Part shown: one piece after another, positions 1 to 39,038 of the stretch
Position numbering within the stretch: the first letter of the stretch is position 1
Layout: every line of letters begins with the position of its first letter
From: Spirochaetes bacterium ADurb.Bin133
GTDB taxonomy: Bacteria > Spirochaetota > GWE2-31-10 > MWDO01
Assembly (NCBI GenBank): GCA_002070605.1
Contig: MWDO01000004.1
Coordinates: 72,184 to 111,221, forward strand
DNA: 39,038 nucleotides
Direction: 5' to 3'
The notes under the pieces: generated by a model
What the model saw: the letters and a program-made list of their open reading frames with translations, nothing else
The model's database searches: none
Told to the model about the DNA's origin: nothing
Translations under genes and position numbers: made by a program

Positions 1-1310
1 TCTCTTTCGACGAAAATAAAACCAAAGACGAAACGGGAAGATACTCGGTCTCTTATTCTCAATTTTTCATTAGCGATAAAAAAAGTATTAATAGGAATTC
101 GGGATATTTTGTAAATTCGTCGCATAGAGTAGAGTTGTCGGGTAGCGAAAAGACTTATTTTCAACCGGGGATAAATCTCTCCTCATTTTCGATCAGTTTT
201 TGGATGTTTCCGGTTACCGGTTCGTATAACGAGTCTCTGCTAAAAATAGGCGGGCAGTATTATAATAAAAAAAAGGAGAATATTGAAGAACAATCGATAG
301 TGTGCGAGATTGTCGACGGCAAAATAAGTTGGAATTTTAATAATCTGTTTTATTTTGGCGAAGACTATGTTGAAAAAATCGAACTGATTTCGTCGGTTCG
401 AGCGGTTCCGGAAAGGTGGACGCATGCGTCGATGACTTTCGACGCGTTTACGGGCATCATCAGACTATATATAGACGGAATCGAATCTGGAATAGTAGTC
501 GCCACAGTCGACGGAACGCTTAACGGCTCGGTATATAATATGAAGTATCATTCAAAAAACAGATGTTTGATAAAAATAGCAAACTCCTTTACCGGGGGGC
601 TGGACGAATTTTATATTTTCAGAGGGGTAAACGATAATATCTCAGATAAATATAATATTAATGGTGGAGAAATTTTGAGTAATGTAATATTATTAGACAG
701 GAGAGGAGTATATATAAAAAATATAGCGTTTGACCAACTGACAAATAATAAGAGCGATTTGGTCTATTTTTACCGATATTCCGATAAGCCTTTTCACCCG
801 GAAAGCGATTATGGAGAAAAGATAGCTTGGAAAAAATTCGGCGATGAGAAATTAGAGAGTAACCTGTTAAAATATATACAGTGGAAGATAAAATTTCTTC
901 CCGGAGCCGATAACGAGTATTCGCCGAATTTTAGAGGGCTTTCGATCAGTTATAAAGAGAATATCCCGCCGTCGAAACCGTTGGGGGTAATGGTTTTGCC
1001 AAAAGACGGTATGGCGAGGATAAAATGGTTAAAAAATTCTGAAAACGACGTAAAAGGGTATAAAATATATTATGGAACGAAGTCTTTTAACTATTTCGGG
1101 AAAGGTTCCGAACTGGGGGACAGTCCGATTGTAGTAAGTAAAGACGCCGATTTTGACAAAGAAGGGATCGAGATAAAAGGACTGAAGAATAATATTATCT
1201 ATTATTTTTCGGTTACCGCTTTCGACGACGACGAAAAAAGAAACGAAAGCGATTTTTCGGAAGAGGTCGCATGTAGACCGATTGAAAACTGGGTTCGGAA
1301 TGATTATTAA
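1..1310 (+). CDS. LamG-like / fibronectin type III surface protein (5' partial)
   Basis: The frame is open from base 3 of the window, so the true start lies upstream; the first internal start-like codon (TTG at 135) is not a credible start. The first ~210 visible residues resemble a LamG/concanavalin A-like jelly roll: a TGRYSV stretch, SFSISFWMFP, RWTHASMTFD, IRLYIDGIE and GGLDEFYIFRG near the end. A fibronectin type III domain follows in the last ~115 residues (PPSKPLGV, a W core, VKGYKIYYG, YYFSVTAFD). This build suits an exported or surface protein, but no signal peptide can be seen because the 5' end is missing. The TPR gene starts 29 bases after its stop and may be co-transcribed. Domain calls are by pattern; the ligand is unknown. 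Confidence 0.7.
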   Translation, partial: SFDENKTKDETGRYSVSYSQFFISDKKSINRNSGYFVNSSHRVELSGSEKTYFQPGINLSSFSISFWMFPVTGSYNESLLKIGGQYYNKKKENIEEQSIVCEIVDGKISWNFNNLFYFGEDYVEKIELISSVRAVPERWTHASMTFDAFTGIIRLYIDGIESGIVVATVDGTLNGSVYNMKYHSKNRCLIKIANSFTGGLDEFYIFRGVNDNISDKYNINGGEILSNVILLDRRGVYIKNIAFDQLTNNKSDLVYFYRYSDKPFHPESDYGEKIAWKKFGDEKLESNLLKYIQWKIKFLPGADNEYSPNFRGLSISYKENIPPSKPLGVMVLPKDGMARIKWLKNSENDVKGYKIYYGTKSFNYFGKGSELGDSPIVVSKDADFDKEGIEIKGLKNNIIYYFSVTAFDDDEKRNESDFSEEVACRPIENWVRNDY

Positions 1311-1339
1311 AAGTATGAAGATTTTACCGACGAAGGCTT

Positions 1340-4300
1340 ATGATGAAATATGAAGAGTTAATTACAAGATCGAAATTTGCTTTGAGGATAAAAGATTACG
1401 ATCAGGCGATCAAATTTATATCTTCGGCTATCGATATTAATAACGAATCCCCAAACGCATACCTACTGCTTGGAACGGTTTATCAGTCGAAAGGGGATTA
1501 TACGAACGCTATCGATAATTACGAAATAGCTATATCAAAAAATAAAAAACTTATCGAAGCGTACAACAATCTTGGCGTAATTTATAAAAATCTTAAGGAT
1601 TACGATAAATCTGTCTATTATTTTAAAGAATCTCTGAAAATTGACCATAAAAGAGCCGATATATACTACAATTTAGGCAACGTCCATAAAATAATAGATA
1701 AACCGAGAGAGGCGATAAACGATTATGAAAGAGCGATCAAACTAAATCCGGAATTTATCCCTTCTTATAATAATCTTGGTATTATTTACGAGCAGTTGGG
1801 GAAATACAACGAAGCGATCAACGTTTATCAAAAAGGGCTTAAAGTTGATTATAACAACCTGAAATTGCGCTACAATTTGGGAGTGGTCTTTGAATTAGTG
1901 AATAATCTGGACGAAGCCGAAGAGAGCTATAAAAAAGCGATAGAGCTAAATCCCAACTGCATAGACGCTCATAATAATCTGGGGGTCGTTTATGAAAAAC
2001 AAGGTCAAATAGAGAACGCAAAGAATTGTTATAAAGACGCTCTTAGTCTGAATCCTAATTATGTTAAATCCAGAAACAATCTTGCGCTGGTTTATGAAAA
2101 AGTAAACGACTACGAAAGCGCTATAAAAGAGTATAAAAAAGCGCTCGCCATTAATCCGAATTACACGGTAGCCCTCGGCAATCTTGGCAAACTTTTATAT
2201 TTTAGAGAGTCTTATAACGAAGCGGCGGCGATATTTGAAAAATTATTGAAAATTAACGAAGACGATTTTGATTCGAATTTAAACCTGGCGAGAGTTCTTG
2301 AAAAAATTGATCCGAATAGAGCCGTAGACGTATATAATAATTTATTAAGAAAAGATCCTACAAACGCAGAGTTAAGAAAGTCTTTAGGGGAACTCTATAT
2401 GTCTCTTGAAAGAAATTTTGAGGCTTTGGAGGAGTATAAAAAGGTTGAGAAACTTCTTCCGGGCGATATAGATAATAAAATTAAAATAGCTCAGATATCT
2501 AAAATGGAGGGAGAGTATGTCGACGCAATAAAAACTTTGGAAGAACTTGCGGCGAGCGGTTCCGACGATAGGGTTTTGAACGAATTGGGGGGGATATATC
2601 TCGAAATAGGAGAGAACGATAAAGCGATAAATATTTTTGAAAAACTCAAAGAGAGCGGAAACAAAGACGAGATGCTATCGCTAAATCTCGCAAAGGCGTA
2701 TAAAGCTAATAAAAATTACGACAAAGCGATGGAAAACATTCAAACTTTATTTGATATTGAAGGAACGGAGTCTATCGGCGAAAATGAAATAGAGAAATTT
2801 AACGAGAGACTTAGTTTATACGAGGAAACGGTAAAAAACATAGCTTTAAAAAATGAAGCCGAAAGTAAGAGGATTCGAGACAAACTTAGAGAATACGACA
2901 TTAGCGCCCTAATGGAAGACGACGACGTAAAAAACAGAGACGATCTTACCAAAAACGACGACGGAATATCAAATATAGAGAAATCTTTGGAAAATTCCTT
3001 CGACGCTCCGATAATAAATATCGGCGACGACGAACCCTATTATTCTGTAGAGGAAGAGGAAGAGATTATTTCGGCCAAAGATGAAGAAGACGAACCCGAA
3101 GATGAAGAAGAAAAATTTGAGCCGAACTCTATGCTTAATCTTCTTAAAGATCAAGATACTTACGACGAACTTCCTTATCGTAGAGAGGAAGATAATAGAA
3201 AAGAGATTGTCGTTAAAAGCGAAAAATCCGTATACGATAACCTTGCGGAAACTAAGAATTTATTGGATCAAATGTATCAAATCCCTCAAAATCAAAACAT
3301 TCCCCAAAATCAAAATGTGTCTCAAAATCAGAATATGCCTGAGAAAACGGATTTTTCGAATAATCTTGAAGTTCAAATGAAAAATCTTAACGATAAAGTC
3401 GCGTCGCTTTTTGATAAAATGGAATCTTCTAAAAACGCGACGCCTTTACAATCAAACGAAGCCGACGAAAGACGGTTTATGGATAAATTGAGCGATAAGT
3501 TAAGCTCCTTTATAGATAAACTCGGCGATAAAATAGGCGAAGCAAAAAAACAGAACGAAGAGCAAAGCGAAGAAAAAAAAGAAGAAAAAAAAGAAGAAAA
3601 AAATAAAGAACAGAGCGTTCCGGAAATAAAATCGGACAAAAATGAGACTGAACCGGAGATCGTAGAAGAATCGGAGGATTTTGAAACGAAAGACGTCGGC
3701 GACGAATCTTTGAAAGATGAAATTCCTATAGACGACGAGGATTTGTTAAACGATATCGACGAGGAGTTGGAAAAATTTGATAATGAAGAAAAAACCGACG
3801 GACCGGTCGACGATTTTATCGACGAAGATATAAAAGACGTACTAAACAATATTGAGGATATGGACGACGCAATATTGGACGATTTTGACGACATAGGGGA
3901 GGAAGTTGAAGAAAAAATCGGCGATATTGAAGAGGAAGACTTCGAAAGTTTTGGCGATCTTGACGATTTTCCTCCGGACGAGGATATATTAGACGAACCC
4001 GAAATAATTGAAGAGCCGGAAAATTTCGACTTAGGAGAATTTGAAGACAATTTTGATATACCGCAAGTCGGCGACGATATCGGAGAAGACGGCGATATTG
4101 GCGATATCGACGTAACCGAAGAGCCGGAGAGACTAGAAGAGCTTGAGGCGGACGATGTCGAAGAGGAGATAGAAGGTATTGACATTTTAGAAGAAGAGGA
4201 AAGTTTTGATAACGATAAATTGACCGACGATATACTTAAAAAAGATATCGAAGAGGCTCTAAAAGATTACGATCGCGACATTCCCGATGACTTCGAGAAA

Positions 4301-5071
4301 CCTACGGAGGATATTGAAAAGTTTGATAAAGACGATATTGACGAAGACCTCCAAGACAAACCAAAAGACTCAAATAAATCAAAAATTTCCGATGAAAACT
4401 CCGTATCGGACGAATTTGATGAAGATTTAGACGACCTTTTCGAAGATCGAGAACTTTCTCCAACTGAAGAGTTTCAAAATAGCGCCGACGGTAAAATTAA
4501 CGATATTTTAGATAAAGATATCAGCGACGTTATGAAATCTATAGACGACGACCTGAGTAAATTTAACGAATCTGAAGAGCTATTCCCCGAATTGGAGGAC
4601 GAACTGGAAGCGTTATCCGAAATTGATAAAAATTTAACCGATGAAAATTTTGAATTGTTAGACGACGGTATAGAAGATATATCAATCGAAGACGAACTCG
4701 AAGAGCTGTCTAAATTATCCGACGAACCGATAGATTTTGACGACATCGACGAGCTCGCCGATATTGAAGACGAAATTATTATGGATAAATTACCGAATTA
4801 TAGCGAGAGTTTTGCAAACGATCGCGATTTTTATCCAAAAATCGAATCCGAATATAATAAAAACGATTCTTATTCCGCTCGAGATTTTAGCGTACTAGAA
4901 GATATTATGGAGTTTCCGCCGATAGGCGACGATTTTTTTAAAAAAATTGATAATTTTGATAAAACGATCGATAAAAAACTGGAAACTCTTTTAGTTAAAA
5001 AATTATCGAAAAAAAACGTCAATATTTCGACAAAATTAATCAAAGGGGTTGAAGTCGATATTTTTGAATGA
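1340..5071 (+). CDS. Large TPR protein with very acidic C-terminal region
   Basis: 1243 aa. Residues ~1-480 are consecutive tetratricopeptide repeats (recurring YNNLGVIYE.LG.Y.EAI..Y..AL..NP). Residues ~530-1190 are low-complexity and extremely Asp/Glu-rich, with a short (I/V)(P/S)QNQN repeat near 648-665 and a KKEE run near 745. The last ~55 residues turn basic and hydrophobic (FFKKIDNFDKTIDKKLETLLVKK). No signal peptide or membrane segment is visible, so it looks cytoplasmic or membrane-associated through partners. TPRs are protein-docking modules; the function here is unknown. The GAAGG ribosome site at 1332-1336 is 3 nt from ATG 1340 and 6 nt from the next in-frame ATG at 1343, so 1343 may be the real start. 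Long Ser-rich frames on the opposite strand are shadows of the acidic codons. Confidence 0.85.
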   Translation: MMKYEELITRSKFALRIKDYDQAIKFISSAIDINNESPNAYLLLGTVYQSKGDYTNAIDNYEIAISKNKKLIEAYNNLGVIYKNLKDYDKSVYYFKESLKIDHKRADIYYNLGNVHKIIDKPREAINDYERAIKLNPEFIPSYNNLGIIYEQLGKYNEAINVYQKGLKVDYNNLKLRYNLGVVFELVNNLDEAEESYKKAIELNPNCIDAHNNLGVVYEKQGQIENAKNCYKDALSLNPNYVKSRNNLALVYEKVNDYESAIKEYKKALAINPNYTVALGNLGKLLYFRESYNEAAAIFEKLLKINEDDFDSNLNLARVLEKIDPNRAVDVYNNLLRKDPTNAELRKSLGELYMSLERNFEALEEYKKVEKLLPGDIDNKIKIAQISKMEGEYVDAIKTLEELAASGSDDRVLNELGGIYLEIGENDKAINIFEKLKESGNKDEMLSLNLAKAYKANKNYDKAMENIQTLFDIEGTESIGENEIEKFNERLSLYEETVKNIALKNEAESKRIRDKLREYDISALMEDDDVKNRDDLTKNDDGISNIEKSLENSFDAPIINIGDDEPYYSVEEEEEIISAKDEEDEPEDEEEKFEPNSMLNLLKDQDTYDELPYRREEDNRKEIVVKSEKSVYDNLAETKNLLDQMYQIPQNQNIPQNQNVSQNQNMPEKTDFSNNLEVQMKNLNDKVASLFDKMESSKNATPLQSNEADERRFMDKLSDKLSSFIDKLGDKIGEAKKQNEEQSEEKKEEKKEEKNKEQSVPEIKSDKNETEPEIVEESEDFETKDVGDESLKDEIPIDDEDLLNDIDEELEKFDNEEKTDGPVDDFIDEDIKDVLNNIEDMDDAILDDFDDIGEEVEEKIGDIEEEDFESFGDLDDFPPDEDILDEPEIIEEPENFDLGEFEDNFDIPQVGDDIGEDGDIGDIDVTEEPERLEELEADDVEEEIEGIDILEEEESFDNDKLTDDILKKDIEEALKDYDRDIPDDFEKPTEDIEKFDKDDIDEDLQDKPKDSNKSKISDENSVSDEFDEDLDDLFEDRELSPTEEFQNSADGKINDILDKDISDVMKSIDDDLSKFNESEELFPELEDELEALSEIDKNLTDENFELLDDGIEDISIEDELEELSKLSDEPIDFDDIDELADIEDEIIMDKLPNYSESFANDRDFYPKIESEYNKNDSYSARDFSVLEDIMEFPPIGDDFFKKIDNFDKTIDKKLETLLVKKLSKKNVNISTKLIKGVEVDIFE
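3281..3334 (+). repeat. Three tandem 18-nt repeats inside the TPR gene
   Basis: Three in-frame 18-nt units (3281-3298, 3299-3316, 3317-3334) encode IPQNQN, IPQNQN and VSQNQN. They share the core CAAAATCA and differ at a few bases. Copy number could vary by slippage without breaking the frame. Confidence 0.8.
3569..3604 (+). repeat. Tandem 12-nt GAAGA8-type repeats in the TPR gene
   Basis: Three 12-nt units (two GAAGAAAAAAAA, then GAAGAAAAAAAT) encode EEKK EEKK EEKN. The long adenine runs are slippage-prone; a one-base change would truncate the protein before its acidic tail. As read, the frame is intact. Confidence 0.75.
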
Positions 5072-5111
5072 CGGCGTTATATTATAATCGGAACTTTAGT
5101 TATAAGTTTAG

Positions 5112-5618
5112 TTAGACGTATTTGGGATAATTTTCAATTGCGAGCTCGTATAATAGCTGTTTTTGAGCGGCGATATTTAACAGTTGTGTCATTTTATCCA
5201 AAAAGTCGTTTTTCAATTTATCGATCCTCAATTTCTTACTAATAAGTTCAAGAAATCCTTCCAACCCATATTTCATAACGCCGTTATAAAAAAACAGTAT
5301 AATATCTCGAACCGTCGAAGCCATACCAAATTCGTTATACAAGGAATGCCATCTTTTTATCCGAAGATAATCCGATTCGCTGATTCTAAGGTATTTATCC
5401 AGCCTTTTATCGTCTGTATTGTCTATAACGGCGTATTCCGAGCGCTGATTTCCTATTATCCCTTTCATTTTTAGAATTTTTTTGTCAATAAGACGAAACA
5501 TCGTTTCAAACAGTTTGCTGAACGTATTAATTTTGAACTCTTTTAGTAAAAAATCTATGACGTTCTTATTCATAGATTCGGATACTATAAAGTGAAATAG
5601 ATGTTTTTTGTTTTTCAT
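5112..5618 (-). CDS. Orphan ~170-aa family protein, copy A
   Basis: 168 aa. One of three paralogues in the window (others at 8858-9373 and 36275-36790). I do not recognise a characterised family. It is charged, helix-rich and soluble, with no signal peptide or membrane segment. The best-conserved block (residues ~75-135) runs YLRISESDY.RIKRWHSLYNEFGMASTVRDII followed by FFYNGVMKYGLEGFLE. That block faintly recalls the multi-copy Leptospira DUF1564 proteins, but this is only an impression. No HxH, DDE or tyrosine-recombinase motif is visible. The start is fixed by an AGGAG site just upstream of ATG. Compared with B and C it lacks the last three residues (YYT) and the inverted end after the stop, so this copy looks eroded. 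Copy-to-copy changes are largely silent, so the protein seems to be under selection. Confidence 0.75.
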   Translation of the reverse strand: MKNKKHLFHFIVSESMNKNVIDFLLKEFKINTFSKLFETMFRLIDKKILKMKGIIGNQRSEYAVIDNTDDKRLDKYLRISESDYLRIKRWHSLYNEFGMASTVRDIILFFYNGVMKYGLEGFLELISKKLRIDKLKNDFLDKMTQLLNIAAQKQLLYELAIENYPKYV

Positions 5619-5743
5619 AAAATTTTCTCCTTTTTTTAATATTTCTTTAATATATATAACAACTAAAAGTAGAAAACTCTTTACAAAAATTTGGATAATT
5701 TTTAATAAATAACAAATAATTTACTAATCAAAAATATTTACTT

Positions 5744-5910
5744 CATATGTGTCATTCTAAGGAGCTTTAACCCTCGATTTCGCGTCCCGCGCGTAGTCGA
5801 GGGAAAATCGAGGGTTCAGCTTGACACATATGAAGCTATATGCGCCGCGACGCTCCCTGATGAAAAATTGACACATATGGAGCTATACTCGCCGCGGCGT
5901 ATTTATCGTA
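5744..5910. repeat. Palindromic repeat cluster upstream of copy A
   Basis: This is most of the ~307-base gene-free stretch 5619-5925. It holds CATATGTGTCA at 5744-5754 and TGACACATATG at 5822-5832 and 5869-5879. The last two start a ~32-bp direct repeat spaced 47 bp apart: TTGACACATATG, then (A/G)AGCTATA, then a GC-rich CGCCGCG end. The same unit occurs inverted near 18965-18996. Between them is the stem-loop at 5769-5816. Confidence 0.8.
5769..5816. repeat. Long stem-loop shared by copies A and C
   Basis: Perfect 12-bp arms AACCCTCGATTT (5769-5780) and AAATCGAGGGTT (5805-5816) enclose a 24-base GC-rich centre containing TCGAGGG, which can pair alternatively with the left arm. A near-identical module lies at 36933-36980. 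No T-run follows, so it is not a standard terminator. Confidence 0.75.
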
Positions 5911-5925
5911 GCGATATCAAATTAT

Positions 5926-7260
5926 TTAAAATCGATTTACGAGATTTTGTATCCCTCTATAAGGTATATTGGGCAGTTTCATTTTAAGACTTTCGGCGTT
6001 TCTAAAATTTTGAGAAGATATTGAAAAAGATCCATTATTTATATAATATATAGCTTCTTTCAGACATTTCTCTGAAACGTCGCCGAATTGTTTAGTTAGA
6101 TCGTCTTCAACCTCGACGTCGGGCGTTATGCCGTTAAAATATCTCCCCTCGCCTCGAGAATTAATTATCTCAAAAGTTATCGGGTAAAATACGATATTTT
6201 CAAATTGGAAACCGTTCATACCGACAGGTTTTCCATGAGTCTTTCCTCCAATAATCTTAACTTCAATATGAGGTTTAAGACCGTTTATAAGAGCCTCGCT
6301 TGCCGACGCAGTATTATCTGTTGTAATAAAGAAAACCCTAGTCATATTTAAAGAATAAATGTTATGTTTAAAATTTAACGTCAAATTGTTATCCGCGCAA
6401 TCGTCGTTATATTTCATTTTGATAAATGTTTCCCCCGACATTCCGGCGCCGCTTATAAGATTGGCAAAATAATGACAAACGTCGACCCGACCGCCGCCGT
6501 TATAGCGCAAATCGACGACTAACTCGTTTACGTTATTATTCTTGAAATATTTGAAAACCTCCTCCAATTCTGAAGAATAAGTATTATCATATTGAGAGGC
6601 GTTAAACTCATTGTAAACTATATACCCTATTTTTTTATTATTAATGTCAATAATTTTCGACATATGAACCGATTTGATATTAATAGTTCTCTTAGTCATT
6701 GAGACGTCCTTCGTTGCGTCGTCCACAACGGAATATACTTGAAAATTTATCGAAGTCCCATTATATATCTCGTCCGATACCGACCCCCAAAGATTATTTT
6801 GTAATATATATTCCATCGATTTGCCGTTAATTTTTAATATTTTATCTCCTCTCGATAATCCCGCATCCTTCGCGGGGGAGTCGTCCATAACATATCCTAT
6901 GCGATAATCCGTTTTAGCTTGATCCGCCCATTTAAAAAGAATGCCGTATCCGACGTATTCGTTGTTTTGATAATATTGCTCGTATTCTCCAAGAGTTAAT
7001 ATAAAACTCCATTTATCATACTCTTTGTATATCAAATCGTCTAAAAGCGACTGATTTGAGTTATACAAATCTATATCTACATTAGGCGTTTTATCTTTCC
7101 AAAAGTATACCGTTTTCATCTTTTTATAAATAAACTCTCTTTCAGAATTAACCCCAAAATACGATTGAAAAAAAGGATCGTAAGAATAATAACCAATCGG
7201 GCAGTTAAAAAAAACAATAGAAAAAAATACTATTATGGGCAAAATATTTTTATATTTCAT
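5926..7260 (-). CDS. S41-family (C-terminal processing) peptidase, lipoprotein
   Basis: 444 aa. The N-terminus is a lipoprotein signal (hydrophobic run ending FFNC, Cys20). A PDZ domain lies at ~100-190 (YGILF, SPAKDAGLSRGDKILKING). The S41 core at ~205-420 has DLRYNGGG (250-257), the serine motif TASASE with likely nucleophile Ser319, and GGKTHGKP with likely general-base Lys344. The 25-residue Ser-Lys spacing matches the Tsp/CtpA catalytic dyad. Predicted role: a membrane-anchored periplasmic or surface protease; substrates are unknown. A good ribosome site (AAGGAA) precedes the ATG and a likely promoter is at 7290-7318. It lies downstream of the murC-like gene on the same strand. Confidence 0.88.
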   Translation of the reverse strand: MKYKNILPIIVFFSIVFFNCPIGYYSYDPFFQSYFGVNSEREFIYKKMKTVYFWKDKTPNVDIDLYNSNQSLLDDLIYKEYDKWSFILTLGEYEQYYQNNEYVGYGILFKWADQAKTDYRIGYVMDDSPAKDAGLSRGDKILKINGKSMEYILQNNLWGSVSDEIYNGTSINFQVYSVVDDATKDVSMTKRTINIKSVHMSKIIDINNKKIGYIVYNEFNASQYDNTYSSELEEVFKYFKNNNVNELVVDLRYNGGGRVDVCHYFANLISGAGMSGETFIKMKYNDDCADNNLTLNFKHNIYSLNMTRVFFITTDNTASASEALINGLKPHIEVKIIGGKTHGKPVGMNGFQFENIVFYPITFEIINSRGEGRYFNGITPDVEVEDDLTKQFGDVSEKCLKEAIYYINNGSFSISSQNFRNAESLKMKLPNIPYRGIQNLVNRF

Positions 7261-7289
7261 CTCGGTATTCCTTCGCAGTATATAATTAT

Positions 7290-7318
7290 ATTTTATCTCA
7301 TAAAAAAATTTTTACCAA
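7290..7318 (-). promoter_or_regulatory. Likely sigma-70 promoter for the S41 peptidase
   Basis: On the minus strand, TTGGTA (7313-7318) and TAAAAT (7290-7295) are separated by 17 bp, about 30 bp upstream of the start codon. It lies in the short gap after the murC-like stop, so the peptidase may be expressed independently. Confidence 0.5.
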
Positions 7319-7321
7319 CAA

Positions 7322-8770
7322 TTATTGAATAAAATTTTTTATTAATTTATCATAATACAAATCCATATCCCCTGCGCCTATAAAACAGGTCGCTTCGTTC
7401 GGGTCAATTTTGTCGATCAGTTTCTCGTAAAGATTTGCTCGGTCTCCTACAAAATAAACCTCCGCTCCCAGACGTTTTAATTCCTCATACAACATTTCCG
7501 ACGATACCCTGTCCTTCCACTCCTCCTCCTTCTCGCGCGCGGGGTAAATATCTACAACCGATATTTTGTCGGCTTTTTTAAGCGCTAAAATAAAATCGTC
7601 AAAAAAATTGTACGTTCTTGAAAACAGATGCGGTTGAAATATAAGATGTATTTTCTTACCTTTGTAAATATTTCTCAACTCGCCGACTATGCAATTGATA
7701 GATTCGGGAGAATGACCGTAATCCGCGACAATCGCTCCCGTCCCTATAGTTTTAGCGACGTCAAACCGGCGGACCATACCTTTAAAATTTTTTATATTAT
7801 TTATAATTTTATCAATCTGAAGCCCCAATTCTTTAGCGGCTAATAACGCCCCAACCGCGTTAGATACTATATACCCAGGTAGAAAAGGAAGATGAATGTC
7901 AATATTTCCATCGCTGTGAGATATATTAAAATAATTTCCGTTTTCGGATAATTTATGATTTTCAATATAGTATTTATCTCCCGTAGTTTTTGACAAAACA
8001 CGCTTGTCTTCGCCAAACCAAATAATTTTATGAGTTTTATTAATAGAATATTGTTTGGCAAAATCGACTATATTATCGGTAGCTCTAAATATTAACGTTT
8101 TTCTGCCTCTCATATTTGTAAAATATTTATAAAACGCTTCCTTATACTCTTCAAAGTTTTTATACGTTTCGGGATGTTCGTATTGAAAATTAATCATAAC
8201 ATTAATATCCGGCGAATAGTTAAAAAAATTTCTGTTATACTCGTCGGCTTCCAAAATATACGTCGACCCGCTCCCCAAATATATATTTGAGTCCTCTCCA
8301 TTGGCGATTCCCTTAATTTTCGCGCCTAATATCGATAAAGGATCAAATTCGGTATCCTTCAATATAGCGGTAAGAATACCGCCGGTCGTCCCTTTACCTT
8401 CGCTACCCGATATAGTTATACCCGTTTTACCGATTCCGGATAAATATTTGCCTATAAAAGATTGCCAGGACGATAATTGTATTTTATTCTCTCTCGATGC
8501 GCTTAATTCGGGATTATTCGGATCAAGAGACGTAACGGCGGGAGAATACAAAACGATATCCGGTCTTTCGCCATATTCTAAGACATTTTTTTTATTATGT
8601 CCGTAAAATATTTTTACCCCTAAAGCCTCAAGTTTTTCCAATCCGCCTCTCTCTTTCTTCTCGGAGCCGGTTACGACTATATTGCGCCTAACTAAATATT
8701 CGGCAACCGCAGAGCTGGCGCATCCTCCTATTCCGACTATATGAACTTTTTTCAGAAGTTTAATATCCAT
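7322..8770 (-). CDS. murC: MurC-like UDP-N-acetylmuramate ligase
   Basis: 482 aa. Mur ligases join an amino acid or peptide to UDP-MurNAc with ATP; MurC adds L-alanine, while the sister enzyme Mpl reattaches recycled tripeptide. The N-terminal Rossmann domain has HIVGIGGCASSAVAEYL and TGSEKKE. The central ATP site reads GSEGKGTT (~123-130), a GKGT form like folylpolyglutamate synthetase rather than the usual GTHGKTT of MurC. The C-terminal domain has ADYGHSPESI, FQPHLFSRT and DIYPARE, all typical of MurC/Mpl. ATG 8770 is chosen because GGGGAG (8777-8782) lies 6 nt upstream; the TTG just before it is too close. MurC and Mpl cannot be told apart with certainty here. Confidence 0.8.
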   Translation of the reverse strand: MDIKLLKKVHIVGIGGCASSAVAEYLVRRNIVVTGSEKKERGGLEKLEALGVKIFYGHNKKNVLEYGERPDIVLYSPAVTSLDPNNPELSASRENKIQLSSWQSFIGKYLSGIGKTGITISGSEGKGTTGGILTAILKDTEFDPLSILGAKIKGIANGEDSNIYLGSGSTYILEADEYNRNFFNYSPDINVMINFQYEHPETYKNFEEYKEAFYKYFTNMRGRKTLIFRATDNIVDFAKQYSINKTHKIIWFGEDKRVLSKTTGDKYYIENHKLSENGNYFNISHSDGNIDIHLPFLPGYIVSNAVGALLAAKELGLQIDKIINNIKNFKGMVRRFDVAKTIGTGAIVADYGHSPESINCIVGELRNIYKGKKIHLIFQPHLFSRTYNFFDDFILALKKADKISVVDIYPAREKEEEWKDRVSSEMLYEELKRLGAEVYFVGDRANLYEKLIDKIDPNEATCFIGAGDMDLYYDKLIKNFIQ

Positions 8771-8857
8771 CAATATCTCCCCTTTATTGTAATTATTATA
8801 ATAATTAAATTTGTAGTTGTAAATTAAAATTGCTTATAATGTGTAACCCGTCGGTTT

Positions 8858-9373
8858 TTACGTATAATAGACGTACCTGGGATAATTTTCGATTACGAGC
8901 TCGTATAGTAAGCGTTTTTGGGCGGTTATATTCAACAGTTGTGTCATTTTATCCAAAAAGTCGTTTTTCAATTTATCGATCCTCAATTTCTTACTAATAA
9001 GTTCAAGAAATCCTTCCAACCCATATTTCATAACGCCGTTATAAAAAAACAGTATAATATCTCGAACCGTCGAAGCCATACCAAATTCGTTATACAAGGA
9101 ATGCCATCTTTTTATCCGAAGATAATCCGATTCGCTGATTCTAAGGTATTTATCCAGCCTTTTATCGTCTGTATTGTCTATAACGGCGTATTCCGAGTGC
9201 TGATTTCCTATTATCCCTTTCATTTTTGGGATTTTTTTGTTAACGAAGCGAAACATAGTTTCAAACAGTTTGCTGAACGTATTAATTTTGAACTCTTTTA
9301 GTAGAAAATCTATGACAGTAGTATTCATAGATTCTGATACTATAAAATGGAATAAGTGTTTTTTGTTTTTCAT
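8858..9373 (-). CDS. Orphan ~170-aa family protein, copy B
   Basis: 171 aa, same family as the genes at 5112-5618 and 36275-36790; no function is recognised. It is full length, ending PRYVYYT. Residues ~60-146 are encoded by DNA that is identical by eye to copy A over 264 bp (8934-9197 against 5179-5442), while the flanking parts differ at many sites. That suggests recent gene conversion. The N-terminal ~55 residues are the more divergent part (for example NTTVIDF and RFVNKKIPKMKG here). An AGGAG site precedes the ATG. The stop codon lies inside the left inverted end of the unit. Confidence 0.75.
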   Translation of the reverse strand: MKNKKHLFHFIVSESMNTTVIDFLLKEFKINTFSKLFETMFRFVNKKIPKMKGIIGNQHSEYAVIDNTDDKRLDKYLRISESDYLRIKRWHSLYNEFGMASTVRDIILFFYNGVMKYGLEGFLELISKKLRIDKLKNDFLDKMTQLLNITAQKRLLYELVIENYPRYVYYT

Positions 9374-9483
9374 AAAATATTCTCCTTTTCTTTAATATAG
9401 ATAACACCTAAAAGTAGAAAACTCTTTACAAAAACTTGTATAAATTTTAGAAAATGACAAATAATTTACTAATTAAAAAAATT

Positions 9484-9553
9484 TGACACATATGCGTCGA
9501 TTTTTATTCCCAACGCCATATGTGTCAATTTATTCTTAACATCATATACGTCA
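9484..9553. repeat. Palindromic repeat cluster upstream of copy B
   Basis: This is part of the 301-base gene-free stretch 9374-9674. TGACACATATG (9484-9494, running into CGTCGA), CATATGTGTCA (9517-9527) and the variant CATATACGTCA (9543-9553) are spaced ~26-33 bp apart in alternating orientation. The stretch also holds the AT-rich leader of copy B and, beyond 9572, the promoter of the next gene. The long stem-loop of copies A and C is absent here. Confidence 0.75.
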
Positions 9554-9618
9554 TTTTCCACCAACCCGACGGAGCGCTATAATATTTATCTAAAATATGC
9601 TAGCCGAAAGTTTTTCTG

Positions 9619-9647
9619 TTGTTTTTTTTAAAAATCAATGATATACT
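9619..9647 (+). promoter_or_regulatory. Likely sigma-70 promoter for the methyltransferase operon
   Basis: TTGTTT (9619-9624) and TATACT (9642-9647) are 17 bp apart, and a GGAG ribosome site with ATG follows at 9665-9677. It lies just outside the right end of the copy B unit. Confidence 0.55.
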
Positions 9648-9674
9648 TCATTTATCTGGAAAACGGAGATAAGA

Positions 9675-11048
9675 ATGAATAAAAAAGAAATTTTAGAAAA
9701 TATTTTTACCAATACAATTTCAATCGACGAAGGTATAAACGCTTTAAAGAAATTATCTAAAGATGATACTATAATGTTTAATAATCCAATATATAAAAAA
9801 ATAGTTCAGACAATCGCGCCTTTTATCAACGATAACGAAGAAAACATTAAGGATAGCGGCGCTCTTTTTTCAAACGTCGAATACTTTGGCAGACTATTAC
9901 TGTTAAGATTTTTTCAAGATAACGGCTTTTTCCTTAAATCTAAAGAACGCGTCGACAAAGGCGCTATTAAAACTAAAATCAGGCTTGACGACAAATATTC
10001 AGAATTATTTGAAACGCTATTGCTGATTCTCGAAAAAGAAAATATTATTACTATCGATAATAATGTTATTACTACAACGGACAAGGCGGAGTCTCAAAAA
10101 TTAAAAAATGATCTGGACAACGCAGAAAGTTTTAAAAAAAACCTTATAAACAAATATCCGGATATGACTTCTCATTTCAATCTATTGGAAATTTGTATTT
10201 CTAACTACGGAAACATTTTATCGGGGGATAAAAGCCCCGACGGAATAATGTTTCCCGTCTACTCTATGGAGCTCGTTGAAGGAATATTCCGAGGTAATAT
10301 TCTTGCCGATTATTTCAACGATCTCATTTCAGATTTTGCCGTTAATTATATCAAGGAGATCAGAAAAGGCAGTCCGGATAGAACTATAAAAATAATCGAA
10401 GTTGGGGCTGGAACCGGCGGAACTAGCGTAAAACTTATGGAGAGCGTAAAAAACTTCGATAAAATAGAATATTTTTTCACCGACATGTCGAAAGTTTTTA
10501 CTAGAAGTTGCGAAAAAAAATTTAAACCGTTATTTCCAAACGTTGTTTTTAAAAAACTCGATATTGAAGGGAATTTAAACGAACAAGGTTTTGAAACCGG
10601 CAGTTTTGATCTTGTCGTTGGATCTAACGTCATTCATTCTACTAAAAATTTATCGACGACTTTAAGCAACGTTAAGTCTCTTCTTATAGAGAAGGGATTT
10701 TTTTTATTAAACGAAGTAACGGCCGTTCAAGATTTTACAACGTTAACCTTCGGGCTTTTAGCCGGTTGGCGGGATTTCGTTGATTCGGAACTTAGAATGC
10801 CGAATTCCCCTTTGCTGGATATAAACGGTTGGTTGAGATTGCTTAAAACGATGAATTTTGCCAATCCTATCGCTTTATCAACGTCTCATCAGGATAAGCC
10901 GGATTCGTTTTCTCAAACGCTTTTTGTTTGCGAAAAAAACGATAACGACAAGCAGCTCATTGAAGTTTTGCAAAATCTTTCAAAAAAAGTTATATCGATA
11001 AACGAAGCCGACGAGAGTATTTTAATAGAATCAAACGATCTACTATGA
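9675..11048 (+). CDS. Stand-alone PKS-type SAM methyltransferase
   Basis: 457 aa. Residues ~195-420 match the methyltransferase domain found inside polyketide and nonribosomal peptide synthases: SAM motif I EVGAGTGGT (242-250), YFFTDMS (266-272), FDLVVGSNVIHST (311-323), LLNEV (344-348) and FGLLAGW. His321 and Glu347 occupy the positions of the His-Glu dyad known in PKS C-methyltransferases. Residues 1-190 form an unfamiliar helical N-terminal part that may be a lid or partner domain. No ketosynthase, carrier protein or other assembly-line gene is in the window, so the substrate is unknown; an O- or C-methyltransferase on a small acyl molecule is possible. The stop overlaps the start of the next gene (ATGA), implying translational coupling to the membrane protein. 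Confidence 0.78.
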   Translation: MNKKEILENIFTNTISIDEGINALKKLSKDDTIMFNNPIYKKIVQTIAPFINDNEENIKDSGALFSNVEYFGRLLLLRFFQDNGFFLKSKERVDKGAIKTKIRLDDKYSELFETLLLILEKENIITIDNNVITTTDKAESQKLKNDLDNAESFKKNLINKYPDMTSHFNLLEICISNYGNILSGDKSPDGIMFPVYSMELVEGIFRGNILADYFNDLISDFAVNYIKEIRKGSPDRTIKIIEVGAGTGGTSVKLMESVKNFDKIEYFFTDMSKVFTRSCEKKFKPLFPNVVFKKLDIEGNLNEQGFETGSFDLVVGSNVIHSTKNLSTTLSNVKSLLIEKGFFLLNEVTAVQDFTTLTFGLLAGWRDFVDSELRMPNSPLLDINGWLRLLKTMNFANPIALSTSHQDKPDSFSQTLFVCEKNDNDKQLIEVLQNLSKKVISINEADESILIESNDLL

Positions 11049-11476
11049 AGTATTTAAAAGAATTTTTTATAATTTATTTTGTATTATTTATTATAGTTAC
11101 TTTGATTTTAACGCTATATCTATATTTATCAAATATTTTTGATTTTTCTTTAACAAAAAATTTTCTAAAATTTATTTTATTAATTTTATTCTCGCTTATA
11201 TTAAGCGCTTATATCTCTTTTTTCATTGTTTATCACGTTAAACGAGCCAGAGTATACATTTTTATAGCCTTATTCATTTGTCTATTTTTATTGCAGGATT
11301 TTGACAATAATTTTTTAATAAGCAATTTATTAAAACACTATAAGATCCCCGAGCTTTTTTTCAATATAATTTTAGTTATTATATTGTTTTCGCTTTCGAT
11401 TATCTCAATAATTTTTCAATTAAAAGAAATTTTGCCAAAATCAAAAGCGGTAGCAGATAACGATATTTTTTTATAA
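11045..11476 (+). CDS. Small four-helix membrane protein, unknown
   Basis: 143 aa. Four strongly hydrophobic segments (about residues 7-29, 38-62, 70-86, 103-125) are separated by short charged loops; the C-terminal ~15 residues are polar. No family is recognised. It overlaps the methyltransferase by 4 bases (ATGA), so the two are probably made together and may work together at the membrane. adk follows 19 bases later. Confidence 0.65.
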   Translation: MKYLKEFFIIYFVLFIIVTLILTLYLYLSNIFDFSLTKNFLKFILLILFSLILSAYISFFIVYHVKRARVYIFIALFICLFLLQDFDNNFLISNLLKHYKIPELFFNIILVIILFSLSIISIIFQLKEILPKSKAVADNDIFL

Positions 11477-11495
11477 TTTTTTTAGGAGATTAAGA

Positions 11496-12131
11496 ATGAA
11501 ACTTGTTTTTTTTGGAGCGCCGGGAGCCGGTAAGGGCACAATTGCAAAAAAGTTATACGACATATATAAGATACCTCAAGTAAGTACGGGGGATTTATTT
11601 AGAGAAGCCATAAAAAATAAAACGGAACTAGGCGACGCGATAGCAAAAATTATAGCCGAGGGAAAACTTGTTTCCGACGATATAGCTATTCAAGTTATAA
11701 AGGAGCGTATTGCCAAACAGGATTGCTCGAACGGATATATTTTAGACGGTTTCCCTAGAACGTTGATCCAGGCGGAAAAACTTGAAAATTTAGCGCCAAT
11801 TAACATTGCGGTTTTTTTTGATATTAAAGACGAAGAGGTTAAAACCCGTCTCTGCGGTAGAAGAATATGCCCAAAATGCGGCCGAATATATCATATCGAT
11901 ACGGCAAAGCCTAAAATCGAGGGAATGTGCGACGATCATGAAGAAAAGTTGATAATAAGACCGGACGATAGAGAAGAGGCGATTGTGGAAAGACTTAAAG
12001 TTTATCATCGACAGACGGAACCTCTTTTATCGTATTATAAAAAGATCAATAAAGTGGAAATTATAGACGCTTCTAAAGATCCGGATGTCGTAACGTCGCA
12101 AATTATTAAGAAAATAAAAATTAAGGATTAA
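11496..12131 (+). CDS. adk: Adenylate kinase
   Basis: 211 aa. Catalyses ATP + AMP = 2 ADP in the cytoplasm. The P-loop GAPGAGKGT is at 8-16, the AMP-site sequence STGDLFR at ~30-36 and DGFPRT at ~84-89. The long-form LID carries a zinc knuckle: Cys125-x2-Cys128, then Cys145-x2-His148, a Cys3-His set rather than Cys4 or Cys3-Asp. The length is standard for long-form enzymes. AGGAG upstream supports the ATG. The next gene starts 2 bases after its stop, so the two are likely one transcript. Confidence 0.95.
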   Translation: MKLVFFGAPGAGKGTIAKKLYDIYKIPQVSTGDLFREAIKNKTELGDAIAKIIAEGKLVSDDIAIQVIKERIAKQDCSNGYILDGFPRTLIQAEKLENLAPINIAVFFDIKDEEVKTRLCGRRICPKCGRIYHIDTAKPKIEGMCDDHEEKLIIRPDDREEAIVERLKVYHRQTEPLLSYYKKINKVEIIDASKDPDVVTSQIIKKIKIKD

Positions 12132-12133
12132 AT

Positions 12134-13411
12134 ATGACTTTTTTTAGTAGAAAAGACGTTTGCAAAGCGCCTGTTTTTGTCTGGATAATTCTTTCGCTAA
12201 CGGCGGTATTAACGTTTTTTTCAATTTATTTTTTTCTTTTGACCGGTAAAAACGACGTTTGCGCTTTTAAGAATTTGAAAAGAGCTAATTATATACATTT
12301 TTATAACGGCGGTAAAATTATTGCGTCTAAAAATAGAACTCTTTTATACGATAAATCATTTTTTGAAAAAGAGATCGCCGATAAGTATAAAGAGGTTGAA
12401 CTTCCCAAAAACGAATATATTTTTTATAATCCCTTAACTTACTATATATTTGTTCCTTTTTCGATTTTTAGTTTTAATCTCTCTCTTTTTATATATGCGT
12501 CTTTTTTAATAATTTTATACTTGGTTTCAATTGTTTTGTTGATAAAAACCTTCAGACGATTATTCAAATACAGGTTTTTAATACTATTATTGTCGATTAT
12601 ATTTCCTCCGTTTATAATTTCGTTTTTTTCAGGACAGCCTTCCGTTATTTGGCTTTTTATATTCGCGCTATCTTTTTATTTTTCAAAAAAAGATAAGATA
12701 TTTTTATCCGGAATATTACTTTCCGCGCTTTTGCTAAAAATCAATTTTTATATAATAATTTTTATTATTATACTGTTTTCTTTCAGACCAAAACTTTTAC
12801 TTGGTTTTGTACTAGGCTCGTTTTCGTTGATTATAGTTTCCGGAGTATTTGACTCTTTCGTTTTATGGAAAGAGTGGATAGATTATTCGTTATTATCGAG
12901 GTTTCATAATATTTATTCGCTCGAAGAAAATATGCTTTATAGACAACATAGCGTTAAGAGTTTTTTTCATCTATTCTATAGTACCGGATCTGTCGGTAAA
13001 GTCTTATCCGCCGTAGGTCTTATAGTCGGAATAACTTCTATAATATTTCCAATTCTATATTCTATCGTCCATAAAAGCAATTTTAGCAGAAATTCGTTTT
13101 GGACGACTATTATACTATCTCTTGTATTAGCAAACCCAAATACGTTTGATTTTGACTTAATCGTTTTAGCTCTACCTATTATAGTTTTTTTTAACTATGC
13201 GATTATAGATAGAATATCCGGGAAAAATATTATTATTATGTTTAGTCTGTTTTTCGCAATAGTTATTGTCTCTTCAGCGGTATCGTTTATAACCCGCTTA
13301 CAACTTAGCGTCCCGATATTTTACTTTTTTATGGTTAACAGTTTTTTGGGGGTAAGAATTAAAGAGTATTTTCCTAAAGCTTATAACGCCGTATGGGAAG
13401 ATTATAAATAA
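12134..13411 (+). CDS. GT87-like polytopic membrane glycosyltransferase
   Basis: 425 aa with about ten hydrophobic helices. The N-terminal half resembles the GT87/DUF2029 mannosyltransferase family: a first helix, then a periplasmic-type loop with NYIHFYNGGKIIASKNRTLLYD, then NPLTYYIFVPFS, FFSGQPSVIWLFIFALSFYF and a K-containing helix (LLKINFYIIIF). These enzymes use polyprenyl-phosphate sugars and act on the outer face of the inner membrane. Acceptor and sugar are unknown. It follows adk by 2 bases and abuts the convergent HEAT gene end to end. Confidence 0.6.
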   Translation: MTFFSRKDVCKAPVFVWIILSLTAVLTFFSIYFFLLTGKNDVCAFKNLKRANYIHFYNGGKIIASKNRTLLYDKSFFEKEIADKYKEVELPKNEYIFYNPLTYYIFVPFSIFSFNLSLFIYASFLIILYLVSIVLLIKTFRRLFKYRFLILLLSIIFPPFIISFFSGQPSVIWLFIFALSFYFSKKDKIFLSGILLSALLLKINFYIIIFIIILFSFRPKLLLGFVLGSFSLIIVSGVFDSFVLWKEWIDYSLLSRFHNIYSLEENMLYRQHSVKSFFHLFYSTGSVGKVLSAVGLIVGITSIIFPILYSIVHKSNFSRNSFWTTIILSLVLANPNTFDFDLIVLALPIIVFFNYAIIDRISGKNIIIMFSLFFAIVIVSSAVSFITRLQLSVPIFYFFMVNSFLGVRIKEYFPKAYNAVWEDYK

Positions 13412-14086
13412 TTATCTGTTTTCGCTCGCCAAGAAATTTATTATCTCTTCAGCTTTGTTTTTAACGCTCGCCGAATATTCGCTACCTTGAATTTTAGTTA
13501 GCAAGATAAGCGCGTCGTTATAAAATTTCGAGTTGTACTGTACCAGTATTTTTAAAGCGTCCATAAAAGAGATAAGATAGTCCGCCGTTGGATTAGACAT
13601 ATTTGAATAAGATATCATTAAGGCGTAATAAGCGTCTCCGTTAGAATTGTCTCCGACTTTGGCTAACGAATTAATAGCGCTTATCATAACGTCTACGTTA
13701 GTTTCTTTTTTTAACATGTCTGCTAACGCCGCTCTGGCAATATCCCCTCCGACGCGTCCCAGAATTTCTGCGGATTTTGATCTTACTTCCGGAAAATCGT
13801 TTATTAAAGACATATATCTGTAATTTTTTCTCGTAGTTCCCTCTTGCGATAAGTAGATTAAAACTTCTAAGAGTTTAACGTCGTTTTCGGTATAACCCAA
13901 AGTATCAAACTCCGCGTCGATTTTTTCAAGAATACTGTTTTTCATATCCCTATCGCCGGATTTTATTATATATATATAATTTTTAGCCCGTTGTTCCCGG
14001 ATTTTTTTTGCCTCCTTATCGGTATCCGATGAGAAGACTAAAAATTGGGCGGATAGACTTAACAGTAAAATCATAAATAATTTCAT
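13412..14086 (-). CDS. Exported HEAT-repeat-like protein
   Basis: 224 aa from ATG 14086, chosen because GGAG lies ~6 nt upstream and the protein then opens with a clean signal peptide (MKLFMILLLSLSAQFLVFSS); an upstream in-frame ATG at 14128 would bury this signal. The mature part is made of helical pairs like HEAT/armadillo repeats (VRSKSAEILGRVGGDIARAALADML, VDVMISAINSLAKVGDNSN). Such repeats bind proteins. Likely periplasmic; function unknown. The stop codon abuts that of the convergent glycosyltransferase gene. Confidence 0.7.
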   Translation of the reverse strand: MKLFMILLLSLSAQFLVFSSDTDKEAKKIREQRAKNYIYIIKSGDRDMKNSILEKIDAEFDTLGYTENDVKLLEVLIYLSQEGTTRKNYRYMSLINDFPEVRSKSAEILGRVGGDIARAALADMLKKETNVDVMISAINSLAKVGDNSNGDAYYALMISYSNMSNPTADYLISFMDALKILVQYNSKFYNDALILLTKIQGSEYSASVKNKAEEIINFLASENR

Positions 14087-14132
14087 ATAACGCTCCCGAT
14101 ATACAAGTTTTAACATATTATACAACATTTCA

Positions 14133-14166
14133 ATAAAAAAATAAAGCCAGATTTTACGCCGGCTTT
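14133..14166 (-). terminator. Rho-independent terminator after the 42-aa gene
   Basis: Read on the minus strand, AAAGCCGG pairs with CTGGCTTT across a short loop and is followed by TTTATTTTTTTA. It ends the small gene at 14176-14304 just before the HEAT-protein leader. Confidence 0.75.
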
Positions 14167-14175
14167 AAGATTTTC

Positions 14176-14304
14176 TCATCTAATAACGTCTCCGGACTCG
14201 TCAAGTATAATCAATTCTTCTTTTGTTGAGTAAAAAGCAACTTCGTTGCCTTTTTCATCTTTATAGTTATGATACCAAATATTAATCTCGCTTGTACTTG
14301 TCAT
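14176..14304 (-). CDS. Tiny 42-aa protein, unknown
   Basis: A short frame reading MTSTSEINIWYHNYKDEKGN, continuing EVAFYSTKEELIILDESGDV and ending IR. An in-frame ATG at 14310 would add two residues. It is acidic and compact, with a beta-strand-like pattern. A Rho-independent terminator directly after its stop supports a real, separately transcribed gene. No strong ribosome site is visible. No function is recognised. It lies between the HEAT-repeat gene and asd, on the strand opposite asd. Confidence 0.55.
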   Translation of the reverse strand: MTSTSEINIWYHNYKDEKGNEVAFYSTKEELIILDESGDVIR

Positions 14305-14397
14305 ATACATTAAGAATTAATATTTTTCTTGATTTATTTTAAAATTTTGATTATCTGTTTCTTTAATATTTATACTTGAATTCTCAGGAGGTTGGAT

Positions 14398-15504
14398 GTG
14401 AAAGTAGGATTTATAGGTTGGAGAGGAATGGTTGGTTCTGTCCTGATGGATAGGATGATTAAGGAAGGGGATTTTAATTATATAGACGCGACGTTTTTTT
14501 CAACGTCTAACGCGGGCGGAGATGGTCCCGACGTTGGTAAAGGAACGACTAAATTACTGGACGCTGAAAATATAAAACAATTATCCGATATGGACGTTCT
14601 TGTCTCTTGCCAAGGGGGAGATTATACCAAACAGGTTTTTCCGGAATTACGAAACTCCGGTTGGAAAGGGTATTGGGTAGACGCGGCTAGTTCTTTAAGA
14701 ATGGACAAAGATTCGATAATTATTCTTGATCCGGTAAATATGCCCGTAATAAAAAAAGGATTAAAAGACGGGATTAAAAATTTTATCGGCGGTAACTGCA
14801 CGGTCAGCTTAGCCTTGATGGCGATAGGAGTCCTATTTCAGAAAGATCTAGTCGAATGGATGTCCACAATGACCTATCAGGCGGCTTCGGGAGCCGGCGC
14901 TAAAAATATGCGCGAACTGATTCTTCAAATGGGCTCTATTTGGCAAGCGTCTAAGTCTTTAGCCGAAAATCCGGCGGGCGCAATCTTAGAGCTTGATAAA
15001 ACCGTTCAAAAAACAATTAACGACGCGTCGTTTCCTATAGAGAATTTCGGCGCCCCGCTGGCGGGCAGTCTTATACCCTGGATTGATTCGCAAGTTGAAA
15101 ACGGCCAAACCAGAGAGGAGTGGAAGGGTTACGCGGAGACTAATAAAATACTCAATACAAAAAACCCCATACCCATAGACGGGCTTTGCGTTAGAGTCGG
15201 AGCGATGAGAAGCCATAGTCAAGCTCTAACTATAAAATTAAAAAAAGACGCGCCTCTAGACGAAATAATCGATATGATTAAAAACTCTAACGAATGGGTT
15301 AAAGTTGTCGATAACAACAAACCGGATACTCTAAAATTTTTATCGCCCGCGGCAATTTCCGGGACTCTTACTATTCCTGTTGGAAGGATTCATAAAATGA
15401 TGATGGGTCCCGAATATTTGACCGCCTTTACCGTAGGAGATCAACTACTCTGGGGAGCCGCCGAACCGCTTAGAAGAATGATAAAAATTCTTTTAGATAA
15501 GTAA
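14398..15504 (+). CDS. asd: Aspartate-semialdehyde dehydrogenase
   Basis: 368 aa. Reduces aspartyl phosphate to aspartate semialdehyde with NADPH, feeding lysine/diaminopimelate, threonine and methionine synthesis and so peptidoglycan. The start is GTG 14398: AGGAGG (14386-14391) is 6 nt upstream, while the TTG at 14392 directly abuts that site. The protein then begins MKVGFIGWRGMVGSVL, like the E. coli enzyme. Catalytic Cys134 lies in GGNCTVSLAL, and RVGAMRSHSQALTIKL carries the conserved active-site His. The length matches the Gram-negative type. It is a single gene with its own terminator at 15504-15541. Confidence 0.95.
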   Translation: MKVGFIGWRGMVGSVLMDRMIKEGDFNYIDATFFSTSNAGGDGPDVGKGTTKLLDAENIKQLSDMDVLVSCQGGDYTKQVFPELRNSGWKGYWVDAASSLRMDKDSIIILDPVNMPVIKKGLKDGIKNFIGGNCTVSLALMAIGVLFQKDLVEWMSTMTYQAASGAGAKNMRELILQMGSIWQASKSLAENPAGAILELDKTVQKTINDASFPIENFGAPLAGSLIPWIDSQVENGQTREEWKGYAETNKILNTKNPIPIDGLCVRVGAMRSHSQALTIKLKKDAPLDEIIDMIKNSNEWVKVVDNNKPDTLKFLSPAAISGTLTIPVGRIHKMMMGPEYLTAFTVGDQLLWGAAEPLRRMIKILLDK

Positions 15505-15541
15505 AAAAAAGAGGCAGTCCCAAAAGACCGCCTCTTTTTTT
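15504..15541 (+). terminator. Rho-independent terminator of asd
   Basis: AAAAAAGAGGC and GCCTCTTTTTTT form a stem extended by GTC/GAC around a CCAAAA loop, ending in a T-run immediately after the asd stop. It also separates asd from the lipoprotein unit. Confidence 0.9.
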
Positions 15542-15583
15542 ATAAACTCATTTCGCGCGACCCGCCGGTTTTTTTGGGAAATT

Positions 15584-15597
15584 GGCGCATATGCGCC
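15584..15597. repeat. Perfect palindrome GGCGCATATGCGCC
   Basis: A 14-bp perfect palindrome with the same CATATG centre as the TGACACATATG repeats, just inside the left inverted end of the lipoprotein unit. Confidence 0.8.
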
Positions 15598-15618
15598 GCT
15601 CAATAAAATCCCCCGGTT

Positions 15619-15659
15619 CCTCGTCGGGTTTGCGCCCTTTAGGGCGAAACCCGACGAGG
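15619..15659 (-). other. Strong hairpin 8 nt after the lipoprotein stop
   Basis: Arms of 13 bp (15619-15631 with 15647-15659) continue after one bulged base into a 6-bp CGCCCT/AGGGCG stem with a 2-base loop. No T-run follows on the minus strand, so it is a poor terminator. Its placement directly after the candidate variable region is where DGR targets carry the hairpin/cruciform that promotes mutagenic homing. Confidence 0.85.
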
Positions 15660-15667
15660 AGTACCCC

Positions 15668-18586
15668 CTACCGCCTCACAACGCGAAAACCCACGGCATA
15701 GTAAATGTACCACGGGATGCCGTAGTCCCGGTAACCGATTCGACAATCGAAAGGATTACAGTTCCAGCCTCCGCCGCGAACGCACCGGTAAGATCCGCTT
15801 TCCGGACCTATCGGGTCTGGTCCGCTCGGAGTTTCGCCATGCCAGTCCCAGTTCCATTCCCAGACGTTTCCCGACATATCGTATATGCCGAGCTGATTCG
15901 GCTTCTTCATTCCAACGCTATGAGTCGCGTTACCGCTGTTAACGGTATACCACGCTACTTCGTCGCATGCCGCCGCATTGTCATAATTAGCGGATGCGCC
16001 CGAAAAACAATCTAACGGAGTCCAGCTTGACCCGGTTTGATACCGCGCGGCGTACTCCCACTCAGCTTCGGTAGGCAGTCTAAATCCGTCTGCAGCCCAC
16101 TTAACGTAAGGATTATCCTCGCTACCGGGGGTAGTATTAACGCTCTCCGTATTAGTCGACTTTTTCAACAGAGTCGTAAAACTAGAGTTAGTCCAGTAAA
16201 CGGGGGTAAGATCCGGGTCGTTTGTAAGATTGTAATACTCCGTATAGGCGTTGCACCATACTATACAGTCTCTCCAGCTAACATAAGCTACAGGATCGCT
16301 ACTTGTATTACCTCCGCCATATCCCATCTGTCCGGCGTTAGCAAAGGTATAACCGCCGTATGTTGTAGCCCAAGTTTTTACCTCATTCCACAACCCATAA
16401 GTTACCTCGTATTTTCCCATCTTAAACGGAGTGAGAGTAACGCTTGAGCTATCATGCCACATAAAACTCCCCCCCGGAACGGCGACCATAGCTTTTAGAT
16501 CTACTATCCATCTTGCGTATAGGGTCGTATTTGCCGTCTTATCCCAATTCTTAGCGCTCTCCATAGCATCGGTATAATACTGCGTTCCGTCGCTTGTAGC
16601 GTCCCAATATCCGCCAAAGATATAGCCCTCTCTTGTCGGAGCCGCCGCAGTCGGCATTGCAGACCCATAAGTCGCCGTTACGTCGTTTGAACCGCCGGTT
16701 CCGCCCTGCTTGCCAAACGTTACGGTATATATATTGACCGTCCATCTTGCGTATAGAGTCGTATTTTCCGCTTTATTCCAACTCCTCGAGCTCGCCATTG
16801 AAGCGGTATAATACTGCGTCCCGTCGCTTGTGGCGTCCCAATATCCGCCAAAGGTATAGCCCGTCCTAGTCGGCTTGGTCGCGATTGGCATAGCCGCGTC
16901 GTATGTAGCGGTTACGCTATTTGTTCCTCCGCTACCGCCCTGCTTGTCAAACGTTACAGTATATATATTGACCGTCCAATTAGCGGTATATTCTCTATTA
17001 CCCGTCGACCCCTTTGTAATAGTTACAGTCGTATTATTATTCCCCGTTAAACCGCTCCCGCTCCAGCCGACAAAGCTATAACCGGCTTTTGTAGGATTGG
17101 TAAGAGTAATATTCTCGGATTCCACCGTATAACTTGTGGGATTAGCAGCCGTCCCGCCGTTGAGTTTGTAGGTAATACTGTAATTTATGGCAGACCAATT
17201 AGCGGTATAGTTTCTACCGCCTGTCGACCCCTGCGTAATTGTTACAGTCGTATTATTATTCCCCGTTAAACCAGTCCCGCTCCAGCCGACAAAGCTATAA
17301 CCGGCTTTTGTAGGATTGGTAAGAGTAATATCCTCGGATTCTACCGTATAACTTGTAGGATTAGTAGCCGTCCCGCCGTTGAGAGCGTAGCTTATCGTAT
17401 AGGTTGCTAAGGTCGTAGTCGTCGTGGTCGTAGTAGTTGGAGCGATTGTCGTTGTCGACGACGTTGTCGTTGGAGCGATTGTAGTAGTAGACGGAGTAAT
17501 TGTCGTTGTTGTGGTAGTAGTAGACGGTTCTATCGTAGTAGTCGTGGTCGTAGATGATTCGGGATAACCTCCATACGCGGTATCTGAAGAGCTTTTAGTT
17601 ATACCGTCGGATTCAAAATATTCCGAATATATCGTCCAGGTGGCGCTTATAATACCGCCGTTTTCATCGTTATTTGTAATCGTAGTTTTCTTTACATATT
17701 TTCTTTTAACCCCCGCTTCATAAAATTCAGTTTCATTTACTTCCGTAATGGTAGAGGCGTTTGTCGTAGAGTTTATCTTGATCGTTATGTCTATATTTGT
17801 TATTTTTATATAATCAGATAATTTTGACTCATCCGTAGGAGTAATCTTTCCGTCGCTTACCGAAATTATTTTTTCATTTTTAATCAAATTCTCCGTCCAA
17901 CTTACAAGACCGGCGCCCGTATAATTATCTGAAGTTATATCAAATCTTCCGCCGCCGGTATAATCCGAAGGTCCGTAAATCCCCGCGGCCGTCAATGAAA
18001 AAATCGTATGCTCAAAACTACTCGTCATAGATTGGTTCAATTCCCATTTTCCCGCGGTTGAATCGTTATTAACATAGTACGAAACCGTAACTTCTCCAAC
18101 GAGAGTGTCCGTATTGTTCATAACAAGAGGATGTTGAGAATCCTGAAAATATTTTATCACAGTCCCGGAACTACGCGGATTTACGTTTACGAGAACGGGC
18201 CACGACATATACTTGCCGAAATGTCTTTTTATCGTAAAAGAGCCGTCCGATTCTTTTGTCGTTTCAATTTTCGACGCCTTATCGACCTGTTTTATCCCCG
18301 TAAATAAAGGCATCAACAGTTTGCCAATAGTTTTTGTGTCTAAAATATTTGCTCCGCTTCTTGTTTTGTAAATATTTGAGAACAATTTTGTTATAGCGTT
18401 CGGAGAGATATCAACCTCCTTCGTCGAAAATACTGCGGAAGGGATGATCTTCATATTTGCAGACGCATCTACCTCGGAAGTATCTTTATCATCCTCCGTC
18501 GTCTGCCCCTGAGAACAAGAGATCATCCCTATCATTGCCGCGACAATAATAATCTTAATAAAAAAAACAAATCTGATTTTTTTCAA
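15668..18586 (-). CDS. Lipoprotein with InlB-type repeats and FGE/C-type-lectin domain, candidate DGR target
   Basis: 972 aa. It starts at TTG 18586: AGGAGG (18594-18599) is 7 nt upstream, giving LKKIRFVFFIKIIIVAAMIG and a lipobox MISC with Cys24. Residues ~25-345 are an unfamiliar beta-rich domain and ~346-395 a Thr-rich linker. Four InlB/Listeria-Bacteroides-type repeats follow at ~396-695 in two pairs (GYSFVGWSG and GYTFGGYWDA types). The C-terminal FGE/sulfatase-modifying-factor domain (~698-972) has MGKYEVTYGLWNEV, GFRLPTEAEWEYAAR and GIYDMSGNVWEW. The extreme C-terminus resembles the variable region of treponemal DGR proteins such as TvpA. Two cysteines spaced C-x4-C recall true FGE, but the following segment is shorter, so ligand binding is likelier than catalysis. 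GC content looks higher than in its neighbours. Confidence 0.85.
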   Translation of the reverse strand: MKKIRFVFFIKIIIVAAMIGMISCSQGQTTEDDKDTSEVDASANMKIIPSAVFSTKEVDISPNAITKLFSNIYKTRSGANILDTKTIGKLLMPLFTGIKQVDKASKIETTKESDGSFTIKRHFGKYMSWPVLVNVNPRSSGTVIKYFQDSQHPLVMNNTDTLVGEVTVSYYVNNDSTAGKWELNQSMTSSFEHTIFSLTAAGIYGPSDYTGGGRFDITSDNYTGAGLVSWTENLIKNEKIISVSDGKITPTDESKLSDYIKITNIDITIKINSTTNASTITEVNETEFYEAGVKRKYVKKTTITNNDENGGIISATWTIYSEYFESDGITKSSSDTAYGGYPESSTTTTTTIEPSTTTTTTTITPSTTTIAPTTTSSTTTIAPTTTTTTTTTLATYTISYALNGGTATNPTSYTVESEDITLTNPTKAGYSFVGWSGTGLTGNNNTTVTITQGSTGGRNYTANWSAINYSITYKLNGGTAANPTSYTVESENITLTNPTKAGYSFVGWSGSGLTGNNNTTVTITKGSTGNREYTANWTVNIYTVTFDKQGGSGGTNSVTATYDAAMPIATKPTRTGYTFGGYWDATSDGTQYYTASMASSRSWNKAENTTLYARWTVNIYTVTFGKQGGTGGSNDVTATYGSAMPTAAAPTREGYIFGGYWDATSDGTQYYTDAMESAKNWDKTANTTLYARWIVDLKAMVAVPGGSFMWHDSSSVTLTPFKMGKYEVTYGLWNEVKTWATTYGGYTFANAGQMGYGGGNTSSDPVAYVSWRDCIVWCNAYTEYYNLTNDPDLTPVYWTNSSFTTLLKKSTNTESVNTTPGSEDNPYVKWAADGFRLPTEAEWEYAARYQTGSSWTPLDCFSGASANYDNAAACDEVAWYTVNSGNATHSVGMKKPNQLGIYDMSGNVWEWNWDWHGETPSGPDPIGPESGSYRCVRGGGWNCNPFDCRIGYRDYGIPWYIYYAVGFRVVRR
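15686..15790 (-). other. Candidate DGR variable region
   Basis: These codons run from the Tyr before RCVRGGGW to GFR near the stop. Candidate variable positions between the fixed W, CR, R, P and GFR landmarks are N C N P F D, I G Y, D Y G I and Y I Y Y A. Every one of these codons ends in C or T, as expected if they derive from AAY codons of a template repeat by adenine mutagenesis. Seven of them (Pro, Ile x3, Gly x2, Ala) could have ended in A or G. No template repeat or reverse transcriptase is in the window. Confidence 0.5.
16507..16974 (-). repeat. Two tandem 234-bp repeats (InlB-type repeats 3 and 4)
   Basis: 16507-16740 and 16741-16974 are similar direct repeats with a 234-bp period, encoding the two repeats with the FGGYWDATSDGTQYYT core. 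They are a possible substrate for recombination that changes repeat number. Confidence 0.8.
16978..17383 (-). repeat. Two 187-bp direct repeats (InlB-type repeats 1 and 2)
   Basis: 16978-17164 and 17197-17383 are near-identical, 219 bp apart start to start, and encode repeats with KAGYSFVGWSG. They are more alike than repeats 3 and 4, suggesting recent duplication or conversion. Confidence 0.8.
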
Positions 18587-18729
18587 TTTTTTTCCTCCTA
18601 AAAAATAATTATATCTATATAAACCGTCCAAGACGGCTATACGCTTGCGAAGAATAAACGATTATTGTACTTCTTATTGAATATAAATTGATGATAAATG
18701 CTAGAAATGAAAATATTTGCGAAAATTTC

Positions 18730-18757
18730 TTGACAATTAGGCGAAAATCCTTATAAT
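18730..18757 (+). promoter_or_regulatory. Consensus sigma-70 promoter facing a heptamer repeat
   Basis: TTGACA (18730-18735), 16 bp, TATAAT (18752-18757): both boxes are perfect. The -10 box runs straight into the tandem repeat. It points away from the lipoprotein gene, and no convincing gene starts before plsC at 19231, which has its own promoter. Possible products are an untranslated RNA or a long plsC leader. This lies in the 644-base gene-free stretch 18587-19230. Confidence 0.6.
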
Positions 18758-18803
18758 CTCTTGTCTCTTGTCTCTTGTCTCTTGTCTCTTGTCTCTTGTC
18801 TCT
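18757..18803 (+). repeat. Heptanucleotide tandem repeat TCTCTTG x6.7
   Basis: Six perfect TCTCTTG units (18757-18798) are followed by TCTCT. The tract begins at the last base of the -10 box of the promoter at 18730-18757 and lies ~170 bp upstream of the divergent lipoprotein start. Perfect short repeats of this kind mutate in copy number by slippage. Confidence 0.9.
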
Positions 18804-18912
18804 GCGAACATTCGGACTCCTCGCCGGAAGATTTAGAATATTCTAGTTTAGAATTTATTTGTTGTCAATATTTTTTTGATAATATTTTATTTTTAAATAT
18901 TTTTTTATTTTT

Positions 18913-19041
18913 TTGACACATATGTGTTTTTTTTGACCCATATGTGTCAATTTCCCTCGAGGAGCGGCGCGGGGCATATAGCTCCATATGTGTCAATTTT
19001 CATCGGGACGTATATGTGTCAAAATAAATTTGACACATATG
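18913..19041. repeat. Palindromic repeat cluster at the right end of the lipoprotein unit
   Basis: TGACACATATG occurs at 18914-18924 and 19031-19041, CATATGTGTCA at 18939-18949 and 18985-18995, and the one-mismatch form TATATGTGTCA at 19011-19021. An inverted copy of the ~32-bp unit from 5821-5910 lies at about 18965-18996. Open frames here run through the repeats and are not believable genes. Confidence 0.8.
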
Positions 19042-19101
19042 GAACAATTATTTTCTATCCCCCAAAAAACCGACGGATTATTCGAGCGTTTTTCAAAAAA
19101 A

Positions 19102-19129
19102 TTGACATTTTTGATATTTTTATTATACT
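19102..19129 (+). promoter_or_regulatory. Likely promoter of plsC
   Basis: TTGACA (19102-19107), 16 bp, TATACT (19124-19129), about 100 bp upstream of the plsC ATG and just outside the right inverted end at 19076. Confidence 0.65.
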
Positions 19130-19230
19130 AACTCTAAGATTTTATTGATCGTTTTTGCATAATAAAGGAAATTTAATTTTTCTTAAAGATCGTTTGTATA
19201 TTTTAAAATTATTTAAAAAGGTAATAATAA

Positions 19231-19950
19231 ATGAAAATTAATAAAACTTTAGTATTTCGAATGTATGCCGTTCTGATATTTTGGACTGTTTTCTTTTTTT
19301 TCGCAGTATTTGTTCCAAAAAGATTTCAATACAGATTTTTATTTCCGATATTTCTAAATTTATATCTTTTTGCCGCTAAAATAAAACCGGTATATCTCGG
19401 AGGGGCGGACTTGAATTCGTATAGAGGGGTAATATTCGGAATAAATCACAAGAGTTTTGTTGATTCGCAAATGGTAATGTCGCTCCTTAAGAACCCATTC
19501 ACATTAGTATACCGAAGGGAAGTATTTAAAAGCCCTTTTTTTAGATTTATGGCATGGAAAGTCGGCTTTATCCCTATTGAAAGGAACGAAACCCTTACTT
19601 CTAAAAACGCTTTTGACTCTATGATTAATAAACTGGAAAAAGGGGTATCAATATTATATTTTCCTGAAGGAAGACATATTGTTCAGAGCCATATCGGTAA
19701 GTTTCAAAAAGGTATAGCAAAACTCGCAAAAGCTAGCGATAAACCGGTTGTCCCGATCGCGCTTTATGGGATTGACGATAAAATAAGGTTTGAGAAAAAA
19801 CTTATTTGGCGTAAAGTCTATATAAAAGCGGGAGAGCCGATAAAATATTCTCAATACAACGACGACGAACTTTTTACTAACGCTCTAAAAGATAGAATTC
19901 AAACGATGTATTTTGAAATGCACGAGAAATATAACCTGATAAATTATTGA
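19231..19950 (+). CDS. plsC: 1-acyl-glycerol-3-phosphate acyltransferase (PlsC family)
   Basis: 239 aa. Transfers an acyl chain to lysophosphatidic acid in phospholipid synthesis, at the inner membrane. The HX4D motif is NHKSFVD (His73, Asp78); the substrate-binding motif FPEG is at 144-147, and VPIALYG follows near 173. Two hydrophobic stretches near the N-terminus (about 10-27 and 36-49) would anchor it. The length is normal for the family. The ribosome site is weak (AAGG). It is monocistronic and convergent with glgC. PlsC-like enzymes can also act on other lysolipids, so the exact acceptor is inferred. Confidence 0.85.
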   Translation: MKINKTLVFRMYAVLIFWTVFFFFAVFVPKRFQYRFLFPIFLNLYLFAAKIKPVYLGGADLNSYRGVIFGINHKSFVDSQMVMSLLKNPFTLVYRREVFKSPFFRFMAWKVGFIPIERNETLTSKNAFDSMINKLEKGVSILYFPEGRHIVQSHIGKFQKGIAKLAKASDKPVVPIALYGIDDKIRFEKKLIWRKVYIKAGEPIKYSQYNDDELFTNALKDRIQTMYFEMHEKYNLINY

Positions 19951-19988
19951 TTATCTGAGTTTGTTTATAAGATATTCCAAAATAAATT

Positions 19989-21260
19989 TTAAATCTCGGT
20001 ATTGTCTTCGATAACGGAGTTTTTAGGAATGATAATTATTCCTTCTCTGATATAATAATTTTTACCGTCAAAATTGTCGATTTTTTTTGAGTTTAACAGT
20101 TTACAATTTTTACCTATTCTGGCATTTTTATCTATAATTGCATTTTTAACGATAGTATTTTCCCCTATGCCTATATTGACGATATTATGCAACTTGTTAT
20201 ATTTAAAACCTTCGTCGGACTCATAGTAATCCGCCCCCATTACGTAAGAATCTTCTATAACGGTCTTATTTCTCAATATACTTCTGATACCAATTATAGA
20301 TTTTTTTATCGACGAATTTTCTATATAACTTCCGTCGGAAATCAGAGCTTCATTTACAGAACAATTTAATATATTTGAAGCGGGGAGATACCGCGCGTTT
20401 GTGTAGATAGGAGGATCGTAAAAATTAAAATGCGCGTTGGCGCAGGCGATGTCTAAATTTGCTTTTAAAAATGATTTGATAGTTCCGACGTCTTCCCAAT
20501 ATCCGTTAAATAAAAAACCTCCGACTTTTTGGTGTTTAATTGCATAAGGAATTATCTCTTTTCCAAAATCTTTAAAATCGGTATTTAATAAATCCAAAAG
20601 AACTTCAATGTTAAAAAGATATATGCCCATAGAAGCGAGATACTCTTTATTATCTTCTATATCGGGGAATTTTTCTTTTATAAAATTCTTTGAATTAAGA
20701 CCGTCGTATTTTGTTACGTCCTTCGGTTTTTCTACAAAGTCTACTATCAGATTATCTTGAAGTTTTATTATGCCAAACCCCTCCGTTTCTTCTTTTGTAA
20801 CGGGAAGAACCGGTATAGAGCAAGCGGCGCCGATCTTTTCATGATGCTCGAAAAGTTCTTTAAAATTCATCTTGTATATCTGATCGCCGCTAAGTATAAG
20901 AACGCGTTTGATATTATAAAAAGCTAATATATGCTTGAGGTTTTTCCTTACCGCGTCGGCGGTGCCTTGATACCAATCTCTGTTCTCCATAGATTGTTCC
21001 GCCGCTAATATATCTACAAATCCTTTGTGAAAACTATCAAATCTATACGCTTGATTTATATGCTTATTTAAGGAAGCCGAATTAAATTGAGTTAAAATAA
21101 AAATCCGGTTGATTTCAGAATTGATACAATTACTTATCGGAATGTCGATGAGACGGTATTTTCCTCCTATCGGGACGGCGGGCTTTGATCTGTCTTTTGT
21201 TAGAGGAAATAGCCGGGTCCCTTGACCGCCGCCTAAAATTAAAGTTATGGTATCTTTCAT
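19989..21260 (-). CDS. glgC: Glucose-1-phosphate adenylyltransferase
   Basis: 423 aa from ATG 21260, chosen because a GGAG site is ~6 nt upstream; the TTG at 21272 overlaps that site. Makes ADP-glucose from ATP and glucose-1-phosphate for glycogen synthesis. The nucleotidyltransferase half has GGGQGTRLFPLTKDRSKPAVP, YRLIDIPISNC, WYQGTADAVR, ILSGDQIYKM and VEKP. The C-terminal ~140 residues are a left-handed beta-helix (hexapeptide pattern, IGENTIVKNAIIDKNARIGKNC). No other glycogen genes are in the window, so ADP-glucose could also serve as a general glucosyl donor. Divergent from rsmD across ~165 bp. Confidence 0.93.
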   Translation of the reverse strand: MKDTITLILGGGQGTRLFPLTKDRSKPAVPIGGKYRLIDIPISNCINSEINRIFILTQFNSASLNKHINQAYRFDSFHKGFVDILAAEQSMENRDWYQGTADAVRKNLKHILAFYNIKRVLILSGDQIYKMNFKELFEHHEKIGAACSIPVLPVTKEETEGFGIIKLQDNLIVDFVEKPKDVTKYDGLNSKNFIKEKFPDIEDNKEYLASMGIYLFNIEVLLDLLNTDFKDFGKEIIPYAIKHQKVGGFLFNGYWEDVGTIKSFLKANLDIACANAHFNFYDPPIYTNARYLPASNILNCSVNEALISDGSYIENSSIKKSIIGIRSILRNKTVIEDSYVMGADYYESDEGFKYNKLHNIVNIGIGENTIVKNAIIDKNARIGKNCKLLNSKKIDNFDGKNYYIREGIIIIPKNSVIEDNTEI

Positions 21261-21425
21261 AAAAGTCTCCAAGCGTTAAAAATAAATCTTTAAAATTGCA
21301 AACAATCTTTCATTGAATTATAAACCATTTATAAAACAATTCAAATTAATTTTATTAAATTTAAATTTGATAATTATTTTTTATTTTGATATATGTAACA
21401 AGTCGTAAAACAATCGGAAAATCAA

Positions 21426-21995
21426 ATGAAAATTGATAAAAAAAAGACTATGTACGTTTCGGCGGGAAGAATAAAGGGGCGGAAAATTCTTCGTCCGCCG
21501 GGAGAAATTCGTCCGATAACTTCTAAAGTCAAACAGGCGCTTTTTAATATTATCGGAGATTGCAGCGGAATGAAAACGCTCGACCTTTTTGGAGGCTCCG
21601 GTTCTATAACTCTTGAAGCGTATTCCAGAGGGGCGGAAGAGTGCGTTATCGTTGAAGCGGACGTATCCAAGAAAAATGTTATTCTTGAGAATCTAAAAAA
21701 CGCCGACTTTCAAAAATGCAAAGTTGTTATATCGGACGCGTTGAGATATTGTAAAAATTGCTCCGAACAATACGACTTTATTATGTTAGATCCCCCTTTT
21801 GTATGGGATAAGAAAGAGGAGTTATTAGAACTTATCGGCGATAGAAATATGCTCTCAGACGACGGGATATTGGTTCTGCATGTTTTTAAAAAAGAAGAGA
21901 TAAGCCCTAAAATCGGTAAGTTTGTCCGATACGATCAAAGAACTTACGGCTCAAATACTCTTATGTTTTATAAGAATGAGTCAAACTTAAAATAG
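21426..21995 (+). CDS. rsmD: 16S rRNA (guanine-N2)-methyltransferase RsmD
   Basis: 189 aa. Methylates G966 (E. coli numbering) of 16S rRNA. It opens AGRIKGRKILRPPGEIRPITSKVKQALFNII, the family signature. SAM motif I is LDLFGGSGSITLEAYSRGA, and the catalytic motif is MLDPPF (family DPPY/F). The length is standard. trmJ-like follows 4 bases after the stop, forming an RNA-modification pair. Confidence 0.92.
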   Translation: MKIDKKKTMYVSAGRIKGRKILRPPGEIRPITSKVKQALFNIIGDCSGMKTLDLFGGSGSITLEAYSRGAEECVIVEADVSKKNVILENLKNADFQKCKVVISDALRYCKNCSEQYDFIMLDPPFVWDKKEELLELIGDRNMLSDDGILVLHVFKKEEISPKIGKFVRYDQRTYGSNTLMFYKNESNLK

Positions 21996-21999
21996 CTTT

Positions 22000-22695
22000 A
22001 TGGTAACAGTCGTTTTGGTAGAACCGAAAGGGGAGGAGAATATTGGCGCCGTTTGTAGAGTTATGGCGAATTTCGGCGTAAAATCTTTGGCGTTAGTAAG
22101 TCCCAGATGTCAATATCTTTCGGATAATGTAAAAAAATATTCTCTTAAAGCGTTTTCGGTCGTCGAAAAGGCGAAAATATACGGCTCGCTTGAGAGCGCG
22201 TTAGCGGAATCTCAAATCTCTATAGCCTTGTCGAGAAGAACGGGCGCGAGGAGAAGGCGGGATCTGATTTTACGAGAGTTGCCCGAATATTTATCCGGTT
22301 ACAACCGCTCCGGAGTTTCGTTGGTTTTTGGGAGAGAAGAGGGCGGTTTGACTAACGACGAGGCTAATCTCTGCAGTCAGATATGCTCCGTCGCGACTTC
22401 GGACGATTTCCCTTCGCTGAATTTGTCTCATGCGGTTGCGCTGACTTTGTATGAACTAAATCGGGAAATTTCAAAAAAAGCCCTTTTTAAACCTGCGGCA
22501 AAAGAGGAATTCAACGGTATGATTGAACAAATTTTTCTTACGCTCGATAATTTACGGTTTTTTACCAATCAATCGCCTCAGATAATACAAAATTTCATCA
22601 AAAAAATATTATCCAGAGCAAAACTTGATAGCCAAGAAACTGAAGTAATAAAAAATGTTTTTAAAAGCGTCAAAGGCTTATCGGAAAAGCGATAA
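22000..22695 (+). CDS. trmJ: TrmJ-like SPOUT RNA methyltransferase
   Basis: 231 aa. The SpoU/TrmH fold with the TrmJ signature: VLVEPKGEENIGAVCRVMANFGVKSLALVSP, LVFGREEGGLTNDE and FPSLNLSHAVALTLYEL, the knotted SAM site. TrmJ makes 2'-O-methyl at tRNA position 32. The C-terminal ~70 residues (EQIFLTLDNLRFF) also match the TrmJ tail. It follows rsmD closely and is convergent with lnt across 5 bases. Confidence 0.85.
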   Translation: MVTVVLVEPKGEENIGAVCRVMANFGVKSLALVSPRCQYLSDNVKKYSLKAFSVVEKAKIYGSLESALAESQISIALSRRTGARRRRDLILRELPEYLSGYNRSGVSLVFGREEGGLTNDEANLCSQICSVATSDDFPSLNLSHAVALTLYELNREISKKALFKPAAKEEFNGMIEQIFLTLDNLRFFTNQSPQIIQNFIKKILSRAKLDSQETEVIKNVFKSVKGLSEKR

Positions 22696-22700
22696 AAAAA

Positions 22701-24263
22701 TTAATCGTCTCTATTTTTAACGACGCTCAAAATCTTTTTCATCTCGTACCGCCTTCTGATTATGTATAAAGCCGTAATAATTACCATAAAAATCGACACG
22801 TTAGTAAAAATCTCGCCGATATAGCTGTAAATCGATCTCTTCTCGTATAACGGAACTTCGGCTTTCACCACTTCCGCCGTCGCCATAGACCCCTTTGCTA
22901 TAATTTTACCGGTAAAATCGCTTGCCGTAGTAAGTCCCGTCGCGGTGCATCTGAAAAAAGATCTTCTATTCTCGATCGCTCTGAGCCGTCCCAATACCGA
23001 GTGATGCAGAGGTCCCAATCCGTTTCCAAACCAGCTGTCGTTTGTAAGATTTATCAATAGATTTGACCCTTCCGCGCATTTTTTTCTTATCAGATCGGGA
23101 AATATCTCTTCAAAACAGATATTAATGGACGCTTTAACATTTTTGATGGTAAATATTGAGGAGGTCTTGCCCGGGCTTGAATTTTTGGATAACGGGGTCA
23201 ACTTTCTAAGAAAGGGGAAAGTTTTTTCCATCGGGATATATTCGCCGAACATCAACAATCTTTCCTTGTCGTATTGAGCCGTTTTTTTTCTGTTTTCTAT
23301 CAATAAAGCGGAATTTGTAATGTTTGATTCGTCGAGCCATACTACTATCCCGAGTATTAGCGGGGGATAATTATCGGTAATAACTTTTCTCAAAAAATCG
23401 TCCCTTCCATGGTACGCTCTGTTGAAAATACTTTCAGGCCATATAATCAGGTCTACCGTTTCGTCCCCTTTAGACGCCGATTTGGTAAGTTCGTTATACC
23501 GTTCGACGTTGGTTTTAAAATAATTTTCGTCGAGTTTTTGTTTGCCCGTAACGTTGCCCTGTATCATCGCCCCTACTACCGTTTCGCATTTGGGTATTTG
23601 TTTATTCAAATAAGACAGTCTAAACGAGCCGTAAACAAGAGAGAGGAGAAACGGGATTAAAAATAAAAAATGCGCAATTTTAACTCTACTTTTATTTAGA
23701 ATTTTATCGATTAAGTTAAATAGTCCTAAATTCAAAAGCATAATAGTAATAATAAGCCCGGTCATTCCCGTTATATCGATATTCTGGACAAAGATATTAA
23801 ATCCTATCTGACTATCCGCTATGCTGTGCTTAAAAATTTTGATATAAAGCGAATCGACTAAAACAAAAACAAACGGGAGAGAGTAAAATAAAACGTTTTT
23901 ATTAAAACTGTAAAATTTTTTATAAATAAAGGCGATTATCGGATATTGTAATCCGTAATAAACGGATAAAACGGCGGGAAGCGCTACGGCTAAAACTACC
24001 GGCAACTTACCGGATTCTTTGAAAGTAACGTAGAGCCAATAAAAATTCATAATGTAAGCGACGGAGCCGAATAATATCGATTCTATTATATAACGCCGTC
24101 TGTTGATAACGATAAATATAAAGGGTATAAGCCCAAAGTATCTGATAAAAAAAAAGTCCGGATATTGACCTATCCCCCAAATTATTCCCGAAATAATAAT
24201 TATAAAACAAAACAAAGAATTTGTAAGAAAATTTTTATTGAAGAAATTTTTAATGTTTTCCAT
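22701..24263 (-). CDS. lnt: Apolipoprotein N-acyltransferase
   Basis: 520 aa. Adds the third acyl chain to lipoprotein N-terminal cysteines in the inner membrane. Six or so N-terminal helices (to ~215) are followed by a carbon-nitrogen hydrolase domain. The catalytic triad is Glu277 (IIWPE), Lys333 (YDKERLLMFGEYIP) and Cys383 (INICFEE); NLTNDSWFG and RAIENRRSFFRCTATGL also match. A final helix sits near 485-505. It starts 9 bases after the cheB stop with no clear ribosome site, so it is probably translated through coupling. Three predicted lipoproteins in this window are likely substrates. Confidence 0.92.
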   Translation of the reverse strand: MENIKNFFNKNFLTNSLFCFIIIISGIIWGIGQYPDFFFIRYFGLIPFIFIVINRRRYIIESILFGSVAYIMNFYWLYVTFKESGKLPVVLAVALPAVLSVYYGLQYPIIAFIYKKFYSFNKNVLFYSLPFVFVLVDSLYIKIFKHSIADSQIGFNIFVQNIDITGMTGLIITIMLLNLGLFNLIDKILNKSRVKIAHFLFLIPFLLSLVYGSFRLSYLNKQIPKCETVVGAMIQGNVTGKQKLDENYFKTNVERYNELTKSASKGDETVDLIIWPESIFNRAYHGRDDFLRKVITDNYPPLILGIVVWLDESNITNSALLIENRKKTAQYDKERLLMFGEYIPMEKTFPFLRKLTPLSKNSSPGKTSSIFTIKNVKASINICFEEIFPDLIRKKCAEGSNLLINLTNDSWFGNGLGPLHHSVLGRLRAIENRRSFFRCTATGLTTASDFTGKIIAKGSMATAEVVKAEVPLYEKRSIYSYIGEIFTNVSIFMVIITALYIIRRRYEMKKILSVVKNRDD

Positions 24264-24272
24264 ATTTTTATA

Positions 24273-25394
24273 CTATATTATTTTTTTATTTAAAACAAGA
24301 CTAATTATTGTTTCCGAGATTTTATCTAAAGGTTTTACAATTTGGATATTTTGTTTTTCTATAGCGACCTTCGGCATGCCAAATACAACCGAAGAGCTCT
24401 GATCTTGAGCTATAGTTACGCCGCCGGATTTTAGGATTTTGCCAATCTGAACGGCGCCGTCCTTTCCCATTCCGGTCATAATGCAACCGATGGAAGAGCC
24501 TCCGTACGTTTCGGCGACGGACTCGAATAAAACGTCGGCCGACGGTCTGTGTCCGTTAACCGGATCCGACTCGTCAAGTTCTATAACGTTTGCCAGCGGC
24601 TTTTTCTTGACCTTTACGTGTTTATTCCCCGGAGCGATCAAAACCCTTCCTTGTTTTAAGATATCGCCGTCGCTCGCCTCCTTTACCGGTAATTTGCAAA
24701 TCTTATTTAAACTGTTGGCGAACTCAAGCGTAAATCCCTGCGGCATATGTTGCACGACGACGATAGGAATAGGGAAATCTTCCGGAAACTTTGGTAAAAC
24801 CTCTCTCAAAGCGTTGGGACCGCCGGTCGATATTCCGATGGAGACTATCTCTATATTGGGAACGGATGCGATCGGTTGCAGATATTTATTAACGTCAAGT
24901 TCCGGCATCGAACCCAGATCAAATTTTATTCTTTGAATAACGGAAGGTATCTCCGGCTCGCTGACTTGGCTGATTTTTTCGTAATATGAATTTGGTTTCG
25001 CCAAAGCCAGCGTCATTTCAATTAATTGAGCGCCCATATCGGCGAGATTAACCCCCGGTTCCGACGGTTTTAAAATAAAGTCCGACGCGCCTAACTCCAA
25101 CGCTTCTAAGGTAATTTTAGCGCCTTTTTTGGCAAGCGCGGAGAGGATAATAACCGGAGAGTTTATTCCCAGCCTCTCTTTTTCTCTTAGAAACTCTATA
25201 CCGTTCATTTCAGGCATTTCAAGATCGAGTATGATAATATCCGGCTTTAGTTTGCTAATTTTGTTTAGCGCGAATCTTCCGTTCATAGCCGTTCCGACCA
25301 CCTCAATACTTTCGGATTTGCTCAGTTCCCTTGTAACCAAATTCCTTATAAGAGCGGAGTCGTCTACTATCATAGCTTTTATTGTCTGGCTCAA
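24273..25394 (-). CDS. cheB: Chemotaxis methylesterase CheB
   Basis: 373 aa. Removes methyl groups from chemoreceptor glutamates when phosphorylated by CheA. The receiver domain has VDDS with acidic Asp11/12 and phospho-acceptor Asp57 in LDLEMPEMNG. The methylesterase domain has the triad Ser189 (GISTGGP), His216 (VQHMP) and Asp312 (TGMGKDG). The start is TTG 25394, supported by AAGGA (25401-25405) 6 nt upstream; that site overlaps the cheR stop, so the two are coupled. No receptor, CheA or CheW gene is nearby. Confidence 0.95.
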   Translation of the reverse strand: MSQTIKAMIVDDSALIRNLVTRELSKSESIEVVGTAMNGRFALNKISKLKPDIIILDLEMPEMNGIEFLREKERLGINSPVIILSALAKKGAKITLEALELGASDFILKPSEPGVNLADMGAQLIEMTLALAKPNSYYEKISQVSEPEIPSVIQRIKFDLGSMPELDVNKYLQPIASVPNIEIVSIGISTGGPNALREVLPKFPEDFPIPIVVVQHMPQGFTLEFANSLNKICKLPVKEASDGDILKQGRVLIAPGNKHVKVKKKPLANVIELDESDPVNGHRPSADVLFESVAETYGGSSIGCIMTGMGKDGAVQIGKILKSGGVTIAQDQSSSVVFGMPKVAIEKQNIQIVKPLDKISETIISLVLNKKII

Positions 25395-25403
25395 TTTTTA
25401 TCC

Positions 25404-26207
25404 TTATTTTTTCATATATAAACACGCTTCGCCTAATTTAACGAAAGAAAACTTTGTATTCATCCCAAAAAGAGACTCCGAATGTCCTATAAACAGATAA
25501 GAATTGGGATTCATCGATTCATAAATTCTGTTTATTACTTCCATTTGAGCTTTAGAGTCAAAATAAATTATAACGTTTCTACAAAATACTACGTCAAAAT
25601 TTCTTAATCCCGAATCATATTTTAGATTGTGATAGTCAAACGTTACAATCTTCCTAATATCGTCTATAATATGATATCCGCCGCCGGTTTTGACGAAATA
25701 TTTATTCAGATACGCCGGCGGAATTCCGGCGATTTTGTTATCCGGATAGAAGCCCTCTTTCGCCTTCATCAACACGTTAAAAGAGATATCGCTCGCTATT
25801 ATTTCAATTCGCCAGGAACGGTCAAGTTTTTCTTTCAACGACATAGCTATCGAATACGGCTCTTCTCCCGTAGAACACCCCGCGCTCCAGACCTTGATAA
25901 CTTTCTCGTCTTTCGACGCCATAAGTTGATTGATTACTTCGTTTTCAAGCGCGTGAAATTGCACCGCGTTTCTGAAAAAACTTGTAAGGTTGGTCGTAAC
26001 GGCGTCGAGTAAAACTTTTAATTCTTGGGGCTGAGATATCAAAATATTATAGTACTCCCCAAGAGTGTTAAGGTTGGACTTTTTTAGCCTGTCTTTGAGG
26101 CGGCTTTCCAGAATAGGCCTATTAACCTCGGTAAAATGAATTCCCGAAGAATCGTATATTAAGTCTCTGAATTTTTTAAAATCTGCGTTTTCTAATTTTT
26201 CAAACAT
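25404..26207 (-). CDS. cheR: Chemotaxis methyltransferase CheR
   Basis: 267 aa from ATG 26207 (AAGG ~7 nt upstream; an earlier TTG at 26231 is less likely). Methylates chemoreceptors with SAM. The N-terminal helical domain has LIYDSSGIHFTEVNRPILESRL, then the SAM site KVWSAGCSTGEEPYSIAM and the late motif FDVVFCRNVIIYFD. First gene of a cheR-cheB-lnt operon; the grouping with lnt is unusual and probably just shared transcription. Confidence 0.94.
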   Translation of the reverse strand: MFEKLENADFKKFRDLIYDSSGIHFTEVNRPILESRLKDRLKKSNLNTLGEYYNILISQPQELKVLLDAVTTNLTSFFRNAVQFHALENEVINQLMASKDEKVIKVWSAGCSTGEEPYSIAMSLKEKLDRSWRIEIIASDISFNVLMKAKEGFYPDNKIAGIPPAYLNKYFVKTGGGYHIIDDIRKIVTFDYHNLKYDSGLRNFDVVFCRNVIIYFDSKAQMEVINRIYESMNPNSYLFIGHSESLFGMNTKFSFVKLGEACLYMKK

Positions 26208-26318
26208 AAAAAAACCTTGAATTATCTGCAAATTAGTATATAATATTTATAATGGAATTTGTAAACACAATTCTATAAATTTTTTAATATTTTTAAAGCG
26301 ACGGGAAAAGAGAGGGAT

Positions 26319-26600
26319 ATGTTGGAGTTAAAGTATGAAGAACTTCTAAGAAATTCGATAGTAGACAACAAAATAAAAGCGGCTCATTTGAGGCATATAC
26401 CGAAATTGAAGACTTGCGATAATTGGGGGCAAACGGAATTCATCGGAAGGGTTAATTTTAAATTTAAATTTACCGAAATGGACGGCGGTTTGATTAAATT
26501 TAACGGCAGAATATATTATATTAACAATAGACAGATACAGTCTCTTATGAATTATGTGAAGTGGAATAATTTGAACAACGTAATATCGGTCATAGAGTAA
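26319..26600 (+). CDS. 93-aa protein, unknown
   Basis: Soluble, basic, mixed alpha/beta. It starts at ATG after a GAGAGGG site. The N-terminal ~30 residues are helical (KYEELLRNSIVDNKIKAAHLRHI), then strand-like segments (GRVNFKFKFTEMDGGLIKFNGRIYYIN) and a final helix. No signal peptide or cysteine motif. It lies between divergent cheR and the TRAP operon promoter, apparently as its own unit. No family is recognised. Confidence 0.6.
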   Translation: MLELKYEELLRNSIVDNKIKAAHLRHIPKLKTCDNWGQTEFIGRVNFKFKFTEMDGGLIKFNGRIYYINNRQIQSLMNYVKWNNLNNVISVIE

Positions 26601-26637
26601 ATAATATTAAAAATTTTTGTAATATTTTAGTATTTAG

Positions 26638-26666
26638 TTGTGAAATTTTAATAAAAAATATATATT
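26638..26666 (+). promoter_or_regulatory. Likely promoter of the TRAP operon
   Basis: TTGTGA (26638-26643), 17 bp, TATATT (26661-26666), ~25 bp upstream of tatT. Confidence 0.5.
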
Positions 26667-26691
26667 ATTAGAAAAGATTAAAGGTTGTATA

Positions 26692-27561
26692 ATGAGAAGG
26701 ATAAAACTATTAATTTGTATAATTGTCGCGGCTTCGGTTGTTTCCTGTTCGTCGATTATCGGCAATCTTACCGAAGGATTGACGAAGTCTCTTTATAAAC
26801 AGAAAGATATAAAGTTGATCGAGGACGGAGCGCCGGCGTTTTTGTTGCTAATCGAGTCTTTTATAGAGAGTTCTCCAAACGATAAGAATCAATTAGTTAC
26901 CGGTATTCAGACTTTCTCCGCTTACTCTTCGGCTTTTGTAGACGATAAGGAGAGGAAAAAGATTTTTTCGGATAAAACTAAAGGGTGGGCTCTAGATCTG
27001 CTTAGGACTTATCCTCTGTTTGACAACTATGAGAATATAGAAGATAGAGATGCAAAAGACGCCGCTTTTAAGAAGTTTTTATCCGGTTTGAAGAAGGACG
27101 ACGTCAAATACGTTTTTTGGGCGGCAAACGCATGGATAATGTGGATTATCGATAATCTTGATTCGATGGACGCTTTTTTGGAGCTTCCCGTCGCAAAAGA
27201 GATAGTAACGCGCATAAAGGAGATCGACGGCGATTTTTATTACGGAGCTCCGCATCTCTTTGACGGAGTATATTACAGCGCCTTTCCCGAAAATTTCGGA
27301 GGAAATTTAAAAAAAGCCAAAGAAGAATTTGACGTAGCTTTAAAACTATCCGGCGAGGAGTTTTTAACTACTAAATTATTTTACGCGACTTTTTATTTAA
27401 CGGCTATAGGGGATAAAGAGGGGTTTGAAAAAATTTTAAACGAAATTATAGATATGGATATAGAGAAATATCCCGATACAAGACTTTTAAACATTGTGTC
27501 AAAAAGTCAAGCTGAAAAAATGATAGAAAAAGTTGATGAAATGTTTATAAATTTGGAATGA
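26692..27561 (+). CDS. TatT-type TRAP-associated lipoprotein
   Basis: 289 aa. The lipoprotein signal ends VVSC (Cys19). The mature part is all-helical with TPR-like hairpins (PVAKEIVTRIKEIDGDFYYGAPHLFDGVYYSAFP, FGGNLKKAKEEFDVALKLSGEEFLTTKLFYATFYLTA). This pattern and its place directly before dctP match TatT (Tp0956 of Treponema pallidum), which forms trimers that dock the substrate-binding protein. Anchored in the periplasm; the substrate is thought to be a hydrophobic or organic acid ligand but is not known here. dctP follows after 23 bases. Confidence 0.85.
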   Translation: MRRIKLLICIIVAASVVSCSSIIGNLTEGLTKSLYKQKDIKLIEDGAPAFLLLIESFIESSPNDKNQLVTGIQTFSAYSSAFVDDKERKKIFSDKTKGWALDLLRTYPLFDNYENIEDRDAKDAAFKKFLSGLKKDDVKYVFWAANAWIMWIIDNLDSMDAFLELPVAKEIVTRIKEIDGDFYYGAPHLFDGVYYSAFPENFGGNLKKAKEEFDVALKLSGEEFLTTKLFYATFYLTAIGDKEGFEKILNEIIDMDIEKYPDTRLLNIVSKSQAEKMIEKVDEMFINLE

Positions 27562-27584
27562 TAATAATTATTTAAGGAGTAAGC

Positions 27585-28583
27585 GTGGTAAAAAGGATTT
27601 TTACATTTTTATTTGTTTTGGTATTAACCGTTGGGGTATCTTCGGCAAAATATAACTATTTATTGGCGACGGACGCTCCCGCCGGAAGTTTGTGGGTCAA
27701 ATTCATAGAAGAGATTAATGTAAAGCTTCAAAAGAAATATAACGGCGAGGTGGAGATAAAAGTTTACGCCGGCGGGACGATGAGAGATCAGAGTTCCGTA
27801 ATAAAAAAAATTAAAATCGGTCAACTCTCCGGAGCGGGACTCAGCAGCGGCGGCGCTCAATTGATCTATAAAGATTTTGGCGTGTTAGGCTTTCCGACTC
27901 TTTTTCGCTCTTACGACGAGTACGACTATATAGTTAGTACGATGGGCGGTTTCTTCGAAAACGAATTTGAGAAGAACGGATTTGTTTTATTGGGCTGGAC
28001 GGAAGTCGGGTTTATATACGTTTTTTCTAAGAAACCCGTAGCGTCGATAGAGGATTTAAAAAACGGGAAGCCTTGTTTGATGGAGGGGGATATAATTAGC
28101 GAAGCTCTATATAAAGAGGCGGGAATAAAGCCGGTTCAAACCAAGATGTCGGACATACTGACCGATTTGAATACCGGAAGAGTTGAAACGGTGTTTAACT
28201 CGACTTACGGCTTATTAGCTACGCAATGGTTTCCAAAGGTCTCGTATATGGCGGATTTCCCGATTACGTTTATGATAGGGGCTATAGTCGTAGACAAGAA
28301 GTTGTTTTACTCTATGCCTAAAGAGTATCAAGATACGATGAGAAATTTATTTAACGAATATATGAGTAAGTTGACAAAAAAAGTCAGACAGGATAACGAA
28401 TCTGCAAGAGACGCGCTGACTAAAAAAGCCGGTATTAAAGTACTGCCGGTTAAGGACGATCAGAAGAAAATATTTTACGATTCATGCGAAAGGGCTTCGG
28501 CGCAGTTGACTAAGGGAGAATTTTCGGCAGAGCTCTACGCAAAGATAAAAACGACTCTTGAAGAGTATCGGAAGAGAAGGTAA
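27585..28583 (+). CDS. dctP: TRAP transporter substrate-binding protein (DctP family)
   Basis: 332 aa. GTG start with AAGGAG 5 nt upstream. The Sec signal peptide (MVKRIFTFLFVLVLTVGVSSA) has no lipobox. The DctP fold shows YNYLLATDAPAGSLWVKF, VEIKVYAGGTMRDQSSVIKKIKIGQLSGAGLSSGGA, PCLMEGDIISEALYKEAG and VFNSTYGLLATQWFPKVSYM. The usual DctP substrate Arg cannot be placed with confidence. Partner of the TatT lipoprotein upstream and of DctQ/DctM downstream. It is the TatP counterpart (Tp0957-like). Confidence 0.9.
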   Translation: MVKRIFTFLFVLVLTVGVSSAKYNYLLATDAPAGSLWVKFIEEINVKLQKKYNGEVEIKVYAGGTMRDQSSVIKKIKIGQLSGAGLSSGGAQLIYKDFGVLGFPTLFRSYDEYDYIVSTMGGFFENEFEKNGFVLLGWTEVGFIYVFSKKPVASIEDLKNGKPCLMEGDIISEALYKEAGIKPVQTKMSDILTDLNTGRVETVFNSTYGLLATQWFPKVSYMADFPITFMIGAIVVDKKLFYSMPKEYQDTMRNLFNEYMSKLTKKVRQDNESARDALTKKAGIKVLPVKDDQKKIFYDSCERASAQLTKGEFSAELYAKIKTTLEEYRKRR

Positions 28584-28587
28584 CTTT

Positions 28588-29133
28588 ATGGTTGTTTTTT
28601 TGAAGAAATTCGTCGGCGTCTTTAGAAAAATAGAAGAGGGACTTTTAGTCTCTCTCTTTTCTATTATGGTTTTAGTAGCGACGTCGCAGATATTTTTGTC
28701 GTTTTTTTCGAGGGGAGTTATATGGTTTGATTCGTTATTGAAATATTTAGTTTTGTGGATAGCTATGCTCGCTTCGAGTATAGCGACTTACAGTAACAAA
28801 CATATAAAAATAGACTTGATAGGAAGGTTTGCAAAGGGGAGATTGAAGTCAATCGTAAATTTGACGACAAATTTATTTTCAGCTGTTGTTTGTACCGTTA
28901 TTACGATCGTTTCCATTATATATATTGCTGAAATCGAATACGGTTCGACCGATCCGTCCCCTTTTCTTGGGATTGATAAATGGATACTGCTGATTATTCT
29001 ACCGGTTGGATTTGGATTGATGAGCGTCAAATTTACCGTTTTTTCTATTTTATCGGTTTACTTTACGGTTACAAATAGAGACGTAGAGCGAATGTATTCA
29101 ACCGAAAAAGAAACTATACATAAGGAATATTAA
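28588..29133 (+). CDS. dctQ: TRAP transporter small membrane subunit (DctQ)
   Basis: 181 aa from ATG 28588, set by AGAAGG (28575-28580) 7 nt upstream; an in-frame start at 28558 would overlap dctP. Four helices in the DctQ pattern (LLVSLFSIMVLVATSQIFLS, LLKYLVLWIAMLASSIATYSNKHIKIDLIGRF). Forms the membrane complex with DctM. Its stop overlaps the dctM start by one base (TAATG). Confidence 0.88.
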   Translation: MVVFLKKFVGVFRKIEEGLLVSLFSIMVLVATSQIFLSFFSRGVIWFDSLLKYLVLWIAMLASSIATYSNKHIKIDLIGRFAKGRLKSIVNLTTNLFSAVVCTVITIVSIIYIAEIEYGSTDPSPFLGIDKWILLIILPVGFGLMSVKFTVFSILSVYFTVTNRDVERMYSTEKETIHKEY

Positions 29134-30950
29134 TGTCTGTAATCTTAATAATTATCTGTTTCATAGCAATAATCGGCGCCCCGCTGTTTTCCGTCATAGG
29201 GGGTATATCCTTAGTAAATTTTCTTGGAATCGGTAAAATTTTAGTAGTTCCTCAGGAGATGGCCGGTATTACTAATACGGCGCTGCTGCATAGTATCCCG
29301 CTTTTTACGTTTGCCGGTTATATTTTAGCGAAATCTAACGCGTCTAAAAGGTTGGTTAGACTTTCAGGGGCGGCTTTCGGTTGGATGCCCGGCGGTTTGG
29401 CGATAGTAACGCTTATAGCGTGCGCTATATTTACCGCATTCACTGGCGCTTCCAGCGTAACAATTGTGGCTTTGGGAGGACTGCTTATTCCGGCGTTGTT
29501 ATCCGATAAATACGACGAACGTTTTTCTTTGGGATTGGTTACGGCGTCGGGAAGCGTCGGTTTGTTATTTCCGCCAAGTTTGGTCATAATTCTCTATGGA
29601 GTTATAGCCTCTACAAGTATAGAGAGTCTTTACGTTGCGGGAGCAATTCCCGGTATTATTATTATTTTAACAATCGCCGTTTATGCGATATTTAAAAGGC
29701 GTTCGTTTAAAACCGAAAACAAATTTTCGATGAAAGAGGTGGGGGCGGCGCTATGGGATATCAAATGGGAATTGCCTCTGCCCATACTGCTTTTTGGGGG
29801 AATATTTTCCGGGAAAATGGCGATATCGGATTCGGCCGCGTTTACCGTTTTATACGTTCTTGTTGCGGAGATATTTTTAACGAAAGACGTCAAGATAAAA
29901 GATCTTCCAAATATTGTAAAAGAGAGTATGGAGCTTGTCGGAGCGATATTAGTTATACTTACCGTATCGCTCGCGGCGACAAACTATATTATATACAAAG
30001 AGATTCCCAATATGTTGTTTGATATGACAAAAGGGATAATAATAAATAAATTTATGTTTCTGCTCGCTTTGAATATATTTCTGATAATTGTCGGTTGTAT
30101 AATGGACATATTTTCGGCTCTCATGGTTATAGTGCCTCTGATTTTACCCTTAGCGGAGGCTTACAACGTAGATAGCGTTCATTTGGGGATAATTTTTTTA
30201 GCGAATCTTGAGATCGGTTATCTAACGCCTCCCGTCGGTATGAATTTATTCATCTCAAGCATAAGATTTAACAAATCGATAGTAGAGATATACAAAGCTT
30301 CCGTACCGTTTATTTTACTTTCGCTGTTATCGCTTGGTTTGATAACATACGTTCCATGGTTTAGCACCTGGTTTATGGATAAAACTTCGATCGTAGGGAA
30401 GTGGGAATACGAGTACGGCGACGGGATAATCGATAGTCTTACGATAAAGAGCGGCGGCAAATATTTTAGGGCTAAAGGGGATATGATGGAGATAATGTTT
30501 GCCGAACCAATCGCGAAAAATTATAAAATTTCAAAAGATTCCATAACTTTTTTGGCAGAAGAGGAGACCTATAAATACGAGATATTCAATAGAGGGAAGA
30601 GATTAAAACTAACGGATATAAACGGCGCGGAACGGTTTTATCAAAACAAGATGGAGATAGAGATTCCCGCAAAAACCGGATTCTTTATTTCGGGATGGAT
30701 AGACGAACTAAACGACGTCAAAGCGGAATTCTACCTTAACGGGATGGGTCATTGGATTGAAAAAGGCGAAGAAAAAAGTTTTAGATATGAAGTTAATAAA
30801 GGTAAATTGTCGATAATAACGATGGACGATGAAATAGAAAAAAAAGAAATATATAAATATAAAATTTCGAAGTTTAAAGATTCGTTTATTTTGTACGGCA
30901 ATGATAAGAAATTTAATTTTAATATTTCTGAAGAAATTTCTGATTTGTAA
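29133..30950 (+). CDS. dctM: TRAP transporter large permease (DctM) with extra C-terminal domain
   Basis: 605 aa; the family is usually ~425. Residues 1-415 are the standard Na+-driven permease (GASSVTIVALGGLLIPALLSDKYD, SGSVGLLFPPSLVIILYG, LEIGYLTPPVGMNLFI). Residues ~418-605 are a soluble tail of two similar lipocalin-like beta modules: one opens with IVGKWEYEYGDGIIDSLTI and one with FISGWIDELNDVKAEFYL. The tail starts right after the last helix and is probably periplasmic, where it could contact DctP or TatT; side and role are inferred. Translation is coupled to dctQ. Confidence 0.88.
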   Translation: MSVILIIICFIAIIGAPLFSVIGGISLVNFLGIGKILVVPQEMAGITNTALLHSIPLFTFAGYILAKSNASKRLVRLSGAAFGWMPGGLAIVTLIACAIFTAFTGASSVTIVALGGLLIPALLSDKYDERFSLGLVTASGSVGLLFPPSLVIILYGVIASTSIESLYVAGAIPGIIIILTIAVYAIFKRRSFKTENKFSMKEVGAALWDIKWELPLPILLFGGIFSGKMAISDSAAFTVLYVLVAEIFLTKDVKIKDLPNIVKESMELVGAILVILTVSLAATNYIIYKEIPNMLFDMTKGIIINKFMFLLALNIFLIIVGCIMDIFSALMVIVPLILPLAEAYNVDSVHLGIIFLANLEIGYLTPPVGMNLFISSIRFNKSIVEIYKASVPFILLSLLSLGLITYVPWFSTWFMDKTSIVGKWEYEYGDGIIDSLTIKSGGKYFRAKGDMMEIMFAEPIAKNYKISKDSITFLAEEETYKYEIFNRGKRLKLTDINGAERFYQNKMEIEIPAKTGFFISGWIDELNDVKAEFYLNGMGHWIEKGEEKSFRYEVNKGKLSIITMDDEIEKKEIYKYKISKFKDSFILYGNDKKFNFNISEEISDL

Positions 30951-30983
30951 GTAAAAGGCTATATTAATTTCAAAGGAAATTTG

Positions 30984-31904
30984 ATGATAGCGGTCGGTCG
31001 GTCGTATAAGATATTAATAGTTTCTTCCAACTTTGATAGATCTGAAAAGATTAAGCGGTTGTTGGCAAATAAGCCTTTTATATTAATCGATGCAAAAGAT
31101 GAAGACGAAGCCGTAAACGCGCTTGCTAGCGCTAATAAAATTTTCTACATTATCATTGATTATGATTCTTCAAACTACAATTCGTTAGCTCTCTTAAAAA
31201 AGATAAAAAAGAGAAATTTCAAAGGGGGCGTTTTACTGCTTATTGAAAATTTAAACGATAGTATAAGGAAAAAAATAAAATTTTTTGAATCGTTGAGCGT
31301 TACCTCTTTAGATAGAGAAAGAGACGGGATTGCGTATATATTAGACAATTATATACGCTCTTTTAGGAAAACAAAGATTAATATCGAAGTATCAAGATTT
31401 GTTAAGTTTGAGAAAAAATTGTACGTTATACCTAATTCGTTGAAGTATATGAAGCCGATATCGGAGCACCTTACCAGAGATTTAGTTCAGGTCGGCATAG
31501 TCGATAAAAACTTTCTCTTTAACGTAAAATTTGGTATCCAAGAGATGATAATTAATGCGATAGAACACGGTAATCTTGAGATAACTTACGAGCAAAAAAG
31601 CGAAATGTTGAGAAACGGTTTGGATCTTAACGAAATTATAAAAAAATATTCGGCTCTTCCGAAATTTAAAAATAGAAAAGTTTATATAAAATATCTTCTG
31701 ACAAAAAAAAGAGCTCTATATATAATCAAAGATCAAGGAAACGGCTTTAATTGGAGAGAAACTCCCGATTGCTCAAAAAGCGAGAACCATTTATTAGAAC
31801 ACGGCAGAGGCATAATGATGACTAAGAATTATTTTGACGAAGTCAGATATAACGATAAGGGCAACGAAGTAACGCTTGTCTTAAATAAAAAGCTAATAGA
31901 GTAG
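30984..31904 (+). CDS. Receiver-like protein with RsbW-type ATPase domain
   Basis: 306 aa from ATG 30984 (AAAGGA 6 nt upstream; the preceding TTG is rejected). Residues ~8-125 fold like a response-regulator receiver, but the acidic DD pair is replaced (ILIVSSN); an Asp (IIIDYD) is near the phospho-site position. Residues ~140-306 are a histidine-kinase-like ATPase of the anti-sigma/RsbW kind: N-box EMIINAIEHGN (~187-197), DQGNG (~250) and HGRGIMM (~275). No dimerisation histidine domain is present. It may be a serine kinase/anti-sigma switch or a pseudo-receiver regulator. Its 3' end overlaps the convergent gene by 12 bases. Confidence 0.7.
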   Translation: MIAVGRSYKILIVSSNFDRSEKIKRLLANKPFILIDAKDEDEAVNALASANKIFYIIIDYDSSNYNSLALLKKIKKRNFKGGVLLLIENLNDSIRKKIKFFESLSVTSLDRERDGIAYILDNYIRSFRKTKINIEVSRFVKFEKKLYVIPNSLKYMKPISEHLTRDLVQVGIVDKNFLFNVKFGIQEMIINAIEHGNLEITYEQKSEMLRNGLDLNEIIKKYSALPKFKNRKVYIKYLLTKKRALYIIKDQGNGFNWRETPDCSKSENHLLEHGRGIMMTKNYFDEVRYNDKGNEVTLVLNKKLIE

Positions 31905-33437
31905 AGTTTGAGAAATATTAACAAAATAAGATTTAATTAATTTAAGATTGTTTTTTGAGTTTTTAATATTATCGCTTTTGTCAAATATAATAAAAACTCC
32001 GGACAACTCTATCTTTGCGAATACCGGAAATATTATCAGTAATTTGGTATCGGATATGTCTTTTTCTGAGAATCGTTCGGAGAAAATATTTTGTTTGAGC
32101 CCTTTTTCGCTAAAAGCGATAACTCTACGTTCTTTTTTGAGTATAGATATAAAATTGCCGGATTCTTTAAATTTGATTTTGTCGATACGAGAATCGTCGA
32201 TTCCTTGATACGACATAGGCGAAAAAAGGACGTCGATTTTTTGCAAAAACGCCCAATTTTTTAAGTTAATATCGTTAAGAAAGTCGGCAATTTCTTTTAT
32301 ATTTTCCGGCATAAATTCATAATTAACGATATGATCGATAGTAAATTGTTTGTACTCCTCAAGATCGATTTTTTCGCCTATAACAAATTTTCCCGATTCG
32401 GAGTTCTCGATTTTAGCAATATCTTCTCCGCTCTCTTGAGCTAGTTTAATAGACTCGACTAATTTTTGCGCGTAATCGTCGTTGACCGGTTGGTTTGAAA
32501 TATCGCCGGTTTTTAAAGATTCTATAATTGATTCGGGATCTTTTTTTCTGAAATGAAGAATCTTATTGTAAAAAGCGCTGGAAATTTTTAGAAAGACAAT
32601 GGATAAAAAGGAGATAAAACCAAGTTTGCCGCCGACGCCGATAAAGACGTTTTTTGTTAAGATAAAGAAAACGCCCGATATAAGCCCCGAGAGGAAAAAT
32701 TGCCTCTTAAACATCAAGACATAATAAGAACTCATACCGATAAAGGCTCCCGTGTACCAAGCGAGTCCGTAATCGTATCCGTATATAGGAATTTTTGTAA
32801 TAATTAATCCGCCTATTATGCCCGTTGTCGCTACGGTAAAAACTTTATAGTTATCGTTCAACGACGATACCGTGTTTTTTATCTCCATAGAAATTAACGA
32901 GGCGGCTATTGCGGAGACAATTGTTAACAAAAACCAAAGGTCGGAAAGAGACGTGGGTTTCGCGCTTGAAAATATTTCTATTCCGGCGTTTAATTTTAGC
33001 AATTTGCCAATGAAGAAATATATTAAAACCGATATAAAAGCGATTGTTCCGAGTCTCCCTCCGTAACCGTCGAAAGAGAGTTTGGGAAATTTATGAGAGA
33101 GTATTTCGCTAAGCATATACATAACGCTTGTAATGGTCGACAAAGTAACCGTATATAAAAGAAAATCAAGAGACCAATTTGACGCGCCGCTATTCATGGT
33201 TAATATTTCAAAACTGGTCATTCCGGCAAAAGAACCGCAAAAAGTCGCCCAAGAGTAGTGATTTTCGTCTTTAATAATTATAGTAAAAAAAGCGGCAATT
33301 ATGCTTACCAGAGAAGAGGCGACTATAGAGTTCATATCAAGAACTACGCAGTAAATAGTCGCGAAACTCCCAATAAAGCAAAATAAAAAATAGAAGAATA
33401 GTTTCTCTAAAACAGACTGCCGTCGATTTGAGTCCAT
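31893..33437 (-). CDS. Polytopic membrane protein with soluble C-terminal domain
   Basis: 514 aa from ATG 33437; a TTG at 33455 is an alternative and no clear ribosome site settles it. About nine helices fill residues ~10-290, with a repeated motif: CGSFAGMTSFEILT in the first half and TGAFIGMSSYYVLM in the second, implying an internal duplication. A charged linker (~295-370) leads to a soluble domain (~370-505) with a GAF-like alternation of strands and helices (SGNFISILKKERRVIAFSEKG, LLIIFPVFAKIELSGVFIIFD). It may be a membrane sensor, but no catalytic motif is seen. Family not recognised. Confidence 0.65.
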   Translation of the reverse strand: MDSNRRQSVLEKLFFYFLFCFIGSFATIYCVVLDMNSIVASSLVSIIAAFFTIIIKDENHYSWATFCGSFAGMTSFEILTMNSGASNWSLDFLLYTVTLSTITSVMYMLSEILSHKFPKLSFDGYGGRLGTIAFISVLIYFFIGKLLKLNAGIEIFSSAKPTSLSDLWFLLTIVSAIAASLISMEIKNTVSSLNDNYKVFTVATTGIIGGLIITKIPIYGYDYGLAWYTGAFIGMSSYYVLMFKRQFFLSGLISGVFFILTKNVFIGVGGKLGFISFLSIVFLKISSAFYNKILHFRKKDPESIIESLKTGDISNQPVNDDYAQKLVESIKLAQESGEDIAKIENSESGKFVIGEKIDLEEYKQFTIDHIVNYEFMPENIKEIADFLNDINLKNWAFLQKIDVLFSPMSYQGIDDSRIDKIKFKESGNFISILKKERRVIAFSEKGLKQNIFSERFSEKDISDTKLLIIFPVFAKIELSGVFIIFDKSDNIKNSKNNLKLIKSYFVNISQTLLY

Positions 33438-33571
33438 AATCGTATATATTACCAAAGTTAATGAAAAATATAAAGTTATTTTCTTAAATAATTGTAAATA
33501 TTACTTATATTTGTAAAAAACAATTGAAAAAAAAAGATATAAAATATATATATAGCGTAAGGAAATCCGAA

Positions 33572-34015
33572 ATGATAACAATTAGACAATACCTTGCGAC
33601 AGACAGATATGTATTTGAACAACTCGTAAGATATTATTACGAAGAGAATAAAATAACTCCCCCGTCTCAAGATATGGTTTTGTCCACTATCGGCTTTTAT
33701 ACCGCTTTTCCTCAATGCGGTTCTATATATATATTTGAATTTGAAAATGAAATTGCGGGGTATTCGATAGTGTCAAACGTCTGGAGCAACAGATACGGAA
33801 AACTAAGTTACCTAATCGACGAATTTTACGTCTTAAAGGAGTATAGAAGACGTAAAATTGAGATTAATCATATAGAGTATCTTATTAAACAAGAGGGCGT
33901 TTACGGAATAGGAATAAGAGCCGAAAAAAACAGATCCATTTCAAAAACAATTTTAAAGTTATTAAAATTTTACGAGGATAAAGATAAATTATATACAAGG
34001 GTATTGATACATTAA
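33572..34015 (+). CDS. GNAT-like acetyltransferase, divergent
   Basis: 147 aa from ATG 33572, with TAAGGA (33558-33563) 8 nt upstream; a longer start at 33524 would place the protein over the likely promoter (TTGAAA at 33524). The beta-alpha order fits GNAT: MITIRQYLATDRYVFEQLVRYYY, IYIFEFENEIAGYSIVS and LIDEFYVLKEYRRRKIEINHIEYLI. The acetyl-CoA loop, usually Q/RxxGxG, reads RRRKIE, so catalysis is doubtful. purC follows 10 bases later. Confidence 0.65.
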   Translation: MITIRQYLATDRYVFEQLVRYYYEENKITPPSQDMVLSTIGFYTAFPQCGSIYIFEFENEIAGYSIVSNVWSNRYGKLSYLIDEFYVLKEYRRRKIEINHIEYLIKQEGVYGIGIRAEKNRSISKTILKLLKFYEDKDKLYTRVLIH

Positions 34016-34025
34016 AGGATAAAAC

Positions 34026-34988
34026 ATGAATTTAAATAAAGTAATTGAGAAACAACTCGATTGGGTCGTAAAAGAGACGAACTATAATATCGGAGCAAAA
34101 TATAGAGGAAAAGTTCGGGACGTCTACGATCTCGGAGATAAATTACTTATCATTACTACGGATCGTATATCCGCTTTCGACGTAGTTTTGACGACAATTC
34201 CTTTTAAAGGGGAAATACTGAACAATTTATCATATTTTTGGTTTGAGAAAACAAAAGATATAATAGATAACCATATTATAGAGCTTATACATCCAAACGC
34301 CGTTTTGGTTAAAAAATGTAGGATATTGCCTATCGAAATAATCGTACGGGGATATCTGACCGGCGGCGGATATAGAGAATATGCGGAAAAGGGCGAAATA
34401 AGCGGTTTAAAATTGCCAAAAGGGCTGAAAAAGAACGTTAAATTTGACAAGCCTATCTTAACTCCAACGACAAAGGCGAGCGAGGGACACGATATTCCGA
34501 TAAGCGTTGAGGAGATAATTAAGCAAAATATCATTCCAAAAGACCTTATGGAAAAGGTTGAGGTTACGGCTATTAAATTATTTGAAAAGGGGCAAGAGAT
34601 AGTAAATAAAAACAACCTTATTTTGGTTGATACAAAATATGAATTTGGTTTGTCGGATAACGGCGAACTTATTATAGCGGACGAAATACATACCGCAGAC
34701 TCTTCCAGATATTGGTATCTGGATAGTTATAGCTCTTTGTTTGACGAAGGCAAAGAGCAGAAGTCGTTGGATAAGGAGTATCTCAGACAATGGCTAATGG
34801 ACAATAATTTTAAGGGGGAAGGAACTCCGCCGGTTATTCCGTTAGAAATTAAAACTGAGGTAATAAAGCGTTACATAACGGCGTATAACTGCATTACGGG
34901 ATCAAATTACTCTTTAGAGAATAAAGATTCTATGAAATTGCTTGATCAAGCCGTACTTAAACTTAAGGATCGCAATAATATTAAATAA
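34026..34988 (+). CDS. purC: SAICAR synthetase
   Basis: 320 aa. Joins aspartate to CAIR in purine synthesis. The opening signature is GKVRDVYDLGDKLLIITTDR followed by ISAFDVVL, then EIIVRGYLTGGGYREY, LTPTTKASEGHDIPI, LVDTKYEFG and IADEIHTADSSRYW. The length and the RGYLTGGG/SSRYW forms match the longer yeast-like bacterial type. Likely co-transcribed with the GNAT gene upstream; no other purine genes are nearby. Confidence 0.95.
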   Translation: MNLNKVIEKQLDWVVKETNYNIGAKYRGKVRDVYDLGDKLLIITTDRISAFDVVLTTIPFKGEILNNLSYFWFEKTKDIIDNHIIELIHPNAVLVKKCRILPIEIIVRGYLTGGGYREYAEKGEISGLKLPKGLKKNVKFDKPILTPTTKASEGHDIPISVEEIIKQNIIPKDLMEKVEVTAIKLFEKGQEIVNKNNLILVDTKYEFGLSDNGELIIADEIHTADSSRYWYLDSYSSLFDEGKEQKSLDKEYLRQWLMDNNFKGEGTPPVIPLEIKTEVIKRYITAYNCITGSNYSLENKDSMKLLDQAVLKLKDRNNIK

Positions 34989-35028
34989 TTTGTTTTATAT
35001 TCTTCAAAAAAAATAACAGGTTCGGCAT

Positions 35029-36198
35029 ATGAAAAAACTAAACATTGCTTATTTCTTGGATAATTTTTATCCGCAGATCAACGGAGTAGTAACCTCGTCG
35101 ATAAACACTTGTGCGGAAATGTTTAGAAGAGGGCATAAAATATTAGCCGTCGCTCCAAAACCGTTTGATTTAAAGAACTACCCCGAAGATTATTTTCCTT
35201 ACGACATTATTTTTCAAGACGGTTTTCCGGCGTATTTTTATCCCGATTTTAAATTTACTTACACTTTTGACAATAAAATTTATAAAAAACTGAAAGAATT
35301 TAAACCGGACTTGATTCATTTTCACGCGCCGTTTACTTTGGGATATCAGGCGATTCGTATTGCGAAGAGATTAAAAACGCCCGTAGTCGGCACCTTTCAT
35401 ACCTTTTTTGCCGAGCCGGAATATCTCAAACTGATCGGTATGGAGAATAATAAGTTTTTACAGAGCTTCGGTTGGTTTTATTCCAACAATTTTTTTAACA
35501 GATGCGATATAGTCGTAAGCCCCGGAAAAGCGACCGCCGAGATACTAAAAAAGAACAAACTTAAAACGCCGATTCAAGTCATATCAAACGGCGTGGAATG
35601 TGTGAAATATCAAAATTTTAATTATACGTACAAATTACCTTTCAGTTATAATGAAGAATTTGACTACGTTTTATATATCGGAAGAATTTCGCAGGAAAAA
35701 GACATCGATGTTTTACTTGATTCTTTAGCGATACTTCTTAAGAAAAAGAAGAATACCGTTTTAGTAGTTGTGGGAGGCGGACCTTCTATAGACGATTTGA
35801 AGAAGCGAGCCGTCGAACTTGGTATCTCGAATAACGTTATATTTACCGGAATGTTGCCAAATAAAGACCTATTAGAATCCGGGCTACTAAAAAAAGTAAA
35901 ACTTTTCGTTACGGCGAGTACTTCGGAAAATCAGCCGATGACGATATTGGAATCCATAATGTTCGGACTCCCGATTGTCGGAGTAGACGCTAAAGGGGTG
36001 CCGGAACTTATCGAAGACAACGGATTTATCGTTAAACCAAAAGACCCCGAGGCGCTTGCCGAAAAAATGTACGAAATATTATCAAACGATAATTTGAGAG
36101 AAACCTTTTCCAAACGCTCGTTGGAATTATCCGAGAAATACGACATTAGAAATACTTCCGACGCTATGGAAAAAATGTATATGAATTTGCTTGGATAA
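35029..36198 (+). CDS. GT4-family glycosyltransferase (glycolipid type)
   Basis: 389 aa. Two Rossmann domains of GT-B fold: FLDNFYPQINGVVTSSINTCAEM..GH, HFHAPFTLGYQAIRIAKRLKTPVVGTFHTFF, then YIGRISQEKDIDVLLDSL, VVVGGGP and the EX7E motif (Glu300, Glu308). The N-terminal pattern resembles monoglucosyl-diacylglycerol synthases that make glucolipids on the inner leaflet. Lipid acceptor and sugar are inferred, not proven. It is the last gene of the rightward group. Confidence 0.82.
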   Translation: MKKLNIAYFLDNFYPQINGVVTSSINTCAEMFRRGHKILAVAPKPFDLKNYPEDYFPYDIIFQDGFPAYFYPDFKFTYTFDNKIYKKLKEFKPDLIHFHAPFTLGYQAIRIAKRLKTPVVGTFHTFFAEPEYLKLIGMENNKFLQSFGWFYSNNFFNRCDIVVSPGKATAEILKKNKLKTPIQVISNGVECVKYQNFNYTYKLPFSYNEEFDYVLYIGRISQEKDIDVLLDSLAILLKKKKNTVLVVVGGGPSIDDLKKRAVELGISNNVIFTGMLPNKDLLESGLLKKVKLFVTASTSENQPMTILESIMFGLPIVGVDAKGVPELIEDNGFIVKPKDPEALAEKMYEILSNDNLRETFSKRSLELSEKYDIRNTSDAMEKMYMNLLG

Positions 36199-36274
36199 AT
36201 TTATGACTATTAAAGAAGTTTCGTTTGTTATTTTATATCCTTAAGTCCAATTAATTTTTACGCCCCGTCGGTTT

Positions 36275-36790
36275 TCACGTATAGTAGACGTATTTGGGAT
36301 AATTTTCGATTATGAGCGCGTATAATAGTTGTTTTTGGGCAGTCATATTTAACAGTTGTGTCATTTTACCCAAAAAGTCGTTTTTCAACTTATCAATCCT
36401 TAATTTCTTACCAACGATCTCAAGAAATCCTTCCAACCCGTATTTCATAACGCCGTTATAGAAAAACAGTATAATATCGCGAACCGTCGAAGCCATACCG
36501 AATTCGTTATACAAAGAATGCCATCTTTTTATTTGAAGATAATCCGATTCGCTGATTCTAAGGTATTTATCCAACCTTTTATTGTCTGTATTATCTATAA
36601 CGGCGTATTCAGAGCGATGATTTCCGATTATTTTCTTCATTTTTGAGATTTTTTTGTCAATAAGGCGAAACATAGTTTCAAATAACTCGCTGAACGTATT
36701 AATTTTGAACTCCTTTAGTAGAAAATCTATGACGTTATTATTCATAGACTCTGACACGATAAAGTGAAATAAATGTTTTTTGTTTTTCAT
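36275..36790 (-). CDS. Orphan ~170-aa family protein, copy C
   Basis: 171 aa, the most divergent of the three copies but still closely similar to the genes at 5112-5618 and 8858-9373. Many differences are third-base changes, suggesting selection on the protein. Unique residues include ISKMKKIIGNH, ESDYLQIKRW, LEIVGKKLRID and LLYALIIENYPKYVYYT. No domain with known function is recognised. An AGGAG site precedes the ATG and an AT-rich leader common to all copies lies upstream. Confidence 0.75.
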   Translation of the reverse strand: MKNKKHLFHFIVSESMNNNVIDFLLKEFKINTFSELFETMFRLIDKKISKMKKIIGNHRSEYAVIDNTDNKRLDKYLRISESDYLQIKRWHSLYNEFGMASTVRDIILFFYNGVMKYGLEGFLEIVGKKLRIDKLKNDFLGKMTQLLNMTAQKQLLYALIIENYPKYVYYT

Positions 36791-36901
36791 AAAGTTTTCT
36801 CCTTTTTTTCTTTTATATATATAACAACTAAAAAGAGAAAACGCTTTACAAAAATTTGGATATTTTTTAAATAAATGACAAATAATTTACTAATAAAAAA
36901 A

Positions 36902-37007
36902 TTGACACATATGCGTCATTCTAAGGAACTTTAACCCTCGATTTCGCGTCCCGCGCGTAGTCGAGGGAAAATCGAAGGTTAAACATGACGCAACGCATAT
37001 GCGTCAA
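36902..37007. repeat. Palindromic repeats and stem-loop upstream of copy C
   Basis: TGACACATATG (36903-36913) continues as CGTCA and leads into the stem-loop module (arms 36933-36944 and 36969-36980, one mismatch). CGCATATGCGTCAA follows at 36994-37007. The module from GTCATTCTAAGGA to the end of the stem-loop is almost identical to that before copy A. Confidence 0.8.
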
Positions 37008-37038
37008 TTTCTCTCCCCAAAAACCGACGGGCGGGCGC

Positions 37039-38823
37039 TTAATTTTCCAATACGGCTTTTATTCTTCTAACGCCCGCCGAAGAGGATTGTTCTTTAACGA
37101 TTTTAAATTTACCAAGCGTTCCCGCATTGTCAACGTGAGGACCGCCGCAGACTTCTTTTGAAAAGTCGCCGATTGTGTAAACCTTTACTTGGCTCTCGTA
37201 TTTTTCGCCAAAAAGAGCCGTCGCGCCGCTCTTTTTGGCCTCTTCGAGCGACATAATCTCCATTTTAACTTCGAGTTTTCTTTGAATTTGTTCGTTTACC
37301 ATATCTTCAACTTTTTTCAGCGTCTCTCCGTCTATTTTATCGGTATGAGTAAAATCGAATCTCAATCTTTCGGCGGTAATATTAGATCCTTTTTGATTAA
37401 CATGCTCCCCCAAGATATTCTTTAGAGCTCTATGAAGTAAATGAGTCGCCGTATGAAGTTTGGTAGTAGCTTCCGCGTGATCGGCAAGCCCCCCTTTAAA
37501 ATTCTGAGTTTGAGCCGCCTGAGAGAGCTCTTTATGCTTTGCAAACGCTTCGTTAAATCCGGCTTCGTCCACCTTAAACCCTTTTTCAGAAGCAAGCTCT
37601 TTTGTGAATTCAAAAGGGAACCCATATGTGTCATAAAGTTTAAACGCGAGCCGTCCGGATATCGTATCTTGATTGTTTTGAGACAATTTCGGAAGAATTT
37701 TTTCAAGCTCCGCCATCCCTTTTCCTAGGGTTTCTTCAAATTTTCTCTCTTCTTTTTCAAGTTCGGCAAATATTCTTGTTTCGTTTCTTTTTAATTCCGG
37801 ATAAATATCTTTCATCATTTCGATTACGACGGTAGCTATTTTAGACATAAAAGGAGATTGAATATTTAATTTTTTTCCATGCCTTACCGCTCGTCTGATA
37901 AGCCGTCTTAGCACGTAACCGGCTCCTAGATTTGAAGGGGAGATTCCCCTGTCGTCGCCGATTATAAATAGCGAAGTTCTAACATGATCGGCTATTATTC
38001 TCATCGACTTAGTCGTATCGCCGTCTTTTTGATAACTCGTTCCCGATAATTCCTCGATTTTTTTGATGATCGGAACAAAAATATCCGTTTCATAAACGTT
38101 ATTTTTCCCGTTTATCATAGCCACAGTTCTCTCAATACCCATTCCGGTATCTACGTTTTTCTGCTTTAAAGGAATATACTCTCCGTTCTCGGTTTTATTG
38201 TATTCCATAAAAACGTCGTTCCATATCTCTATGTATTTGCCGCATCCGCAACCCGGCGCGCAGGCGTCCGAGCATTTGTTTTTACCGACGTCGATAAACA
38301 TTTCAGTATCCGGTCCGCACGGTCCCGTGATTCCGGCCGGTCCCCACCAGTTGTCTTTTTTTGGTTTGTAGTGTATCCTATCGGCGGATATCCCCAATTT
38401 TTTCCAGTAGGAAGCGGACTCTTCGTCCCTCGGAGCGTCTTTGTCCCCTTCAAAAACAGTTATATGCAAAGAGTCTTGGTCAAACCCAAGCTCCTTGATA
38501 AGAAATTCGTAAGACCAGTTTATCGCCTCCTTTTTGAAATAATCTCCTAAAGACCAATTGCCCAGCATCTCAAAAAAAGTGAGATGAGCGGCGTCTCCTA
38601 CGTCGTCAATATCGCCGGTTCTAATACATTTCTGCCAATTGACTAATCTCTTCCCTTCGGGGTGTTTTTCGCCGAGAAGATAAGGAACTAACGGGTGCAT
38701 TCCGGCGGTTGTGAATAAAACGGTCGGATCGTTCTCCGGAATTAGCGATGCAGACGCAATGTGGCTATGCCCCTTGCTTTTAAAAAAGTTGACATATTTA
38801 TATCGTAAATCTATAAAGTTCAT
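37039..38823 (-). CDS. alaS: Alanyl-tRNA synthetase, short form
   Basis: 594 aa. Charges tRNA-Ala. The class II catalytic domain (1-~350) includes FFKSKGH, TAGMHPLVPYLLG, TFFEMLGNWSLGDYF, GPCGPDTEMF, a Cys-rich insert (CSDACAPGCGC) and GMGIERT. The editing domain keeps its zinc ligands: HTATH (HxxxH) and CGGPH (CxxxH). It ends at SAGVRRIKAVLEN, lacking the C-terminal C-Ala/DHHA1 region of most bacterial enzymes (~870 aa). This is known for spirochaetes such as Borrelia, so it is not a broken gene. GGAG is 7 nt before the ATG. Confidence 0.95.
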   Translation of the reverse strand: MNFIDLRYKYVNFFKSKGHSHIASASLIPENDPTVLFTTAGMHPLVPYLLGEKHPEGKRLVNWQKCIRTGDIDDVGDAAHLTFFEMLGNWSLGDYFKKEAINWSYEFLIKELGFDQDSLHITVFEGDKDAPRDEESASYWKKLGISADRIHYKPKKDNWWGPAGITGPCGPDTEMFIDVGKNKCSDACAPGCGCGKYIEIWNDVFMEYNKTENGEYIPLKQKNVDTGMGIERTVAMINGKNNVYETDIFVPIIKKIEELSGTSYQKDGDTTKSMRIIADHVRTSLFIIGDDRGISPSNLGAGYVLRRLIRRAVRHGKKLNIQSPFMSKIATVVIEMMKDIYPELKRNETRIFAELEKEERKFEETLGKGMAELEKILPKLSQNNQDTISGRLAFKLYDTYGFPFEFTKELASEKGFKVDEAGFNEAFAKHKELSQAAQTQNFKGGLADHAEATTKLHTATHLLHRALKNILGEHVNQKGSNITAERLRFDFTHTDKIDGETLKKVEDMVNEQIQRKLEVKMEIMSLEEAKKSGATALFGEKYESQVKVYTIGDFSKEVCGGPHVDNAGTLGKFKIVKEQSSSAGVRRIKAVLEN

Positions 38824-38864
38824 TGAAATTCTCCAAAAGTTGATTGTCGCCGCGACGACGAAGG

Positions 38865-38893
38865 ATTTTAAATCATATCAAAAAAATAGTCAA
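38865..38893 (-). promoter_or_regulatory. Likely promoter of alaS
   Basis: On the minus strand, TTGACT (38888-38893) and TAAAAT (38865-38870) are 17 bp apart, ~40 bp upstream of the alaS ATG. Confidence 0.6.
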
Positions 38894-38967
38894 GTTAAAG
38901 AAATAAAAAAAACGACGTTTGTGTCATTCAAAAAATGAAAGTTTACACTTATTTCAAAAAATGAGAC

Positions 38968-38995
38968 TTGACGTTTTTTTTAAACATAATATTAT
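38968..38995 (+). promoter_or_regulatory. Possible rightward promoter near the window end
   Basis: TTGACG (38968-38973), 16 bp, TATTAT (38990-38995). It would drive a gene beyond the window. The last ~215 bases hold no other recognisable feature. Confidence 0.4.
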
Positions 38996-39038
38996 TCAAA
39001 AAAACAAAAAATCTTTTGGGGATAATAATATGATATTA

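What the first reader, a model, noticed from the sequence alone, without database searches (positions are those of the whole stretch)
15619..15790. Lipoprotein C-terminus looks like a diversity-generating retroelement (DGR) target working in trans
Seen: the last ~40 codons have the fixed landmarks of an FGE-type C-type-lectin variable region (RGGGW, CR, R, P, GFR). All ~18 intervening codons end in C or T, including seven (Pro, Ile, Gly, Ala) that could have ended in A or G in a genome that favours A. A 13+6-bp hairpin lies 8 nt after the stop. Known: DGRs copy a template repeat into a variable region with adenine mutagenesis, so AAY codons become NNY. A hairpin or cruciform just downstream helps homing, and T. 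denticola TvpA is a DGR lipoprotein with this fold. Inferred: a remote reverse transcriptase and template diversify this gene. Caveat: ordinary FGE-fold proteins share the landmarks.
Basis: partly seen in the sequence, partly recalled or inferred. Interest (0 to 1): 0.8.

Follow-up and report, generated by a model that had tools for sequence, protein, structure and literature searches.

The report
Orphan hypervariable surface lipoprotein (retroelement footprint)
The tail of this bacterial surface protein bears the footprint of a known gene-diversifying retroelement that a same-genus relative still carries complete, but the enzyme and template are absent from this genome's assembly, so it is most likely a leftover (or a remotely served target), a pattern already described in Treponema denticola.

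Summary
Better evidence came from relatives.

(1) A genome of the same genus carries a complete DGR: HRDC protein, Avd, RT, template, and a target built like the window protein (InlB repeats plus TvpA/FGE-like C-type lectin). All 23 template-to-target differences are at template adenines.

(2) This genome has two further close paralogs and a pseudogene. Laid ungapped on the relative's template, the three intact paralogs differ at 60-67% of template-adenine positions, against 10-15% at body codon positions 1-2. Third positions in the same codons differ at the body rate. An ordinary FGE ortholog pair shows 20%.

(3) TvpA is the best PDB match by sequence and by fold.

No DGR RT, Avd, HRDC or template was found in the 95.6%-complete assembly; its only RT is an RT-Cas1 fusion. 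Because third positions are not homogenised, recent copying of all three genes from one shared template is unlikely. I conclude that this is a genuine DGR target footprint, probably relict, less probably served by an unassembled element. Trans activity is undemonstrated. Orphan targets are known in T. denticola.

The parts
15668..18631 (-). Target-type lipoprotein gene (987 aa from the first TTG; likelier start TTG at 18584-18586 after AGGAGG): lipoprotein signal, Thr-rich linker, InlB-type repeats, C-terminal FGE/TvpA-like C-type-lectin domain
   Evidence: ORF and translation; Pfam Flg_new, Flg_new_2, FGE-sulfatase; the lipobox-like MISC is read from the sequence
15674..16495 (-). TvpA/FGE-like domain (residues 713-986)
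   Evidence: PF03781 E=4.8e-35; best PDB sequence match 2y3c TvpA E=3e-27; AlphaFold2 pLDDT 84, best fold match 2y3c E=1.5e-18
15683..15778 (-). Variable region from RGGGW to GFR; hypervariable codons 15692-15763
   Evidence: Aligns ungapped with the template repeat of the same-genus DGR (G002); paralog differences concentrate at its adenine positions
15671..15691 (-). Conserved end of the variable region and last codons (position of an IMH-like element)
   Evidence: Nearly invariant between the intact paralogs C1 and C22; the window copy carries CTT>GTT and GTC>GTG changes; the role is inferred
15618..15660 (-). Long hairpin 7-8 nt after the stop (CCTCGTCGGGTTT arms plus inner GCCC-TAAA-GGGC stem)
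   Evidence: this hairpin family occurs 4 times in the genome, 3 of them directly after these paralogs' stops; the G002 DGR target has an unrelated-sequence hairpin of similar layout
16496..17395 (-). InlB-type repeat array, two pairs of repeats (234 nt and 219 nt periods)
18703..18876 (-). Conserved leader: promoter-like TTGACA...TAGAATAT and a 7-bp tandem repeat (18757-18803)
   Evidence: 82-84% identical to leaders of paralog C1 and of the G002 DGR target; also before an unrelated lipoprotein operon, so not DGR-specific

Best explanation
The last ~30 codons are the variable region (VR) of a TvpA-like surface lipoprotein, rewritten in the past by a diversity-generating retroelement. A DGR reverse transcriptase copied a template repeat, put random bases at template adenines, and the copy replaced the VR, turning AAY codons into NNY. 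The family was then duplicated or spread to at least four loci, and the RT/template cassette is now absent from the assembled genome. Most likely it was lost, so the VRs are fossils drifting like the rest of the gene; less likely it sits on an unassembled or separately binned replicon. Shown: fold and architecture, a complete homologous DGR in the same genus, excess variation confined to that template's adenine positions, and absence of RT/Avd/template from the assembly. Inferred: that retrohoming made the variation, that the element was lost, and that the hairpin once aided homing.
For: G002 (same genus) contig C160: target with InlB repeats and FGE domain, then HRDC protein, Avd (PF22296), 328-aa RT (PF00078) and template; 23/23 template-to-VR mismatches at adenines. 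G000 paralogs at that template's AAY codons, positions 1+2: 18/30, 20/30 and 18/30 differ, against 48/478, 72/476 and 72/476 in the body (p=3e-10 to 1e-7). Third positions of the same codons: 4/15, 3/15, 3/15, like the body (p 0.3-1). Within the VR, template-A versus other columns p=3e-5 to 2e-7. Ordinary FGE ortholog pair C58/C336: only 6/30 against 28/300. TvpA is the top PDB hit by sequence and fold. No DGR RT, Avd, HRDC or template in the own genome although the same query finds them in G002. Precedent: T. denticola isolates without RT/template keep target genes judged to be leftovers (PMC4891356).
Against: No template or RT of its own, so adenine-directed change is inferred through a relative's template. 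Extreme diversifying selection on the same loops could mimic part of the signal. One masked codon in C22 (CAG) and the conserved TGG in all copies do not fit AAY>NNY. The three paralogs give only two independent contrasts. The assembly lacks about 4%, so loss is not proven. C/T-ending codons and hairpins are common in FGE tails and in this genome.
Confidence: 0.7

Rival explanations
1. Active in trans: an RT/template cassette lies in the unassembled ~4% of the genome or on a plasmid or phage not binned with it, and still diversifies this gene and its paralogs at unlinked loci.
For: Completeness is 95.6% in 103 contigs; two paralogs lie at contig ends (C1, C22); remote targets occur in T. denticola DGRs; a same-genus relative has a complete DGR and a second, remote, degenerate VR (C391).
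Against: Third positions of the VR codons differ between paralogs at the body rate, whereas recent copying from one template should have made them near-identical, as in some other FGE paralog pairs (third-position differences 0-0.13 against 0.28-0.33 in the body). The window VR end has drifted. No RT, Avd, HRDC or template in the assembly.
Confidence: 0.18
2. No DGR was ever involved: an ordinary TvpA/FGE-fold binding protein family whose exposed loop residues diverged by point mutation under diversifying selection.
For: FGE tails are naturally rich in residues with C/T-ended codons (30/82 control tails as extreme); loops also evolve about twofold faster in an ordinary pair (C58/C336); no RT in the assembly.
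Against: The excess is four- to sixfold, limited to codon positions 1-2 of exactly the codons that are AAY in a same-genus DGR template, with no third-position excess, and 41 of 42 masked non-Trp codons are NNY against 57% in the body. The homologous protein in the sister species is a genuine DGR target.
Confidence: 0.12

Closest known systems
Treponema denticola DGR and its variable lipoprotein TvpA (PDB 2y3c), including remote targets and targets left in isolates lacking RT/template (PMC4891356)
   Same: Spirochaete-type surface lipoprotein; best sequence and fold match; C-terminal VR; HRDC/accessory/RT layout found in the sister genome; precedent for orphan targets without RT
   Different: No RT or template found here; InlB-type repeat array between lipid anchor and lectin domain; VR not close to any template held; a different genus-level lineage
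Complete DGR on contig C160 of the same-genus genome G002
   Same: Target with InlB repeats and FGE domain, a conserved leader, ungapped VR/template register, hairpin after the target's stop
   Different: G002 has RT, Avd, HRDC and template in cis; its template ends in a different sequence (LQV...PNNE...FRIA) and its hairpin sequence is unrelated
Bordetella phage BPP-1 DGR (target recognition: IMH and hairpin, PMC3240598)
   Same: Hairpin just downstream of the variable region
   Different: Here 13+6-bp stem and TAAA loop instead of 7-10 bp and GRNA; no RT
Formylglycine-generating enzymes and ordinary FGE-fold proteins
   Same: Same Pfam family PF03781 and landmarks
   Different: Weaker sequence and fold match than TvpA; ordinary FGE orthologs C58/C336 show no position 1-2 hypervariation

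Membership tests
DGR (complete system) | DGR-type reverse transcriptase | tested here: not met
   Only RVT_1 match in the own genome is an RT-Cas1 fusion; the G002 RT query finds nothing in G000 but its own locus in G002. Assembly 95.6% complete.
DGR (complete system) | Template repeat matching the VR except at adenines | tested here: not met
   blastn with the VR finds only the paralogs; N-R-N-N-N-N-P template pattern has no meaningful hit.
DGR (complete system) | Accessory protein Avd or HRDC | tested here: not met
DGR target gene (TvpA-type variable protein) | C-type-lectin fold with C-terminal VR | tested here: met
   Pfam, PDB sequence and fold searches, TvpA first.
DGR target gene (TvpA-type variable protein) | Variation concentrated at template-adenine positions (AAY>NNY) | tested here: met
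   Tested on paralogs with the same-genus template as mask: 60-67% against 10-15% at codon positions 1-2, no third-position excess. Indirect, because the own template is not held.
DGR target gene (TvpA-type variable protein) | Homing hairpin just downstream of the VR | tested here: inconclusive
   Hairpin present and shared by the three intact paralogs, but such inverted repeats are common here and follow an ordinary FGE gene too.
DGR target gene (TvpA-type variable protein) | Rewriting in the living population | not testable with these tools
   One genome per species; no reads or strains held.

The most novel reading that the evidence does not exclude
An RT/template on an unassembled mobile element still serves three unlinked surface lipoproteins in this spirochaete-like lineage, and the 7-bp-repeat leader shared by at least two of these genes could switch their expression: a trans DGR combined with phase variation of its targets.
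Probability: 0.12. Interest if true: 0.6.

Novelty: new member of a known kind. Interest (0 to 1): 0.35.

Why it matters
It is a datable case of DGR targets outliving their retroelement. The third codon positions act as a clock for the last copying event, and a sister species with the complete system gives the comparison. It also shows that C/T-ended codons and a hairpin next to an FGE tail are not enough to call a DGR target; close paralogs or a relative's template are needed.

Tried and rejected
C/T-ending codons as evidence: rejected as non-specific after 82 control tails. Hairpin as evidence: weakened, since one of the four copies follows an unrelated gene remnant (C22:2928) and other intergenic inverted repeats abound. 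The RT-Cas1 fusion on C37 as DGR RT: rejected, it is a CRISPR-type RT fusion. The template-like hit on C8 (one mismatch): its surroundings were read and hold no template-like repeat. IMG/VR scans for the inferred template ending and for the hairpin: no hits. IMG/VR scan for close relatives of the G002 RT: only 27-38% identical ones. The conserved leader as a DGR-specific mark: rejected, it also precedes an unrelated lipoprotein operon. Rfam: nothing in the window.

Full report
What is there. The gene at 15668-18631(-) encodes a probable lipoprotein (MISC lipobox-like motif, read from the sequence) with a Thr-rich linker, four InlB/Listeria-Bacteroides-type repeats and a C-terminal FGE-sulfatase (PF03781) domain, residues 713-986. 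Of 20 non-landmark codons between RGGGW and GFR, 18 end in C or T; the exceptions are TGG and GTG. A hairpin with arms at 15618-15631 and 15647-15660 begins 7-8 nt after the stop. The domain is closer to the known DGR protein TvpA of Treponema denticola than to any formylglycine enzyme, both by sequence (2y3c, E=3e-27) and by the fold of an AlphaFold2 model (pLDDT 84; 2y3c first, E=1.5e-18).

Weakness of the original argument. I extracted FGE tails of the same length from related genome and viral contigs. Of 82 with no DGR RT on the fetched locus, 30 have at least 14 of 15 C/T-ended codons at the same positions as the window gene (14/15). Some of these may be remote DGR targets themselves, but C/T-ending in one sequence cannot carry the claim. 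The hairpin is also weak evidence alone: six perfect >=11-bp intergenic inverted repeats occur in this 39-kb window, and an ordinary FGE gene on contig C58 is followed by a similar long inverted repeat.

The relatives decide. The only other genome of the same genus that is held (G002) has, on contig C160, a complete DGR. It has a target protein of the same make-up (InlB repeats, FGE domain), an HRDC protein, Avd (PF22296), a 328-aa RT and a template repeat. In register over 122 nt, all 23 differences between template and VR are at template adenines (A>T 13, A>G 8, A>C 2). Another genome of the same family (G003) has a DGR RT with a different template type.

The own genome. G000 holds, besides the window gene, two close intact-tail paralogs (C1:458-1279, 78%; C22:1294-2115, 71%) and a broken copy on C30. 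The G002 template aligns to the three VRs without a gap over 28 codons. I used its 15 AAY codons as a mask set independently of the G000 sequences. At positions 1+2 of the masked codons the pairs C4-C1, C4-C22 and C1-C22 (C4 is the window gene) differ at 18/30, 20/30 and 18/30 sites, against 48/478, 72/476 and 72/476 in the domain body (p=3.1e-10, 1.6e-9, 9.7e-8). Third positions of the same codons differ at 4/15, 3/15 and 3/15, indistinguishable from the body (p=0.31, 1.0, 1.0). Sliding the same mask along the body never reaches these values (maximum 9, 13 and 15). The three pairs come from three genes, so they are two independent contrasts. The negative control, an ordinary FGE ortholog pair (G000 C58 / G002 C336), gives 6/30 in the tail against 28/300 in the body, with third positions 4/15 against 38/150. 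Across all fetched FGE pairs with 75-90% body identity, most fall into a low class (tail positions 1+2 at or below about 0.3) or a high class (0.47-0.8); the G000 pairs belong to the high class. Ordinary point mutation is expected to change third positions at least as fast as positions 1-2; here the excess is confined to positions 1-2 of the predicted codons, which is what adenine mutagenesis of AAY codons produces.

No machinery found. PF00078 finds one RT in G000, in a 977-aa ORF that I read as a Cas6-RT-Cas1-type fusion (the Cas parts were not tested by a domain search). A joined query of the G002 RT, Avd and HRDC proteins finds nothing in G000 at E<=10 but finds all three in G002. blastn with the VR finds only the paralogs, and template-type patterns give no credible hit. 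The three intact paralogs are each flanked by unrelated genes. The assembly is 95.6% complete in 103 contigs, so absence is likely but not proven.

Active or relict. Copying from one template resets non-adenine bases. Third-position differences in the VR codons (0.20-0.27) are as large as in the body (0.19-0.27), unlike some other FGE paralog pairs where they are 0-0.13 against 0.28-0.33. The window copy has also drifted at the end of the VR (ATT/CTT>GTG, CTT>GTT, GTC>GTG relative to the other two). Recent rewriting of all three genes from a common template is therefore unlikely. Either the element was lost after the family spread, or different templates serve different genes. G002's second, remote VR (C391) shows similar drift, and G001, in which no RT was found, also has a C/T-ended TvpA-like tail.

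Comparison with the known. T. denticola is a direct precedent: 9 of 17 assembled genomes had complete DGRs, some targets were remote from the core, and isolates without RT or template kept target genes that the authors judged to be leftovers (PMC4891356). The hairpin differs from the phage DGR consensus of PMC3240598 (7-10 bp stem, GRNA loop). I therefore file the gene as a member of the known kind 'DGR target gene, orphaned', and do not call it a DGR system, because RT and template were tested and not found.

Noticed in passing
window 18703-18876 (7-bp repeat 18757-18803): Promoter-like leader with a 7-bp tandem repeat (6.7 copies), 79-88% identical to stretches at C2:14372, the C89 contig end and C1 in this genome, and before the G002 DGR target; the repeat unit differs between copies, which could allow phase variation.
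   Followed up: partly
L001 (G000:C37:7453-8064): The genome's only RVT_1 reverse transcriptase lies in a 977-aa ORF that reads as a Cas6-RT-Cas1 fusion beside a cas2-like ORF, suggesting CRISPR spacer acquisition from RNA.
   Followed up: no
L013 2928-2966 (G000:C22): Fourth copy of the CTCGTCGGG hairpin follows the 3' remnant of an unrelated gene, about 750 bp from a VR gene.
   Followed up: partly
L015 4980-5860 (G000:C30): Broken fourth copy of the target gene: truncated start, in-frame stop, VR with one extra codon, hairpin absent and VR end fused to other sequence.
   Followed up: partly
L123 (G002:C391:2069-2839): Second, remote VR-bearing gene in the DGR-positive relative (GGSYSSSFIYLFIGLRRNTTPISEYNDIGFRIA), degenerate relative to that genome's template.
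   Followed up: partly
L108 (G003:C115): A DGR in a family relative with another kind of template (WSSSSNNNNNAWNQNFNSGNQNNNNKNNQNSVRAV) and matching target; the same genome gives 26 FGE-domain matches.
   Followed up: no
L171, L179, L192, L228, L229 (IMG/VR contigs): Close FGE paralogs on viral contigs with body 74-88% identical and tails mostly saturated at codon positions 1-2 but nearly fixed at position 3: likely DGR targets, with no DGR RT detected on the fetched stretch.
   Followed up: no
window 5113-5412, 8868-9167, 36285-36584: Three 91-96% identical copies of a ~300-nt stretch inside small ORFs (168-171 aa), with shared upstream sequence; recent paralogs of unknown function.
   Followed up: no
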